From: Prevotella dentasini JCM 15908
GTDB taxonomy: Bacteria; Bacteroidota; Bacteroidia; Bacteroidales; Bacteroidaceae
Length of the DNA stretch: 64,000 nt
Direction: 5' to 3'
Assembly (NCBI RefSeq): GCF_000614065.1
Contig: NZ_BAKG01000002.1
Coordinates: forward strand, 1 to 64,000
The position numbers and the translations under genes are program-made. The stretch's first letter is position 1, and every line of letters starts with the position of its first letter. Below, in pieces: positions 1 to 64,000 of the stretch. A model generated the notes under the pieces. That model had not been told where the DNA came from, did not search any database, and saw nothing but the letters and a program-made list of their open reading frames with translations.

Positions 1-345
1 AGTTCGTTCTATGACGGCTCTCTTCCTGGGCGGCAGTTTGCCGGAGACGCTCACCAATGCTCCTTTCATAAGGGTATCATAGTCAGCATGACTTCTGCCT
101 CCGGCATGGTGGATTCACTGTGATATTCCCCCCTTGTTGGCCGGTTTGGCGTATATTTTGCCATCATCGCATCGAAAAACTTGCAGAAATCGTCTGCCAT
201 ACAGAAAATTTCCGTAACTTTGTCCTTGGTGAACATTGCGATTTTTGCTTGTAACCCTTTGTGTTTCAGCACTATAAAGATACGACAAATTTCGTTAGTC
301 ATCAAATTTACAAGGACTTATAATTCATAGAACTCATATTTGAGT
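1..345 (-). mobile_element. IS982-family transposase remnant with internal deletion
   Basis: On the minus strand an open stretch from 305 to 66 reads like the N-terminus of an IS982-family transposase, with KVTEIFCMADDFCKFFDAMM as its most telling part. Beyond its stop, positions 80-1 continue in another frame with residues like the family's C-terminal region (LPPRKRAVIERT). The middle of the enzyme is therefore missing and the copy runs off the window edge. Positions 306-345 match, at roughly 80 percent by eye, the noncoding left end of the other IS982 remnant at 1843-2011, in inverted orientation. No intact DDE catalytic domain is present, so it should be inactive. The family call rests on remembered consensus, not on a search. 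Confidence 0.7.
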
Positions 346-352
346 TAAACCA

Positions 353-679
353 ATGGACATACTACTGGAAGTGTATAATAAAAGAATATCATCTTCTCAA
401 GCTTATGAAATGATTGATAAAATAAGAGATGATATAGATGATGGTGTGTATGGTAATTTATTGAAAATGAATAGAATAGATTTTGCATCTATTTTGGGAA
501 TGGATGAATATGAATATACTGCATATTGTCAAGGTGCACCTTTATCCATAATATCACAATGGAGATATTGTGGTTGGCCATGCAAATGTTGTAAAACGAA
601 CCTTCCCATAGATTATAAGCAATATCATTGGTTTGTTCAGGAACTTAATAATGGGGATTATGGATTAATAAAGATTTAG
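353..679 (+). CDS. Hypothetical protein, 108 aa, AT-rich
   Basis: An ATG-started frame of 108 codons that I do not recognise. The product has no signal peptide or membrane segment, and is acidic in its first half (repeated DD and DE). Its cysteine-rich centre, WRYCGWPCKCCKTNLP, could bind metal or form disulphides. Base composition is clearly more AT-rich than the por region further on. It lies between two IS982 remnants (1-345 and 705-975), so it is probably accessory or transferred DNA. Size, acidity and context would suit an immunity protein or a cargo gene, but that is inference only. The ATG at 353 is the first in frame. Confidence 0.55.
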   Translation: MDILLEVYNKRISSSQAYEMIDKIRDDIDDGVYGNLLKMNRIDFASILGMDEYEYTAYCQGAPLSIISQWRYCGWPCKCCKTNLPIDYKQYHWFVQELNNGDYGLIKI

Positions 680-704
680 CAATAGATTTCATTGAGGGTG
701 TGTT

Positions 705-975
705 AGATTTGTTGAGACCTTGAACGACGAGTTGAAGAACATCTGTCAGATAGAACATACAAGACACCAATCCGTGGACTGATTCGTAACTAACCTTCTC
801 ACCGGGTTCATTGCTTATAACCTGCTGCCAAAGAAGTCATCCATAGACATTGACATTATAGGCAAAAGTAGGATAATTACATAAGAATTAGACCGAACTC
901 ATAGTATATAAACGTGCAAAGGGCATTGTACACATAGGCTTTGGTATTCTAAATTCGTTGAACTTACGTTATTTA
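705..975 (+). pseudogene. IS982-family transposase C-terminal remnant plus IS end
   Basis: Plus-strand translation from about 708 gives an IS982-like C-terminus (ETLNDELKNICQIEHTRH, then TNLLTGFIAYNLLPKK), interrupted by an in-frame TGA near 780 and ending at TAA 882-884. No start or upstream half is present. Near 949-975 the sequence ttcgttgaacttacgttatt is almost the reverse complement of the IS left end near 1850 (acgtgagttcgacgaac), so this looks like the right terminal repeat of the element. It abuts the DUF2971 gene, whose stop lies at 969. Confidence 0.65.
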
Positions 976-1838
976 CTTTGTTCCTTAATGAGCCATTTCT
1001 CATAATCAGCATATAAAGGATTGGAATTGTACTTCCTTATAGTTTCATATATTTTGAATGCTATTCCAAAGGTATCATATCCATCGGTATTGTAACAAGT
1101 TGTTGCAAAAGAATACGGCACAAATTTATGATAACATACTGACTTTGGATTTACAATAATATCAAGTATTTCTCTGATTCTTGTATCATCTAAAAAGATT
1201 TTCCTTCCTAAGACTACATACTTGATGCAACCGTCAATGCTAAACTTGCCATTGTAATCCATAATGAATAATCTATGCTCATCCTCGTTCGCCCAATCCT
1301 TATGCTTCAAGAAAAACAGCTTTTTCCAGTTGTTTCTTATAAATTCCTCTGGCGTCTCTGCCTCATAGTTGATGTCTTTATCATCTGGTGTATTGAAGAG
1401 ACTATATTCTACATCCTCAAATTTGTAAAAATGTCGGGACAAGATATCTTTGTTATTAGCAATGAAAGCCTCCTTGTCTATCACTATACAAACTCCGTTT
1501 GAATTATCTGCATAGTGAGTCCACATAGCAGGATGGTTACTACCTTCAAATTCATAACCTTGAATGTCATAGTTCTGAGAGAAGCTGATGATATGGCACT
1601 TCTCATTGATATATCTTTCTGTAGTGACCATTACCATAATGTTATTGTCCATACACATATTATTCACATTGCCTTCGTTCATATCGTTGAGCCTTGCAAA
1701 AGAAGATGGTTTTAGAGTCAAATCCTCCATTATCTTCTTAAAAGAGTATAGACTAGTGTAATGAAACAATGCCCCGTCAGACTTATGTGGAAACTCTTCT
1801 TGTCCGTAGAGATACGCTGGAAGTTTAGTAAGTAACAT
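969..1838 (-). CDS. DUF2971-family protein
   Basis: 289-aa soluble protein with the DUF2971 layout. An N-terminal LFHYTSLYSFKKIMED block is followed by the LTLKPSSFARLNDMNE block. HIISFSQN lies mid-protein, then MWTHYADNSNGVCIVID, and WANEDEHRLFI toward the C-terminus. These histidine, tryptophan, glutamate and arginine residues are the conserved ones of the family. The biochemical role of DUF2971 is not established; members are often found in accessory islands and next to phage-defence genes. The gene is AT-rich and is bracketed by IS982 ends at about 949-975 and 1843-2011, consistent with horizontal acquisition. The ATG at 1838 gives a start just before the first conserved block. Confidence 0.8.
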   Translation of the reverse strand: MLLTKLPAYLYGQEEFPHKSDGALFHYTSLYSFKKIMEDLTLKPSSFARLNDMNEGNVNNMCMDNNIMVMVTTERYINEKCHIISFSQNYDIQGYEFEGSNHPAMWTHYADNSNGVCIVIDKEAFIANNKDILSRHFYKFEDVEYSLFNTPDDKDINYEAETPEEFIRNNWKKLFFLKHKDWANEDEHRLFIMDYNGKFSIDGCIKYVVLGRKIFLDDTRIREILDIIVNPKSVCYHKFVPYSFATTCYNTDGYDTFGIAFKIYETIRKYNSNPLYADYEKWLIKEQSK

Positions 1839-1842
1839 TCTT

Positions 1843-2011
1843 ATTATCCTTAATTAACGTGAGTTCGACGAACTATAAGTTCTTGTAAATTTGGTGATTA
1901 GCGAACTTTGTTGTGTCTTTATTGTGTTGACATACAAATATTTACAAGCAAAAATCACTATAATCACCGAGGACAAAGTTACGGAATTTTTCTGTATTAT
2001 TGATGATTTTG
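1843..2011 (+). mobile_element. IS982-family left-end remnant
   Basis: The segment matches the reverse complement of positions 245-345 closely (shared gagttc, ttgtaaattt and acaagcaaaaatc blocks). It then encodes the start of a transposase (AKITIITEDKVTEFFCIIDD) before a TGA at about 2009-2011. Together with the remnant at 705-975 it places IS982 ends on both sides of the DUF2971 gene. Nothing downstream of 2011 resembles the rest of a transposase. Confidence 0.65.
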
Positions 2012-2231
2012 AGGTGAATTAGGCCATCGAGTTGAGTAAAAAACCTGCAATTGTCTTCCTGTGACGGCAATGGGACTTTGTTTTCCGTTGGGATAATGCT
2101 GCCCGGCAACTTCTCCGGCCTTCTTGTGCCCCAAAACAGATAGTAGGCAGTGAAATATAAAGGCAGATTTATGGCTCTTTTCTCATTTTTAATTATCTTT
2201 GCAGGACTAATTTCTGAACAGCAAGGCAAGG

Positions 2232-2801
2232 ATGTATCGACTGAAGAGAATGATGGTTTGGATGCGGAGGGTGCACTACTCGCGCGGTTTCGGCGTGCAG
2301 TCGCCGTCCGACTATGCCTTCGTGCGGTACGTCGTCAACGAGCATTATCCCTACTACGCCTATTCAGATTTGCAGAAGGAATATCAGAAGTTTCCCAAGC
2401 TGTCGCACAAGATGGGGCGGCTCTATTTCCGGCTGGCCAATTATTTTCAGGCAGAGCGGTGGACGCCCCTCTCTGATATTCCCCTTCTATATGCCGCATA
2501 TATCCGCCGCGGTTGCAGGAAGACCCGGATAGAGCCTTGGCGGCAGCAAGAAGCCGGGGGACGGATGGTTTGTTACTGGATGATGGGCGACGACCTGCAG
2601 CCTCTTGAGGATGTCTGCCGACAAGCAAGAGAGAACTCCGTGCTTATCGTCGAAGGTATTCGCCGGAATAGAACCACGAAGGAGCTTTGGCGGCGGATAG
2701 TCGACGACGACCATACCGGCGTAACTTTCGACCTGCATTATCTCGGCATCGTATTCTTCGACAAACGTCGTATCAAGCAGCATTATAAAATAAACTTCTA
2801 A
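2232..2801 (+). CDS. Conserved Bacteroidales protein of unknown function (methyltransferase-like context)
   Basis: 189-aa protein with a basic start (RLKRMMVWMRRVHYSRGFGV) and the block QSPSDYAFVRYVVNEHYPYY. I recall this block from short Bacteroidales proteins sometimes labelled as methyltransferase-like. No SAM-binding glycine motif is visible, so catalysis should not be assumed. The C-terminus (VTFDLHYLGIVFFDKRRIKQ) ends 7 bp before the adenosyltransferase start, suggesting one transcript with it. A TATCTTTG box at 2194-2201 lies 30 bp upstream of the ATG and resembles a Bacteroidetes -7 element. Large antisense frames over this gene are GC-rich shadows. Confidence 0.65.
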   Translation: MYRLKRMMVWMRRVHYSRGFGVQSPSDYAFVRYVVNEHYPYYAYSDLQKEYQKFPKLSHKMGRLYFRLANYFQAERWTPLSDIPLLYAAYIRRGCRKTRIEPWRQQEAGGRMVCYWMMGDDLQPLEDVCRQARENSVLIVEGIRRNRTTKELWRRIVDDDHTGVTFDLHYLGIVFFDKRRIKQHYKINF

Positions 2802-2808
2802 CTGCATC

Positions 2809-3347
2809 ATGGCAAAATCGAAACTCTACACCAGACAGGGCGACAAGGGAACAACCACCCTGACCGACGGAAAAAAACTTGCCAAAGACGATCTCCGCAT
2901 CTGTGCCTATGGGACGACAGACGAGCTGAACGCCACGTAGGACTCCTCCTCCCGCAGGTCCGGCAGGCCGATTTGCAAATCTTCCTGACCACCGTTCAGC
3001 AGCGGCTCTTCGAGATAGGCTCCGTGCTCTCTGCCGGCTTGTCTTCTGAACCTACTTTCGGCATACGCGCCTTGGAGGAAGAGATAGACCGCCTCGATTC
3101 CGCCCTTCCTCCCCTCCGCGACTTCATCCTCCCCGGCGGTTGCCCCGCAGCCTGTCAGGCACATGTCTGCCGCACGGTCTGCCGCCGTGCCGAGCGGCTC
3201 GTAGTTTCCCTTTCCCGCAGAGAGCCAGTTCCCCCTGCCGTCTCATCCTATATGAACCGGCTTTCCGACTATTTCTTCGTCCTTTCCCGGTATTTGAACT
3301 TTAAGGAGGGAGTAACAGAAAAAATATGGCAAAACTCTTGCAAATAG
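2809..3347 (+). CDS. PduO-type cob(I)alamin adenosyltransferase, frameshifted
   Basis: Enzyme that transfers adenosine from ATP to cob(I)alamin to make coenzyme B12. The N-terminus carries the PduO signature, KLYTRQGDKGTTTLTDGKK, which binds ATP, followed by CAYGTTDELNA. The frame then hits TAG at 2938. Adding one C to the CC at about 2933 restores HVGLLL and joins the second part, which contains FILPGGCPAACQAHVCRTVC and RYLNF, as expected for the family. The corrected product is 179 aa, normal in length. The missing base is most likely a consensus error. It follows the 2232 gene by 7 bp and precedes a DUF2795 gene, a neighbourhood I recall from other Bacteroidales. Confidence 0.88.
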
Positions 3348-3402
3348 AAAATAATATATTACTTTTGCACGGAAAATTACGAACACAAAAAACTTTTAGC
3401 CT

Positions 3403-3624
3403 ATGTATTGGACATTGGAATTAGCTTCAAAGCTCGAAGACGCGCCATGGCCCGCAACCAAAGATGAGTTGATTGACTATGCAACCCGTTCGGGTGCCCC
3501 CTTGGAGGTACTTGAGAATCTTCAGGAAATTGAAGACGAGGGCGAGATATACGACAGTATTGAGGATATTTGGCCCGACTATCCCTCCAAAGACGACTTC
3601 TTGTGGAATGAAGACGAATATTAG
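3403..3624 (+). CDS. DUF2795 family protein
   Basis: 73-aa acidic protein with the DUF2795 pattern: WPATKDELIDYATRSGAP, then EVLENLQEIEDEGEIYDSIE, and a tail ending DFLWNEDEY. The family is a small helical fold of unknown role, common in Bacteroidetes. The ATG at 3403 is the only sensible start. A short inverted repeat (gcttgcaggaaactgcaagc) around 3650-3669 followed by T residues probably terminates transcription. It lies 55 bp behind the adenosyltransferase. Confidence 0.85.
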   Translation: MYWTLELASKLEDAPWPATKDELIDYATRSGAPLEVLENLQEIEDEGEIYDSIEDIWPDYPSKDDFLWNEDEY

Positions 3625-3764
3625 ACAGAATAGTGAATAAATCAAGTCGCTTGCAGGAAACTGCAAGCGATTTTTTTGTAATAGTCCTCAAAGAGCGTTC
3701 TATAGAAACATAGTAAGACCTTGGTCTATAAGAGTTTGATAGTCAGCCTTTTGCTGCTCATAAA

Positions 3765-3827
3765 GCGAAAGTGCCGTTCTGACTCAGCCAAAGTGCCGTT
3801 TTCGCAGTACGAAAGTGCCACTTTCGT
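3765..3827. repeat. Dispersed GAAAGTGCCGTTTTC repeat, locus 1 of 4
   Basis: Three copies of the core occur here: gcgaaagtgccgttct at 3765-3780, ccaaagtgccgttttcgc at 3788-3805, and the palindrome cgaaagtgccactttcg at 3810-3826. Related copies lie at 14722-14798, 28949-29030 and 56433-56472, all in noncoding DNA. Confidence 0.8.
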
Positions 3828-3929
3828 ATTGGTAGCTTGGTATAGTCATATCATAAACATTTTAGATTCTTAATTTTTATAGATTTATTCTCTGCTCCGT
3901 TCTTTTTTAAAAAATATTCACAACGGACG

Positions 3930-3961
3930 TTTGGAGTTCTTTTTTAATCTTTTTATCTTTG
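3930..3961 (+). promoter_or_regulatory. Bacteroidetes-type promoter for the small-ORF locus
   Basis: TTTG at 3930-3933 and TATCTTTG at 3954-3961 are separated by 20 bp, a near-consensus -33/-7 pair. It lies about 45 bp before the ATG at 4005, which argues that the small ORFs downstream are really transcribed. Confidence 0.65.
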
Positions 3962-4004
3962 CAAAGACTTTTGTTTTTTATTATAAACTTAAAATTTTAT
4001 TACA

Positions 4005-4100
4005 ATGCAAACCAAACAAAAATTAATTACAGCTTCAGTGTTTGTGCAAGGACTATTCCCTGTGGCTATAGCAGGAAGTGCATTTAAAGCATGTGCATAA
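4005..4100 (+). CDS. Small ORF, 31 aa (possibly longer if frameshifted)
   Basis: Starts with MQTKQKLITASVFVQGLFPV and continues as a hydrophobic, glycine/alanine-containing stretch ending in FKACA. It looks like a short secreted or membrane peptide. A plus-one frame continues without a stop from about 4090 to a TGA at 4155-4158 and reads HVHKQVGEGVSQLYDNLKIE. Its stop overlaps the ATG of the next ORF (ATGA). Either there are two bases missing, or one extra, near 4090 and the true product is about 50 aa, or the overlap is chance. I do not recognise the family. It sits directly behind a good promoter. Confidence 0.4.
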   Translation: MQTKQKLITASVFVQGLFPVAIAGSAFKACA

Positions 4101-4154
4101 GCAAGTAGGTGAAGGTGTGAGTCAACTTTATGATAATCTTAAAATAGAACAAAA

Positions 4155-4331
4155 ATGAGTAGATTAAATCGTATAATTTTATCAGGTTTCCTCTTTGCAG
4201 TCTTAACGCTGGCTTGGGATACTATAGAAGACGGATGGAGTATGCGTAATCTCATCGTCTCTGTCATTCAGGGCATTTTGTTTGGCGGGCTGATGTCTTT
4301 GTTTGAGAAGTTGGGAGCGAAGAAGCAATAA
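4155..4331 (+). CDS. Small membrane protein, 58 aa
   Basis: Reads MSRLNRIILSGFLFAVLTLA, a positively charged start and first membrane helix. A polar loop (WDTIEDGWSMRN) and a second hydrophobic segment (LIVSVIQGILFGGLMSLF) follow, with a lysine-rich end (EKLGAKKQ). This gives a two-helix hairpin topology. Its ATG overlaps the stop of the plus-one frame of the preceding small ORF, which suggests translational coupling. No family is recognised. Holin-like, toxin-like or peptide-immunity roles would all fit the shape, and none is supported beyond that. Confidence 0.5.
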   Translation: MSRLNRIILSGFLFAVLTLAWDTIEDGWSMRNLIVSVIQGILFGGLMSLFEKLGAKKQ

Positions 4332-4410
4332 CAGCTGTTTGAACTTTCGTATTTGTTATTTATGGCATTTTATACCCGTATAACTTGCTGCTAAATATAC
4401 AAACGCCGTG

Positions 4411-4448
4411 TAAGGCCCTAAGTGAGACGCCGCTCCCTTAGGGCCTTA
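4411..4448. terminator. Hairpin after small-ORF locus
   Basis: taaggccctaag at 4411-4422 pairs with cttagggcctta at 4437-4448 around a 14-nt loop. The T-run is weak. It also overlaps the 3' end of a possible minus-strand ORF. Confidence 0.55.
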
Positions 4449-4618
4449 ATGTATCTTCGTGTACCATAGGCAGCGAGTCTCTGCCTTATGGCTCGCCTTT
4501 CAGGAAGCGGGTCTTTACATTCCGGGCAGACGACGGCGTCTGACGCCATGCGGTGTCCGCGCTCTGCCGTAGCGTGAATTTCGTACACACACGGGCCGTG
4601 TCCCCACTTTGTTGACAT
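4418..4618 (-). CDS. Possible small zinc-ribbon-like protein, 66 aa
   Basis: From the ATG at 4618 the minus strand encodes 66 residues with GPCVYEIHATAERGHRMA, then VVCPECKDPLPERRA and a basic C-terminus (GTRRYIKALRERRLT). One single cysteine plus a CPEC pair could form part of a zinc site. The pattern resembles small Bacteroidales zinc-ribbon proteins, but I cannot name one. It is divergent from porP, whose ATG at 4634 is only 15 bp away. The same frame stays open further upstream inside porP, a warning that it could be a shadow. Confidence 0.35.
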   Translation of the reverse strand: MSTKWGHGPCVYEIHATAERGHRMASDAVVCPECKDPLPERRAIRQRLAAYGTRRYIKALRERRLT

Positions 4619-4633
4619 GCTATACAATAAATA

Positions 4634-5592
4634 ATGGTATGGGTGCGTTATCCATACGTGTTCAAGCGCATATTCACCATATTGGCTTTTCTTGCCCCGG
4701 CTGTCGGTACGGCTTGGGCGCAGTACGACGTGGCTTTCAGCCATTATTGGGCAATGGAGCCTTCGTTTAATCCTGCGGCCGTAGGAAAGGGCAATAAACT
4801 GAACGTTACGGGAGCGTATGCCCTGAGTTTTGCCGGATACGAGAACAATCCCAACTCTTTCTACGTCGGTGGCGACATGCCGCTCTACTTTATGAAGCAA
4901 TACCATGGAGTGGGGGCGAGCATGCTGAACGACAAGATAGGCTTCTTCACCCATCAGCGCATCTCGGCCCAGTATGCCTACCGCCGCGCCCTCTTTGGCG
5001 GAATGGTATCGGCAGGCGTGCAGCTGGGGCTGATTATGGAGACCTACGACGGCTCAAAGGCCGACCTTGAGCAGGCCGACCCGGCTTTCCCCCAGTCGCA
5101 GCTCTCGGGAAACAGCCTTGATATGGCTTCGGCCTCTACTATACGCGCAAGAACTGGTATGTAGGAGCATCGGTTCAGCACCTCAATGCCCCGTTGGTGG
5201 AGATGGGAGAGGTAAAGGATTTCCAGATAGACCGGACCTATTATTTGACGGGCGGATACAATATAAGACTTAGAAATCCGTTCCTATCTATACCGGCATC
5301 CGTGCTCGCACGCTACGACGGCAACGCCTATCGGGCCGATGTAACCGCGCGGTTGGTCTATAGCCACGAGAAGAAAGTTCTCTATGCCGGAGTCGGCTAC
5401 AGCCCCACCAATTCTGTTACCGCCTTTGTAGGCGGAAGTTTCCACGGCATCAACGTCGGCTACAGCTACGAGATGTACACCGGCACTGCCGACCCCGGCA
5501 ACGGAAGCCACGAGCTGATAGTAAGCTATTCGACGGACATCAACCTTCAGAAGAAGGGCAGAAACAAACATAAAAGCGTAAGATTCCTATAG
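4634..5592 (+). CDS. porP: PorP/SprF-family type IX secretion outer-membrane protein, frameshifted
   Basis: Outer-membrane barrel protein of the type IX secretion system. A signal peptide ends at TAWAQ. The PorP/SprF start YDVAFSHYWAMEPSFNPAAV follows, then repeated beta-strand pairs and the C-terminal ELIVSYSTDINLQ. The frame breaks at about 5125. Adding one G to the GG there turns DMASAS into DMGFGLYYTRKNWYVGASVQ and joins the two halves into 319 aa, the usual family length. It is the first gene of porPKLMN and ends 19 bp before porK. Family members bind the surface lipoprotein and cargo-processing side of the machine. Confidence 0.93.
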
Positions 5593-5611
5593 AAAAAAGA
5601 TACAATAGTAT

Positions 5612-7093
5612 ATGAAAATGAGAAAAAGCATCATCGCGCTCTGCTTGGGCGTAGTCCTACTTGCCTCGCTTTCCTCCTGTTTCGGCGGAAAGTCGGCTTC
5701 TACATCAGGCAGAGGCGGCGAGGTAACGGGGGTAGGCGGTGGACGCTCGTTCCGCGAACCGGCCCCGTATGGCATGACGCTCGTCAAGCGCGGCTGGTTG
5801 AGGATGGGTTTAGAGAAGCAGGACAGCCTCTGGGGAAAGCAAACCCCGGTGAAGGACATCTCTGTTGACGGCTTCTGGATGGACGAGACCGAAGTTACCA
5901 ATTCCGAGTACAAGCAGTTTGTGGAATGGGTGCGCGACTCCATCCTCCGTACGCGTCTTGCCGACCCGTCGTATGGCGGCGACGAGAGCTACATGATAAC
6001 CGAGGACAAGAACGGCGACCCCGTAACGCCCCATCTCGACTGGAGCAAGCGGCTGCCGCGCAAGCCTACCGAGGACGAGCTGCGTGCTTTCGAGAGCCTC
6101 TACGTTACCAATCCCGTAACGGGAGAGAAGAGCCTTGATGCCAAGCAGATGAATTATCGGTATGAGATTTACGACTATACGACGGCTGCCCTGCGCCGCA
6201 ACCGGCTCAATCCGAGCGAGCGCAATCTCAATACCGACTATAGCGCAGACCCCAACGAGGTGGTTATGATTTCCAAGGATACCGCCTACGTCGACGATGA
6301 GGGCAATATTCACAGCGAGACTATCAACCGTCCGCTTTCCGGGCCGTGGGATTTCCTCAATACCTACATTGTCAACATTTATCCCGACACGACCTGTTGG
6401 GTGAACGATTTCCGCAATTCCGACAACGAGATTTACCTCCGCAACTATTTCAGCAACTCTACCTACAACGACTATCCTGTCGTTGGCGTTACGTGGGAGC
6501 AGGCCAACGCTTTCTGTGCTTGGCGCACTGACTATCTGCTGAAGGGGCTTGGCAGGGAGGCGCGTTTCGTTCAGCGTTACCGTCTGCCTACTGAGGCAGA
6601 ATGGGAATATGCCGCACGCGGCAAGAATCAGGACGAGTTCCCGTGGGAGAATCAGGACGTAAAGAGCGGAAACGGATGCTTCTACGCTAATTTCAAGCCC
6701 GACCGGGGCAACTATACCAAGGATGGAAACCTCATAACGAGCAAGGCCGGCATATACAGCTCGAACTCTAACGGGCTTTACGACATGGCAGGCAATGTGG
6801 CTGAATGGACGAGTACCGTCTACACCGAGGCCGGTGTGGATGCCATGAACGACCTCAATCCGCAGCTGGAGTACAAGGCAGCCAAGGAAGACCCCTACCG
6901 CCTGAAGAAGAAGAGTGTGCGCGGCGGAAGCTGGAAAGACCCAGAGAGCTATATCCGCAGTGCATGGCGCACGTGGGAATACCAGAATCAGCCCCGCAGC
7001 TATATCGGTTTCAGGTGCGTGCGCAGTCTGGCAAGCTCGTCGAGTGAGGCCGCCAAGGAAAATAAGAAGAGCAGTAAGAAAAGGAGAAAATAA
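5612..7093 (+). CDS. porK: Type IX secretion lipoprotein PorK/GldK
   Basis: 493-aa outer-membrane lipoprotein that with PorN forms the periplasmic ring of the type IX machine. The signal sequence ends in a lipobox (SLSSCFGG) with Cys at residue 23. The body is a formylglycine-enzyme-like fold: GFWMDETEVTNSEYKQF near residue 90, YPVVGVTWEQANAFCAWR near 290, RLPTEAEWEYAARG near 326, and YDMAGNVAEWTSTVY and VRGGSWKDP later, ending YIGFRCVRS. A lysine- and serine-rich tail closes the protein. It touches porL directly, with the next ATG following the TAA at once. Confidence 0.97.
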   Translation: MKMRKSIIALCLGVVLLASLSSCFGGKSASTSGRGGEVTGVGGGRSFREPAPYGMTLVKRGWLRMGLEKQDSLWGKQTPVKDISVDGFWMDETEVTNSEYKQFVEWVRDSILRTRLADPSYGGDESYMITEDKNGDPVTPHLDWSKRLPRKPTEDELRAFESLYVTNPVTGEKSLDAKQMNYRYEIYDYTTAALRRNRLNPSERNLNTDYSADPNEVVMISKDTAYVDDEGNIHSETINRPLSGPWDFLNTYIVNIYPDTTCWVNDFRNSDNEIYLRNYFSNSTYNDYPVVGVTWEQANAFCAWRTDYLLKGLGREARFVQRYRLPTEAEWEYAARGKNQDEFPWENQDVKSGNGCFYANFKPDRGNYTKDGNLITSKAGIYSSNSNGLYDMAGNVAEWTSTVYTEAGVDAMNDLNPQLEYKAAKEDPYRLKKKSVRGGSWKDPESYIRSAWRTWEYQNQPRSYIGFRCVRSLASSSSEAAKENKKSSKKRRK

Positions 7094-7882
7094 ATGACAC
7101 AGTATAGCAGTTTCAATATCGTCTACCACTTGCAGAAGTGGATGGATAGTGTACCGGGGCAGACCTTCCTGAACTATGCCTATAGTTGGGGTGCTTCCAT
7201 CGTTATCTTGGGAACACTCTTCAAGCTGACCCACCTCCCGGGTGCCAACTTCATGCTGTACCTCGGAATGGGTACGGAGGTTCTTGTGTTCTTTCTCTCT
7301 GCCTTCGACCGTCCGTTCGACAAGACCGATGACGGTAAGGAAATTCCCACCCATATTATGGATGATGAGCCGGAGACGGCCGACGACGAGGAGAATCAGG
7401 CGGAGAAGGCTCTTTCCTCACCCGTACTGCAGCCGCAGACGCTCGCAGGTGGTGCAGCAGCGCAGCCGGTGCCGTCTGTCGACCAGATTGCAGCGGCAGT
7501 GGTCAGCCAGCAGAGCCGCGTGATAGCCGAGACACAGCAGCAGACGCCCGAAATGGTGGAGGCGCAGACCAACTATGTGGACGCACTGAAGAACCTGACA
7601 GAGATGCTCGGCAGGGTCAACGACCAGAGCCAGCGGCTCACGCGCGACAGCGAGGAGATGGAGAATCTCAACCGCACCCTTACCGGCATTACGAAGGTGT
7701 ACGAGATGCAGCTCAAGAGTGCCAGTCAGCAGATTGGAACCATTGACCAAATCAACGACCAGACGCGGAAGATGGCCGAACAGATTGACCAGCTCAACAA
7801 GATTTATGCCCGTATGATTCAGGCGATGACCGTCAACATGCGTGCAGCGGCTCCGACAGCAGTTCCGCAGGATGTGGAATAA
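7094..7882 (+). CDS. porL: Type IX secretion inner-membrane protein PorL/GldL
   Basis: 262-aa protein of the inner-membrane motor that powers type IX secretion using the proton gradient. Two membrane helices lie in residues 25-75 (ASIVILGTLFKLTH and FMLYLGMGTEVLVFFLSAF). A long cytoplasmic region with coiled-coil character follows, with repeated Q/N/E heptads such as NDQSQRLTRDSEEMENLN. The family's functional glutamate corresponds to the E in the second helix (MGTEVLVFF). The start codon directly abuts the porK stop, so translation is probably coupled. Confidence 0.96.
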   Translation: MTQYSSFNIVYHLQKWMDSVPGQTFLNYAYSWGASIVILGTLFKLTHLPGANFMLYLGMGTEVLVFFLSAFDRPFDKTDDGKEIPTHIMDDEPETADDEENQAEKALSSPVLQPQTLAGGAAAQPVPSVDQIAAAVVSQQSRVIAETQQQTPEMVEAQTNYVDALKNLTEMLGRVNDQSQRLTRDSEEMENLNRTLTGITKVYEMQLKSASQQIGTIDQINDQTRKMAEQIDQLNKIYARMIQAMTVNMRAAAPTAVPQDVE

Positions 7883-7918
7883 TCTGTCCCCGAACTCCTC
7901 AAAACACAGAATTTCTAA

Positions 7919-9508
7919 ATGGCAATAAAGAAGAGAAAGATTTCCCCACGCCAGAAGATGATTAATCTCATGTATGTCGTCTTGATGGCCATGCTTGCGC
8001 TGAATGTCTCTACCGAGGTACTCAACGGCTTCTCCATCGTGGAGGAAAGCCTGAACCGCACGACGGGGAACTCGTCGAAGGAAAACGAAGCCATCTTTGG
8101 CGAACTTGAGCAGATGATGCAGAAGAATCCGCAGAAGGTGAAGGAGTGGTTCGCCATGGCATCGACGGTCCGCGAGATGAGCGACTCTCTGTTCAACTAT
8201 GCCCAAGAGTTGAAGATGCAAATCGTGAAGGAGGCTGACGGCGAAGACGGCAATCCGCTTCAGATAAAGAACAAGGATAATCTTGAGGCTTCGAGCTATG
8301 TGATGCTTAGTCCGGGTACAGGACAGGGACGCAGGCTCTTCGAGGCCATCAACAGCTATCGCAACCGTATTCTCCAGTTCGTTACCGACCCACGGCAAAA
8401 GCAGATTATCGCCAGTAACCTTTCTACCGAGGTGCCTCGGCACTCGATGGGTAAGAACTGGCAGGAATATATGTTCGAGGATATGCCGACAGCGGCTGCC
8501 ATTACGCTTCTCTCCAAGTTGCAGAGCGACGTGCGCTATGCCGAGGGTGAGGTACTTCATACTCTTGTTGCCAATGTCGGACTGAAAGACGTGCGTGTCA
8601 ATAAGCTTCAGGCTTTTGTCGTTCCGAGCCAGACCCGCCTCTACCCCGGAGAGACGTTGACCGCCCAAATGTTCATGGCGGCTGTCGACTCTACCCAGCA
8701 GCCGCAGGTCTACGTCAATGGTCAGCTCATTCAGGGCAATAAGATAACGGTCAGGGCTGGTGCGCCCGGCAAGCATACCATCAATGGCTATATACTTGTC
8801 CGCGACTTGATGGGCAACGTGCTCCGTCGGAACTTCTCGCAGGACTATTGGGTAACGGGTGGTCCGAACCCCGAACGGTATATCAGTCCCGACGGTATGC
8901 AGAAAACGCCTCCCTTCGACGGTATGGCTACCATCGCTGCTGACCTGATGAACGTGCTCTATGCAGGTTTCGACAATCCTATAACCATCAGTATTCCCAA
9001 TACGTCCCAAGGCGATGTCCATGCTACGATGTCGGGCGGTACGCTCGTCTCGCGCGGTGGCGGACACTTTGTGGCCCGTCCGTCTGCGGTCGGCCAGCCT
9101 GTTACCATCTCTGTCTCGGCCAAGGGGCGGAGGGTAGGTGAATACAAGTTCCGCGTACGCCGCCTGCCCGATCCGGCACCTTACATAGCCATGGGCAGCG
9201 ACCGGTTCAAGAGTGGCGTCCTTTCCAAGGCAGGCCTGATGGCGGCTCCGGGCATCCGTGCAGCCATTGACGACGGATTGCTTGATATTCCGTTTACGGT
9301 AACGAGCTTCCGTACGGTCTTCTTTGACAATATGGGCAACGCTGTTCCGTTGGCAAGCAATGGTGCGTCGTTCTCTGCCCAGCAGAAGGAACAGTTCCGT
9401 CATCTGAGCCGCAACAAGCGGTTCTATATCACCAACGTTGTTGTCCATGGCCCGGACGGTACCACCCGGACGCTCAACGGACGCAATATGGAAGTGATTG
9501 TGCAATGA
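7919..9508 (+). CDS. porM: Type IX secretion motor protein PorM/GldM
   Basis: 529-aa protein with a short cytoplasmic start (AIKKRKISPRQKMIN), one membrane helix (LMYVVLMAMLALNVS) and a large periplasmic part. The periplasmic part is arranged as four domains in known homologues. The helix is followed by TEVLNGFSIVEESLNRT, conserved in the family. It partners PorL in the membrane and reaches up to the PorK/PorN ring. The ATG at 7919 is 36 bp after porL. The large antisense frame covering it is a GC-rich shadow. Confidence 0.96.
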   Translation: MAIKKRKISPRQKMINLMYVVLMAMLALNVSTEVLNGFSIVEESLNRTTGNSSKENEAIFGELEQMMQKNPQKVKEWFAMASTVREMSDSLFNYAQELKMQIVKEADGEDGNPLQIKNKDNLEASSYVMLSPGTGQGRRLFEAINSYRNRILQFVTDPRQKQIIASNLSTEVPRHSMGKNWQEYMFEDMPTAAAITLLSKLQSDVRYAEGEVLHTLVANVGLKDVRVNKLQAFVVPSQTRLYPGETLTAQMFMAAVDSTQQPQVYVNGQLIQGNKITVRAGAPGKHTINGYILVRDLMGNVLRRNFSQDYWVTGGPNPERYISPDGMQKTPPFDGMATIAADLMNVLYAGFDNPITISIPNTSQGDVHATMSGGTLVSRGGGHFVARPSAVGQPVTISVSAKGRRVGEYKFRVRRLPDPAPYIAMGSDRFKSGVLSKAGLMAAPGIRAAIDDGLLDIPFTVTSFRTVFFDNMGNAVPLASNGASFSAQQKEQFRHLSRNKRFYITNVVVHGPDGTTRTLNGRNMEVIVQ

Positions 9509-9645
9509 TGGTGAATGTGGAGTGAGAAATGAGGAATTAAGAATTAAGGGTGAAGAACAAGAGTTTGGGGCTGGCTCTATCTGCCTAAGACATGTCGGCA
9601 GTAGTTGCAAAGCCCGGACTTCAGACATCAAAGTTCAATATATAG

Positions 9646-10704
9646 ATGAAAAGAATATTATTTATAGCCTGCGCAACTCTCTTGGCTCTGACGGCTTTTG
9701 CCCAGCCTGCTCAGCGCAGGAACCAACAGCAGAGGCCTAAGTCGCCTGCCAACACGATTACTACCCGTGCGCAAATCTCTTTTCCTACGTCGGCCCCGAT
9801 GCAGGAGGATGTGGTTTGGCGTCGCGACATCTATCGGGAACTGATGCTGACCGAAGATGCCAATGCCGGGCTGTACTATCCTGTAGAGCCTGTGGGCACA
9901 CAGATGAATCTCTTTACCAACATTTTCCGTCTTGTGCTTGCAGGTCCGCGGCATGGCGGTGTGCCTGCCTACACCTATCGGATGGACGGCAATGAGGTGT
10001 TCGACGATTCGTCGCGCGTGAAACCTTTGCAGCTTCTTGACAACTATCATATCTACTACGAGCGTACCGACCGGGGCATAAAACTCGACAATAGCGACAT
10101 TCCCTCTGCCGAGGTGAAGGGCTATTATATAAAGGAGAGTGCCTACTATGATCAGGGAACTGCGACGTTCCACCGCAAGGTGATGGCTCTTTGCCCGATT
10201 ATGTATCGTGCCGACGATTTTGGCGATGGTGAGGTGAAGTACCCGCTCTTCTGGGTGAAATACGACGACTTGGCCCCCTTCTTGGCCAAGCAGATGATTA
10301 TGACGAGTAACCTGAACAATGCTGCCACGATGAGCGTGGACGACTATTTCACGAGAAACCAGTATCAGGGAAAGATATACAAGACCACCAACATGCTCGG
10401 ACGGACGCTCTCGCAGTATTGTCCTACCGATTCGGCAATGGCTAGGGAGCAGAGGAAGATTGAGGGCGAACTCATCGCTTTCGAGAAGAATATCTTTGGC
10501 AACCCTGCCAAGCGAGACAGCCTTGACAGCATAGCCAAGGCGCAGGACGAGACGGTGAAGAAGGGCAGGCGAGTCCGTGCTTCCCGTCGTGGCAGTAGTG
10601 GAGGTGGTACGACCAAGACCGTCCGAAGCTCCCGTCGCAGTCGTTCGTCGGCTTCGTCGGGCAGTGGCTCTGCACGTGTAACAGTGCGTCGTGAGCGGCA
10701 TTAG
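9646..10704 (+). CDS. porN: Type IX secretion periplasmic ring protein PorN/GldN
   Basis: 352-aa secreted periplasmic protein that binds PorK to form the ring. A signal peptide ends at TAFAQP. The GldN core includes VVWRRDIYRELMLTEDANAG, YPVEPVGTQMNLFTNIFRL and YFTRNQYQGKIYKTTNMLGR. The last 60 residues are unusually rich in serine and arginine (GSSGGGTTKTVRSSRRSRSS), a low-complexity basic tail. The 137-bp gap after porM contains only an AT-rich gaattaagaattaag repeat, so the gene is probably still in the operon. Confidence 0.95.
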   Translation: MKRILFIACATLLALTAFAQPAQRRNQQQRPKSPANTITTRAQISFPTSAPMQEDVVWRRDIYRELMLTEDANAGLYYPVEPVGTQMNLFTNIFRLVLAGPRHGGVPAYTYRMDGNEVFDDSSRVKPLQLLDNYHIYYERTDRGIKLDNSDIPSAEVKGYYIKESAYYDQGTATFHRKVMALCPIMYRADDFGDGEVKYPLFWVKYDDLAPFLAKQMIMTSNLNNAATMSVDDYFTRNQYQGKIYKTTNMLGRTLSQYCPTDSAMAREQRKIEGELIAFEKNIFGNPAKRDSLDSIAKAQDETVKKGRRVRASRRGSSGGGTTKTVRSSRRSRSSASSGSGSARVTVRRERH

Positions 10705-10729
10705 CCGTCCACGGCGCATTGCCGTTTTT
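10695..10729 (+). terminator. Terminator of the por operon
   Basis: cggca (10696-10700) pairs with tgccg (10720-10724), with an inner gccgt/acggc stem at 10704-10715. TTTTT follows, starting inside the porN stop region. Confidence 0.6.
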
Positions 10730-10819
10730 ATGAATTTCAAACTAACTGATAATCCTAATTGTTTCATTGGGCGTACATCCCTTCCGAAGGAGAGGATGGA
10801 AACCACAAAAAATCATCTT

Positions 10820-11461
10820 ATGAAGAAGTTATTTACTTTGGCTCTTTTGGCTTTGGGACTTACGTTCTCTACAAATGCCAGCGCACAGAACAACCTGCAC
10901 TTTGGTCTGAAGGCAGGTCTCAACGTTACCGACATGCACCTTGACAGCAAGGTTTTCGACAAGTCGAACCAGACAGGCTGGTTTGCAGGCCCTACGGTTA
11001 AGCTGACCTTGCCTATCGTCGGCTTGGGCGTCGACGCTGCTGCGCTGTATGACTACCGCTCTGCAAAGCTCAACGACGGCGTTGAGGAGCTGACGGTGAA
11101 GCAGCAGCAGGTTGCCATTCCCGTCAACCTCCGCTACTCCATTGGTTTGGGAAGCTCTGCGAGCGTATTCCTCTTTGCCGGTCCGCAGTGGGCGTTCAAT
11201 GTGGGCGACAAGGATTTCAAATGGGCAAAGGGCAGCAGCTATGCCCTGAACAAGAGCAACTTCAGCGTTAACCTCGGTTTCGGCATTACTGCTATGAAGC
11301 ATCTTCAGGTGAGTGCCAACTACAACATAGCCTGTGGAAAGACGGCTGAACTGAACGCTTTCTCCTCTACTCTTGATGCCGCAGGACAGCTTACGGGACT
11401 GAAGAAGTCGAAGGCCCGCAACAACTCATGGCAGATTGCCTTGCTTATTACTTCTAAGTAG
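10820..11461 (+). CDS. Outer-membrane beta-barrel protein (PorT/OMP_b-brl type)
   Basis: 213-aa protein with a clean signal peptide (MKKLFTLALLALGLTFSTNA, cut after ASAQ) and the LHFGLKAGLNVTDM start typical of small PorT-like barrels. Alternating strands follow (VGLGVDAAALYDYRS, VAIPVNLRYSIGLG, FLFAGPQWAFNVGD). It ends QIALLITSK. The in-frame upstream extension to 10691 has no signal peptide and overlaps the porN end, so ATG 10820 is preferred. It follows the por operon after a terminator, so it probably has its own promoter. Ligand unknown. Confidence 0.88.
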   Translation: MKKLFTLALLALGLTFSTNASAQNNLHFGLKAGLNVTDMHLDSKVFDKSNQTGWFAGPTVKLTLPIVGLGVDAAALYDYRSAKLNDGVEELTVKQQQVAIPVNLRYSIGLGSSASVFLFAGPQWAFNVGDKDFKWAKGSSYALNKSNFSVNLGFGITAMKHLQVSANYNIACGKTAELNAFSSTLDAAGQLTGLKKSKARNNSWQIALLITSK

Positions 11462-11480
11462 AAGTTGCCATAACAGACAG

Positions 11481-11520
11481 CTCCCCATTGCCTTTTATGT
11501 TTATAAAAGGCAATGGGGAG
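11481..11520 (+). terminator. Strong terminator hairpin
   Basis: ctccccattgccttttat and its complement ataaaaggcaatggggag form a nearly perfect stem of about 18 bp around a 4-nt loop, 20 bp after the barrel gene stop, followed by TTTCGTTTCG. Confidence 0.9.
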
Positions 11521-11621
11521 TTTCGTTTCGCCTGTATTCTTGTATGGAGTATGCAAACTCCTTTATGCGTCCATCTTTTGGGCATGGCTGCAATCATCGT
11601 TGCGGTATATCCGTTATATTA

Positions 11622-11713
11622 TTTACACGTAAGGAAATTATTCTCTGCACGAAAATAATTTCTTATTATACGTAGATAATTTTTTATTTACGTGTAGATA
11701 ATAACGTCGTGTA
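11622..11713. repeat. AT-rich intergenic repeat cluster (ACGTAGATAAT units)
   Basis: Two direct units, ttatacgtagataatttt and atttacgtgtagataata, follow an inverted pair gaaattatt/aataatttc (11634-11642 and 11654-11662). An opposite-facing atttacacgtaa lies at 11621-11632. The composition differs strongly from the GC-rich neighbours. No ORF is present. Confidence 0.6.
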
Positions 11714-11839
11714 CGGGTATCAATAATCATCGTTGTGGAATACCGGCATTGGAAGATGTACCATAGCTGCATAAGAAAAGGCTAAGGAACGGGTGGTATC
11801 CCTTAGTCCTGCATGGGGAGCGGGCCATGTGCGGGCCGG

Positions 11840-12150
11840 GGCTTATTCCTGTCCCTGCCTTCCACTCGCTGATAGGATTGTGCAGCCCGTGTAGTAGGAC
11901 AGCAGGTAGCGCGTGAAGTATTCCTCCATCTCCTTGTTGGAGACAGCCGAGGTGGTACTTCTCCAATTCGGGGGCATGGCTTTCAATGGTGAGGTCTTCG
12001 TTCTGCAATTCTCCGTTGCCAATGGCTTGCAGCATTGGCTTGTCGTGCTTGTCTACCAGAATCACCACAGGAACCCCTTCTTCTCACATGCTTTCTGAAC
12101 GACGTGTTCCAAGCGAGTGCCCAATGATTTTGAAACGGAGCCGGAGGGAA
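11840..12150 (-). pseudogene. Degenerate AAA-ATPase-like (DUF1703-type) gene remnant
   Basis: Minus-strand reading gives GSVSKSLGTRLEHVVQKACE, then, after adding one G near 12074, KKGVPVVILVDKHDKPMLQA. This matches the Walker-B part of Bacteroidales AAA-ATPase-like proteins, normally hhhhIDEYDKP; here DEYD has become DKHD. A further shift near 11955 leads into SAVSNKEMEEYFTRYLLSYY. The N-terminal P-loop and the nuclease C-terminus are absent. The damage is more than one consensus error could explain, so I call it a true remnant. Confidence 0.45.
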
Positions 12151-12280
12151 AAGAAAAAGTCTTTCCGCTATCGCAAAAGTAGATGTGAGGTCTTGCTTTG
12201 TGGCTTAACGCTTCGGGCGTCGCTGGCAGGCCATTCCGAAGGCTTTGCAGAGCGATTGTCGTAAAAATCTTTATTTCTCC

Positions 12281-12311
12281 TTTGTATTTCTTTTGCTTTC
12301 GATTACCTTTG
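12281..12311 (+). promoter_or_regulatory. Promoter of priA
   Basis: TTTG at 12281-12284 and TACCTTTG at 12304-12311 are spaced by 19 bp. The priA ATG is at 12320, so the transcript would have little or no leader. Confidence 0.65.
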
Positions 12312-12319
12312 CAAGGCCG

Positions 12320-14703
12320 ATGAAGCAAATCAACGTCATATTGCCCCTGCCCCTCAACGGGGAGTTTACCTACGCCGTGCCGGACGGCTTGGCCGACAAG
12401 GCGAAGCCGGGATGCCGCGTGCTCGTTCCGCTGGGGAAGAGCAGAAGGTATGTCGCATAGTCGCCTCCGCCCCTTCCCAAGAGGAGGGAGTGCAGATCGG
12501 GGAGGAGGATGCGAAGACGGAAAAGAAGAGGATTGAGCTAAAGGAGATTCTCTCCGTGCTCGACGGGAATCCGGTACTGCTGTCGCAGCAGATGAGGCTG
12601 TGGAACTGGATTGCCGACTACTACATGTCGCCCGTTGGCGACGTGATGAAGGCTGCGCTGCCCTCGGGGCTGAAACAGGTGGAAGGTTTCAGGCCGAAGA
12701 CGGAGCGTTTCCTGATGCTTGCTCCGCAGTACAGGGACGTGCAGACGCTCCGCGTGCTGCTCGATACGCTGAAACGTGCTACGAAGCAGCAGGCTGTGCT
12801 GACGGCCTACCTGCAGCTCTGTGGCGTTGACAAGGACGCGGAAGTTCCCATGAGCGGACACGCCGAGGATGTGCCCAGTGCAGCGGACTCGGCAGACACA
12901 GACGCGAACCAATCCTGCGGCATGAGCGGAAACCTGTCTGCGAGATAGGCTACGACACGCTCCTCAATGCCTCGCACAGCACGGTGGCTGCCATCCGCTC
13001 GCTCATGGACAAGGGTGTCTTCCTGAGTGTCAACCGCGAGGTGGGGCGGATCAACGACGGTGGCAAGGCGTGCCCCGGGAATATCAAGCCTCTCAGCGAG
13101 GCGCAGGCCGATGCCTACAATCAGATTCTCGTACAGATGATGAACCACCCAGTTACGCTTCTGCACGGCGTAACGTCGTCGGGGAAGACCGAAATCTACA
13201 TTCACCTTATTCAGAAGACGATAGACGAGCACAGGCAGGTGCTCTATCTCGTGCCCGAGATTGCGCTGACGGTGCAGCTGACGGAGCGGCTGAAGCGCGT
13301 ATTCGGCAACCGTCTGGGCATCTACCACAGCCGGTACAGCGATGCCGAACGGGTAGAGATATGGCAGCGGCAGCTGTCCGGCCATCCCTACGACGTGATT
13401 CTCGGTGCGCGCAGTGCCGTCTTCCTTCCCTTTCAGAGGCTCGGTCTGGTCGTCATCGACGAGGAGCACGAGACCAGCTTCAAGCAGCAAGACCCTGCAC
13501 CGCGCTACCATGCCCGTTCGGCAGCCATCGTTCTGGCGCAGATGTACGGTGCGAGGACGCTCCTCGGCACGGCTACGCCTTCAGCGGAAAGCTACCATAA
13601 CGCCCGGCAGGAAAATACGGGCTTGTCGGTCTCGACCGTCGCTATCAGGACATCCGGCTGCCCGAGATAGAGGTGGTGGACATCAAGGACCTCCGCCGCC
13701 GCAAGATGATGTCCGGCCCGTTCTCGCCCCGGCTTCTGGCTGCCGTCCGTGCATCGCTGGAACGCGGCGAGCAGGCTATATTGTTCCAGAACCGCCGCGG
13801 CTTTGCCCCGATGACAGAGTGTCCCGTGTGCGGCTGGGTGCCAAAGTGTCCCAACTGCGACGTGTCGCTGACCCATCATAGGAACGCCGGCGTCATGTCG
13901 TGCCACTATTGCGGCTATGCCACCAACGTGCCCGAGCAGTGCCCCAACTGCGATAGCCGCGAGATAAGGGGGCGCGGCTATGGCACTGAGAAGATAGAGG
14001 ACGCGATACGCAGCCTGCTGCCCGAAGCCCGTGTGGCGAGGATGGACTTGGACACGACGCGGACGCGCAACGCCTACGGACAGCTGATAGGCGACTTCGC
14101 CTCGGGCAGGACCAATCTGCTTATCGGCACGCAGATGATTTCAAAGGGACTCGACTTCGACAAGGTTTCGGTAGTCGGAATCCTCGATGCCGACTCCATG
14201 CTCAACTATCCCGACTTCCGCGCCTACGAGCATGCCTTTACGATGATGAGTCAGGTGAGCGGCCGCGCCGGACGGAAAGGGCGGCAGGGACTGGTCATTC
14301 TCCAGACGAAAAGCCCCGGTCTGCCCGTCGTCTCACAGATAGTCCACAACGATTACGAGGGCTTCTACCACGACCTCCTGACCGAGCGGCGCGACTTCCA
14401 CTACCCTCCCTTCTACCGGCTGACGTATGTCTACCTGAAGCACCGCGACGACAATACGGTCAATTCCGCCGGCTTGGAACTCGGCTCCCGTCTGCGCGAA
14501 ATCTTCGGCACGCGCGTCCTCGGTCCCGACAAGCCTGCCGTGGCCCGTGTCAAGACGCTCTGCATCCGCAAGATTATGCTCAAGCTGGAGAGCGGGCTCG
14601 ACTATGCCCTCGCCCGGCAGTATCTCCGCGGCGCGCTTGCGACATGCTGAAAGACAGGCGGTACGGGGCGTTGCAGGTTTATTTCGACGTAGACCCGTTG
14701 TAG
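12320..14703 (+). CDS. priA: Primosomal replication-restart helicase PriA, four frameshifts
   Basis: DNA helicase that reloads the replisome at stalled forks. Segments in order are: the N-terminal DNA-binding part (INVILPLPLNGEFTYAVPDG), helicase motif I (LLHGVTSSGKTEIYIH), motif II (LVVIDEEHETSFKQQD), the zinc cluster (TECPVCGWVPKCPNC, MSCHYCGY, EQCPNCDS) and motif VI (QVSGRAGRKGRQG). It ends VYFDVDPL. Single bases are missing at about 12454 (G), 12928 (G), 13611 (G) and 14638 (C). Restoring them gives 795 aa, a normal length. All four fixes recreate expected family residues, so I regard the gene as intact in the organism. Confidence 0.92.
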
Positions 14704-14729
14704 GCGGATTGCGCCCGTAAGGCGAAAGC

Positions 14730-14798
14730 GGCACTTTGACATGGTGAAAACGGCACTTTCGCAAGGTCAAAGTGCCGTTTTCACCATGTCAAAGTGCC
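14730..14798. repeat. Dispersed repeat locus 2: 30-bp perfect inverted repeat
   Basis: Positions 14730-14759 are exactly complementary to 14769-14798 around a 9-nt loop (cgcaaggtc). Each arm holds two copies of the core, in the form gaaaacggcacttt and ggcactttg. Another gcgaaagcggcactttg core starts at 14722. It lies between convergent priA and the aminotransferase gene. Confidence 0.9.
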
Positions 14799-14805
14799 TC
14801 AATGG

Positions 14806-14852
14806 AAATCCGGGGGCTGCCTCCTTGCTGAAAGGAGACAGCCCCCGGATTT
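14806..14852. terminator. Bidirectional terminator between convergent genes
   Basis: aaatccgggggctg pairs with cagcccccggattt, with an inner ctcctt/aaggag stem and loop gctg. Both strands end in T-rich sequence, suiting priA on one side and the aminotransferase on the other. Confidence 0.85.
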
Positions 14853-14891
14853 CTTTATGGTGCGGAAAACAGTTTTCCGTCCTTCGCAATC

Positions 14892-16066
14892 CTACGGCAG
14901 CAAAGGCTTGAGTGTCGCCACGATACGGCGGAGTCCCTCTTCCAAGGTGGCCCGCGGACAGGCTATGTTGATGCGTATGTATCCCTCGCCGTCGCGCTTC
15001 CCGTACATCGTTCCGCTATTGACGAATACCTTCCCCTGCTTCATCAGCCGTTCGGAAAGCTCGTCGGAGGTCAGGCCCGTGGCCCGGATGTCTGCCCATA
15101 CGAGGTAAGTCCCCTCAAGCCGCAGCACCTCTATTTGCGGCAACTCGCTTTGGAAACGGCTTTTCAGGGTCTTGTAGTTTTCGTAGAGGTAGGCGTTCAG
15201 CTGCATTATCCAGTCCTCGCTCTCGTTGTAGGCAGCCTCAAGGGCGGCCGGGCCGAACGGATTGACGTCGCAGACCTCGAAGATGTTGATGGCGCGGTCG
15301 ATGCGTCTGCGCCATGTGTCGTTCTTGCAGACGATGTTGGCAATCTGCAGTCCTGCTATGTTGAAGTTCTTCGTGGGCGAGTTGAGCGTAATGCAGTTGT
15401 CGGCGCAGGCCTCGCTGACGGCGGCAAAGGGCGTGAATGTGTGGCCGGGCATGGTCAGTTCGCAGTGTATCTCGTCGCTGACGACCTTCACGTTGTGTCG
15501 CAGGCAGATGTCGTTCATCCGCTCCAGCTCCGCCTTCGTCCATACCCTGCCGCCCGGGTTGTGCGGATTGCAAAGCAGGAAGAGGACCGTCTTTTCGTCG
15601 GCACACTTCTCCTCGAAGTCTTGCCAGTCTACGGTGTACGAGTCGTCCTTGCGCTTCAGCGGGCTTTCCAGCACTTCGCAGCCCTGATTCCTTATCGACG
15701 AGAAGAAGCAGTTGTAGACAGGCGTCTGCACGAGCACCTTCTCGCCGTTCATCGCCAGTGCCTGATGGTGGCACTGATGGCAGGAACGACGCCGGTGGTG
15801 TAGACTATCCAGTGCCGGTCTATCGTCCATCCGTGCCGTCGGCCGAACCAGCTGATGATGGCGTCGTAGTAGCTTTCGGGCACCATCGTGTAGCCGAATA
15901 CACCGTGTGCTGCCCGTTCCTCCACGGCCCGGCGTATGGCAGGCGCGGCAGGGAAGTCCATGTCGGCCACCCACATCGGGATGACGCCTTCTTCCTCCGC
16001 CTCGTCCCATTTGTAGCAGTGTGTGCCCCGTCGGTTCACTATCGTGTCAAAGTCGTATTTCTCCAT
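14892..16066 (-). CDS. PatB/MalY-type PLP aminotransferase or C-S lyase, frameshifted
   Basis: Class I/II PLP enzyme of the MalY/PatB group, which contains cystathionine beta-lyases and related enzymes. Visible landmarks are IPMWVADMDFPAAPAI near residue 30, LLCNPHNPGGRVW, VVSDEIHCEL (the PLP-phenol aspartate) and the lysine site in SPTKNFNIAGLQ. The C-terminus has INIACPRATLEEGL. The frame breaks at about 15761, where adding one G on the minus strand gives SATIRALAMNGEKVLVQTPV. The corrected length is 391 aa. The start MEKYDFDTIVNRRGTHCYKW is typical. It follows the DUF3737 gene in the same direction by 72 bp, a pairing I recall from other genomes. Confidence 0.9.
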
Positions 16067-16138
16067 ATTCGTTAGTTGTTGAAAGTGTTGTTCCGGTCCT
16101 GCAAGCGGAGCGGTCCGGATGGTTGTGTCGTCCTGTTT

Positions 16139-16990
16139 TCAGGCTTGTCCGCGTTCCTGTATCACCGTCTCCTTTCCCTTGGCAAACTCGTCGTAGGTTA
16201 TTTTGCCAACCTTGTCGGCTGTGATGCTGCCCGAAACGGGGTTCTTTATTTCGGTGATGCTGCCCTTTATCGTTGCGGAGATGTTGCGGCTGTCTTCAAA
16301 GGCGCGGTCGCAGGCAGCGTCGAAGGTGCAGTCTTCGAGCGTGATGCCGTCAAGATAGCAGAGCGGTTGTTCGCCGCTGATGTGGCAGCGCACGAGCCGG
16401 ATGTTCTTGGAGTGCCATGCCAAGTACTCGCCGTCGAGCACGGAGTCGTAGATGGTAACGTTCTCGCACTCCCAGAAAGAGTCCTTCGTCTTTATCCGTG
16501 CGTTGTGAATCTCCACGTTCTGGCAGTACTGGAACACGTATTTGGCATCCGAGACAAGTCCGTCTGCGTAGATGTTCTTGGAAAACATGAACGGGTACGT
16601 GCCCTCGTGCAGCTCCACGTTCTTCAGCCGTAGCCCGTCTATTTTCCAAAACGTCTCGTCGGCATCGTTTATCTTCACGTTCTCGAGCGAGAGGTTCTTC
16701 ATCTCGCGGAAGAACTTCGGCCCGTCGATGACCGAATCTTTCATGGTCATGTCGTTGGAGTACCAGATGGCCGACCGCGAACCCTCTGCGAAGTAGCAGT
16801 TACTGATAAGGCTCTTGTCCACGTGCCACCACGGGTATTTGCCATAGAAGCGCGAATTGACACACTCAAGGCTTTCACAACACTTGATACCCGACTCTCC
16901 GTCTGTTATCTCTATGTTTTCCAGTCGCAGATTCCTTGCGCCGAAAAGAGGACGCTCGCCCCCATACTTCTTGTTCCTTATTGTTTCCAT
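16139..16990 (-). CDS. DUF3737 family protein (right-handed beta-helix type)
   Basis: 283-aa protein starting METIRNKKYGGERPLFGARN. The body is a series of short repeats alternating charged and hydrophobic residues (LRLENIEITDGESGIKCCES, MKNLSLENVKINDADETFWK, ENVTIYDSVLDGEYLAWHSK). This is the pentapeptide-like, beta-helical pattern of DUF3737. The role is unknown. The frame is open further upstream to 17089, but ATG 16990 starts at the conserved N-terminus. It lies upstream of, and is probably cotranscribed with, the PatB-like enzyme. Confidence 0.85.
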   Translation of the reverse strand: METIRNKKYGGERPLFGARNLRLENIEITDGESGIKCCESLECVNSRFYGKYPWWHVDKSLISNCYFAEGSRSAIWYSNDMTMKDSVIDGPKFFREMKNLSLENVKINDADETFWKIDGLRLKNVELHEGTYPFMFSKNIYADGLVSDAKYVFQYCQNVEIHNARIKTKDSFWECENVTIYDSVLDGEYLAWHSKNIRLVRCHISGEQPLCYLDGITLEDCTFDAACDRAFEDSRNISATIKGSITEIKNPVSGSITADKVGKITYDEFAKGKETVIQERGQA

Positions 16991-17245
16991 TATGCAAAAT
17001 CTATATCTTGCAGTGTGCAAAGATAATGCCAAGCAGGCAGAATATGGGAAAATGGTAAATATAACGGTAAATCTGGTATCGCCGGTCACGGCAGAGTGCC
17101 GATTCTGTCAGACGGAGAGGCATGGCAGCCTGCTATTTCCCTTTTTCCGGATAGGGGTTTTCGTATTTTTGCAGTTATCTAATTAGAAAGCCGCAAAGTA
17201 GGCGGCAATCTGCAACCGAGTAACAACAAATAAAATAGAACGACA

Positions 17246-17872
17246 ATGAGATTCAAAGTTTTTGTATTATCTTTGCTCCTTGGAACAAGTTTCATACAGG
17301 TTTATGCCCAAAGCAGTAGCAGGTATGCGTCGGAAAGCAAAAACGAGTTCCGCATCGGATACAGCGACGGACTCACTCTGGGAACGGCAAGTTTCTGGGG
17401 TATTGGTCTCGGCGACGCACTTACGGGCACGACGCGCACCGACGAGCAGTCGGGCGGAGTGATAGGCCTTGGCTACCGCCGTCACATCAACCGTTTCCGT
17501 GTAGGCCTCGACCTTGGCTTTGCTTCCGTTACGAGCAAGTCGGACTATGCCGGCAGCAAGCAGAAGGACATCAAGGAGACACAGCAGAACTTCCTCGTCA
17601 TGCCCGTAGCCGAGATGGTCTATTACAAGAAAGGCCTTGTGGAACTCTATGGCTCGGTAGCTGCCGGAGTGGACATTACCCGTATCAAGGAAACGGGACT
17701 GACTCCTGCGGGTAAGGAACACGCCGACACGAAGGCACGGACTTCTTCCAATTTCGCCTTTCAGGTGAACCCTATCGCACTCAGGATAGGCAACGGGCGT
17801 ATCGGAGGATTCGTAGAGGCAGGTTTAGGCTACAAGGGCTTTGTTACGGCAGGTGTGAGCCTGAAGTTTTAG
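17246..17872 (+). CDS. Small outer-membrane beta-barrel protein
   Basis: 208-aa protein with a signal peptide (MRFKVFVLSLLLGTSFIQVY, cut after AQ). Strand-rich repeats follow, including FRIGYSDGLTLGTASFWGIG, GVIGLGYRRHINRFRVGLDL, VELYGSVAAGVDITRI and a final GLGYKGFVTAGVSLKF. It ends in an aromatic residue, as barrels do. A TATTTTTG box at 17164-17171 could be its -7 element. It lies 31 bp before an ECF sigma gene, so it may share regulation. The ligand or partner is not evident. Confidence 0.8.
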   Translation: MRFKVFVLSLLLGTSFIQVYAQSSSRYASESKNEFRIGYSDGLTLGTASFWGIGLGDALTGTTRTDEQSGGVIGLGYRRHINRFRVGLDLGFASVTSKSDYAGSKQKDIKETQQNFLVMPVAEMVYYKKGLVELYGSVAAGVDITRIKETGLTPAGKEHADTKARTSSNFAFQVNPIALRIGNGRIGGFVEAGLGYKGFVTAGVSLKF

Positions 17873-17903
17873 CCCTTTCCGTGCGCAGGACGAATATTAG
17901 GCA

Positions 17904-18461
17904 ATGTCAATGGCAACAGAAAGAAAAGAACGTTTCCGTCAGCAGTTTCAGCAGTACTATCCTGTCCTTTGCAGGATAGCACACGGATATGTTGCCGACC
18001 CCGACGACTGCGAAGACATCGTGCAAGACCTCTTTGTCAGTGTCTGGAGCCGTGGGAAGGACGAGCTGCCCGACGACGAGCTGGGAGCTTACCTGAAGAT
18101 GGCCGTACGCAACAACTGCCTTACCTTTCTGCGCAACCGCCGGTCATCGGATACCGTTTCGGTCGACGAAAAGCCATCGGCACTGGCGGATGCCGCCACC
18201 GACGATACCGCCACGACCGACTATGCGGCCATTCTCGGGCGCGTGCTCGACCAAATGCCACCGAAGTGCAGGGAAGTCTTCGTGATGTGCAAGCTGCAGA
18301 AGATGCGCTATAGAGAGATTGCCGACGCACTGAATATCTCGGAAAAGACGGTAGAGAATCATATCGGCAAGGCTATCAGAATCATTCGCGACTACGGTAC
18401 GGCCCATCCGCTGTTACTCTTGCTTCTCGCCTCATTACAAATTATTGCTACTGACGTATGA
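17904..18461 (+). CDS. ECF-type RNA polymerase sigma factor
   Basis: 185-aa sigma-70 family factor of the Bacteroidetes FecI-like group. Region 2 is visible as LCRIAHGYVADPDDCEDIVQ and DLFVSVW. Region 4 is visible as LDQMPPKCREVFVMCKLQKM and the helix-turn-helix YREIADALNISEKTVENHIG. The stop overlaps the FecR gene start (ATGA at 18458), so the two are coupled. It should drive genes in response to a signal relayed from the TonB receptor through FecR. Confidence 0.93.
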   Translation: MSMATERKERFRQQFQQYYPVLCRIAHGYVADPDDCEDIVQDLFVSVWSRGKDELPDDELGAYLKMAVRNNCLTFLRNRRSSDTVSVDEKPSALADAATDDTATTDYAAILGRVLDQMPPKCREVFVMCKLQKMRYREIADALNISEKTVENHIGKAIRIIRDYGTAHPLLLLLLASLQIIATDV

Positions 18462-19408
18462 AAACTAAGATGAATATAGACGAAATATTGGCACGCCACT
18501 TTGCCAATGAGCCGCTCGCGGATGCCGGGCAGGCTATATTGGACTCCTTTCAGTCCGAACATAAGCAGGAGTATGACCGTATGGTCAGGCTGATGCAGCG
18601 CATTGATGCCGGCAGGGAGCTTCCCGGGAAGCCCTTGGCGGTTGACGTGGAGGCTGCATGGCAGAAGGTGGAATGTCGGTTGGAAGAGGAACGGAAACCG
18701 CTTCTCGTGCGTTTGCGTCCTGTTCTCGGCATTGCCGCCTCTCTGTTGCTGCTGATAGGCGCAGCGGTGTTCTTCTATGGCAGACATTCGGGAACGCAGC
18801 TTTATGCCAATACGGGGAATACGGGCGATACCATCCTGCTGAAAGACGGCTCGAGGGTGGTGCTGTATCCTCATTCAGAGTTGTCTTTCACGACTGGCGA
18901 CAAGTCCGGGCGAGTGGCAAGTCTGACGGGCAAGGCCTTTTTCAATGTCCGGCACACCGGTCAGCCGTTTACGGTGGAGGCCGACGAATTGGATGTCCGG
19001 GTGCTCGGCACGTCGTTTATGGTAGACGGAACGAAAGAGGGAAGCGAGCGTGTCAGTGTCTCCACCGGGCGCGTGCAGGTTGTCCTCAACGAGCAGACGG
19101 CTGTCCTCACGCGCGGCGAGCAGATTTCCGTCAGTGCGGGACAGCTCGGCAGCAAGACGAGGATGCCCGGGACAAGGGACGGCAGAAAGACCTTCGTCTT
19201 CAGGGATACGCCTATAAGCGAAGCCGTCAGGCAGATAGAAAAGGAGATGGACGTGGAGATAAGGCTGGAGGCAGACGTCGCTTCGGGCAACCGGGTTACC
19301 ACGCGGCTCGACATCAGCGAGCCTTCTGAGGCCGTCAGGGAGCTTTCGATGCTCTGCAACTGCCGTTACGACTCCGTTTCTCCGCTGAAATACCGTATGT
19401 ATAGGTAA
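18458..19408 (+). CDS. FecR-family anti-sigma factor
   Basis: 316-aa inner-membrane protein. The cytoplasmic N-terminus (about 90 residues, binding the sigma factor) is followed by a membrane helix (VLGIAASLLLLIGAAVFFYG). The FecR domain follows with LLKDGSRVVLYPHSELSFTT, LTGKAFFNVRHTGQPFTVEA and VLGTSFMVDG. A C-terminal DUF4974/STN-like domain contains FRDTPISEAVRQIEKEMDVE and ELSMLCNCRYDSVSPLKYRM. It overlaps the sigma gene by 4 bp and precedes the STN-bearing receptor, completing a trans-envelope signalling set. Confidence 0.92.
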   Translation: MKTKMNIDEILARHFANEPLADAGQAILDSFQSEHKQEYDRMVRLMQRIDAGRELPGKPLAVDVEAAWQKVECRLEEERKPLLVRLRPVLGIAASLLLLIGAAVFFYGRHSGTQLYANTGNTGDTILLKDGSRVVLYPHSELSFTTGDKSGRVASLTGKAFFNVRHTGQPFTVEADELDVRVLGTSFMVDGTKEGSERVSVSTGRVQVVLNEQTAVLTRGEQISVSAGQLGSKTRMPGTRDGRKTFVFRDTPISEAVRQIEKEMDVEIRLEADVASGNRVTTRLDISEPSEAVRELSMLCNCRYDSVSPLKYRMYR

Positions 19409-19486
19409 ATGTTCCCACGGACTTTCCGGGGGAGAAGGCCGCATCGGGCGGTCTGGCCGGGGGAATATATATAGAACAAGGAATTA

Positions 19487-22194
19487 TTGCATAGGCTACT
19501 GTTGACAATCATCATGATGCTGCTGACGCTCTCGGTGAGCGCGCAGTCATCGGTGGCAGAGGAAGTTATCCGTGTGGAGGCTTCTTCTGCACCGTGCATC
19601 AATGGTTCGACCGAATAGAGAGGGAGGGCAGGGTGGTGCTTGCCTATAACCCTTCGATGATAGAGATGTCGCGCCCCGTCGCGCTTACGGTGTCGGGGCG
19701 GATGACGGTAAGGCAGCTTCTTTCCTATCTGCTCGCAGGCTACGACTATCGGATAGAGCCGATGCCGGGACGGAAGATACTGATTCAGGTTGCAGGGAAG
19801 ACTGAGCGGACTGGCAAGGGCGAGGGGCAGGCCGCCCGCAACGGAACTCTGCCGCCCGGAGAGCGGACCGTCGAAGTGGCTGCCGGGACTGCATCGCTCC
19901 GCCAGTGGCTCGATGCCATTCAGCAACAGGCAGGAATCACCCTCCTGTTTACTCCTTCCGAGCTTGACATGAAGCGGCAGACGTCGTTCAGGGCAGGTGG
20001 TGCCATTACGGTGAGGAAGCTGCTCGGCATCCTGCTGAAAGACTATGTGTACAGCCTTGAGACGCTGTCGGCTGACCGTCTGCGCATAGCGGTGGACCAT
20101 CCGCTGCGGTTCGACATAACGGGGACGGTGCGCGAGGCGGAGAGTAACGAGAAGCTGCTCGGCGCCACCGTCACGGTGATTGACTGCAACGGCCATAGCA
20201 ACCATGCCGTTACCGACCGGAACGGATTCTTCAACGTCGCCGTGTGCGGCGGAAGCTGCACGCTGACGATTTCGTACGTGGGCTATGCCTCCTATACGGA
20301 GCGGTTCGACATAGCCGGAGACCGTCTCCTGTCCGTCCGGCTGGCACCGCTCCCCTACGAGATAAAGACCGTGCAGGTGCATCGGCGCAAGAGCATGGAG
20401 GAGATGGACGAGGTGGCGCCGTCGAACCTTGTCTCGTTCAGCAATGCCGACCTGTTTTCCCAAATCCGTATCCTGCCCGGCGTGTCGTCTGCCGTGCCGA
20501 ACATGAACTTCAACGTAGCCGGCGGCTCTGCCGACGAGAACCTTTTTCTGCTCGAGGGCTTCCCGGTCTACAATCCCGGACATATCAACTCGATGCTGAC
20601 GCTCTTCAACGGCGATGCCCTGAAAAGCGTATCTTTCTACAACAGCTTCATTCCCACGCAGTACGAGGGGCGGCTCTCCTCGGTTACCGACGTGCATCTC
20701 AGGGAGGGCAACAAGCGCGACTTTGCCAGTACGCTCTCGCTCGACATGCCTTCGGCCTCGGTGGTGCTTGAGGGGCCGATAGTCAGGGACAAGGTCTCCT
20801 GTCTGGTGAGCGGACGGCGCAGCTGGTTCGACTTATTCGGCAATATGATTTCGGACGAGGACTTTACCAACCACACCTTCTACGACTTCAATGCCAAGCT
20901 GTCCTGCGACCTCGACTCGGTAACCTCGCTGGAGGTGTCCGGCTACAACTCGTGCGACGACTATCACGTCTCCGACAACGGCAGGAAGGAGACGATGCTG
21001 CACTGGAACAACCAGCTCTTCTCGCTCCATTTCAGCACGCTCGTCAGCTCCAAGGTCGCCAATACCACCTCTCTCGCCTTCGGGCGGCATACCAACCGGG
21101 CCAATGCCGACACCTTCGGGATGGACAGCGTGGGCATCCTGCGCAGCCGCATCCGCAGTGTCTATGCCAATACGGAGTTTTCCTACAGTCCCGGTTCGCT
21201 CTATACGATGCGCTGGGGCATGAAGGGCGTGTTCGAGAAGTATGGTCTGGCCGCCTTCGGCATGTCGCTCCCCAACGAGTGGGAGCCGGTGAAGCAGCTG
21301 TCGCTCTTCTACGACAACCGCCTGCGCATATTTCCTTGGCTCTATGCGCAGGTGGGCGTCAACTACGTCTTCTACGTCCCGACCAACTACCGACGCTTCA
21401 GCAGCGTGCAGCCCCGGTTCTCGCTGAAGTTCGCCGCGGGCGGCAACGACCTGCTGCACTTCACCTTCTCGCGGATGGAGCAGTTCTATCACCACATCCG
21501 CCTGCTGGACGTCTCTACCCCGTTCGACTTCATGATGCCGAGCATCGCGGGCTTCAAGCCCAGCACCGCCACGCACTGCGAGCTGGGATGGAAGCATTTC
21601 AGCCGGCAGGGCATACTCGAGCTGTCGGCCTACTACAAGCGGCGCAACAATGTCCTCGCCTTGCGCCCCGACGTGTATATAGAGGACAGCGAGTGGGCGA
21701 AGTACATCATGGTGGGCAGGGGCGACAGCTACGGTGCCAGCCTCTATTACTACGACGGGTGGAAGCGGCTGAAGTGGCAGCTCTCCTATACGATTTCCAA
21801 GAGCCGGGAATGGTTCGACTATCTGCCGGACCGCCGCCGCGTGCCCTCGCTCTACGACGTTCCGCATGTATTCAACGGTGCCGTCTCCTGCGAGGTGGGC
21901 AGGCACTCGCTCCTCACCTTGGGCGGAAACCTCCATTCGGGGAAGGTGCTCATGGATGTCGTAGACGAGTCTGACGAAGCGTTCTCCACCTTCCGCAGCC
22001 AGCGCGACCCGCTCCGTTACCGCGTCGATGCCAGTTACACGTTCCGCAAGGAGTTCCGCCGCTCGAAGCTCCTCCTGCGCGTCGGGCTGTACAACATCCT
22101 CGGCAATCCGCCGGAAGACGAGATGTCGTTCTATTTCTCCTTCAAGATAAAGAACCACTGCATGCCTTTCGGCACCGTGTCGTTTAAGTTCTGA
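19487..22194 (+). CDS. TonB-dependent signalling receptor with two STN domains, frameshifted
   Basis: Outer-membrane active-transport receptor. The apparent signal peptide MHRLLLTIIMMLLTLSVSAQ uses TTG at 19487; ATG 19514 is the alternative. One G is missing at about 19588. Restoring it gives VEASSGTVHQWFDRIEREG and links to the long frame, 902 aa in all. Two successive STN-like domains follow, the second beginning VEVAAGTASLRQWLDAIQQQ. Next are a carboxypeptidase-like domain (ITGTVREAESNEKLLGATVT), a plug (LFSQIRILPGVSSAVPNMNF) and a barrel ending GTVSFKF. No SusD partner is present. It lies downstream of sigma and FecR genes, so it should be both transporter and signal input. Confidence 0.87.
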
Positions 22195-22454
22195 GCCGTC
22201 CGGCCCTTTCTTCCCGGGCAGCCTTGCCTGCCGCTTGGCTGCCAGTGTCCCTGCCTTGCAGGCGTGGCGGCGCGCTCTTTCCCCTTTCTCTCCCCGGCCG
22301 CGGCTGTATGTCTTCATGAAAGCCGGCCGCTGGGGACGTGCTTCCCCAATGACGGATACGGTGCTCTTGGGAGGAAAAATCGTTATATATTTGGAGAGAG
22401 AAAGTGCTTTTTCAGCAATCCGACGGCACCTCCCGGGAAAGACTTCCTGCGTTT
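22195..22454. other. Intergenic GC-rich spacer, no gene seen
   Basis: Short overlapping frames occur in all three plus-strand frames here and through the following palindrome array, but none has recognisable residues, a credible signal sequence or a promoter. I read it as noncoding. Confidence 0.6.
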
Positions 22455-22549
22455 TGGGAAAAAGGTACGTACTTTTCACCAAAAAAGTACCTACTTTTCG
22501 GGCAAAAAGTACGTACTTTTTCTGCAAAACGTACGTACTTTTTTTCAGC
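22455..22549. repeat. Tandem array of four AAAGTACGTACTTT palindromes
   Basis: Four consecutive units of 22-26 bp, starting at about 22455, 22481, 22504 and 22526. Each is built on the palindrome aaaagtacgtactttt with slight variation (ggtacgtactttt, aagtacctactttt, aagtacgtacttttt, cgtacgtactttttt). The spacers are 3-6 nt and differ (cacc, cgggc, ctgc). They are too short and too similar to be CRISPR spacers. Confidence 0.85.
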
Positions 22550-22791
22550 GTCGGAGGATGCTTTTGCAACGGCTTGGCAGTCAGCTTGTTATGTGAACGG
22601 CCGGAGAGGGCGGGATTTCCGGGAACCGATGCCGTCTTCCTCCCCCTCTTCTGAATTTCCGGGCCGTTCCCCCTTTCTCTCCTCTATGTCTTTTTTTCTT
22701 ACAAAACGGGAATCTCCTGTGCATCGGGACGCCGGCCGCCGCACTGCCCTGTGCCGCTGGCCTGCCACGTTAATTTACTTATTTTTAGGTA

Positions 22792-22822
22792 TTGCCAGTC
22801 CCGTACATTCGCATTATCTTTG
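22792..22822 (+). promoter_or_regulatory. Promoter of the receptor/lipoprotein/methyltransferase cluster
   Basis: TTG at 22792-22794 and TATCTTTG at 22815-22822 are spaced by 20 bp. Transcription from here would give a leader of over 200 nt before the receptor start. Confidence 0.65.
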
Positions 22823-22910
22823 CATCCGATAACTTATTTACTACATGAATTACCATAAATGACGTTGAAAAGGAAAGACCACATACGTGTTTTGGCACCC
22901 AAGGTGAATA

Positions 22911-22939
22911 GTGCGCTGTCTGTATTACGGACGGCGCAC
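22911..22939 (+). promoter_or_regulatory. Leader hairpin, possible attenuator
   Basis: A 13-bp stem (gtgcgctgtctgt with acggacggcgcac, two G-T pairs, loop att) is followed by a pyrimidine run ttctcttttc. It sits mid-leader between the promoter and the receptor start, as an intrinsic terminator or regulatory stem would. No cobalamin, TPP or other known riboswitch core is recognised around it. Confidence 0.6.
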
Positions 22940-23048
22940 TTCTCTTTTCTGAACGGTTCGGAATATTATTCGTTTTTAATCTATCAATGAAATATGAGAA
23001 GCAAAAAGACAAGGACAAACTTCCTCCGCGTGCAGTGCGGTGCCCGTC

Positions 23049-25394
23049 ATGGCGCGGGCGGGTAGGAAATGGCTGCCGGTGCTGCTGGCGTGGCTCTTCG
23101 GGACGCTGACAGTGGCGGCGCAGGAAGCCGTGGTTTACGGAACGATTACGGACGAGAAGACGGGCGAGCCGCTTGCAGGCGCATCGGTGTCGGCCGTGGA
23201 GGGCAGGGTCGGGGCGGTCTCTGACGCCGGCGGCTGCTATCGGCTGAGGATTCAGGCAGGGCGCATGCAGCTGACCTTCCAGTATATGGGATACAAGACT
23301 GCACGGCGCGACCTGACCGTGCACGACAGCCTGCGGTGCGACGTACGGCTGCGCACGGCCGAGAACGAGCTGGGCGAGGTGACGGTAACGGCACGCAGCG
23401 AGATGCGCCGGCTGAAGGAGTCGGCCATGCCCATCTCCGTCATAGGGCAGCGGCAGCTGCAGGGCACGGCCTCCAGCATCAACGACGTGCTCGCCCGTAC
23501 CGTCGGCGTTACCGTGCGCAACACGGGCGGCATGGGCAGCGCGTCGCGCATCTCCGTCCGCGGACTGGAGGGAAAGCGCATGGGAATGTACGTCGACGAC
23601 GCACCCATGTCGCAGCTGAGCAACTTCGTGGCCCTGAACGACATCCCCACCAACATGATTGAGCGCATAGAGGTGTATAAGGGCATCGTTCCCTACAAGT
23701 TCGGAGGCTCGGCACTGGGCGGGGCCGTCAATGTGGTGACGAAGGAATATCCGCCCGTCTACTTCGACGTATCCTACGAGATTGGCTCCTTCGGCACCCA
23801 TCAGGTGTCGGCCGTGATGAAGCGCACCGACCGCAGGAGCGGCCTGCAGTTCGGCATCGGCGGCGTCTGCACGCTGGCCAAGAACAACTACAGGATGGCC
23901 TTGGACAACCTCGGCGGCCGCACGGTGGAGCGGAATCACGACCGTTTCGGCAAGATAATGGGCGGCATGTCGCTGAAAGCCACCAAGTGGTGGTTCGACG
24001 AGATGAAGCTGGAACTCGTCGCCATGAAGACCCGGCAGGAGATACAGGGTATCGACTTCGACGTGCGCGAGGCCTACAACCATTCGGTTAACTATATTAC
24101 GGCACTGACGCTGAAGCGCAGGAATTTCTTCCTCGACGGGCTCGATCTCGACTTCGATGCAGGCTATGTCGCCGGCAGGTACGGACTGCGCGACAAGGCC
24201 ATGCACCGCTACGACTGGGACGGCAGGGAGCTTCCGCCCGTATCGGCGTTCGGAGGCGAGCAGAACAGCTTCCCGTCCGACGGGCGCAACCGTTCGGGCG
24301 AGCTGACGGCGAAGCTCAACATGGGCTATACCGTCGACATGCACCACACGGTGAACCTCAACATCTACGCCGACCGTACCTCCCTCCATCCCAGCGACTC
24401 GCTGATGGACAGGGCACTGGGCTTCCGCTCCAACTTCCCGAGCAGGATGAACACCCTCACCGTAGGCTTTTCCTACGACCTGACGCTCTTCGGCGGCCGG
24501 TTTCAGAACGCCTTCACGCTGAAGAGCTTCCTCTTCTCGTCCGACTCGCGCAGCATCGACACCTATTCCGTAAACGAACCCGAGCCGGTAAGGGTATCCA
24601 AGAACTACCTCGGATTCAGCGACGCACTGCGCTACAAGTTCACCGACGATCTGATGCTCAAGGCCTCGTTCAACTCCGAGGTGCGCATCCCGACGAGCGA
24701 GGAGCTCATCGGAAACGGATACTCCATCCTCGCCTCGCCGGCACTGAAGCCCGAGCGCACGACGGGAGCCAACGTCGGACTGCTCTACCGGCGGGTGAAG
24801 GCAGACGGCGGACTCGTGGAGGTGGAGCTGAACGGATTCTACAATCAGCTGGAAGACATGATACGGTTTACGCCAGACATGATACCGACCATGGCGCGAT
24901 ACCGCAACTTCGGCAGCGTCCGTACCAAGGGCGTGGAGCTGGAGGCCAAGGGCGACGTCTGTCCGCTGCTTTACCTCTATGCCAACGGGACGTATCAGGA
25001 CCTCCGCGACGTGCGGAAGACCATCCCCGGAACGGAAGTGGAGAACCCCACACACGGCATGCGCATCCCGAACGTGCCCTATCTGCTGGCCAACTTCGGC
25101 GCGGAGCTGCACCGGGAGAACCTCTTCGGCGGCCGAGGACAGAACACGCGCCTGCTCTTCGATGCCTCCTACGTCCACCGCTACTTCTACGATTTCGAGA
25201 TGAGCAAGTATCAGGAGCGCAGGATTCCCACCTCCCTGACAATGGACGCAGCCGTGGAGCACAGCTTCGACAACGACCGCTGGACGCTCACCCTCAAGAT
25301 GAGGAACCTTGCCGGACGCCGCGTCGTCTCCGAGCTGAACCGCCCTCTGCCGGGCCGCTACGTAGGCTTCAAGGTGAGATACCTGTTTAAGTAG
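23049..25394 (+). CDS. TonB-dependent outer-membrane receptor
   Basis: 781-aa receptor (from ATG 23049). The signal peptide MARAGRKWLPVLLAWLFGTL ends at VAAQ. A GTG at 23040 is in frame, and an ATG at 22994 is out of frame. Residues 20-105 form a carboxypeptidase-like domain (VYGTITDEKTGEPLAGASVS). The plug follows (SINDVLARTVGVTVRNTGGM, RISVRGLEGKRMGMYVDDAP, IERIEVYKGIVPYKFGGSAL). The barrel ends PGRYVGFKVRYLFK. The plug style is that of siderophore, heme or cobalamin receptors rather than SusC. No SusD or STN is present. The next gene is a surface-type lipoprotein, then a methyltransferase and TetR regulator, so a small-molecule or metal-chelate substrate is likely. Confidence 0.92.
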   Translation: MARAGRKWLPVLLAWLFGTLTVAAQEAVVYGTITDEKTGEPLAGASVSAVEGRVGAVSDAGGCYRLRIQAGRMQLTFQYMGYKTARRDLTVHDSLRCDVRLRTAENELGEVTVTARSEMRRLKESAMPISVIGQRQLQGTASSINDVLARTVGVTVRNTGGMGSASRISVRGLEGKRMGMYVDDAPMSQLSNFVALNDIPTNMIERIEVYKGIVPYKFGGSALGGAVNVVTKEYPPVYFDVSYEIGSFGTHQVSAVMKRTDRRSGLQFGIGGVCTLAKNNYRMALDNLGGRTVERNHDRFGKIMGGMSLKATKWWFDEMKLELVAMKTRQEIQGIDFDVREAYNHSVNYITALTLKRRNFFLDGLDLDFDAGYVAGRYGLRDKAMHRYDWDGRELPPVSAFGGEQNSFPSDGRNRSGELTAKLNMGYTVDMHHTVNLNIYADRTSLHPSDSLMDRALGFRSNFPSRMNTLTVGFSYDLTLFGGRFQNAFTLKSFLFSSDSRSIDTYSVNEPEPVRVSKNYLGFSDALRYKFTDDLMLKASFNSEVRIPTSEELIGNGYSILASPALKPERTTGANVGLLYRRVKADGGLVEVELNGFYNQLEDMIRFTPDMIPTMARYRNFGSVRTKGVELEAKGDVCPLLYLYANGTYQDLRDVRKTIPGTEVENPTHGMRIPNVPYLLANFGAELHRENLFGGRGQNTRLLFDASYVHRYFYDFEMSKYQERRIPTSLTMDAAVEHSFDNDRWTLTLKMRNLAGRRVVSELNRPLPGRYVGFKVRYLFK

Positions 25395-25520
25395 AACTGG
25401 CTGGCAGTGGTGCCGGACAGCGGCGGCCAAGGGTGTCGTACACCATAGGCCGTAGGCCGGCAGGACAAAGCCCGCAACTGATGCAGACAGAAACATTCAA
25501 CAATCAAAACAAATAAAGCA

Positions 25521-26768
25521 ATGAGAAACTTAAAATCAATCCTTTCCGCCATCGCCATGATGGCACTCGTCTGCTCATGCAGCAGCGACAGCGACAACCC
25601 CGTGCCCAACCCGACACCGACTCCGCCGGCTGAGGCCTTCAAGGGCGTCATCTTCGCGACCAGTATCACCAATCCCGAGGGAAACAACGGCAGCGGCTAC
25701 ATGCAGGCATTGCCCGATATGCTGTCCGGGACCTACGACAACAGCAACGGTGTCCCCGTCGGCTTCGGCGTCAGTCCCATCCCTGTGGAGTCGGGCAGCG
25801 TCTATGTGTTGCCCGACTACATGGGCAACGCCAAGGCCGAGATAGTCCGCTATGGTATTGACGCTGCCGGGAAGTGGGAAAAGAAGGGCGTGCTGCCTAT
25901 CCCGGCCGGTGCCGCAGCCTGCAACATCGTCGAGCTGAACAGCGAGAAAGCCTACGTCAGTCTTCAGGGACTGGGAATTGTGATGGCGTTCAACCCGGCT
26001 ACGATGGCCCGGCTGGCCGACATCGACCTCAACAGCCTCAGGCAGGAAGACACGAGAGTGGCCCCGGCGGCGATGATTATCCGCAACGGCAAGCTCTTCG
26101 TAGGCCTGAATCAGATGAACGCCCAGTACATGCCTGCACGGAACAACATAGAGCTGGCCGTGATAGACACGAAGACCGACAAGGTGGAGAAGCACATCGT
26201 CAACACCACGCTGGGACTCTGTTTTGCCACGCGCCCCATCTCGCCCCGGTCCATCTTCATGGACGAGAACCGGGACATCTACATCAACTGCATCGGTTCG
26301 TTCGGCTTCATTCCCGAGTTTCATGGCGGCATCGTGCGCATCAAGAACGGCTCTACCGACATAGACCCCGGCTACAGCATCCGCTGCGACCAGACCGAGG
26401 TCTCGGGGCTTCCCGCTAAGTATGCCGACTTCTTCGGTGAGGTCTGCTATGGCGGCAACGGGCAGCTCTATGCCTACGCCAATTGCTATCTGCTCGACCC
26501 CAAGGGAATGGAGAATCCGTATCTCAGCCTGACCAACATCCCCGTCGTCATTGACCTGAAGCAGAAGAGCATCAGCGTCATCAAGGGCATGGAAATCTCC
26601 AATCCGCAGGGCATCGCCATCGGCAGATACAAGAACCTGATGGTCTTCGGCAGTGCGAACAAGAAGGCGAACGGCTTCTATACCTACAATCCCGCGACGA
26701 AGGAGGTGGCAGGCCCCGTCATGCAGGTGAAGGGCAACCCGACCTTCTTCCACAGCTTTGCGAAGTAA
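25521..26768 (+). CDS. Beta-propeller lipoprotein (DUF4374-like)
   Basis: 415-aa lipoprotein with the signal MRNLKSILSAIAMMALVCSC, lipidation at Cys18 or Cys20, then an Asp/Ser and Pro-rich linker (SSDSDNPVPNPTPTPP). This is consistent with surface exposure. The rest shows repeated blades such as VYVLPDYMGNAKAEIVRYGI, AYVSLQGLGIVMAFNPATM and IELAVIDTKTDKVEKHIV. The layout resembles DUF4374 propellers, which accompany TonB receptors in Bacteroides iron-uptake systems. It starts 126 bp after the receptor and probably captures the same ligand. The family assignment is from memory and needs a profile search. Confidence 0.75.
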   Translation: MRNLKSILSAIAMMALVCSCSSDSDNPVPNPTPTPPAEAFKGVIFATSITNPEGNNGSGYMQALPDMLSGTYDNSNGVPVGFGVSPIPVESGSVYVLPDYMGNAKAEIVRYGIDAAGKWEKKGVLPIPAGAAACNIVELNSEKAYVSLQGLGIVMAFNPATMARLADIDLNSLRQEDTRVAPAAMIIRNGKLFVGLNQMNAQYMPARNNIELAVIDTKTDKVEKHIVNTTLGLCFATRPISPRSIFMDENRDIYINCIGSFGFIPEFHGGIVRIKNGSTDIDPGYSIRCDQTEVSGLPAKYADFFGEVCYGGNGQLYAYANCYLLDPKGMENPYLSLTNIPVVIDLKQKSISVIKGMEISNPQGIAIGRYKNLMVFGSANKKANGFYTYNPATKEVAGPVMQVKGNPTFFHSFAK

Positions 26769-26782
26769 GCCCGTCAATAGCC

Positions 26783-26818
26783 CCGGCTGTTTGCTGACAG
26801 TAGGCGGCAAACAGCCGG
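26783..26818 (+). promoter_or_regulatory. Intercistronic hairpin
   Basis: ccggctgtttgc (26783-26794) pairs perfectly with gcaaacagccgg (26807-26818). There is no T-run, so it may stabilise or process the message between the lipoprotein and methyltransferase genes instead of ending it. Confidence 0.6.
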
Positions 26819-26859
26819 TAAGGTGTTTCTTGTAAACGAATCATAAACGAAAGTCAACA

Positions 26860-27681
26860 ATGGAAAAGGTAAAAGCTGCATTGACGAAAATACCCGAGAC
26901 GATGCTCACCACCCTGTGGGCGAAAGCTGTGGAGACCGACCGGCCCGGTGGTCTGCTGCACGACGAGAAGGCGAAGGAGATAATCGGACAGATAGATTAC
27001 GACTTTGCGAAGTTCCGGAAGGCCAGGCTCTCGCAGGTAGGATGCTGTATCCGTGCCCGGCTGATTGACGATGAGGCCCGGCAGTTCCTCGCCCTCCATC
27101 CCGACGCGGTGGTCATACAATTGGGTGCAGGGCTTGATGCCCGCTACGAGCGGCTGGGCAGTCCTACGGTCAGCCACTGGTTCGACCTCGACCTGCCGGA
27201 AGCCGTCGCCCTGCGCCGCCGGTTCTTCACCGAGTCGGAGCGGAACAGCTTCCTTGCCGAGTCGATGTTCGGTGAGGAATGGATAGAGCGCGTGCAGTCG
27301 TATGGCAAGCCCGTCCTCATCATTCTCGAAGGCGTGGTGATGTATTTCAGCCAAGACGAGATAGAGATGCTCTTCAGGCGTCTCTGCGACAGCTTCCCAG
27401 CGGCTGCCGTCCTGTTCGACATGCTTGCCTTCTGCGCCGTCGGCCGTGCCAAGCAGCACGACATGCTGCGCAGGATGGACGATGTTGCCGAGTTCAGATG
27501 GTCGCTGTTGGACACGAAGGATATGGAAGCGTGGGACAGCCGCCTGCACGTAGCGAAGGAATACTACATGAGCGACCACGGCGAAGGGCGGCTTCCGCTC
27601 GTCATCCGGCTGCTCTGCAAGATTCCCTACTGCTGGCGACGCCTCAATCAGCGCGTCGTCCGGCTTGAAATAGGGCGGTAG
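26860..27681 (+). CDS. Class I SAM-dependent methyltransferase, LCMT/TcmP-like
   Basis: 273-aa soluble protein of the leucine carboxyl methyltransferase / TcmP-like O-methyltransferase family. Landmarks are RARLIDDEARQFLALHPDAV, the SAM-binding VIQLGAGLDARYERL, VSHWFDLDLPEAVALRR (acidic residue binding ribose), ILEGVVMYFSQDEIEMLFRR and a late YYMSDHGEGRLPLVIR. It is of normal length, with no signal peptide. Family members methylate carboxyl or hydroxyl groups on small molecules or proteins; the substrate here is unknown. It lies between a receptor/lipoprotein pair and a TetR regulator, so it may modify the imported compound. Confidence 0.88.
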   Translation: MEKVKAALTKIPETMLTTLWAKAVETDRPGGLLHDEKAKEIIGQIDYDFAKFRKARLSQVGCCIRARLIDDEARQFLALHPDAVVIQLGAGLDARYERLGSPTVSHWFDLDLPEAVALRRRFFTESERNSFLAESMFGEEWIERVQSYGKPVLIILEGVVMYFSQDEIEMLFRRLCDSFPAAAVLFDMLAFCAVGRAKQHDMLRRMDDVAEFRWSLLDTKDMEAWDSRLHVAKEYYMSDHGEGRLPLVIRLLCKIPYCWRRLNQRVVRLEIGR

Positions 27682-27931
27682 GCTCTGTCGGTTTGGGAGT
27701 TACGGGAGTTGGGGAGGGGATGCCAAAGCCTTTGCCCCCTATAATAGGATGAAGAGAAATATCCGGCAAGACCTTTGGCCCTGTTTCTCTGACTCCCTTA
27801 ACTCCCTGACTTCTTCAGCTTCCGAACTTCCCCAAACCCTGTGCTTGCCGGACTTCCCGGACTCCTTTAGCTCCCTGACATTCCACAACTTCTTACCCTC
27901 CGAAACAATATTCCATCATTCCTCCTCTATA

Positions 27932-28549
27932 ATGCAGACACAGAAAGACGAAATACGCAGGCTTTTACTCCTCGTTGCACGCGACGAGTTCCTGAAGAAT
28001 GGCGTGAAGCGAACTTCCATGAAGACCATTGCCGACAAGTCGGGTGTGGCCGTAGGCAACATTTACAACTACTACAAGGGCAAGGACGACCTTCTGAAAG
28101 CGGTTCTCGCTCCGCTCTTCAAGGTCTGTAGAGACTACCGGGCTATGAACCTCGACGTTACCTATACGACGCTCGACCTCTTCCGCTACGAGGTTTACTA
28201 CGAGATAATGCGGCAGCAGGTAGCCTCGTTCGTAAAGCCCTACCGAAAGGAACTCCGCCTGTTGATTTTTGAGACGGCCGGCACCTCGCTCGAAGGCTGT
28301 TTCAGCCAGTGGTTGGAAGGATTCTTCCAAGACGGGCAGAGGTACATAGCCCGGATGAAGCAGCTGCATCCGAGCATCACGGCCGACGTGTCTCCGCATT
28401 TTGTCCGTATTCTCTGCGAGCTGTGGAGCGGACTTATCAAGACCATCGTCGTGAACGAAGAAATCTCCGAGGACGGTCTGAACAAAATAATTTCCAACTA
28501 TGTCCGCTTCGGTATCGGGGGATGGAAAAGCCTGATGGGCGTGGAGTAG
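27932..28549 (+). CDS. TetR-family transcriptional regulator
   Basis: 205-aa regulator. The N-terminal helix-turn-helix reads VARDEFLKNGVKRTSMKTIA, then SGVAVGNIYNYYKGKDDLLK, the standard TetR pattern. The C-terminal ligand domain is not recognisable. The frame is open to an ATG at 27749, but that extension is compositionally biased (Ser, Pro, Phe from CT-rich repeat DNA). ATG 27932 gives a normal TetR start. As the last gene behind the receptor, lipoprotein and methyltransferase it probably represses the cluster. Confidence 0.88.
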   Translation: MQTQKDEIRRLLLLVARDEFLKNGVKRTSMKTIADKSGVAVGNIYNYYKGKDDLLKAVLAPLFKVCRDYRAMNLDVTYTTLDLFRYEVYYEIMRQQVASFVKPYRKELRLLIFETAGTSLEGCFSQWLEGFFQDGQRYIARMKQLHPSITADVSPHFVRILCELWSGLIKTIVVNEEISEDGLNKIISNYVRFGIGGWKSLMGVE

Positions 28550-28664
28550 GGAGACGGAGACTTCCGCATGCTGTTCTTTTCCCGGCAGGTTGCTGTCGCC
28601 CTTGGTTCTTCCCAGAGTCTTTCTTTTGGGCGTCCGCCCTTCGTTACTGCTGTTCTTTTTCGTT

Positions 28665-28703
28665 AGAAGTTACGTGAAGGTAAGTTACTCCCATGTAACT
28701 TCT
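28665..28703. promoter_or_regulatory. Inverted repeat AGAAGTTAC / GTAACTTCT
   Basis: agaagttac at 28665-28673 and gtaacttct at 28695-28703, with another aagttac between them (28682-28688). It lies between the TetR gene and the ATPase remnant. It could be an operator or an end of lost DNA. Confidence 0.35.
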
Positions 28704-28738
28704 TGTATCTTAGTGGCATAATCAGTCAGTCTGCATAC

Positions 28739-28945
28739 ATGAAGCCCTTTCAGAAATGTCCTTTCCTGTTTGGTAGGCTGGCTGCCAGAGACAATTTCAT
28801 AGACCGTATCGAAGACCGTGCACTGCTCAAGCAGCTGCTTTCCTCGCATGTCAACACGATGCTTGTTTCGCCTCGCCGGTGGGGCAATTCGTCGCTGGTA
28901 AGGATGGCTACGGACGAACTCTGTACCGAACAGCCCGACCTTTAA
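28739..28945 (+). pseudogene. AAA-ATPase N-terminal remnant with altered P-loop
   Basis: 68 codons beginning MKPFQKCPFLFGRLAARDNF and leading to SPRRWGNSSLVRMATDEL. This is the start of Bacteroidales AAA-ATPase proteins, which normally read SPRRWGKSSL. The Walker-A lysine is replaced by asparagine. The frame stops after TEQPDL, far short of the usual 350 or more residues, and the palindromic repeat starts 4 bp later. It cannot be functional as an ATPase. Confidence 0.7.
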
Positions 28946-28948
28946 AGC

Positions 28949-29030
28949 GAAACGGGCACTTTGACCAAGTCAAAGTGCCCGTTTCATGATGCGAAAGTGC
29001 CGTTTCGGATGAGCGAAAACGGCACTTTCG
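28949..29030. repeat. Dispersed repeat locus 3: two adjacent inverted repeats
   Basis: First pair: gaaacgggcactttgac (28949-28965) and its exact complement at 28969-28985, loop caa. Second pair: cgaaagtgccgtttcg (28992-29007) and cgaaaacggcactttcg (29014-29030), one extra A. The cores are the same as at 3765 and 14730. Confidence 0.85.
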
Positions 29031-29086
29031 TCCTTTAAGTATTTATTTCCCTGATATACAGAGTCTTAGGTTGCTTTTTCGGAAAC

Positions 29087-29120
29087 CCTCCGAAGTGGCA
29101 CGAATGGGTCGCTTCGGAGG
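29087..29120. terminator. Possible terminator hairpin after the S41 protease gene
   Basis: cctccgaag (29088-29096) pairs with cttcggagg (29112-29120), 8 bp beyond the minus-strand protease stop. The T-run is weak. Confidence 0.45.
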
Positions 29121-29127
29121 CATGGTC

Positions 29128-32100
29128 CTACTTCTTCATCATCTCCTCAACGGCACGTTCCAGTTGGCGGTCGCGTCCTTCGAGATAGTCGGCAGGCGTG
29201 TTGTAGACTTCTATGTCAGGATTCAGCTGCAAGTTCTCGCCGAACCGGCCCTGCATGTCCTGACAGCCCACTTGCGGAATACCGAATATCATTCCGTTGA
29301 TGAGGCGTTCCCACCATACGGCGGTCATCGTTCCGGCTATCGGGGCACCTATGAGCTTGCCGATTCCGAGTGTCTTGTAGACCGACGGGAATCCGTGTCC
29401 GTTGCTGTAGTCGTCCTCGCAAATCAGTACGCACGAAGCTTTGTCCACTTGTTGAAGGGGTCGCTGCCGATGTATTTGCCCTGTGGCACGAAGTGCTGAT
29501 ACTCTTTTCCGCTAAGGAGCGTGCAGAGGTCGTCGTGCAGCCATCCGCCGCCATTGTGGCGTTCGTCTACGATGACGGCGTCCTTGGCGCGGTTCTCTGC
29601 ACTGAGCAGTTCGCTGTAGACGGTGCGGAAGCTGTGGCTGTCCATCTCCCTGACGTGGACGTAGGCGATTCGTCCGTGCGAGAGGCTGTCTACCATGGCG
29701 CGGTTGCGGTCTACCCAGCGTCTGTAGAGCAGGTCTTCCTCCTGACCCTTGGAAATGGCTTTGACGGTAACGTCGAACCGCTTCTTGGTCTTGGGGTTGA
29801 AGACCGACACGCGGACGGGCTTGCCTGCCTTTCCGTCGAGCAGATAGTTGTAGTCCTTGTCCTTGAGGATGGGCTCGCCGTCAATCTTCTCTATGATGCA
29901 GCCGCGCACGACGTCGGTTTTCTTCACTGCGAACGGGCCGCGCTTGATGACCTCTTCCACCTTCAGGCCGTCGCCGTCGTAGGCCGGGTCGAGGAAGAGA
30001 CCGAGCGAGGCGGTCTTCAGTGCAGCCCCGTAGGTGCCGTAGCGTGCGCCCGTGTGTGAGGCGTTCAGCTCTCCGAGCAGTTCGCTGAGCATGTCGCGGA
30101 AGTCGTAGTTGTTGTTGATGTAGGGCAGGAACCGCTCGTATGCCTTGCGGTAGCCGGCCCAGTCTACGCCGTGCAGCTTCGGGTCGTAGAACTTGTCCTG
30201 CACCTGCCGCCAAACGTGGTCGAAGATATACTGGCGTTCCTCGTTGGCCTTGAGGTTGAAACGTGCCTCATAGCTGATGTTGCTTGTGGCGTTCTTGGCG
30301 AGGTCTATCTTCTTGATGGCGTTGTCGGTGCAGAGGTAGAGATTCTTGAAGTTCTTGTCTGCCTCAAACGAACCGCCACCGACGTTCTTCAGTACCAGCT
30401 CAGTCTTGTCCTCTCTGAGGTCGTGCTTCCACAGGTCGTAGTCGTCCTCGAAGGCTGCCTGATAGTAGAGCGTGTCGCCGCCGGGGCTGAGGATGGCATC
30501 GCCCAAGTGGGATGAGTTGACCGTCAGGCGGACAATGCGGTCGCGGCAGTTGTCAAGGTCGAATACCAGTGCCTTTGTCTCGTCTTTCTTCTCCTTGTCT
30601 TTGTCCTTGCCCTTGGTATTCTTGGCAGCAGACTTCTTGCCCTTTGCCTTGCCCTTCTTGTCCTTCTCCTCTTTGGCCTTGGCTTCCTCTTTCTTCTTTT
30701 CGGCTTCGGCAGCGTCGGCAAGTTCCTTTTCCTCCTTGCTCATGCGGAACTTCTCGTAGGCGTCCAAGTCGAAGAACATGATGTAGACGTCGTCTTCCGT
30801 TCCCCAGCTGCCGTGGCTGCGGTATCCGGCGCGGTCGCTGGAGAAGGTCATGGCCTTGCCTCCGAGTGCCAACGGGCGTTGCCGTCCGAATAGCCGCTCT
30901 GGGTCAGGTCGGTCAGCTTGCCGCTGCCGCTGGCATCAACGAGTGCGATGTCGGGGCTGTTCCATCCTCCGTTGCCCATGTAGGGGGCAAGGAGCCAACG
31001 GCTGTCGGGGCTCCATGCAAACCAGAGGTCGCCGTCCTGATAGGAGTAGAGGTATTTCCCGTCCATAGCAGTCTTCACCTCCTTGGTCTTGAGGTCGAGC
31101 ACTTTCAGTGTGGAACGGTCTTCGTAGAAGGCCACCTTCTTGCCGTCGGGGCTGTATTGCGGCATCTGCGAGGTCAGGGAAGAGTGTGTCAGCTGCTCTT
31201 CTGCCAGTTCGGTGGCATACGTAAAGTTCTTTTCCTTGTCATTCTTTATCTTCGTCTGGTAAATCTGCCAGACTCCGCCACGCTCCGAGCCGTAGGCGAT
31301 GCTTTTGCCGTCGGGCGAGAAGCAGATGTTGCGCTCCTGTTCCGGAGTATCGGTTATCTGCTTGGTGGTCTTGTAGTCGGTTGAGGTAACGTAGACATCG
31401 CCGTGCAGCACGAAGGCTATCTCCTTGCCGCTGGGCGACACCTTTATCTCTGTAGCTCCACTGGTGCGCACCTGTCGGTCGAGCGTTTTCTCGGTCTGGT
31501 CGGTCGTGATGCTGATGCTGACCTTCCGTGGCTCTCCTCCCTGTGCCAGTGTGTAGACCTCTCCGTCGTATCCGTAGCACAGGGTTCCGTTCTTGGCTGC
31601 GGTCAGGAAGCGTACGGGATGGTTCTTGTGGCGGGTCAGCTGGGTTTTGCCAGTTCCGTCAGTATTGCTGCGGTAGACGTTGAAGGTGCCGTCTTCCTCG
31701 CTCAGATAGTAGTAGCTCTTGTCGTCGGAAGCCCATACCGGGGTGCGGTCCTCGCCATGGAAGGTGGTCAGCTTCGTGTAGTTGCCTTTTCTGAAGAGCC
31801 ATATATCCCGGGCGATGGGCGATTGATGGTGCTTTCGGAAAGGGTCTTCGTAGCCCTTTTGGTCGTGGTACAGAATGTCGCCGTTGGCATTGACGGAGGC
31901 ATCGCACATTGTGATGGCAGAGTAGAGTCGCGGGCGGCTGCCGTCGGTGCCGACTACGTAGGTCTGCGGAAACGAGTTGGAGGCGAAGATGATAGACTGC
32001 GCTGTCGGCATGCCTGTGGCAGAGAAGAGAATGTGCGTGTCGTCGCTGAACGCCATGGGCTGCTCGTTGCCGCTGTCGGTGGTCAGCCGTTGGGGCGTGC

Positions 32101-32388
32101 CGCCGTCTTTTCCCATCAGATAGATGTCCATGCTGCCCTCGCGGGTGGAGGCGAAGGCTATTTTGCTTCCGTCTTTGCTCCATACGGGATAGGCATCGTA
32201 GGCAGTGTTGGTGGTCAGCTGGCGTGCGCTGCCGCCGCCTGCCGGCACGGTGTAAATGTCGCCTTTGTAAGTGAAGGCGATGGTCTGGCCGTCGGGCGAG
32301 ATGGCGCAGTGGCGCAGCATAGCGGATTGTCTTCGGCAGAAGCTGCCAGCGACAGGCCTAAAAGGAGGGTTGTAAGAATTTTTTTCAT
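29128..32388 (-). CDS. Tricorn-like S41 protease with N-terminal propeller, three frameshifts
   Basis: Periplasmic tricorn-type peptidase, 1087 aa after correction. Signal peptide MKKILTTLLLGLSLAASAED starts at 32388. WD40-like propeller blades follow (RHCAISPDGQTIAFTYKGDI, DAYPVWSKDGSKIAFASTRE), then a tricorn C1 segment, a PDZ domain and the S41 core (IVDERHNGGGWLHDDL, the serine in DDYSNGHGFP and IAGTMTAVWWE). Bases are missing near 32320, 30869 (GGG to GG) and 29445 (GGG to GG). Each fix restores conserved residues. A lysine/glutamate-rich stretch of about 60 residues around 30590-30745 is an unusual insertion. It would trim peptides released in the periplasm. Confidence 0.88.
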
Positions 32389-32755
32389 TGTTATAGATTT
32401 TGTTTTGCTGCAAATTTATATAATTATTCGGAGAAAACCATTGCCTTATGTGTTTTTTGTAGTAGAAAGGACAGATTTCGTTCCTAAATTAAAGTTAGGA
32501 CGGGCAACATCGATTATGAGAAATATAAAATAGGCTATGAGCCGTTGTCCATAGTCCGCTATTCTGTTTATTGATTGTCAGTTGTCAATTTAATATATTT
32601 CATTGCCAGTTATCAGTCTGCTGATTTCTTTTCGTTAAGTTCATGGAACTTGACAATCGCGGCAATAGAAGTCTCACAGGTATGTGGAAATCGTAGTCTT
32701 AATGTTATGCCAAAATCCATTTGTCTTTATCTTTGTTCTTTTTTATTAATAATTA
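32389..32755. other. Divergent intergenic region, no gene seen
   Basis: AT-rich spacer between the minus-strand protease and the plus-strand LRR protein. Apart from the promoter just after it, I see only a short imperfect repeat near 32570-32650 (ttgtcagttgtcaattt, then tgccagttatcag). Confidence 0.5.
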
Positions 32756-32787
32756 TTTGTTGCTTTCAGAGTTAATTGCTATATTTG
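32756..32787 (+). promoter_or_regulatory. Promoter of the BspA-like gene
   Basis: TTTG at 32756-32759 and TATATTTG at 32780-32787, spaced by 20 bp. About 60 nt of AT-rich leader precede the ATG at 32851. Confidence 0.65.
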
Positions 32788-32850
32788 TAAATTACAATTA
32801 TAGCCCGTTTGGCAAATTGTCATTATTTTATTAACTAAAAATTAAATCGG

Positions 32851-35800
32851 ATGAAAAAACTATTTTTACTTTTATGTGTGATGTTCCTGACCTTTATAGG
32901 GCTTAGGGCGCAGACCGTTGTCAATGGTGTGCTGACATCTTGGGAAGATGCACAAGGGGAAATAATAATTCCTGACGACGTTACTGAGATTGCTGCAAAC
33001 TGCTTCTATGAGGAAGGAGAACCCGATGACGAAGGTTGGGGGGCGTCAGATCCGGTGAGCAATACCAACATTACCCGGGTAAGCCTCAACAATGTAACGA
33101 AAGTCGGAGAAAATGCGTTCCGCGGTTGTACTGGCATTATCTCCATTGATGCTCCGAAACTACAGAATGTGGGCAAGGCAGCCTTCAGTGGATGCACTGA
33201 ACTAACGGCAATAGATTTGCCGGTAATCGTGTCAATAGAAAAGGATGCGTTTGCCTCTTGCGATAAGGTAACGGCCATAAAGCTGGGAAATACCCTTACG
33301 GATATTTATAATAACCCATTCCGTGGTTGTAAGAGTGCTTTGACTCTCACGATGCCTGATGGTGGATTGAAGTATAGAGCTGTATCGAACGCATTGCTTC
33401 GTAAAGCAGATGCCACACTCGTAGCTTTTGCCGGGGGAGGAAAGGACGTGTCGCTCAGTGCCGATGATTGTAAGGCTGTCGGTGAAGATGCGTTTTACAA
33501 TATAGCTTCTCTTGAAAAGGTTACGTTGCCCGGGGCCACAATCATTGGCAACAATGCTTTCGTGATGTGTTCCTCGCTCTCTGAACTCTATGTACCGAGA
33601 CTTGTACGTGTTGTGGACGATAGTTATTTTACATTCAGTGGAGTGGGGGCCCTCAGCATTGTTGATATCCACCTGAGTGAGAGTTTCGAGACGTTGGGCT
33701 ATAGTCTTGCAGACAAGGAGCAGACGACAATCTACGTTGCAAATGAAATTGTAAAGGAAAAACTGCAAAAGGATTTCAAGAAATGCAATATAGTTGTAGG
33801 TGAACCCGGAGCTGTTACGAAATATGAGGTGAATTATTCATGCTCGCCCGAGGGTTACGGAACAATTGAAGCATGGACAACGGGAGCTGTGCCGGTGGAA
33901 AGTGGTAACTCGCTCAACGAAGGTGTTATGCTCAAGGTAAAGGCAACACCATTTTTCGGAAACCAAATTGAAAAATGGGTAGTTAACGGGAAAGAAATCA
34001 CAGAACCTATGCCGACGGAAGGGACAAATGGACAGATATATACAATCAATGCCTTGCAGGAGGCTGTAAACGTGGAGGTCATTTTCGCAAAAATGCCTGA
34101 AAGCTACACAGTATTTTTCAAAAGCAGGCAGCCTGACTATGGAACTATTACGTGCAAGACACAGGAAGGCAAAGAGGTGAATACCGCTGAGCAAGTGCCT
34201 GTAGGTACACAACTTACATTTACGGCAACAGCCTTTGAGGGTTATCACGTTACCGACTGGTATAGAGAAGTTACTGCACCAGACAATACTTCGTCGTTTG
34301 AGAAGATAGAGGAATTGTATGGCAAGACAACATATACCTGTGATGCTTACGATATGATGGACATACGGGTGGATTTCGAGCGTAATATTGGTACAAACGT
34401 AGTGAAATTTAGTTCGCTCAATGAGTTCGGAACACTCACCGCAACAGCCGATGGCAATGAAATAGTAACTGGAGCGGCCGTAGCAACTGGAGCGAAGGTT
34501 GTGTTCACTGCACATCCTAATGAAGGCTATCATGTAGACAGTTGGTTATTGAACAATGAAGTCATAGTGGGACTGACTGCAAATGAATATACGATAGAAA
34601 GTCTCAACGCTGACGTGGAAGTTTCGCTCGTATGCACACAGAGTCAGCAGGGAGGAGACGAACACAAACCAGTGGTTGAGGATGGACATCTTGTGAAGTG
34701 GCTCGCAGTCGGAGAAGCTGTCATTGGAGATAATATAATCGCCATAGACAATCGTGCGTTCGAAGGAGCAAACGAGATGACAAAGGTAATAATCGGTAAG
34801 AACGTGGAAACAATCGGCGAACTGCCGTTCCTATATTGTACGCGTCTGACTGATATTAAGGTGCAAGCCGACAATAAGAATTTCTGTGATGTAGACGGTG
34901 TTTTATATAATAAGGAGAAAACAGAGATTGTTGCCTATCCATCGGGACGTGAGGCACCCGAATATACCCTTGTGCAGACAACAGATAGGGTTCGTCCCGG
35001 TGCGTTTGCTGCGAACTTTAATCTTGCTGCCGTGAATGTGCCTTCGGGCAATACTGCCCTTGTTTCAGATGCAGGTGCACTATATTCTCGGGATGGTAAA
35101 ACGCTTATCTTCCAACCTATTGCAGTAGGCGAGGAGCTCACGGTAAAGGACGGTGTGGAGACAATTGGTCGACTGGCAATAGCCTTTAGCCCTGTATTCA
35201 AGAAGATATTCTTGCCAACTTCGCTCAAGACAATAGATGTGTTGGGTATGAGTTACAACATGATACTGGAGCAGTTTGGTTGGAAAGAGGGTGTAACACC
35301 TGCTCTACAGACTATCGGGGACAATGCTTTTGAACGTAACATGTCGCTTCTTCAACTGCCGTATATAGAGACTCTGAAGAGTATCGGTAAGAATGCATTC
35401 CTCAACGACTTGCTCATGGAGGAGGCTCACATTCCCGCAGGCTGTACTTTGTCAACCGGGGCATTTGCACATTGTGTTGCACTGAAGAACGTATATGCGT
35501 ATGCGATGCAGCCGCAAGTAATCGGAGAAGAAACATTTAGTGATATTGAAAATATTTCTACTGCTGTTCTGTATGTTCCCTTCGGTACGAAAGAACTCTA
35601 CAAGGCTGCTGCAGGGTGGAGCCGCTTCATGATTATTGAGGAGTTTGGAACAAATGGTATCGGTGCAGCATCGGTTGCGAAAGATATAAGCATATCACGT
35701 GTTGGAGGCGGATATGTCATAGATGGCATCACCGTGGTGAGCATTATGCAGTATATACAACTTCTGGCACATGCCTTTCAACAGGTATCGCTATGAGTAC

Positions 35801-35902
35801 AACGTTATTCGTGCCGGTTCAGACTACCATACATCCGCTGTTGTTGCGCATCGGGGATAAGACAAAGAAGGTGTGGTGAAGAATCTGCCGAACGGTTATT
35901 GA
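32851..35902 (+). CDS. BspA-like leucine-rich-repeat surface protein with likely type IX C-terminal signal, frameshifted
   Basis: About 1017 aa. The signal peptide (MKKLFLLLCVMFLTFIGLRA) is followed by LRR_5 repeats (TKVGENAFRGCTGIISIDAP, VGKAAFSGCTELTAIDLPVI). Three bacterial repeat modules come mid-protein (SPEGYGTIEAWTTGAVPVES and FFKSRQPDYGTITCKTQEGK, for example). More LRR_5 follow. The main frame stops at 35796, but one G added at about 35736 opens TVGEHYAVYTTSGTCLSTGI. Another at about 35873 yields IGDKTKKVVVKNLPNGY, which looks like a type IX sorting domain end. Other shifts between 35790 and 35850 are possible (YEYNVIRAGSDYHTSAVV lies in another frame). BspA proteins act in adhesion. 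Confidence 0.88.
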
Positions 35903-35912
35903 TACATTGGAG

Positions 35913-35943
35913 GGCTGCATGCTTAGAGTGTGCAGCCTTTTTA
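35913..35943 (+). terminator. Terminator of the BspA-like gene
   Basis: ggctgca (35913-35919) pairs with tgcagcc (35931-35937), with added pairing toward the loop, followed by TTTTTA. Confidence 0.8.
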
Positions 35944-36008
35944 TGTCTTGTTGTCTCATTCCGTTGCTAAAATAAAGGTTCTATTAAGAAAGGAAACTTG
36001 GGTATAGA

Positions 36009-36043
36009 AAAAGGCAACCAACTTTTTCCGTTGGTTGCCTTTG
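36009..36043. terminator. Terminator hairpin, probably for mdh
   Basis: aaaggcaaccaac pairs with gttggttgccttt around loop tttttcc. The minus strand reads into an A/T-rich tract, consistent with a stop for mdh 140 bp upstream on that strand, though it could also act on the plus strand. Confidence 0.75.
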
Positions 36044-36179
36044 CTTCTCTATTTCCTAAGAGGAAATACTATTGTGTTGTAGACTTCGACTTTTCGATGG
36101 TTGACTCGTTCGTCTGTTGGGGCTGTCAAAGGTTTATTTGTCTACCCGTAAACCAGTCTACTCGTCTACCTGCCAGTCT

Positions 36180-37172
36180 TTAGAGATTGGCGTTGTCGTT
36201 CTTCCACTGGTCAACGGCAGGGATAATGCCGAGGTCTACAATCTCGTCGCGCATCTTGCATAGATGTTCATAGGAAGCCTGAAGGGCTGCTATTTCCTCT
36301 TCTGTGCCTACAGGCGCGGTGTAGTGAACACCGGTAGCGTCGATGGTAGTAGGCATTGCCATCATTACGTTCTTGAATCCGAGCTTTTCGTCGTTGACGT
36401 AGCAGCCTGCCGGCAGGGTGAACTTCTCGCCGCCCATAGCAGCCTCAATCATCTTCACAGCATTGTAGGCAGGACTCTGGAAGGAACTCCGGCCGCGAAG
36501 TTTGATGATGTTGGAACCGCCCTGAATGGTATGGTGCTTGATTTCAGCCCAACGCTCTTCGGAAAGGTTCATCTCAGACAAAGGCTCGCCGTCTATTTTA
36601 ACTCGGGAAGCGAAGACTGCCATCTGCTCACCGTGTCCACCGTAAGTGTGAGCACCGGTAACCTTGTCCTGCTGAACGTCGAACTCGTGGGCCAGAGCCT
36701 GCTGCAGGCGAGTGGAGTCAAGGGCGGCAAGGGATGTCAGCTGGTTAGGCTTCAAGCCGGAGTGGATAAGGGCAGTCAGCGCGGTAACGTCGGCTGGATT
36801 GAAGATGACTACCACGTGGTTTACGTCAGGACAATATTTCTTGATGTTCTCACCGAAGTCTGCCGCAATCTTGCAGTTGCCTTTCAGCAGGTCTTCGCGT
36901 GTCATTCCCTCTTTGCGTGGAGCACCACCGGAAGAAATGATATACTTTGCACCTGTGAAAGCCTCGGCAGGATCTACTGTATAAGAAAGGTTGGCACCCG
37001 GGAAGGCGCACTGTTCCATTTCGTCGAAGACACCGTGAACACCCGGTTCGTAGATGTCATACAGACAAATATTAGGAGTAAGGCCGAGCGTGAGGACGGT
37101 CTGAACCATGTTTGAGCCAATCATGCCGCCGGCACCGACGATAACGAGCTTGTCGTTAGATAAGTAATTCAT
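36180..37172 (-). CDS. mdh: Malate dehydrogenase
   Basis: 330-aa NAD-dependent enzyme converting malate and oxaloacetate. The nucleotide fold begins KLVIVGAGGMIGSNMVQTVL, followed by NICLYDIYEPGVHGVFDEME (acidic residue for NAD). The active-site part includes SSGGAPRKEGMTREDLLKGN with the catalytic-loop arginine, then VVVIFNPADVTALTAL and AHTYGGHGEQMAVFASRV with the catalytic histidine. It is intact, of normal length, with a start at ATG 37172. It stands alone on the minus strand between two plus-strand genes. In Bacteroidales it serves the reductive branch from oxaloacetate to succinate and propionate. Confidence 0.94.
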   Translation of the reverse strand: MNYLSNDKLVIVGAGGMIGSNMVQTVLTLGLTPNICLYDIYEPGVHGVFDEMEQCAFPGANLSYTVDPAEAFTGAKYIISSGGAPRKEGMTREDLLKGNCKIAADFGENIKKYCPDVNHVVVIFNPADVTALTALIHSGLKPNQLTSLAALDSTRLQQALAHEFDVQQDKVTGAHTYGGHGEQMAVFASRVKIDGEPLSEMNLSEERWAEIKHHTIQGGSNIIKLRGRSSFQSPAYNAVKMIEAAMGGEKFTLPAGCYVNDEKLGFKNVMMAMPTTIDATGVHYTAPVGTEEEIAALQASYEHLCKMRDEIVDLGIIPAVDQWKNDNANL

Positions 37173-37434
37173 AAGTTGATTTTTTATTTGAATAATACAA
37201 TGTCTTCTTATTTCGGTACGGCAAAGTTACAAGAAAAAGGTCATATAGGGGAATTTATCCAGACCTAAAAGTGTTATTAAATATGAAAAGAAGCAACATT
37301 GTAAAGTCTATTTGATATTTAGAGTGTATTCTTGACAAGGTTGGCTTGGCAGTTTTGAATTATTTGCTTAACTTAGCAGCCTAAAGTTGGGTGTTTTGGA
37401 TGCCCGGGCTATTACTGTACCTAAAACAAGCAAT

Positions 37435-39219
37435 ATGATGAAAACTATAAACGAACGCCTCGCTGATCTCCGTGCGCTGATGAGAGAAGAAGGCATTATG
37501 GCATTTATTTTTCCAAGTACAGACCCCCATAACAGCGAATATGTAGCCGGACACTGGAAAGGACGTGAATGGATTTCGGGCTTCAACGGGTCGGCAGGAA
37601 CTGCTGTCGTAACGCTGGAGAGTGCCGCTTTGTGGACGGACTCGCGCTATTTTATCTCTGCTGCCGAACAGTTGGCAGATACGGAGTACGAACTGATGAG
37701 CTCCGTATGCTCGGAACGCCAACGGTGGAAGATTGGCTGGTACAGCAGTTGGCAGGCTATGAGAACCCCGTGGTGGGTGTGGATGGGAATGTCAACGCCT
37801 TTGCGGAAGTTTCGGAAATGATGGCGGAGCTGACGAAAAAGGCATCGTTTACCATTAGAACAGATTTAGATCCCTTGGCAAGGATATGGAGAAATCGTCC
37901 TGCCATCCCCGAAAGCCCTGTGTGTATTCATCCTTTGGAATATGCAGGCGAACCTGCAGCAGACAAAATCGGAAGAATACGGCAAAGGCTGGCCGCCTAT
38001 TGTACTGACGGACTTCTCGTTACTGCACTTGACGACATAGCGTGGACGCTCAACCTGCGTGGCAGCGACGTGCATTGCAATCCCGTCTTCGTTTCCTATT
38101 TGCTTATTTCTCCTCGAAGCGTAACGCTTTATATAAATAAGGTGAAGCTCTCGCAGGAGGTTGAAGATTACCTTGCTTCCGAACAAATAACGGTAGAGCC
38201 TTACGAGGCTGTGGCGGAAGGATTGAGGAAATACGACGGCGACAAGCTGTTGATAGACCCTGCTGCTACCAACTATACTCTGGCTACGGCAATGGATGCG
38301 GAAATGGTGGTGTATGCTGCTTCGCCTATTCCGGCAATGAAGGCTGTCAAGAACGAAGCCGAGGTGGCAGGATTCCGTGCTGCCATGATCCGGGACGGGG
38401 TGGCGATGGTGAAGTTTCTTGCATGGTTGAAACCTGCCGTTGAGGCCGGAGGCCAGACTGAACTGACGCTTGACGAGCGGTTGACGGCTCTACGGGCCGA
38501 ACAACCGCTATTCCGCGGAATATCTTTCGATACCATAGTCGGTTATGAGGCGCATGGTGCCATCGTCCATTACGAGGCGACTCCCGAGACGGATGTTCCC
38601 GTAGAGCCACGTGCTGGTGCTCATAGACAGTGGGGCGCAGTATGCAGACGGTACGACCGACATCACCCGGACAATAGCCTTGGGCGACCTCACCGACGAA
38701 CAGCGGAAGGTGTATACGCTTGTTCTGAAGGGACATATACAGCTTGACAGATGTAAGTTCCCCGTGGGTGCATGTGGTTCGCAGATAGATGCGATGGCAA
38801 GGGAGGCTATGTGGCGTGATGGATACAACTATATGCATGGTACGGGACATGGGGTGGGAAGCTATCTCAATGTACACGAAGGGCCGCATCAGATACGTAT
38901 GGAGTGGCGGCCGGCACCCATAGTGGCTGGAATGACCGTAACTGACGAGCCGGGCATCTATCTGGAAGGAAAGTTTGGAGTGCGTATAGAGAACACGCTC
39001 CTTGCCGTTCCCTATCGGACGACGGAGTTTGGCAGCTTTCTTGGGTTCGAGACGCTCACGCTTGCTCCCATTGATACTGCGCCCATTGTTATGGAAATGC
39101 TGACACCCGAGGAACGCGAGTGGCTCAATGTCTACCATCGCCGAGTCTTTGAGACGTTGTCGCCGCATCTTACAGAAATGGAGCGCGAGTGGTTGAGAGA
39201 AGCTACGAAGGCTATATAG
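37435..39219 (+). CDS. Xaa-Pro aminopeptidase (M24B), frameshifted
   Basis: Cytoplasmic metallopeptidase removing residues before proline, about 595 aa after correction. The N-terminal domain (ERLADLRALMREEGIMAFIF, GFNGSAGTAVV) is followed by a middle domain and the catalytic pita-bread fold. Metal ligands are visible in LIDSGAQYADGTTDITRT (two Asp), HGTGHGVGSYLNVHEGP (His) and TDEPGIYLEGKFGVRIENTL (two Glu). One A is missing near 37699 (ATGAGCTC for ATGAAGCTC). Two G are missing near 38613 (EPRGLVLIDSG restored). Start ATG 37435 or 37438. Confidence 0.9.
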
Positions 39220-39228
39220 TGGCTGATG

Positions 39229-39251
39229 CCGGCAGGAACGCTTCCTGCCGG
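39229..39251 (+). terminator. Hairpin after the aminopeptidase gene
   Basis: ccggcaggaa (39229-39238) pairs with ttcctgccgg (39242-39251), ten base pairs starting 10 bp after the stop. No strong T-run follows. Confidence 0.6.
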
Positions 39252-39272
39252 TACTGGGAAATCTATGTTTTT

Positions 39273-39431
39273 ATGGAAAATATACCGAAAGGATTACCCA
39301 ACCTTGTATATGAGAGGAAACAGGAACTTGTAATTACGTCTGTGAAAACGAAATACCCGGTTCGTTTACTGGGGGGGGAGTTGCAAGCCCAAGACGACAT
39401 CTTCGCAAGAAAGATGAATGTTCTTTTGTGA
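39273..39431 (+). CDS. Small ORF (52 aa) containing a run of eight G
   Basis: Begins MENIPKGLPNLVYERKQELV and ends FARKMNVLL at a TGA. A G8 run at 39371-39378 encodes the middle glycines. Such a run could make the frame switch on and off by slippage, or it may be a consensus artefact. The ORF is short, has no recognised family and may be a chance frame or gene fragment between the aminopeptidase and LRR genes. Confidence 0.25.
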   Translation: MENIPKGLPNLVYERKQELVITSVKTKYPVRLLGGELQAQDDIFARKMNVLL

Positions 39432-39468
39432 CAAGATAAATTAATTATAAACCGTAAAAGTTGAAATT

Positions 39469-41136
39469 ATGAAGAATTTGTACATTGACAAAGGAAAATT
39501 GTGTGCATCCCTATGGATTGACCTATGCAAAACAGCAAGACAAGTGGGCCAACGTTCTAAATTGCTGGCTTTTGTGATGGTGGTGTCAGTAAGTTCTTTG
39601 CACGTATGGGCACAAGAACCACTTGTTACCATAACAACGACTGACGATTCCGAATATGAAGGTTCGGTGGCGTTTACGGTAACAGGTTCGAAAGAAGATT
39701 TTGCCTCCTTGCGCATAGATGCCGGATATGGTAAAAAGCCGGCAAGCGAAGTAAACGAAGATGGCGAAATACCACTGAAAGGCAATCTTATAAGAATCTA
39801 CGGTAAGATAGAAGGACTTGTTGCGCCCATGGACAGGACATATAATGTTGCTTTTTCTGAAAATGATTGCATCAAGCAATTGTCTTTTGCCCTTAACGAA
39901 CTGCCGGAAGGAATAGACTTGTCTGCTAACAAAGCGTTGGAATATGTGAGTTTCATGGGCTGTGAAGTGCAGACTCTTGATTTTTCCAAGTTGCCCGTTA
40001 CGCTCAAGACTATTTATCTGACGGGAAATAACCTTCCGGGTGTAGACCTTTCTGGGCTTCCCAATCTTGAAACGGTCTATATAGACGATAATCCACTGAT
40101 AAGTTCTGTGGATTTTAAGGGAAACAAGAATTTGCAGCGCATAAATATATCGGGGAATCCTTTGATTGGGAGCGTGGACCTTTCGGAACAAAAGAATCTT
40201 ACAGTCTTTGAAGCATGGGACTGCGGACTTACCGACATAGACTTCTCGCATGCTGATGGTTTGGAGAGTGTTTCGCTTAGGAACAATAAGCTGAACAATA
40301 TTAAGTTTGGAAAAACGGACAATTTGCAGATACTCGATATCGCCAATAACAATATTAAAAGTCTTGAGACAGGCAAAATGCCGGAAATACAAAGTCTGAA
40401 CGTTACAGCCAACAACGAAATGGAAGTATTGGATGTGAGCAAGTGTGAATATCTCCTTTGGCTCAATGTTGATTCTACACGGATTTCCACTCTTAACCTC
40501 GCTAACTGCACAGGTTTGGAAGTGCTGACGGCCGCAATGAGCCCTTTGAAGGAGCTTGACCTGTCAAATAATCCCAGTCTTGCACAGTTGTCAATAGAAA
40601 ATTGCGGAACAATAGCAGAACTTGATATATCGGGTAAGCCCAATCTGAGGATGTTGATTGTGGCAGGAAACAAGCTCGGACAAGATGCGACGAAAAAGAT
40701 AGCCATGGACTTGCCCGACCTGACTCTGCTGCCTGATGAGTATGGGACTTGGGGAGCATTTCTTAACAATACGCTGACAGAAAAGAATCTTGTCTCAAAG
40801 GAAAGTGTCAGAATAGCAAAGTCCAAAGGATGGGATGTCGTTGCACGAAACGGAAATGATGAGTTTGAAGACTATGAAGGTGTAGATACAGGTCTTGAAA
40901 AGGCAATGGCAAGCCCGACAAAGAAACTGAGAGTGATGTGTTCTGATAATTGTATAAGTATCGAAAATCTGCCACAAGGCTATCGCAAAGAGGTGAACTT
41001 ATTCGATGCGAGCGGAAGAAAGATTTCTTCTGCCGTAACGGACAATACTTCTATTAGCTTTAGATTGCAGCCTGTTATGAAAGATTTTGTAATAGTAGAG
41101 TGTAACGGGGTAACGGCAAAGGGAATTATCCGATAG
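39469..41136 (+). CDS. Leucine-rich-repeat surface protein with type IX-like C-terminal domain
   Basis: 555-aa secreted protein. Its N-terminus is long and charged (MKNLYIDKGKLCASLWIDLC) before the hydrophobic signal core SKLLAFVMVVSVSSLHVWAQ. Residues 130-420 are short LRRs of the internalin/BspA sort, such as LKTIYLTGNNLPGVDLSGLP, NLQRINISGNPLIGSVDLS and KELDLSNNPSLAQLSIENC. The last 80 residues (VNLFDASGRKISSAV, then FVIVECNGVTAKGIIR) match the general pattern of type A type IX sorting domains. The frame is intact. It has its own terminator at 41146. The likely role is cell-surface binding; the ligand is unknown. Confidence 0.87.
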   Translation: MKNLYIDKGKLCASLWIDLCKTARQVGQRSKLLAFVMVVSVSSLHVWAQEPLVTITTTDDSEYEGSVAFTVTGSKEDFASLRIDAGYGKKPASEVNEDGEIPLKGNLIRIYGKIEGLVAPMDRTYNVAFSENDCIKQLSFALNELPEGIDLSANKALEYVSFMGCEVQTLDFSKLPVTLKTIYLTGNNLPGVDLSGLPNLETVYIDDNPLISSVDFKGNKNLQRINISGNPLIGSVDLSEQKNLTVFEAWDCGLTDIDFSHADGLESVSLRNNKLNNIKFGKTDNLQILDIANNNIKSLETGKMPEIQSLNVTANNEMEVLDVSKCEYLLWLNVDSTRISTLNLANCTGLEVLTAAMSPLKELDLSNNPSLAQLSIENCGTIAELDISGKPNLRMLIVAGNKLGQDATKKIAMDLPDLTLLPDEYGTWGAFLNNTLTEKNLVSKESVRIAKSKGWDVVARNGNDEFEDYEGVDTGLEKAMASPTKKLRVMCSDNCISIENLPQGYRKEVNLFDASGRKISSAVTDNTSISFRLQPVMKDFVIVECNGVTAKGIIR

Positions 41137-41145
41137 TCTAATATC

Positions 41146-41190
41146 AGTAAGAGATGGAATTAATGGCTATATTGCCGTCCATCTCTTACT
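41146..41190 (+). terminator. Terminator of the LRR gene at 39469
   Basis: agtaagagatgga (41146-41158) pairs with tccatctcttact (41178-41190), followed by CTTTATTT. Confidence 0.85.
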
Positions 41191-41215
41191 CTTTATTTAG
41201 AAAAAAGCATAAAAC

Positions 41216-41247
41216 TTTGGCAGTTAGGAAAATAAACTGTAATTTTG
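41216..41247 (+). promoter_or_regulatory. Promoter of rpsU
   Basis: TTTG at 41216-41219 and TAATTTTG at 41240-41247, spaced by 20 bp, about 65 bp before the rpsU ATG. Confidence 0.7.
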
Positions 41248-41313
41248 CAGCCACTAATGTGGTATCTTACCCTTTAGTTCATTTTCAACAATTAAACAAT
41301 TAAAACAAAAAGC

Positions 41314-41505
41314 ATGATTATTGTACCAGTAAAGGACGGTGAGAACATCGAAAGAGCACTGAAGAAGTTTAAGAGAAAGTTTGAGAAGACAGGCGTAGTG
41401 AAGGAACTCCGCGCACGCCAACAGTTCGACAAACCTTCTGTTAAGAAGCGCTTGAAGATGGAGCACGCTGTTTACGTACAGCATCTTCGCGACGCAGAAG
41501 AATAA
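41314..41505 (+). CDS. rpsU: Ribosomal protein bS21
   Basis: 63-aa small-subunit protein: MIIVPVKDGENIERALKKFK, then REKs of the family as FEKTGVVKELRARQQFDKPS, and a basic tail. Family length and sequence fit. It lies 75 bp before xerC and likely shares its transcript, an arrangement I recall from Bacteroidetes. Confidence 0.95.
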   Translation: MIIVPVKDGENIERALKKFKRKFEKTGVVKELRARQQFDKPSVKKRLKMEHAVYVQHLRDAEE

Positions 41506-41580
41506 AAAACTGCGTGAAAAATTTGGTAGTTTGAATAAATTTCCGTAAATTCGTTGCCGAAACAATTGAGCAGCGTGCTG

Positions 41581-42459
41581 ATGATTGAACGGTTTCTTGA
41601 GTATCTTCGGTTAGAGCGGAACTATTCGCCACGGACGATAGATGGATACGGAAAAGACTTGAACGAGTTTGAGTCTTTTTTCAAGAATTTGGACAATTAT
41701 CTCTCTTGGGAAACGGTAGACTCTGACGTCATCCGCGATTGGATGGTGCACATGATGGATAAGGGGAATACTGCGACGTCGGTGAACCGAAGGCTGAGTG
41801 CTTTACGGTCCTTTTACAAATACGCACTGAAACGGAAGTTTGTTGAGGTTGACCCTGCCCATGGTGTTCAGGGGCCGAAGAACAAAAGCCCATTGCCGCA
41901 ATTCCTTAAGGAGTCGGAGATGGACAGGCTTCTTGACCCGAAAATGTGGACAGATTCTTATAAGGATATTCTCGCGCGTACATTAATATTAATGTTTTAC
42001 GAGACGGGAATGAGACTTTCAGAATTGACTGGACTGAATTGTCAAGATGTTGATTGTTTAGCCCGAAACGTCAAAGTAACAGGCAAGAGAGACAAGCAGC
42101 GCATTATCCCGTTCGGTGAAGAACTTGACAGAGAGTTGAGGGTGTACAGCCAGCGGCGTGATGTTGAGATAGGCAAACAGGCAGAAGCTTTCTTTCTTAC
42201 AGCTAAGGGAGAACGAATGACAGGTGCTCAGGTGAGGGCTATCGTGCGGAGGCAACTAGCACGTGTGTCAACCTTGAAGAAGAAAAGTCCTCATGTGCTT
42301 CGCCATACCTTTGCTACAGCAATGCTCAATCACGAAGCAGGATTGGAAAGCGTGAAGAAACTGCTTGGGCATGAGAGTCTCTCAACGACAGAGATTTACA
42401 CGCATACAACTTTTGAGCAGTTGAAGAAAGTCTATAAAAATGCCCACCCAAGGGCGTAA
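41581..42459 (+). CDS. xerC: Tyrosine recombinase XerC
   Basis: 292-aa site-specific recombinase that resolves chromosome dimers at dif. The N-terminal SAM-like domain (FLEYLRLERNYSPRTIDGYG) is followed by the catalytic domain. The first arginine is in YETGMRLSELTGL, then SPHVLRHTFATAML (HxxR) and LLGHESLSTTEIYTHTT with the nucleophilic tyrosine. ATG 41581 is chosen; the open frame extends back to 41554 with non-ATG codons. Normal length, intact. Stop 25 bp before hpf. Confidence 0.93.
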   Translation: MIERFLEYLRLERNYSPRTIDGYGKDLNEFESFFKNLDNYLSWETVDSDVIRDWMVHMMDKGNTATSVNRRLSALRSFYKYALKRKFVEVDPAHGVQGPKNKSPLPQFLKESEMDRLLDPKMWTDSYKDILARTLILMFYETGMRLSELTGLNCQDVDCLARNVKVTGKRDKQRIIPFGEELDRELRVYSQRRDVEIGKQAEAFFLTAKGERMTGAQVRAIVRRQLARVSTLKKKSPHVLRHTFATAMLNHEAGLESVKKLLGHESLSTTEIYTHTTFEQLKKVYKNAHPRA

Positions 42460-42484
42460 ACCTTATTAAATTACGGAGGTAACT

Positions 42485-42784
42485 ATGGAAATTAAGATTC
42501 AGTCGATACATTTCGACACTACCGAGAAATTGGAGACCTTTATCAACAAGAAGGTCGAGAAGTTAGAAAAGTCTTACGAGGACATTCAGAAAGTAGAGGT
42601 GCAATTGAAGGTGGAGAAACCTGCCACAGCATTAAATAAGACAACCAGTCTGACCGTAACGGCTCCGGGTAACACTTTTTTTGTAGAAAAGACCTGTGAT
42701 ACGTTTGAAGAAGGGGTTGACTTGTGTTTGGATGCTATGAAGGTTCAGCTTACCAAGTTTAAGGAAAAGCAGAGAAAACATTGA
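42485..42784 (+). CDS. hpf: Ribosome hibernation-promoting factor (HPF/RaiA family)
   Basis: 99-aa short-form factor: MEIKIQSIHFDTTEKLETFI, KKVEKLEKSYEDIQKVEVQL, and CDTFEEGVDLCLDAMKVQLT. It binds the small ribosomal subunit and silences ribosomes in stationary phase. There is no C-terminal extension, so it is the short type. The start is preceded by ggaggtaact, a rare clear Shine-Dalgarno-like site for this group. It follows xerC in what looks like one operon with rpsU. Confidence 0.93.
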   Translation: MEIKIQSIHFDTTEKLETFINKKVEKLEKSYEDIQKVEVQLKVEKPATALNKTTSLTVTAPGNTFFVEKTCDTFEEGVDLCLDAMKVQLTKFKEKQRKH

Positions 42785-42801
42785 AAAAAGTTTCCGATTT
42801 T

Positions 42802-42833
42802 TTTGGAAGATAAAAAATAAAGCAGTATCTTTG
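42802..42833 (+). promoter_or_regulatory. Promoter of the tRNA-tuf cluster
   Basis: TTTG at 42802-42805 and TATCTTTG at 42826-42833, spaced by 20 bp, about 50 bp before the first tRNA. Confidence 0.75.
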
Positions 42834-42885
42834 CAGCCGTTTTACGACAAGTGTGTTGATGCTCCGCCAAGCGGCTGCAAAGACT

Positions 42886-42959
42886 GCCTCTTTAGCTCAG
42901 TTGGCCAGAGCACGTGATTTGTAATCTCGGGGTCGTTGGTTCGAATCCGACAAGAGGCT
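42886..42959 (+). tRNA. tRNA-Thr (anticodon TGT)
   Basis: Acceptor gcctctt pairs with aagaggc, the D arm is gctc/gagc, the T loop is ttcgaat, and the anticodon loop is tttgtaa. The anticodon stem cgtga/tctcg has a central T-T mismatch. No CCA is encoded. Confidence 0.93.
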
Positions 42960-42981
42960 CTTCTGTTGTAAAGAGACAAAC

Positions 42982-43063
42982 GGGTAGTTTCCAGAGTGGC
43001 CAAATGGGGCAGACTGTAAATCTGCTGCTTCTAGCTTCGGTGGTTCGAATCCATCACTACCCA
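42982..43063 (+). tRNA. tRNA-Tyr (anticodon GTA)
   Basis: Acceptor gggtagt pairs with actaccc. The anticodon is GTA in ctgtaaa. The long variable arm (gcttctagcttc region) is typical of bacterial tRNA-Tyr. 82 nt. Confidence 0.94.
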
Positions 43064-43103
43064 CACTAAACAACGGTTTTTCATTCTTTTGAATTGCCGA
43101 TTT

Positions 43104-43176
43104 GCGGAAATAGCTCAGTTGATAGAGCACTAGCCTTCCAAGCTGGGGGTCGCGGGTTTGAGCCCCGTTTTCCGCT
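43104..43176 (+). tRNA. tRNA-Gly (anticodon TCC)
   Basis: Acceptor gcggaaa pairs with tttccgc. The anticodon is TCC in the loop cttccaa, and the T arm is gcggg/ccccg around tttgag. 73 nt. Confidence 0.93.
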
Positions 43177-43184
43177 CAAGGTTT

Positions 43185-43256
<72 letters not shown>

Positions 43257-43340
43257 CACGTTTCGTGTCAGTTCTATATTTAGTTCTGGAGAAAAACAAG
43301 AAATAACATTGATAATTCATTAATAATAAAATAACAAGCT

Positions 43341-44531
43341 ATGGCTAAAGAGACATTTCAGCGTACCAAGCCGCATGTTAACATTGGTACCATCGGTCAC
43401 GTAGACCACGGTAAGACTACTTTGACAGCTGCCATTTCTAAGGTTCTTTCTGAGAAGGGATTCGGCAACCAGGAAATTAAGTCTTTCGACCAGATTGATA
43501 ACGCTCCTGAAGAGAAAGAGCGTGGTATCACTATCAACTCTTCTCACATTGAGTATGAAACTGAAAAGCGTCACTACGCACACGTAGACTGCCCGGGTCA
43601 CGCTGACTATGTGAAGAACATGGTAACTGGTGCTGCCCAAATGGACGGTGCTATCTTGGTTGTAGCTGCTACTGATGGTCCTATGCCTCAGACACGTGAA
43701 CACGTTCTGCTCGCTCGTCAGGTAAACGTACCTCGTTTGGTTGTATTCCTGAATAAGTGCGATATGGTTGAGGATGAGGAAATGCTCGAACTTGTTGAAA
43801 TGGAAGTTCGTGAAATCCTTGAGCAGTATGAGTTTGAAGAGGATACTCCGATTGTTCGTGGTTCTGCCCTTGGAGCACTGAACGGTGTTGACAAGTGGGT
43901 GGAGAAGGTAGTAGAGTTGATGAATATCGTTGACGAATGGGTTCAGGAACCTCCACGTGCTACCGATAAGCCATTCCTGATGCCTATTGAGGACGTGTTC
44001 TCCATCACTGGTCGTGGTACTGTAGCTACAGGCCGTATTGAGACTGGTGTTATCCACGTAGGCGACGAGGTTGAGTTGCTCGGTCTTGGCGAGGATAAGA
44101 AGTCTGTTGTTACAGGCGTTGAGATGTTCCGTAAACTCCTTGACGAAGGTCAGGCTGGCGATAATGTAGGTCTTCTCCTCCGTGGTATTGACAAGGCAGA
44201 AATCAAGCGTGGTATGGTATTGTGCCATCCGGGGCAGATTAAGCCGTTTAAGAAGTTCAAGGCTTCTGTTTATATCCTAAAGAAAGAGGAAGGTGGTCGT
44301 CATACTCCATTCGGTAATAAGTATCGCCCTCAGTTCTACCTCCGTACTATGGATTGTACTGGTGAGATTTCTTTGCCGGAAGGCGTAGAAATGGTTATGC
44401 CGGGCGATAACGTAGAAATCACTGTTGATTTGATTTATGCTGTAGCCTTGAATAAGGGTCTTCGTTTCGCTATCCGTGAAGGTGGTCGAACTGTAGGATC
44501 TGGTCAGATTACAGAGGTTTACGAAGACTAA
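43341..44531 (+). CDS. tuf: Elongation factor Tu
   Basis: 396-aa GTPase that delivers aminoacyl-tRNA to the ribosome. The P-loop is in [15 protein letters not shown], then [33 protein letters not shown] and [13 protein letters not shown]. Domains 2 and 3 end [15 protein letters not shown]. Frame intact. Codon use is strongly biased to the T-ending set of highly expressed genes. It is embedded in the tRNA cluster, with tRNA-Trp and secE behind it. Confidence 0.98.
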
Positions 44532-44549
44532 TTCTTCAAACTAAATATA

Positions 44550-44575
44550 GAAAGTTCCCATTAAGTGGGAACTTC
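44550..44575 (+). terminator. Hairpin between tuf and tRNA-Trp
   Basis: gaaagttccca (44550-44560) pairs with tgggaactt (44566-44574) around loop ttaag. It could be a partial terminator or a processing site releasing the tRNA. Confidence 0.6.
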
Positions 44576-44578
44576 TAT

Positions 44579-44651
44579 ACGGGTTTAGCTCAGTTGGTAG
44601 AGCACTGGTCTCCAAAACCAGGTGTCGAGGGTTCGAGTCCTTCAACCCGTG
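44579..44651 (+). tRNA. tRNA-Trp (anticodon CCA)
   Basis: Acceptor acgggtt pairs with aacccgt. The anticodon is CCA in ctccaaa, the stem ctggt/accag, the T loop ttcgagt and the discriminator G. It lies 15 bp before secE. Confidence 0.95.
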
Positions 44652-44666
44652 CAAAAAGAAGATAAT

Positions 44667-44870
44667 ATGTTTAAAAGGATTATAACTTATATAGTTAATT
44701 ACTGCAAGGATTGCTACGACGAACTTGCGCATAAGACCACATGGCCCTCACGTGGCGAACTTACACATAGTGCAATGGTTGTATTATCTGCTTCCCTTAT
44801 CATTGCCCTTGTTGTCTTCGCATTTGATTTTGTATCACAACACGTGATGGAGTTTGTCTATCCTCAATAA
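44667..44870 (+). CDS. secE: Preprotein translocase subunit SecE
   Basis: 67-aa single-helix SecE. The amphipathic cytoplasmic part (YCKDCYDELAHKTTWPSRGE, with the family's TWPSR) is followed by a membrane helix (SAMVVLSASLIIALVVFAFD). It stabilises SecY in the translocon. The ATG lies just after tRNA-Trp. Its 3' end is 16 bp before nusG. Confidence 0.94.
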   Translation: MFKRIITYIVNYCKDCYDELAHKTTWPSRGELTHSAMVVLSASLIIALVVFAFDFVSQHVMEFVYPQ

Positions 44871-44886
44871 ACGTATAGGTAAGGAA

Positions 44887-45432
44887 ATGGCTGATACAGA
44901 TATGAAATGGTATGTACTTCGTGCTATCAGTGGTAAGGAGGCAAAGGTAAAGGAATATATCGATGCTGAATTGCGACAGAATCCGAAGTTGGCTGACCGT
45001 GTCTCGGAGGTTTTATTGCCTATGGAGAGCCACGCCAGTATCCGTAATGGCAAACGAGTTGTTACCGAGAAGTTGAGTCTTCCCGGTTATGTGCTTGTTA
45101 AGGCTGCTATGACACCAGAAATTGCATCTGCATTGCGTTTCATGCCTAACGTTCTTGGCTTCTTAGGTGGCATGTCGGAGCCTTCTCCGGTGCGTCAGGC
45201 AGATATCAATCGTCTGTTGGGCAATATGGAGGAGACGGAACTGGACGATGTTCAAGATGTTCCGTACACTGTCGGAGAATCGGTAAAGGTTACCGATGGC
45301 CCGTTCAGTGGATTCCATGGCGTCATTGAGGAAGTAAGTGCGGATAAACATAAGCTGAAGGTTATGGTGATGATTTTTGGTCGCCAGAATCCTTTAGAAT
45401 TGAGTTTTATGCAAGTTGCAAAAGAAGAGTAA
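44887..45432 (+). CDS. nusG: Transcription antitermination/elongation factor NusG
   Basis: 181-aa factor linking RNA polymerase with the ribosome. The NGN domain starts MKWYVLRAISGKEAKVKEYI. The KOW motif reads VGESVKVTDGPFSGFHGVIE. It has normal architecture, with about 30 acidic linker residues between the domains. The frame extends to 44854, inside secE, but ATG 44887 gives the family N-terminus. Confidence 0.95.
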   Translation: MADTDMKWYVLRAISGKEAKVKEYIDAELRQNPKLADRVSEVLLPMESHASIRNGKRVVTEKLSLPGYVLVKAAMTPEIASALRFMPNVLGFLGGMSEPSPVRQADINRLLGNMEETELDDVQDVPYTVGESVKVTDGPFSGFHGVIEEVSADKHKLKVMVMIFGRQNPLELSFMQVAKEE

Positions 45433-45493
45433 TTATTGTTACGGATAGTTCTCTTTCTTTTATAATAATCAATTTTTAATATTAACAAACGAA

Positions 45494-45934
45494 ATGGCTA
45501 AAGAAGTTGCTGGATTAATCAAATTACAGATTAAAGGTGGCGCTGCAAATCCTTCCCCCCCTGTAGGCCCGGCTTTGGGTTCTAAGGGTATCAATATTAT
45601 GGGGTTCTGCAAGGAATTCAATGCCCGTACCCAGGATAAGGCTGGTAAAGTTCTTCCAGTCGTCATCACATACTACAACGACAAGTCGTTCAGCTTTGTC
45701 ATCAAGACTCCTCCTGCCGCTGTTCAGCTGATGGAGGCTGCTAAGGTGAAAGGTGGTTCTGGCGAGCCAAACCGCAAGAAAGTTGCATCTGTAACTTGGG
45801 AGCAGGTAAGGACTATTGCCGAAGACAAAATGCCGGATCTTAATTGTTTTACGGTTGAGAGTGCAATGAAGCTCATCGCTGGTACCGCACGTAGTATGGG
45901 TATCGCTGTAAAAGGGGACTTCCCTGGTAAATAA
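45494..45934 (+). CDS. rplK: Ribosomal protein uL11
   Basis: 146-aa protein of the GTPase-associated centre: [38 protein letters not shown] and [16 protein letters not shown]. Complete, 61 bp after nusG, in the usual L11-L1-L10-L7/L12 order. Confidence 0.97.
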
Positions 45935-45955
45935 TTTTAAACTTCAAAAGTAAAA

Positions 45956-46648
45956 ATGAGTAAACTGACAAAAAATCAGAAATCAGTAGCTGAGAAGGTT
46001 GAAGCAGGGAAGGCATATACATTGGAAGAGGCTTCTAAGTTGGTAAAGGATATTACTACTACCAAGTTTGATGCTTCTGTTGATATTGATATGCGGTTGG
46101 GAGTTGACCCTCGCAAGGCGAATCAAATGGTTCGTGGCGTTGTGTCTTTGCCTAACGGTACCGGTAAGATAACTCGCGTTCTCTGCCTCTGTACTCCTGA
46201 TCAGGAAGCTGCCGCTAAGGAAGCTGGTGCTGATTACGTTGGTCTTGATGAATATGTTGAAAAGATCAAGAGCGGCTGGACAGATATTGATGTAATTATT
46301 ACGATGCCGTCTTGCATGGGTAAGATTGGACCTTTGGGTCGTGTACTCGGTCCCCGTGGTTTGATGCCGAACCCTAAGAGTGGTACTGTAACAATGGATG
46401 TTGCCAAGGCAGTTAAAGAAGTAAAGCAGGGTAAGATTGACTTCAAGGTTGACAAGTCCGGTATTATCCATACTTCAATAGGAAAGGTCAGCATGACCCC
46501 GGAGCAGATTCTCGGCAATGCCAAGGAGTTTATCTCTACGGTTATTAAATTGAAGCCAGCTGCTGCTAAAGGTACATATATCAAGAGTATCTTTATTTCG
46601 AGCACAATGAGTAAGGGTATCAAGATTGATCCTAAATCAGCTGAATAA
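45956..46648 (+). CDS. rplA: Ribosomal protein uL1
   Basis: 230-aa L1-stalk protein and probable translational regulator of its own operon. It carries [20 protein letters not shown] and the family signature [20 protein letters not shown]. The frame is complete and 21 bp after rplK. Confidence 0.97.
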
Positions 46649-46666
46649 CTCTAAAAGTTTTGTAAA

Positions 46667-47185
46667 ATGAAGAAAGAAGTAAAAGATACGATTATCACTG
46701 AACTCGGTGAGAACTTGAAAAACTTTCCGCATTTTTATCTGGTAGATGTTTCTGGATTAAATGCTGAAGCTACAAGTGCTCTTCGTCGTAAGTGTTTCAA
46801 GAGCGAGATAAAGATGGTTGTTGTGAAGAATACCCTTCTTCACAAAGCTTTCGAAGCTTCTGAAATTGATTTTGAGCCTCTCTATGGTTCTTTGAAGGGC
46901 AGTACGGCTGTTATGTTTACAATGACAGCAAATGTACCGGCTAAGTTGCTGAAGGAATATAGCAAGGAAGGTATTCCTGCCCTTAAGGCTGCTTATGCTG
47001 AAGAGTCTCTCTTTGTCGGTGCAGACAAGCTCGAAGAACTTGCAGCTCTTAAGAGCAAGAACGAACTTATTGCCGATGTTGTGGCTTTGCTGCAGTCTCC
47101 GGCAAAGAACGTTGTTTCTGCTCTTCAATCTGGCGCAAACACCATTCATGGTGTGCTGAAGACTTTAGGCGAGCGTCCTGAATAA
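46667..47185 (+). CDS. rplJ: Ribosomal protein uL10
   Basis: 172-aa stalk base protein that binds L7/L12 dimers through its C-terminal helix. The N-terminal part FPHFYLVDVSGLNAEATSAL and EIKMVVVKNTLLHKAFEASE fit the family. Complete, 18 bp after rplA. Confidence 0.96.
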   Translation: MKKEVKDTIITELGENLKNFPHFYLVDVSGLNAEATSALRRKCFKSEIKMVVVKNTLLHKAFEASEIDFEPLYGSLKGSTAVMFTMTANVPAKLLKEYSKEGIPALKAAYAEESLFVGADKLEELAALKSKNELIADVVALLQSPAKNVVSALQSGANTIHGVLKTLGERPE

Positions 47186-47241
47186 AACCAATAAAGTCAA
47201 CAAGTACATTAACAAACGAAACAAATAAATATTAGAATAAA

Positions 47242-47618
47242 ATGGCAGACATTAAAGCTATTGCAGAAGAATTAGTAAATCTTACTGTTAAGGAAGTAAA
47301 TGAGTTGGCAACAGTCCTGAAGGACGAGTATGGAATCGAGCCTGCTGCTGCAGCTGTTGCAGTTGCTGGTCCTGCTGCTGCTGGTGGTGCAGCTGCTGCT
47401 GAAGAGAAGACAGAGTTTGATGTAGTCCTCGCTGATGCAGGTGCAAGCAAGCTGAAGGTAGTTAAGGCCGTTAAGGAGGCTTGTGGCCTTGGCCTGAAGG
47501 AAGCTAAGGATCTTGTAGATGGTGCTCCTTCTACTCTGAAGGAAGGTCTTTCTAAGGATGAGGCTGAAAACTTGAAGAAAACTATTGAGGCTGAAGGTGC
47601 AAGGTAGAGCTGAAGTAA
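47242..47618 (+). CDS. rplL: Ribosomal protein bL12 (L7/L12), frameshifted at the 3' end
   Basis: 125-aa stalk protein. The N-terminal dimerisation part ([20 protein letters not shown]), the alanine-rich hinge and the C-terminal domain ([31 protein letters not shown]) are all present. The raw frame stops at 47607 as AEGAR. Adding one G between 47601 and 47602 gives AEGAEVELK and a TAA at 47616-47618, the normal C-terminus. A missing base in so conserved a gene points to a consensus error. Confidence 0.95.
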
Positions 47619-47701
47619 TCGCTTCTGCAAGGGCAGAAACTGATAATAAATTATGTACACGTACTATTATTAAGAGTAATAGCCCGTATTTAAAACAATA
47701 T

Positions 47702-47739
47702 GGTTAGGATTTACCAAGTAGGTGAGTCCTAACCTTTTT
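47702..47739 (+). terminator. Attenuator hairpin between rplL and rpoB
   Basis: ggttagga (47702-47709) pairs with tcctaacc (47727-47734), followed by TTTTT. Partial termination here is the known way of lowering rpoBC relative to ribosomal protein output in other bacteria. Confidence 0.75.
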
Positions 47740-47822
47740 GTGTCTTTTGACACTTTTATTGAATTTCTTGTCCATTGACCCGACTGGGTCTTATAAAACT
47801 GACTCTATTTCAAAATCATTAT

Positions 47823-50800
47823 ATGGCAACAGAGAATAAACCAAGAATAAACTTCGCTAGCGTTCAGAATCCGTACCCGTATCCGGATTTTCTCGACCAA
47901 CAGTTGAAGTCCTTCCGCGATTTCTTGCAGTTGGACACCCCGCCCGAGGAGCGCAAAAATGATGGTCTTTACAAGGTTTTTGTAGAGAACTTTCCAATTA
48001 CCGATACACGTAATAATTTCGTGTTGGAGTTTCTTGACTACTATATAGATCCACCGCGCTATACCATTGACGAATGTCTGGAGCGTGGTCTAACTTATAG
48101 TGTGCCCTTGAAGGCGAAGATGAAGCTGTATTGTACAGACCCCGATCATGAGGATTTTGGAACATTCATTCAGGATGTCTTCCTTGGTACAATTCCCTAT
48201 ATGACCAGTAACGGTACCTTTGTTATCAATGGTGCCGAACGTGTCGTTGTGTCACAGTTGCACCGCTCTCCCGGTGTATTCTTCGGACAGGGAGTCCACG
48301 CTAACGGTACGGTGCTTTATAGTGCACGTATTATTCCATTCAAGGGATCTTGGATAGAGTTTGCTACGGATATAAACAATGTAATGTATGCATACATTGA
48401 CCGTAAGAAAAAATTACCGGTAACAACAATGCTTCGTGCCATCGGTTTTGAAAGCGACCGTGATATTCTTCAAATTTTTGACCTTTGTGAAGAGGTGAAA
48501 GTGAATAAGAAGAACATCAAGGCTGTTTTGGGTCGTAAACTTGCTGGCAATGTAATGAAGAGCTGGAACGAAGACTTTGTTGATGAAGATACGGGAGAAG
48601 TTGTTTCTATTGAGCGTAATGAAGTAGTTGTTGAGCGTGAGACGGAAATTGATGAGGACAACATGGATGCTATCCTTGACAGCGGTGTCTCTTCCATTCT
48701 TCTTCACAAGGACGAGGATGCTGCCAACAAGTACTCTATTATTTTCAATACTCTGGCGAAGGATCCGAGCCACTCAGAAATAGAGGCTGTCAATTATATT
48801 TATCGTCAGTTGCGTAATGCTGACGCTGTTGACGATGCCAGTGCACGCGAAGTGTTCCAGAATCTTTTTTTCTCAGACAAGCGTTACGACCTTGGCGAAG
48901 TAGGTCGCTACCGTATCAATAAAAAGCTTGGTCTTGATACTGATACGGATGTTCGTGTACTTACGAAGGACGATATTATTGAGATTATCAAGTATCTCAT
49001 TAATCTGATTAATTCCAATGCTACTGTTGATGATATTGACCATTTGTCCAACCGTCGTGTGCGTACTGTTGGCGAGCAGTTGGCTAATCAGTTCTCCATC
49101 GGGTTGGCACGTATGAGCCGCACTATCCGCGAGCGTATGAATGTTCGTGATAATGAAGTGTTCCAGCCGACCGACTTGATTAATGCAAAGACTATTTCAA
49201 GCGTCATCAATTCGTTCTTTGGTACAAATCCGTTGAGCCAGTTTATGGATCAGACCAATCCTCTTGCTGAGGTAACGCATAAGCGGCGTCTTTCTGCTCT
49301 CGGTCCCGGTGGCCTCTCACGTGAGCGTGCAGGCTTTGAGGTTCGAGACGTACACTATACACACTATGGCCGCCTTTGTCCAATTGAGTCTCCTGAAGGC
49401 CCGAACATCGGTCTGATTTCTTCTCTCTGTCTATATGCGAAGATTAATGACCTTGGTTTCATCGTAACCCCTTATCGTAAGGTAGAGAATTCTATAGCGG
49501 ATTTGGATAATAGCCATGTCGTTTATCTTACCGCTGAAGAGGAGGAAGAGAAACTTATCGGTCAGGGTAATGCGCCTTTGAATCCAGATGGTTCCTTTAT
49601 CCGTGATAGAGTGAAATGCCGTCAAGATGCAGACTACCCTGTAGTAGCCCCCAATTTGGTTTCTCTGATGGACGTTTCCCCACAGCAGATAGCTTCTGTT
49701 TCTGCAGGTCTTATCCCGTTCTTGGAGCACGATGACGGACACCGTGCACTGATGGGATGTAACATGATGCGTCAGGCTGTACCTTTGCTCCATAATGATG
49801 CACCTATTGTGGGTACAGGCTTGGAAAAGCAGGTGTGCGAGGACTCTCGCACAATGATTATGGCAGAGGGCGAAGGCGTTATAGAATATGTTGACGCAAC
49901 AACTATCCGTATTCTCTATGACCGTACGGACGATGAAGAGTTTGTCAGCTTTGAGCCGGCATTGAAGGAATATCGTATTCCTAAGTTCCGCCGTACCAAC
50001 CAGAATATGGTAATAGACCTTCGTCCAATCTGTGATAAGGGACAGCGCGTAAAGAAGGGCGACATTCTCACCGAGGGTTATGCGACAGAGAATGGTGAGT
50101 TGGCACTTGGCCGTAACCTGCTCGTTGCCTACATGCCTTGGAAGGGATACAATTATGAGGATGCTGTTGTCATTTCCGAGCGTATGGTACGTGAAGACGT
50201 ATTGACTTCAGTTCACGTAGATGAGTATTCTCTCGAAGTTCGTGAAACCAAGCGTGGCGTTGAGGAATTTACGGCAGACATTCCAAACGTTAGTGAGGAA
50301 GCTACCAAGGACCTTGACGACAATGGTGTTATCCGTATAGGCGCACGTGTAGAACCGGGCGACATTATGATTGGTAAGATTTCTCCGAAGGGGGAGAGTG
50401 ATCCTTCACCAGAGGAGAAGCTGCTCCGTGCTATTTTTGGCGACAAGGCTGGTGATGTGAAGGATTCTTCCTTGAAGGCCAATCCGTCCTTGAGTGGTGT
50501 TGTTATAGACAAGAAACTCTTTGCTCGTGCCATCAAGACCCGTGAAAGCAAGCGTCAGGACAAGGTTACTCTTGCCAAGATTGACGAGGAACAGGAGGCT
50601 AAGATTAATGACCTGAAGGACTTGCTCGTTGATAAGCTCTTGACTCTTACCGAAGATAAGGTTTCTCAGGGTATCAAGGATTATTCTAATGCCGAGATTA
50701 TTACAAAGGGCAGCAAGTTCAGCATGGCTGCTCTGAAGAATCTTGATTATGAAGGAATCCAGTCAAATGGTTGGACTGACGACGAGCATACCAATACGCT

Positions 50801-51630
50801 GATTCAGCACCTGATTATGAACTTCATTCGCAAGTACAAGCAGATGGATGCGGAGCTGAAGCGTAAGAAGTTTGCCATTACTATCGGAGACGAACTCCCA
50901 TCGGGGGTTCTCCAGATGGCTAAGGTTTATATTGCCAAGAAACGTAAGATTCAGGTAGGAGATAAGCTGGCAGGTCGTCATGGTAATAAGGGTATCGTGT
51001 CTAAAGTTGTACGTACCGAGGATATGCCATTCTTGGAAGATGGCCGTCCTGTAGACTTGGTCTTGAACCGATGGGTGTGCCTTCTCGTATGAACCTTGGT
51101 CAGATTTTCGAGGCTATCCTTGGTGCTGCTGGTCGTAACCTTGGCGTCAAGTTTGCTACTCCTATTTTTGACGGTGCCAAACTTGCCGACTTGAAGGAAT
51201 GGACAGATAAGGCAGGTTTGCCCAATCTCTGTTCTACATATATCTATGATGGCGAGACGGGTGAGAAGTTCGATCAGCCTGCGACTGTGGGTATTACTTA
51301 CTTCTTGAAGCTCGGCCACATGTAGAAGACAAGATGCACGCGCGCAGTATTGGTCCGTACTCTCTTATTACCCAGCAGCCGCTTGGTGGCAAGGCGCAAT
51401 TTGGTGGTCAGCGTTTCGGAGAAATGGAAGTCTGGGCTATAGAAGCATTTGGAGCATCTCATGTCCTTCAGGAGATTCTGACAATCAAGTCCGATGATGT
51501 TGTGGGGCGTTCAAAGGCTTACGAGGCTATCGTCAAGGGCGAGCCAATGCCGAATCCGGGTATTCCGGAGTCGTTGAACGTGCTTCTGCACGAACTCCGT
51601 GGTCTTGGCCTGAGTATCAAACTTGATTAA
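47823..51630 (+). CDS. rpoB: RNA polymerase beta subunit, two frameshifts
   Basis: 1269 aa after correction. Landmarks are [20 protein letters not shown] at the start, the rifampicin region ([20 protein letters not shown], then [20 protein letters not shown]), [20 protein letters not shown], and [20 protein letters not shown] near the C-terminal clamp. One C is missing near 51068 (restoring [15 protein letters not shown]). One G is missing near 51322 (restoring [19 protein letters not shown]). Both changes remake universally conserved residues, so the gene must be intact in the living cell. ATG 47823 is preferred to the 16-residue longer start at 47775. rpoC follows after 28 bp. Confidence 0.97.
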
Positions 51631-51658
51631 TACGTACACCCCAAAATAGAAGTAAAAC

Positions 51659-54600
51659 ATGGCTTTTAAGAAAGATAATAAAGTTAAGAGTAATTTCAAC
51701 AAGATTACGATTGGTCTGGCTTCACCCGAGGAGATTCTTGAAAACTCGTATGGTGAGGTTACCAAGCCGGAGACCATTAACTACCGTACCTATAAACCGG
51801 AGCGCGACGGCCTTTTCTGCGAGCGTATCTTCGGTCCTACCAAGGACTACGAATGTGCCTGTGGCAAGTATAAGCGTATTCGCTATAAGGGTATCGTCTG
51901 CGACCGATGTGGTGTAGAGGTTACCGAGAAAAAGGTACGTCGTGAGCGTGCCGGACATATTGAGCTTGTTGTGCCAGTTGCACATATCTGGTATTTCCGA
52001 AGTCTTCCAAACAAGATAGGCTATCTGTTAGGTATTCCAACAAAGAAGTTGGATGCTGTGGTCTACTACGAAAAGTACATTGTCATTCAACCGGGTGTAG
52101 TAGAGGGGATGAAGAATTCCGAGACAGAGGAAGAGCTGAATGGCTCGCACAAGTTCGATCTTCTTTCTGAGGAAGAGTATCTTGATATTCTTGACAATCG
52201 TCTACCCGAAGGCAATGAGCGTCTTGATGATTCGGATCCGAAAAAGTTCATCGCCAAGATGGGTGCAGAGGCTGTCTACGATCTCTTGACGGGCATTGAT
52301 CTTGACCGTCTTGCAGGCGAACTTCGCGACCGTGCAACTACCGATTCCAGTCAGCAGCGCAAGACCGAAGCTCTGAAGCGGCTTCAAGTAGTGGAGGCTT
52401 TCCGTCAGTCGGAGGGTATCAATAGGCCGGAGTGGATGATTATGAAGATTATTCCTGTAACCCCGCCTGAGCTTCGTCCGTTGGTTCCATTGGATGGTGG
52501 CCGTTTTGCCACTTCTGACCTCAACGATCTCTATCGTCGTGTAATCATTCGTAATAATCGTTTGAAGCGACTGATGGAAATCAAAGCCCCAGAGGTAATT
52601 CTCCGTAACGAGAAGCGTATGCTTCAGGAGGCTGTTGATTCGCTCTTTGACAACAGTCGCAAGTCTTCGGCTGTCAAGAGTGAAAGCAACCGTCCGCTAA
52701 AGTCTCTTTCCGATTCTTTAAAGGGCAAGCAGGGGCGTTTCCGTCAGAACCTCCTTGGTAAGCGTGTCGACTATTCTGCACGTTCAGTTATCGTCGTTGG
52801 TCCTGAATTGAAAATGGGTGAGTGCGGTTTGCCGAAGCTGATGGCTGCCGAACTCTATAAGCCGTTCATCATCCGTAAACTCATTGAACGCGGTATAGTG
52901 AAGACGGTGAAGAGTGCAAAGAAAATTGTAGACCGTCGCGAGCCGGTTATTTGGGATATTCTCGAAAATGTAATGAAGGGACATCCCGTTTTGCTTAACC
53001 GTGCCCCGACACTCCACCGTCTCGGTATCCAGGCATTCCAGCCAAAGCTCATAGAGGGCAAGGCTATCCAGCTCCATCCATTGGCTTGTACGGCGTTTAA
53101 TGCCGACTTTGACGGCGACCAGATGGCTGTTCACCTTCCGTTGAGCAATGAGGCTGTACTTGAAGCGCAGATTCTGATGCTTCAGAGTCATAATATCCTC
53201 AACCCTGCTAATGGCGCACCTATTACCGTTCCTTCACAGGATATGGTGCTTGGTCTTTATTATATTACCAAGATTCGTCCGGGTGCCAAAGGCGCAGGCC
53301 TGACTTTCTACGGTCCGGAAGAGGCCATCATTGCCTATAACGAAAAGAAATGCGACCTCCACGCTCAAGTAAAGGTTGTTGTAGACGATTTGGTGGACGG
53401 AAAGATAGAGAAGCGTCTTGTTGAGACCTCTGTTGGTCGTGTTGTTGTCAACCAGATTGTGCCTACCGAGATAGGCTACTTTAATGGTATTATCTCCAAG
53501 AAGTCGCTACGTGGTCTTATTGCCGACGTTATTAAGGCAGTTGGTATGGCACGGGCCTGTGCATTCCTTGATGGTATTAAGAATCTTGGTTACCGCATGG
53601 CATACGTTGCAGGTCTTTCTTTCAACCTTGACGATATCATTGTGCCTGTTGAAAAGAAAGACATTGTAAGCAAGGGACAAGACGAGGTTGATCAGGTAAG
53701 GGCTAACTACGAAATGGGCTTCATTACCGATAAGGAACGTTACAATCAGGTTATTGATGCGTGGACACACGTCAACAACAACCTGAAGCAGAGCGTGATG
53801 AAGCACATGATTGAGGACGACCAAGGATTCAATGCCGTATATATGATGCTCGACTCTGGTGCCCGTGGCTCTGCCGACCAGATTGCACAGCTTGCAGGTA
53901 TGCGCGGCTTGATGGCAAAGCCCCAAAAAGCAGGTGCCGAAGGTGCGCAAATCATTGAGAACCCTATCATCTCCAACTTTAAGGAGGGTATGTCCGTGTT
54001 GGAATACTTCATTTCTTCTCACGGTGCACGTAAAGGTCTTGCCGATACGGCTATGAAGACTGCCGATGCCGGATACCTCACTCGTCGTTTGGTAGACGTA
54101 TCCCATGATGTCATCATTAACGAGGAGGATTGTGGTTCTCTCCGTGGTCTTGAGTGCCGTGCATTGAAGAATGGTGATGAAATTATTGCCAGTCTCTATG
54201 AGCGAATCCTCGGCCGTGTGTCTGTTCACGATGTGATTAATCCGACAACGGGCGAGCTGATTGTTGCTGCCGGTGAAGAAATTACCGAGCCTAAGGCGAA
54301 AGCCATAGACGAGTCTCCGTTGGAGATGGTTGAGATTCGTTCTGTACTGACCTGTGAGAGCAAAAAGGGTGTATGTATGAAGTGTTACGGCCGCAACCTT
54401 GCTTCTGCCCGTATGGTACATCTTGGTGAGGCTGTCGGTGTCATTGCTGCCCAAGCCATCGGTGAGCCGGGTACACAGCTGACTCTCCGTACTTTCCACG
54501 CCGGTGGTGTGGCTGGTAACGCTGCTGCCAATGCGACGATTACAGCCAAGAACGAGGCGAGGATAGAATTTGACGAGCTTCGCACCGTGCCGTTTGTGGA

Positions 54601-56029
54601 CGATGAGGACAAGGAGTGCCAGAAGGTTGTAAGCCGTCTTGCCGAAATCCGCTTTGTCGACCCGAACACGGGTATCGTTCTTGTCAACGACAACGTGCCT
54701 TATGGTAGCTCGCTGTATTTCAAGAGTGGCGATGTTGTCAAGAAGGGCGACGTTATCTGTAAGTGGGACCCGTTCAATGCCGTTATCGTCAGCGAATATG
54801 CCGGTGTGCTCCGTCTTCACGATGTGGTTGACGGTGTTACCTATAAGGCTGAGACTGATGAAGCTACCGGTCTTACCGAGCGTATCATTACCGAGTCCCG
54901 CGACAAGGCAAAGGTTCCTACGGTAGACATCGTGAAGCCGGGTGCGAAGAAAGGTCCCGACAATCAGTACGCTTCCGAAGATATTCTCGGCACATACAAC
55001 CTTCCCGTAGGCGGACACTTGGAGCAGATTGTTCAGGATGGTGCAGAAATCAAGACGGGTACAACTCTCGTCAAGATTCCGCGTACCGTTGGTGGTGCCG
55101 GTGATATTACTGGAGGTCTTCCACGTGTTACCGAGTTGTTCGAGGCTCGTAACCCGTCGAATCCGGCTATTGTTTCAGAAATCGATGGCGAGGTTACAAT
55201 GGGCAAGGTAAAGCGTGGTAACCGCGAGATTATCGTAACGTCCAAGACAGGCGAGCAGCGCAAGTATCTTGTAAGTCTTGCCAAGCAGATTCTGGTACAG
55301 GAGCACGATGCCGTCCGTGCCGGAACACCTCTATCTGATGGTATCACAACACCTGCCGACATTCTTTCCATCAAGGGTCCTACGGCTGTACAGGAGTATA
55401 TCGTCAACGAGGTGCAGGATGTTTACCGTCTGCAAGGTGTGAAGATTAACGACAAGCACTTCGAGATTATCGTTCGTCAGATGATGCGCAAGGTCCGCAT
55501 CGACGATCCGGGCGATACAACATTCTTGGAGCAGGAGCTTGTTGATAAACTCGACTTTGCGGATGAGAACGACCGTATCTGGGGTAAGAAGGTTGTTACC
55601 GACCCGGGCGACTCTGAGACCTGCTATAAGGGACAGATACTCTCTGTCCGCAAGTTGCGCGACGAGAACTCTGCCCTCAAGCGACGCGACCTTAAGCTCG
55701 TTCAGGTGCGCGATGCAGTACAGGCTACAGCTACCCAGATGCTTCAGGGTATCACCCGTGCAGCCCTTGGAACGAAGAGCTTCATGAGTGCCGCCTCTTT
55801 CCAAGAGACGACCAAGGTGCTCAACGAGGCTGCTATCCGCGCTAAGAGCGACCAGCTCGAAGGCATGAAGGAGAATGTTATCTGTGGCCATCTTGTTCCT
55901 GCCGGTACCGGCCTTCGCCAGTGGCAGAAACTCATCGTCGGTTCAAAGGAAGAGCACGTGCGTATGGAAGCCAATAAGAAAAATGTTCTTGACTTTGCAG
56001 ACCAAGAGGTGGAAGTTGTGAAGGATTAA
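51659..56029 (+). CDS. rpoC: RNA polymerase beta-prime subunit
   Basis: 1456-aa catalytic subunit, frame intact over 4.3 kb. The N-terminal zinc cluster ([20 protein letters not shown]) is followed by [20 protein letters not shown]. The magnesium site is [14 protein letters not shown]. The bridge-helix area is IISSHGAR style ([20 protein letters not shown]). The second zinc cluster is [15 protein letters not shown], then [16 protein letters not shown]. The absence of any frameshift here shows that the sequence errors are clustered elsewhere. Confidence 0.98.
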
Positions 56030-56059
56030 CCCTCCTTCCTTTATATAATTATGATTAAG

Positions 56060-56090
56060 GGGTTCACGGTTATTCCGTGAACCCTTTTTT
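56060..56090 (+). terminator. Terminator of the rpoBC operon
   Basis: gggttcacgg (56060-56069) pairs with ccgtgaaccc (56075-56084), followed by TTTTTT. Confidence 0.92.
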
Positions 56091-56774
56091 GTTTCTGTGG
56101 GTTGTATGGGATATGGGTCTGAGTACTGTCCTGTAAAAATGTGTAAGTCCCTTTTCTGGATAATGCCATGCCGGCAAACGAATATAGGGACAACCACCGT
56201 GTCTATCCGTTAAGCACGTAACGAATACGGACAGAGCGGTATGTGGTAATGCAGACAAGGCATGGTCTGTTCCCCTTACGTTAATGTGAGATTATGCAAA
56301 TGTGAGGATGCGAAAGTAATTCTTTCCGTTATTCTTTAGATTCTCCGTTAAAATGTTGATGCTGTGGTGCCCTATGAGGATGGCATTGTATGGTGAAGGC
56401 TCGTTCGGCTAACGGCAACGCCTGTTTCATCGTGCGAAACGGGCACTTTGGCAAGGTGAAAACGGTACTTTTGTTGGCTGATTCCTATCTGTTTGTAAGT
56501 CAGTAGTTTATGGATTTGTTGCAGAAATGATGGCAATGGAGGATAATTTGAGAGTATTCTATCGAGTTGCACGGCTGTGCAGAGGCTCCTTGTCTGTCTA
56601 TGCCATGACTTAGCAAGTGGAAATGCCTGTTTCGTTCATGCCCAATGAAGTTGATGGGTGGGGTATAGCTGTGTGGTTGTTTTCTTCCGTGCATCTCTTT
56701 TTTCAATACCGTTGAAATGATGGAAAAGTAATTGTGTCGGACGCGATATAATGTTAACGGATGTTGGATTGGAC
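56091..56774. other. Long intergenic region, no gene seen
   Basis: About 680 bp with only short, uncharacteristic frames on either strand. It contains repeat locus 4 (56433-56472) and an operator half-site gcgatata at 56743-56750. I find no RNA gene I can name. Confidence 0.55.
56433..56472. repeat. Dispersed repeat locus 4
   Basis: gtgcgaaacgggcactttg (56433-56451) and ggtgaaaacggtacttttg (56455-56473) are two direct copies of the same core as at 3765, 14730 and 28949, slightly decayed (gtacttt for gcacttt) and not forming a long hairpin. Confidence 0.7.
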
Positions 56775-56792
56775 TATATCGCAGGCGATATA
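56775..56792. promoter_or_regulatory. Upstream operator palindrome (ATCGC-N2-GCGAT)
   Basis: tatatcgcaggcgatata is a perfect 8-bp inverted repeat with a 2-nt centre. It is 43 bp, centre to centre, upstream of the matching site in the dps promoter, about four helical turns. A half-site gcgatata occurs at 56743-56750. Confidence 0.65.
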
Positions 56793-56818
56793 TCTTAAGA
56801 TGAGTTAATTGTTTGTTT

Positions 56819-56855
56819 GTATCGCTTGCGATGTAAAAATATTATTCTACCTTTG
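56819..56855 (+). promoter_or_regulatory. Promoter and operator of the peroxide-defence cluster
   Basis: TTG at 56826-56828 and TACCTTTG at 56848-56855 (19-bp spacing) form the promoter. The palindrome atcgcttgcgat at 56821-56832 covers the -33 TTG, so a bound regulator would block polymerase. OhrR, encoded downstream, is the natural candidate. Confidence 0.68.
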
Positions 56856-56933
56856 CATTATCAAAAGAAGACTGACAGTAGTCTTGACAACATGACAGAC
56901 AGATAAATTAGAAAAATCAAAAATAAAACAATT

Positions 56934-57389
56934 ATGGACGCGAAGAAATCTATTGAAGCATTACAGTTCTTTATCACAGGCCTTACAAACGGTGCTTTTG
57001 CGCACCTCGTACAGGGCAAGCATTTCGAGTCGTTGGGATTCAGCAAACTCGGTGAGAAGTACATCGGCCACTACGATGAGGAAATGGGATGGGTGAAGAA
57101 GTTCATGGAGCGCATCAACGATCTTGGAGGAACGGTGAAAATCGAGAATCAGACAGGCCGCAATCTTGTAAAGGATCCTGTAGAGTATATCAAGGCCGAC
57201 CTCGAAATCCAAAAGAAAGGTGTAGCAATGCTTTACGACTGTGTGAAGGGACTGGCTGACGACCCCACTACCTACGACGTAATGAAGGCTTATCTCGCTG
57301 ATGAGGAGGAAGACCTCTATTGGAGTCAGGAGCAGTTGGAGATGATAGAGATGATTGGCCGTCAGAACTGGTTGGTAAAGCAGCTCTAA
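56934..57389 (+). CDS. Ferritin-like (Dps/bacterioferritin type) protein
   Basis: 151-aa four-helix protein. Candidate iron ligands lie in HLVQGKHFESLGFSKLGEKY and IGHYDEEMGWVKKFMERIND (Glu and His as in ferroxidase sites), then DEEEDLYWSQEQLEMIEMIG. It has the length of Dps or bacterioferritin chains. I cannot decide between Dps, DPS-like and bacterioferritin without a profile. It should store iron and detoxify peroxide in the cytoplasm. It is the first gene behind the double operator and precedes a glutathione peroxidase gene. Confidence 0.8.
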   Translation: MDAKKSIEALQFFITGLTNGAFAHLVQGKHFESLGFSKLGEKYIGHYDEEMGWVKKFMERINDLGGTVKIENQTGRNLVKDPVEYIKADLEIQKKGVAMLYDCVKGLADDPTTYDVMKAYLADEEEDLYWSQEQLEMIEMIGRQNWLVKQL

Positions 57390-57596
57390 GTCAAACGTAA
57401 CTTTGTCCTTCTGCTGCATAAAGCTTGCCGAGATTGTGAATATGACACATCGGGGCAAAGGTCAGACACTGGCAGCGGCAGGACGAATTTATAGTAGACA
57501 TAGACAAACAATGCAGGAAAGCTATATTCGGATGCAATAGGTCTTGGACCATGAAGTATCACTAAACGATGTAAAATATAAAAAGCGAAGCAAATT

Positions 57597-58145
57597 ATGG
57601 CAACAATTTTCGATTTCAATCTGAAAGACAAAAAAGGCAACGAGGTAAGTCTCGATACATATAAGGGCAAGGTGCTCCTTATCGTCAATACCGCCACGGG
57701 CTGTGGGTTCACACCTCAGTATGAGGAGTTGGAAGCTATCTACCATCGGCAGAGGGAGAGGGGCTTGGAGATTCTCGATGTGCCCTGCGACCAGTTCGGC
57801 CATCAGGCACCGGGTTCGGATGAGGAAATCCATGAGTTCTGTACGATGAAGTTCGGTACGGATTTCCCACAGTTCAAGAAGAGCAACGTCAACGGTGCCG
57901 ACGAGCTGCCTCTCTATACTTGGCTAAAGAGTCAGAAGGGCTATGCAGGCGGTGCATACTCCGAAAAGCAGGCAGCCGTCATGGAAGACCTCTACAACAA
58001 GGCCAACACGGAGCCACGCAAGAAGGACGATATTCAGTGGAACTTTACCAAGTTCCTTATCAGCCGCGACGGTGAGGTGATTGCCCGCTTTGAGCCGACC
58101 ACTGACCTCAAGGAAGTGGAGAAGGTTATAGAAGCACAGCTCTAA
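57597..58145 (+). CDS. Glutathione peroxidase family thiol peroxidase
   Basis: 182-aa enzyme that reduces hydroperoxides. The peroxidatic cysteine is in IVNTATGCGFTPQYEELEAI. The conserved LDVPCDQFGHQAPGSDEEIH holds the glutamine, and WNFTKFLISRDGEVIARFEP holds the Trp-Asn pair. A second cysteine (EFCTMKFG) suggests a thioredoxin-dependent two-cysteine mechanism, as in many bacterial members. It sits between the ferritin-like gene and ohrR. Confidence 0.93.
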   Translation: MATIFDFNLKDKKGNEVSLDTYKGKVLLIVNTATGCGFTPQYEELEAIYHRQRERGLEILDVPCDQFGHQAPGSDEEIHEFCTMKFGTDFPQFKKSNVNGADELPLYTWLKSQKGYAGGAYSEKQAAVMEDLYNKANTEPRKKDDIQWNFTKFLISRDGEVIARFEPTTDLKEVEKVIEAQL

Positions 58146-58260
58146 GAATAGATAACGACACATAAATGGAATGGGACAGCCGTGCGGAACATTTACCGAC
58201 GGCTGTCCTTTTGCTGTTTTCGCAACAGCACGGCTAACGAAGAAATATACTATACGGATA

Positions 58261-58707
58261 ATGGCATACGAACAACTGAAACTTGACAATCAACTTTGCT
58301 TTCGTCTCTACACGGCCTCGCGCCTCATCAATCAGGCCTATGAGCCTTTCCTGCGTCCACTGGGCATCACCTACACGCAGTATCTTGTGATGATGGTGTT
58401 GTGGGAACAGGACGAGCAGCCGGTCAACGATATAGGCAAGCGGCTGCTTCTCGGGGTCAACACCATCTCGCCCCTCATCAAGCGCATGGAGAAACTTGGA
58501 CTTCTCTCGCGTCGGGAGGGCGAGACCGACAAGCGGCAGCAGATAGTTTTTCTCACCCCCAAGGGAAAGGAACTCAGGCGCAAGGCGGCCGATGTGCCCA
58601 GATGTATGGCTGACGGATTCCACTCGTGCAATATTGATGTAGGCCGTCTTGTCGCCATAGCTCCAGTTCTCGATGATTTGATAGGGAAGATGTCGGAGAG
58701 GGCTTAG
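58261..58707 (+). CDS. ohrR: MarR-family organic-hydroperoxide sensor OhrR
   Basis: 148-aa repressor. The N-terminus QLKLDNQLCFRLYTASRLIN contains the single reactive cysteine of OhrR proteins, in the usual LDNQLCF setting. The winged helix-turn-helix reads VNDIGKRLLLGVNTISPLIK, then LLSRREGETDKRQQIVFLTP. Oxidation of that cysteine releases DNA. No ohr gene is next to it; instead it lies behind glutathione peroxidase and a ferritin-like gene. ATG 58261 begins at the family N-terminus, although the frame is open to 58171. It probably binds the palindromes at 56775-56832. Confidence 0.9.
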   Translation: MAYEQLKLDNQLCFRLYTASRLINQAYEPFLRPLGITYTQYLVMMVLWEQDEQPVNDIGKRLLLGVNTISPLIKRMEKLGLLSRREGETDKRQQIVFLTPKGKELRRKAADVPRCMADGFHSCNIDVGRLVAIAPVLDDLIGKMSERA

Positions 58708-58708
58708 T

Positions 58709-58954
58709 CTGTCAATCGCCGTAGTAGGCGGAGTGCATATTGACGAAAAGACGGCAGCCAAGCTCGGCGAGGGCAACACCGTCAGCATAGAGGCCGGGGG
58801 CGAAGGTGCGGAAATCATGCTGATGTCGTCGCGTCCGCTTAATGAGCCGATAGCTTGGTATGGTCCTGTGGTAATGAATACCGAGGGGGAAATCCGCACG
58901 GCTATCAGCGATATGAACGATGGTACGTTTATAAAGCAGGCGACCAAGTATTAA
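58709..58954 (+). pseudogene. Pirin family 3' remnant
   Basis: About 80 codons reading KTAAKLGEGNTVSIEAGGEG, then SRPLNEPIAWYGPVVMNTEG and MNDGTFIKQ. This is the C-terminal cupin end of a pirin. The N-terminal two thirds, with the metal site, are absent and the frame begins at the ohrR stop. It looks like a deletion that joined the two genes. Confidence 0.7.
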
Positions 58955-59056
58955 GTATGGATATATCCGGGGATTGTTCCGCTCCCTCTCCTGACGTCAG
59001 TCGGGAGACGGACAAATTCGGGATGAAACTTTTGTGATACTTTTTCTCCTCGGGTC

Positions 59057-59087
59057 TTGCATATCCTCTAATAAATTCCTATCTTTG
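59057..59087 (+). promoter_or_regulatory. Promoter of the DUF3467 gene
   Basis: TTG at 59057-59059 and TATCTTTG at 59080-59087, spaced by 20 bp, 33 bp before the ATG. Confidence 0.7.
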
Positions 59088-59119
59088 CAATAGATTTTTT
59101 ACCTAAATAATAATAACAA

Positions 59120-59443
59120 ATGGACAATAACAATCAGAACCAGCAAGGTCAGCAGTTGCAAATCGACCTCAGCCCAGAAGTAGCAAAAGGCGTTTACACT
59201 AACTTCCAGATAATTTCCCATTCCAGTTCAGAGTTCGTTGTGGACTTTGCAACTCTTCTTCCGGGTGTTCCCAAGGCATCGGTTACGAGCCGTGTCATCC
59301 TCGCCCCGGAGCATGCCAAGCGTCTCCTCGCTGCATTGCAGGAGAACGTTGTGCGCTACGAGCAGGAGTTTGGCAAGATAGAAATGCCAAGCAAGCAGCC
59401 ACGCACAATCTCTCCCTTCGGAAACGGTAAGGCTGAGGCATAA
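59120..59443 (+). CDS. DUF3467 family protein
   Basis: 107-aa protein. A glutamine/asparagine-rich start (MDNNNQNQQGQQLQIDLSPE) is followed by VYTNFQIISHSSSEFVVDFA, LLPGVPKASVTSRVILAPEH and AKRLLAALQENVVRYEQEFG. This is the DUF3467 fold, which is almost universal in Bacteroidetes and normally found just after rpoC. Here about 3 kb of peroxide-defence genes separate them. The function is not known. Its own promoter is clear. Confidence 0.9.
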   Translation: MDNNNQNQQGQQLQIDLSPEVAKGVYTNFQIISHSSSEFVVDFATLLPGVPKASVTSRVILAPEHAKRLLAALQENVVRYEQEFGKIEMPSKQPRTISPFGNGKAEA

Positions 59444-59469
59444 TAGCCCTCATGCGAAAATATTTACGA

Positions 59470-59505
59470 GAACCATGTCCAACGGGTGTTGGCATGGTTC
59501 TTTTT
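59470..59505 (+). terminator. Terminator of the DUF3467 gene
   Basis: gaaccatg (59470-59477) pairs with catggttc (59493-59500), with an inner ccaac/gttgg stem, followed by TTTTT. The rest of the gap to 59782 holds only a TATCTTTG box at 59612-59619 and no gene. Confidence 0.85.
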
Positions 59506-59781
59506 CTTTTCTATAGTCTTTAATAATGGTGAGGTTCTGTGAATGATGATTGCACGGCAGGATGGAAAGTTAAAAAGTAACGGGGATTGTCTGCCGTAGA
59601 AAATAATTTTGTATCTTTGTCTTCGACACTTATTATATTTATATGGAAGGTACGGCAAAAGGATAGGCGACGCGTCAGTCAAATGATGAAGAAATGATAA
59701 AAGGATGATGTTTTGTTGCCTTCATGTTATGTAAGGACGACGCGTATTAGTTTTTTCTGATTATCTATTAAAATATTGTTG

Positions 59782-60489
59782 ATGGAACAGGTTACGCAAA
59801 TGATAACAGATGCTCTTCGGGAGCTGTCTTCCGCAGAGAAACGCAGGGTGTTTCCCCGTTTTTTTAAGACAGGGAAGGGAGAATATGGCGAGGGCGACCG
59901 CTTCTTGGGGGTTGTCGTCCCCAATGTACGGATAATCGCCAGACAGCATAAAGAACTCTCTCTTGAAAATATACGGGAGCTGATGCAGTCGGAATGGCAC
60001 GAGGTCAGGCTATGTGCCCTTCTTATGATGGTAGAAAAAGCCAAACGGGCCGACGAGCCGGCTCGGAAAGCTCTCTTCGACCTTTATCTTTCCGTTACTG
60101 AACATATCAACAATTGGGACTTGGTAGACCTTTCCTGCCGTTTCGTTGTGGGCGAGTATTTGCTTGACAAGTCGCGTGAGGTACTTTACCGTTTGGCAGC
60201 CAGCCCTTTGTTGTGGGACAACCGTATTGCCATAGTCTCCACATACGCCTTCATTCGTAGAGGGCAGTTGGAGGATACCTATGCCCTGAGCGACCTGATG
60301 ATGCGCCATCCTCATGACCTGATGCACAAGGCCATTGGCTGGATGCTCCGCGAAGCAGGCAAGCGCGATTCGCAGCGTCTTTACGACTACGTCATGGCGC
60401 ATCGTGGCGAGATGCCCCGTACCATGCTCCGTTATGCCATAGAGAAGTTTAGTCCCGAAGAACGGGCAATGTTGATGATTCGTGTGTGA
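59782..60489 (+). CDS. AlkD-like DNA alkylation repair protein (HEAT repeats)
   Basis: 235-aa all-helical protein of the AlkD type, DNA glycosylases that remove alkylated bases. Landmarks are RFFKTGKGEYGEGDRFLGVV, VRLCALLMMVEKAK, HINNWDLVDLSCRFVVGEYL (the WD of the active cleft) and LLWDNRIAIVSTYAFIRRGQ (conserved arginine). The closing HEAT-like unit contains DLMHKAIGWMLREAGKRD. ATG 59782 is used; two TTG codons precede it in frame. It probably stands alone, with a promoter-like box near 59612. Confidence 0.88.
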   Translation: MEQVTQMITDALRELSSAEKRRVFPRFFKTGKGEYGEGDRFLGVVVPNVRIIARQHKELSLENIRELMQSEWHEVRLCALLMMVEKAKRADEPARKALFDLYLSVTEHINNWDLVDLSCRFVVGEYLLDKSREVLYRLAASPLLWDNRIAIVSTYAFIRRGQLEDTYALSDLMMRHPHDLMHKAIGWMLREAGKRDSQRLYDYVMAHRGEMPRTMLRYAIEKFSPEERAMLMIRV

Positions 60490-60714
60490 TAATTCATTTT
60501 GGCTTGTTAAAGTATCTTTTGATAGTTATATTTTGTTAATCATCTTCCTTGAGAGAGCTTTTGCGTTTTATTATATTAGGTATTTTGGGAGAATGTTTGT
60601 ACCTTTGCAGGCCGAAACGGCATGATGTGTAGATATGTCTGATAGATAATGCGTTTGTGTCGTAACCGATTGGAAATAAACAAAAATAATATATAATAAT
60701 AAAAATTTAGAATC

Positions 60715-61095
60715 ATGCCTACTATTTCACAATTAGTAAGAAAAGGCAGAAAGGTTGTCGTAGAGAAGAGCAAGTCTCCGGCTTTGGACAATTGTCCTCA
60801 GCGTCGTGGAGTTTGTGTCCGCGTCTATACGACGACCCCAAAGAAGCCTAATTCAGCAATGCGTAAGGTTGCCCGTGTCCGTCTGACAAATCAGAAGGAG
60901 GTCAACTCTTACATCCCGGGAGAAGGCCACAACTTGCAGGAGCACAGCATCGTGCTCGTTCGCGGTGGTCGTGTAAAGGATCTTCCCGGTGTGCGCTATC
61001 ACATCGTTCGTGGTACTCTTGATACTGCAGGTGTTGCCAACCGCACACAGCGTCGTTCCAAGTACGGTGCCAAGCGTCCAAAGGCAAAGAAGTAA
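60715..61095 (+). CDS. rpsL: Ribosomal protein uS12
   Basis: 126-aa decoding-centre protein: [40 protein letters not shown] and [20 protein letters not shown]. Lysine at the streptomycin site in TPKKPNS is present, the normally sensitive form. A TACCTTTG box at 60600-60607 probably marks its promoter. It starts the rpsL-rpsG-fusA (str) operon. Confidence 0.97.
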
Positions 61096-61327
61096 AAAAC
61101 AATCGTTTCTTTCTCTCCCTTGAAAGGGTGGGGAAGAAACCTTGATTTTCTAACCTTGCTGCTAACAGTCGGTGATGGCTGATAGTCTAAGGTTTCCCAA
61201 GAAAGACTTAAACAAAATAGTTTTGCTGGAGATTTGTTTATCAACAGGTTGAGTAAAGGCCCAAGAGTGGGCGTTGAAGAACGAAAAGACGACAGCCTCC
61301 GCAGAATTAAAAGTTTTAATAAATAAA

Positions 61328-61804
61328 ATGAGAAAAGCAAAACCAAAGAAGCGTGTGATCCTTCCGGATCCGAAGTTCAATGACCAAAAGGTCTCAAAGT
61401 TCGTGAATCATCTGATGTATGACGGTAAAAAGAACACGTCGTACGAAATCTTCTATGCAGCCCTTGATATTGTTGGCGGTAAGCTGAAGGATGAGGAGAA
61501 GTCTCCACTGGAAGTGTGGAAGCAGGCTCTTGACAACATTACTCCGCAGGTTGAGGTGAAGAGCCGCCGTATCGGTGGTGCTACTTTCCAAGTTCCTACT
61601 GAGATTCGTCCCGACCGCAAAGAGAGCGTTTCCATGAAGAATATGATTGCCTTTGCACGCAAGCGTGGCGGCAAGAGTATGGCAGACAAGCTTGCTGCTG
61701 AAATCATGGATGCTTTCAATAATCAGGGTGGTGCTTACAAGCGTAAGGAAGACATGCACCGCATGGCAGAGGCTAACCGTGCATTTGCTCATTTCAGATT
61801 CTAA
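61328..61804 (+). CDS. rpsG: Ribosomal protein uS7
   Basis: 158-aa protein that nucleates the small-subunit head: [40 protein letters not shown], and [23 protein letters not shown] 61328 fits the family; the frame is open to 61274. The 230-bp gap after rpsL is longer than usual and holds no gene I can see. Confidence 0.96.
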
Positions 61805-61833
61805 GTTGGACATAAACAATAAGGTAAAAGAAA

Positions 61834-63949
61834 ATGGCAAATCGCGATTTACATTTGACTCGTAACATCGGTATCATGCTCATATTGATGCCGGTAAGAC
61901 AACAACTTCGGAACGTATCCTTTTCTACACGGGAAAAACCCACAAAATCGGTGAGGTGCACGATGGTGCGGCTACCATGGACTGGATGGCACAGGAACAG
62001 GAGCGTGGTATCACCATTACTTCTGCTGCAACAACCTGTAACTGGAACTATCTGAACAAGTCTTATAAAATTAACTTGATTGATACTCCGGGACACGTTG
62101 ACTTTACTGCTGAGGTTGAGCGTTCGCTCCGTGTACTTGATGGTGCAGTTGCAACTTACTCTGCTGCCGATGGCGTTCAGCCACAGTCCGAGACTGTATG
62201 GCGTCAGGCAGACAAATATAACGTACCGCGTATAGGTTATGTTAATAAGATGGACCGCTCTGGTGCAGACTTCTACGAGACTGTGCGTCAGATGCGGGAT
62301 GTTCTTGGGGCTAACCCTGTTCCTGTTCAGATTCCTATTGGTGCAGAGGAAAACTTCAAGGGTGTTGTAGACCTCATCAAGATGAAAGCTATCCTGTGGC
62401 ATGACGAAACCATGGGTGCTGAGTATGACGTGGAGGATATTCCTGCTGAACTCGCCGATGAGGCTGCTGAATGGCGCGACAAGCTGCTTGAAAGTGCCGC
62501 TAACTTCGACGACGAGGTTATGGAACTTTATCTTGATGGTCAGGATATCCCTGAAGAAAAGCTGATAGCAGCTATCCGTAAGGGATGTATCTCTATGGAA
62601 TGCTGCCCGATGGTTCTTGGCTCTTCCTATAAAAATAAGGGTGTTCAGCCACTGCTTGACTATGTATGTGCATTCTTGCCTTCACCACTTGACACGGTGG
62701 CTGTTACGGGTACTAATCCTGAAACGGAGGAGGAAGAAGAGCGTAAGCCTTCTGATACCGAGCCGACTGCCGCCCTTGCGTTCAAGATTGCTACCGACCA
62801 TTCATGGGCCGTTTGGTATTCTTCCGCGTTTACTCCGGTAAGGTGGTTGCTGGTTCATACGTTTATAACCCACGTTCTCGTAAAAAGGAGCGTATCAGCC
62901 GCCTGTTCCAGATGAACTCCAATAAGGAAATCCCAATGGAGTCTATTGATGCAGGCGATATTGGTGCTGGTGTAGGATTCAAGGATATTCGTACAGGTGA
63001 TACTCTTTGTGATGAGGGTTCACCTATCGTATTGGAATCCATGTCCTTCCCTGATACAGTGATTTCTATTGCAGTTGAGCCGAAGAGCCAGGCTGATATT
63101 ACCAAGCTTGACAATGGTCTTGCTAAGTTGGCTGAAGAAGACCCGACTTTCACTGTTCGTACCGATGAGCAGAGTGGTCAGACCATCATTTCTGGTATGG
63201 GTGAGCTTCACCTTGACATTATTATTGACCGTCTGAAGCGTGAGTTCAAGGTTGAGTGTAATCAGGGTAAGCCTCAGGTTAACTATAAGGAGGCTATTAC
63301 CAAGGCTGCTCAGAGCCGTGAGACTTACAAGAAGCAGTCTGGTGGCCGCGGTAAGTTCGCTTGTATTGATGTTACCATTGAGCCAAAGGACGAAGACTAC
63401 ACAGAGGGCGATATGCAGTTTGTCAATGTTGTCAAGGGCGGTAACGTGCCTAAGGAATTCATCCCTGCTGTTGAGAAGGGATTCAAGGATTGTATTGGCA
63501 ATGGTGTTCTTGGCGGCTTCCCGCTGACTGGCATGAAGGTTACGCTTACCGATGGTTCTTTCCACCCGGTAGATTCTGACCAGTTGTCGTTTGAGTTGGT
63601 AGCTCATCAGGCTTTCAAGAAGCTCTGCCCACAGGCTGGTCCTGTTCTGATGGAGCCTATCATGCGTGTTGAGGTGGTTACGCCTGAAGAGAACATGGGT
63701 GATGTGATTGGAGACTTGAACAAGCGTCGTGGTCTTGTACAGGGAATGGAAGAAGCACGTAGTGGTGCACGTATTGTAAAGGCTATGGTACCGCTGTCAG
63801 AGATGTTTGGTTATGTAACAGCTCTCCGTACTATCACTTCTGGTCGTGCAACGTCTTCTATGGAATACGATCATCACTCTCCTGTTTCCAATAGTCTTGC
63901 CAAGACCATTCTTGATGAGCTGAACGGACATTCAGAGCTGTTGAAGTAA
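61834..63949 (+). CDS. fusA: Elongation factor G, two frameshifts
   Basis: 705 aa after correction. It is the translocase GTPase. One G missing near 61878 breaks the P-loop (restored: [20 protein letters not shown]). One C missing near 62798 breaks the end of the GTPase domain (restored: [18 protein letters not shown]). Other landmarks are [53 protein letters not shown] and a terminal [11 protein letters not shown]. Both fixes rebuild invariant residues, so the gene is functional. After its stop only 51 bp remain, with nothing to annotate. Confidence 0.97.
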
Positions 63950-64000
63950 GAATAAAATACTATATGAGGTAGGGTGGCTCCTTATAGCGAATGACTCTTA

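Follow-up and report, generated by a model that had tools for sequence, protein, structure and literature searches.

Four neighbouring genes encoding a TonB-dependent receptor, a lipoprotein, a small-molecule methyltransferase and a TetR-family regulator raise the question of which ligand such a set would serve and how its expression is controlled. The genes are located in a 64-kb stretch of DNA (the window; locus L001), corresponding to contig 40 of the source assembly G000 (2.55 Mb, 41 contigs, 85.85% complete). As stated in the initial annotation, all four run in the same direction, with open reading frames on the + strand spanning positions 23049-28549. The evidence collected here makes it probable that they form an iron-starvation-induced operon for importing a ferric chelate, most likely one of the siderophores of other microbes. 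Further, we infer a ligand that would be imported, methylated and sensed, as had been suggested from the gene content before. Such an assignment would link a strongly iron-induced Prevotella operon type to the XusAB class, assign a promoter box to the iron regulon in these genera, and put a small-molecule methyltransferase as well as a TetR regulator into that regulon. What is new about it is the control region and the placement of the methyltransferase in the iron regulon.

Genes of the operon and their conservation

The receptor gene (23049..25394, + strand) starts with ATG at position 23049, with GTG at 23040 as possible alternative. Pfam profiles of the Plug domain (74.9 bits) and the barrel (101.7 bits) bear out the TonB receptor identity given in the initial annotation; CarbopepD_reg_2 is also matched, while no STN match was obtained. 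Among solved structures, the receptor of the XusAB complex (9gbc_A) is matched best with 242 bits over residues 28-780, followed by BtuB with 59 bits, and by sequence comparison the protein is a full-length XusA homologue. The second gene (25521..26768, + strand) encodes a lipoprotein of 415 aa, whose Cys20 is conserved almost without exception among 16 aligned sequences. Pfam gave nothing meaningful for this protein, and DUF4374 (PF14298) appeared only as a chance match with an E value of 0.17, so that its earlier description as DUF4374-like had to be given up. A DUF4374 match is absent from the own genome and present in 9 of 119 genomes of the same search; a second search of the own genome yielded no match either, with the control genomes likewise being without match there. 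Moreover, a profile of the lipoprotein family reaches XusB/DUF4374 chains at E values of 0.011-0.021 and YncE at 0.010, and a distant paralogue of the lipoprotein in L087 scores 22.2 bits against DUF4374, below the cut-off of 25. An AF2 model (pLDDT 84, pTM 0.84), based on the alignment of 16 sequences, gave the expected beta-propeller, for which Foldseek found XusB of Bacteroides fragilis (9hqe/9hqk) as best match with an E value of 1e-18. Comparison of the model with this XusB resulted in a Z score of 32.8 over 354 residues (rmsd 3.1, 14% identity), while BtuG follows with Z of about 26 and XusB of Barnesiella viscericola, below BtuG, with 23.1. By its predicted fold, the lipoprotein is a XusB relative, though a remote one and not a DUF4374 member, because the sequence profiles barely reach XusB and do so no better than YncE. 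The proposed resemblance to XusA/XusB thus holds for the receptor by sequence and for the lipoprotein by predicted fold.

The third gene (26860..27681, + strand) encodes an LCM/TIGR00027-type SAM-dependent methyltransferase. With 52.9 bits against a cut-off of 22.3, PF04072 (LCM) is in agreement with the LCMT/TcmP type named initially, whereas TIGR00027, also with 52.9 bits, remains below its cut-off of 93.55. A profile of four methyltransferase sequences matches LCMT1-type structures at E values of 0.003-0.013, and the sequence retains LGAGLDAR, a motif associated with SAM-dependent methylation. A structure model of the enzyme reached a pLDDT of 56 and was too poor to use. The fourth gene (27932..28549, + strand) codes for a TetR-family regulator of 205 aa, again as previously assigned (PF00440, 43.1 bits against a cut-off of 24). 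Its start is most likely 27932 and not 27749, because homologues begin with MQxQKDEIR or similar.

Distribution of the pair is patchy, as genomes with lipoprotein matches are found in 9 of 295 cases in the order and in 35 of 301 in the family, the own genome being counted in both, and the closest named relative found is Prevotella sp. RUI040 with a lipoprotein of 86% identity. In 54 of 56 fetched loci, receptor and lipoprotein genes lie side by side (window included in 26 of 28, and 28 of 28), where loci of different collections overlap (e.g., L016 = L060/L097, L015 = L059/L121, L021 = L124). Adjacency is lacking only in L008 and L009, which gave the weakest lipoprotein matches of their search. 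At the 16 loci L013-L028 of close relatives, a TetR gene is nearby in 12, positioned upstream of the receptor in L028 and downstream in the others, a methyltransferase gene is nearby in three, and only L013 and L027 (P. corporis) have the full quartet arranged as in the window. Hence, the conserved core consists of receptor and lipoprotein, TetR is common, and the methyltransferase is rare and, given its presence in three of the 16 named relatives, optional. Of the four-gene neighbourhood expected in related genomes, the adjacent pair and mostly also TetR were recovered, the methyltransferase only rarely. The genes for an ECF sigma factor, FecR and an STN-type receptor at 17904-22194 were considered as further members of the unit and rejected, as all three are present only at L013 among the same 16 loci.

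In XusABC of Bacteroides thetaiotaomicron and in case of B. fragilis XusB, a TonB receptor and a propeller lipoprotein are likewise encoded side by side, and neighbouring receptor and PepSY genes are taken as support for genuine Xus DUF4374 homologues in the available part of the respective study (PNAS 2026, PMC13142918). The window operon shares with these systems a receptor that is homologous to XusA along its entire length and a lipoprotein with predicted fold closest to the ferrichrome-binding B. fragilis XusB. It differs in that Pfam does not assign the lipoprotein to DUF4374, that a PepSY partner was not found, and that TetR and the optional methyltransferase are part of the operon. In fact, no PepSY_TM protein could be found in the own assembly at its completeness of about 86%, consistent with the lack of the PepSY reductase noticed initially. 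PepSY_TM is also missing from 13 of 32 genomes with lipoprotein matches, and the single PepSY_TM match beside a lipoprotein match, in G319, adjoins a distant lipoprotein (28%). However, the idea of methyltransferase and TetR as a fixed set in place of PepSY is not supported by the frequencies given above, with the quartet in two of 16 loci.

Promoter, iron box and probable iron-dependent expression

The functional unit begins 5' of the genes at an iron box, TACTTATTTTTAGGTATTG (22776..22794, + strand). Receptor leaders share the sequence TACYYA-N4-TRGGTATTG over a -33 TTG, followed by the -7 element TANNTTTG, presumably representing a Bacteroidetes-type promoter. The window carries an exact site of the box overlapping the -33 TTG, and its -7 element TATCTTTG (22815..22822, + strand) is part of a GGTATTG-N20-TANNTTTG match at 22788-22822. 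Position 22792, where the cluster had been taken to start in the initial annotation, is the TTG of this promoter. In 14 of the 16 loci L013-L028, the receptor gene is preceded by box and -7 element with identical spacing.

When one mismatch is allowed, the box occurs five times in the own genome, compared with one match for the control, namely in the window promoter, at two overlapping sites upstream of a FeoA-FeoB fusion, at flavodoxin-DUF2023 and at one other site. Across eight genomes, hand-chosen from those with lipoprotein matches, the half-box together with the -7 element gave 72 matches versus 2 for the reversed pattern. Forty of these were fetched, of which 32 have a gene start within 300 nt, two lie inside genes and six have neither. 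The first genes at the 32 sites, according to Pfam, encode 11 TonB receptors (Plug), three flavodoxins, one DUF2023 protein, three TetR regulators and one ABC protein, so that 19 of 32 are receptor, flavodoxin/DUF2023, TetR or ABC genes (one of the sites counted, L217, being a TetR gene beside a receptor-lipoprotein pair), while others code for unrelated enzymes such as pyruvate phosphate dikinase. Imelysin is encoded by the second gene at one box site. Flavodoxin is preceded by the box in five genomes, in G524 as the second gene. Originally, the box had been regarded as TetR operator, a reading dropped once FeoAB and flavodoxin turned up under it, and we read the genes under the box as an iron-starvation regulon. 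An iron-loaded Fur- or DtxR-like repressor bound to the box would then block the promoter in high iron. Three Fur homologues are encoded in the own genome, on C32, C24 and C39. No published form of the box was found in a literature search covering, among others, the available text of PMC6613475, PMC12596196 and PMC10434189. The accessible part of PMC6613475 states that PgFur does not bind the Fur box of E. coli, and neither Fur nor iron occurs as a whole word in the portion of the B. theta modulome paper at hand (PMC12596196).

Strong induction under iron depletion has been published for a similar operon of P. intermedia, PIOMA14_I_0603-0605, encoding a receptor, a hypothetical protein and a TetR regulator with 129-, 289- and 268-fold increase, respectively, and with no function given in the available text (Lewis & Gui, PMC10434189). 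The same text reports several TetR-ABC-ABC-MMPL operons as induced by iron depletion in this species, flavodoxin-DUF2023 as 159- and 164-fold increased in low iron, and a xus locus as not found in P. intermedia; the word motif has 0 occurrences therein, and no motif is given for the operon (PMC10434189). PIOMA14_I_0603-0605 resembles the window operon in encoding receptor, hypothetical protein and TetR in the same order but differs by being without methyltransferase. Based on gene order, we infer that both operons are orthologous. The same trio of receptor, hypothetical protein and TetR, together with the iron box, is present in P. pallens (L018). The initial statement that no described system with this set is known has to be restricted, since a strongly iron-induced receptor-hypothetical-TetR operon is already in print, albeit with no function given (PMC10434189).

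Leader hairpin, inverted repeat and TetR

The 5' leader contains a terminator-like hairpin (22910..22940, + strand) of 14 pairs with a subsequent T-rich tail, displaying a folding energy of -25.3 kcal/mol (z -8.0). For covariation analysis, hairpins were taken from repeat-carrying leaders, 16 of 16 of which had the hairpin, and 15 were aligned, with rows L021, L253 and L095 being gapped in the 5' arm. All 11 tested pairs changed on both sides and 94% of cells were paired, resulting in a covariation score of 0.62 compared with 0.29 for shuffled and at most 0.19 for slid alignments. Since a general terminator scan of the leader region found three candidates at a shuffle mean of 5.0 and thus did not exceed the shuffles, the case for the hairpin rests on conservation.

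Behind the hairpin, an inverted repeat TGAAC-N13-ATTCG follows at 22950..22972 (+ strand), and the pattern TGAAYN13RTTCRTTWTT has only one match in the own assembly, at the window leader. In 12 genomes, hand-chosen from those with lipoprotein matches, the full pattern gave 10 matches versus one for the control, nine of them at receptor-lipoprotein or TetR/ABC/MMPL operons. These comprise leaders of receptor-lipoprotein operons (window, G590, G549 and G561), leaders of TetR-ABC or ABC-ABC operons (G307 twice, G590 and G561), and a site upstream of an MMPL-like gene in G524; one further match lies elsewhere in G307. Of the seven chosen genomes in which no TetR gene adjoins the main pair, six are without the repeat, while the seventh, G307, has it at TetR-ABC operons. 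After collapsing near-identical loci, the hairpin was found in 12 of 17 TetR loci versus 4 of 31 others (Fisher 9e-5; relatedness uncorrected), and the hairpin followed by the repeat in 9 of 17 versus 1 of 31 (relatedness likewise uncorrected). Ten rows had been dropped from this table as duplicates or for cut flanks, and L019 was set by hand to carry no hairpin, its hairpin being located upstream of the promoter. Neither hairpin nor repeat accompanies the TetR genes beside the distant paralogues L092, L153 and L155 or those in L131 and L132. Based on its co-occurrence with TetR loci, we propose the inverted repeat as a candidate TetR operator. The helix-turn-helix stretch of the window TetR, VAVGNIYNY, recurs almost unchanged in the TetRs that belong to TetR-ABC operons.

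Alternatively, hairpin and repeat could act jointly as an RNA element, i.e. an attenuator or riboswitch-like structure, and not as a TetR operator. A sense-side T-run and the strong covariation indeed point to an RNA hairpin; yet, the repeat folds poorly as RNA (-2.5 kcal/mol, no better than shuffles) and tracks TetR/ABC operons, so that we regard a joint RNA element as doubtful, albeit with appreciable weight. With the repeat as operator, binding of TetR 3' of the hairpin would provide ligand-dependent feedback, which is probable for this operon. An ORF within the leader (22859-22990, 43 aa) was considered as a conserved leader peptide and rejected, as its frame breaks in close relatives. The conserved tail of this ORF coincides with the DNA repeat.

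In G590, an operon with box, hairpin and repeat codes, according to Pfam, for two exporter-fold ABC proteins, an MMPL protein and two further proteins, one LolA-like and one of the DUF1302 family. By eye, the operon of G307 has the same make-up. Mycobacteria and Yersinia possess siderophore importers of the IrtAB/YbtPQ type and exporters of the MmpL type. The exporter-fold ABC pair and the MMPL protein of the G590 operon are reminiscent of these systems, and its gene set is suggestive of the way mycobacteria import and recycle siderophores. In other species, TetR/ABC/MMPL operons that share box, hairpin and repeat may be pictured as supplying the inner-membrane steps. No such operon with box, hairpin and repeat was found in the window genome, where searches for close relatives of that ABC pair yielded general ABC proteins only. 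The best own-genome ABC match looks MsbA-like by eye.

The methyltransferase and the ligand

Methyltransferase relatives are present in 30 of 301 genomes of the family. A position matrix of the box was trained on 17 box-promoters that had been found at receptor-lipoprotein loci. For 21 of 30 methyltransferase loci, its upstream score exceeded that of every one of 100 shuffles, most of these 21 being close orthologues and not independent events. The gene resides within receptor-lipoprotein operons in L029 (window) and L030-L032, and the box precedes TetR-MT-ABC-ABC operons in L104, L105, L157 and L158. In L041, where another receptor follows the methyltransferase, the box lies 109 nt upstream; in L034, L035 and L042 it lies 46-72 nt upstream of methyltransferases away from TetR, ABC and the pair, and in L033 about 700 nt from the methyltransferase. 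No box was found at loci L036, L047, L055, L056 and L058, two of which (L047 and L056) originate from NRPS clusters. Because the box occurs upstream in 21 of 30 loci of differing context, the methyltransferase is, judged from these sites, tied to iron starvation in different contexts.

It might still belong to the iron regulon as a bystander, acting on some unrelated molecule, with the actual system comprising receptor, lipoprotein and TetR only. Its occurrence in only three of 16 close relatives and the box-controlled genes standing apart in L034, L035 and L042 speak for such a role. At the same time, several genomes have the methyltransferase gene placed between TetR and an ABC pair of exporter fold, and two NRPS clusters holding a paralogous pair contain it as well, so it repeatedly joins likely chelate-handling genes, and we consider a bystander role unlikely. 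LCM enzymes methylate carboxylates, as exemplified by LCMT1. Where present, the methyltransferase of the ferric-chelate operon would methylate the imported chelate or its product, probably at a carboxylate, which could lead to iron release or to ligand retention or re-export. A more far-reaching version, to which we attach rather little probability, is a two-layer switch for chelate piracy. Here, the iron repressor would gate the promoter, while TetR, sensing the imported or methylated siderophore, would gate passage beyond the terminator hairpin via the adjacent repeat, thereby coupling capture operons with ABC-ABC-MMPL operons for processing or recycling, and the methyltransferase would modify stolen siderophores.

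Ferric-chelate uptake as such is supported by the XusA homology, the predicted XusB fold, the adjacency of the pair, the box shared with FeoAB and flavodoxin, and the induction in P. intermedia. The lipoprotein would catch the chelate at the surface and hand it to the receptor, and FeoAB could take up iron that is set free in the periplasm. Distant paralogues of the pair, with lipoproteins of 28-31% identity, adjoin ABC pairs in L094, L150, L151 and L154 and are located beside NRPS genes in three genomes (L087, L088 and L093). All three NRPS loci also contain an ABC pair and a CmoA-like methyltransferase; a phosphopantetheinyl transferase is encoded in L087 and L093, and an LCM methyltransferase in L087 and L088, while none was found in the stretches of G371. 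NRPS matches include MxcG and EntF, both below cut-offs, and no strict iron box is present at these clusters. No description of the NRPS cluster was found in the available part of a B. dorei paper (PMC12746155). The company of NRPS and ABC genes kept by the distant paralogues favours a siderophore-like ligand.

Among other ligands, heme or porphyrin would give the methyltransferase a role in esterifying porphyrin propionates, in keeping with the carboxylate methylation by LCM enzymes and with LCMT1-type structures as nearest matches. Heme systems are also part of the Bacteroidetes iron stimulon, as far as described in the accessible text (PMC10434189). However, the partner lipoprotein has a predicted XusB fold, distant paralogues of the pair reside in NRPS clusters, and the TonB-hemin model scores 107 bits on the receptor (cut-off 317), less than the best NCBIfam model, the myxochelin (siderophore) receptor MxcH with 337 bits, itself below its cut-off of 925, which renders heme very unlikely. 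Metallophore systems have similar parts, so the complex taken up might instead contain zinc, manganese or copper. Feo, too, can serve manganese, FeoB1 of P. gingivalis being so labelled in the text available (PMC10434189). Given that the box also precedes flavodoxin, a classic iron-sparing gene, in five genomes and that the published P. intermedia response, in the part of the source at hand, is one to iron depletion (PMC10434189), another metal is improbable to a high degree. Cobalamin uptake, finally, was rejected as extremely improbable: the operon does share a receptor and a surface propeller lipoprotein with BtuB-BtuG, BtuB structures are the next sequence matches of the receptor and BtuG the next fold neighbours of the lipoprotein, with a better score than one of two listed XusB types, but clearly higher scores are reached by XusA and B. 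fragilis XusB, no cobalamin riboswitch reaches the Rfam gathering threshold within the 64-kb window, and the promoter carries the iron box.

Genes flanking the operon

Immediately 5' of the operon, the window carries genes for an ECF sigma factor, FecR and an STN-type receptor (17904-22194). Among the 16 receptor-lipoprotein loci of relatives (L013-L028), all three adjoin the operon in only one (L013), and the trio probably constitutes a separate signalling system. Downstream, two genes, at 29128-32413 (minus strand) and 37435-39219, are each apparently broken across adjacent frames, which look like frameshifts or assembly errors. One of them encodes a product that, judged by eye, resembles Tricorn or a processing protease, and the other is unbroken in relative locus L019 (594 aa).

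Repeats within and ahead of the operon

Degenerate repeats of the AAAAGTACGTACTTTT type lie 5' of the operon promoter region (22456-22560). Short repeated, AACTCCCTGAC-like stretches occupy the gap between the methyltransferase and TetR genes (27690-27930), where they extend the open TetR frame.

Related loci and further iron boxes

MMPL-like and LolA-like genes, recognized by eye, directly follow the receptor-lipoprotein pair in related locus L123, where the leader hairpin and repeat precede the MMPL-like gene, and are placed past TetR in L131 and L132. Elsewhere in the window's own genome, flavodoxin-DUF2023 carries two tandem iron boxes (contig C34, 94517-94590), and FeoAB an almost palindromic one (contig C38, 58103-58124).
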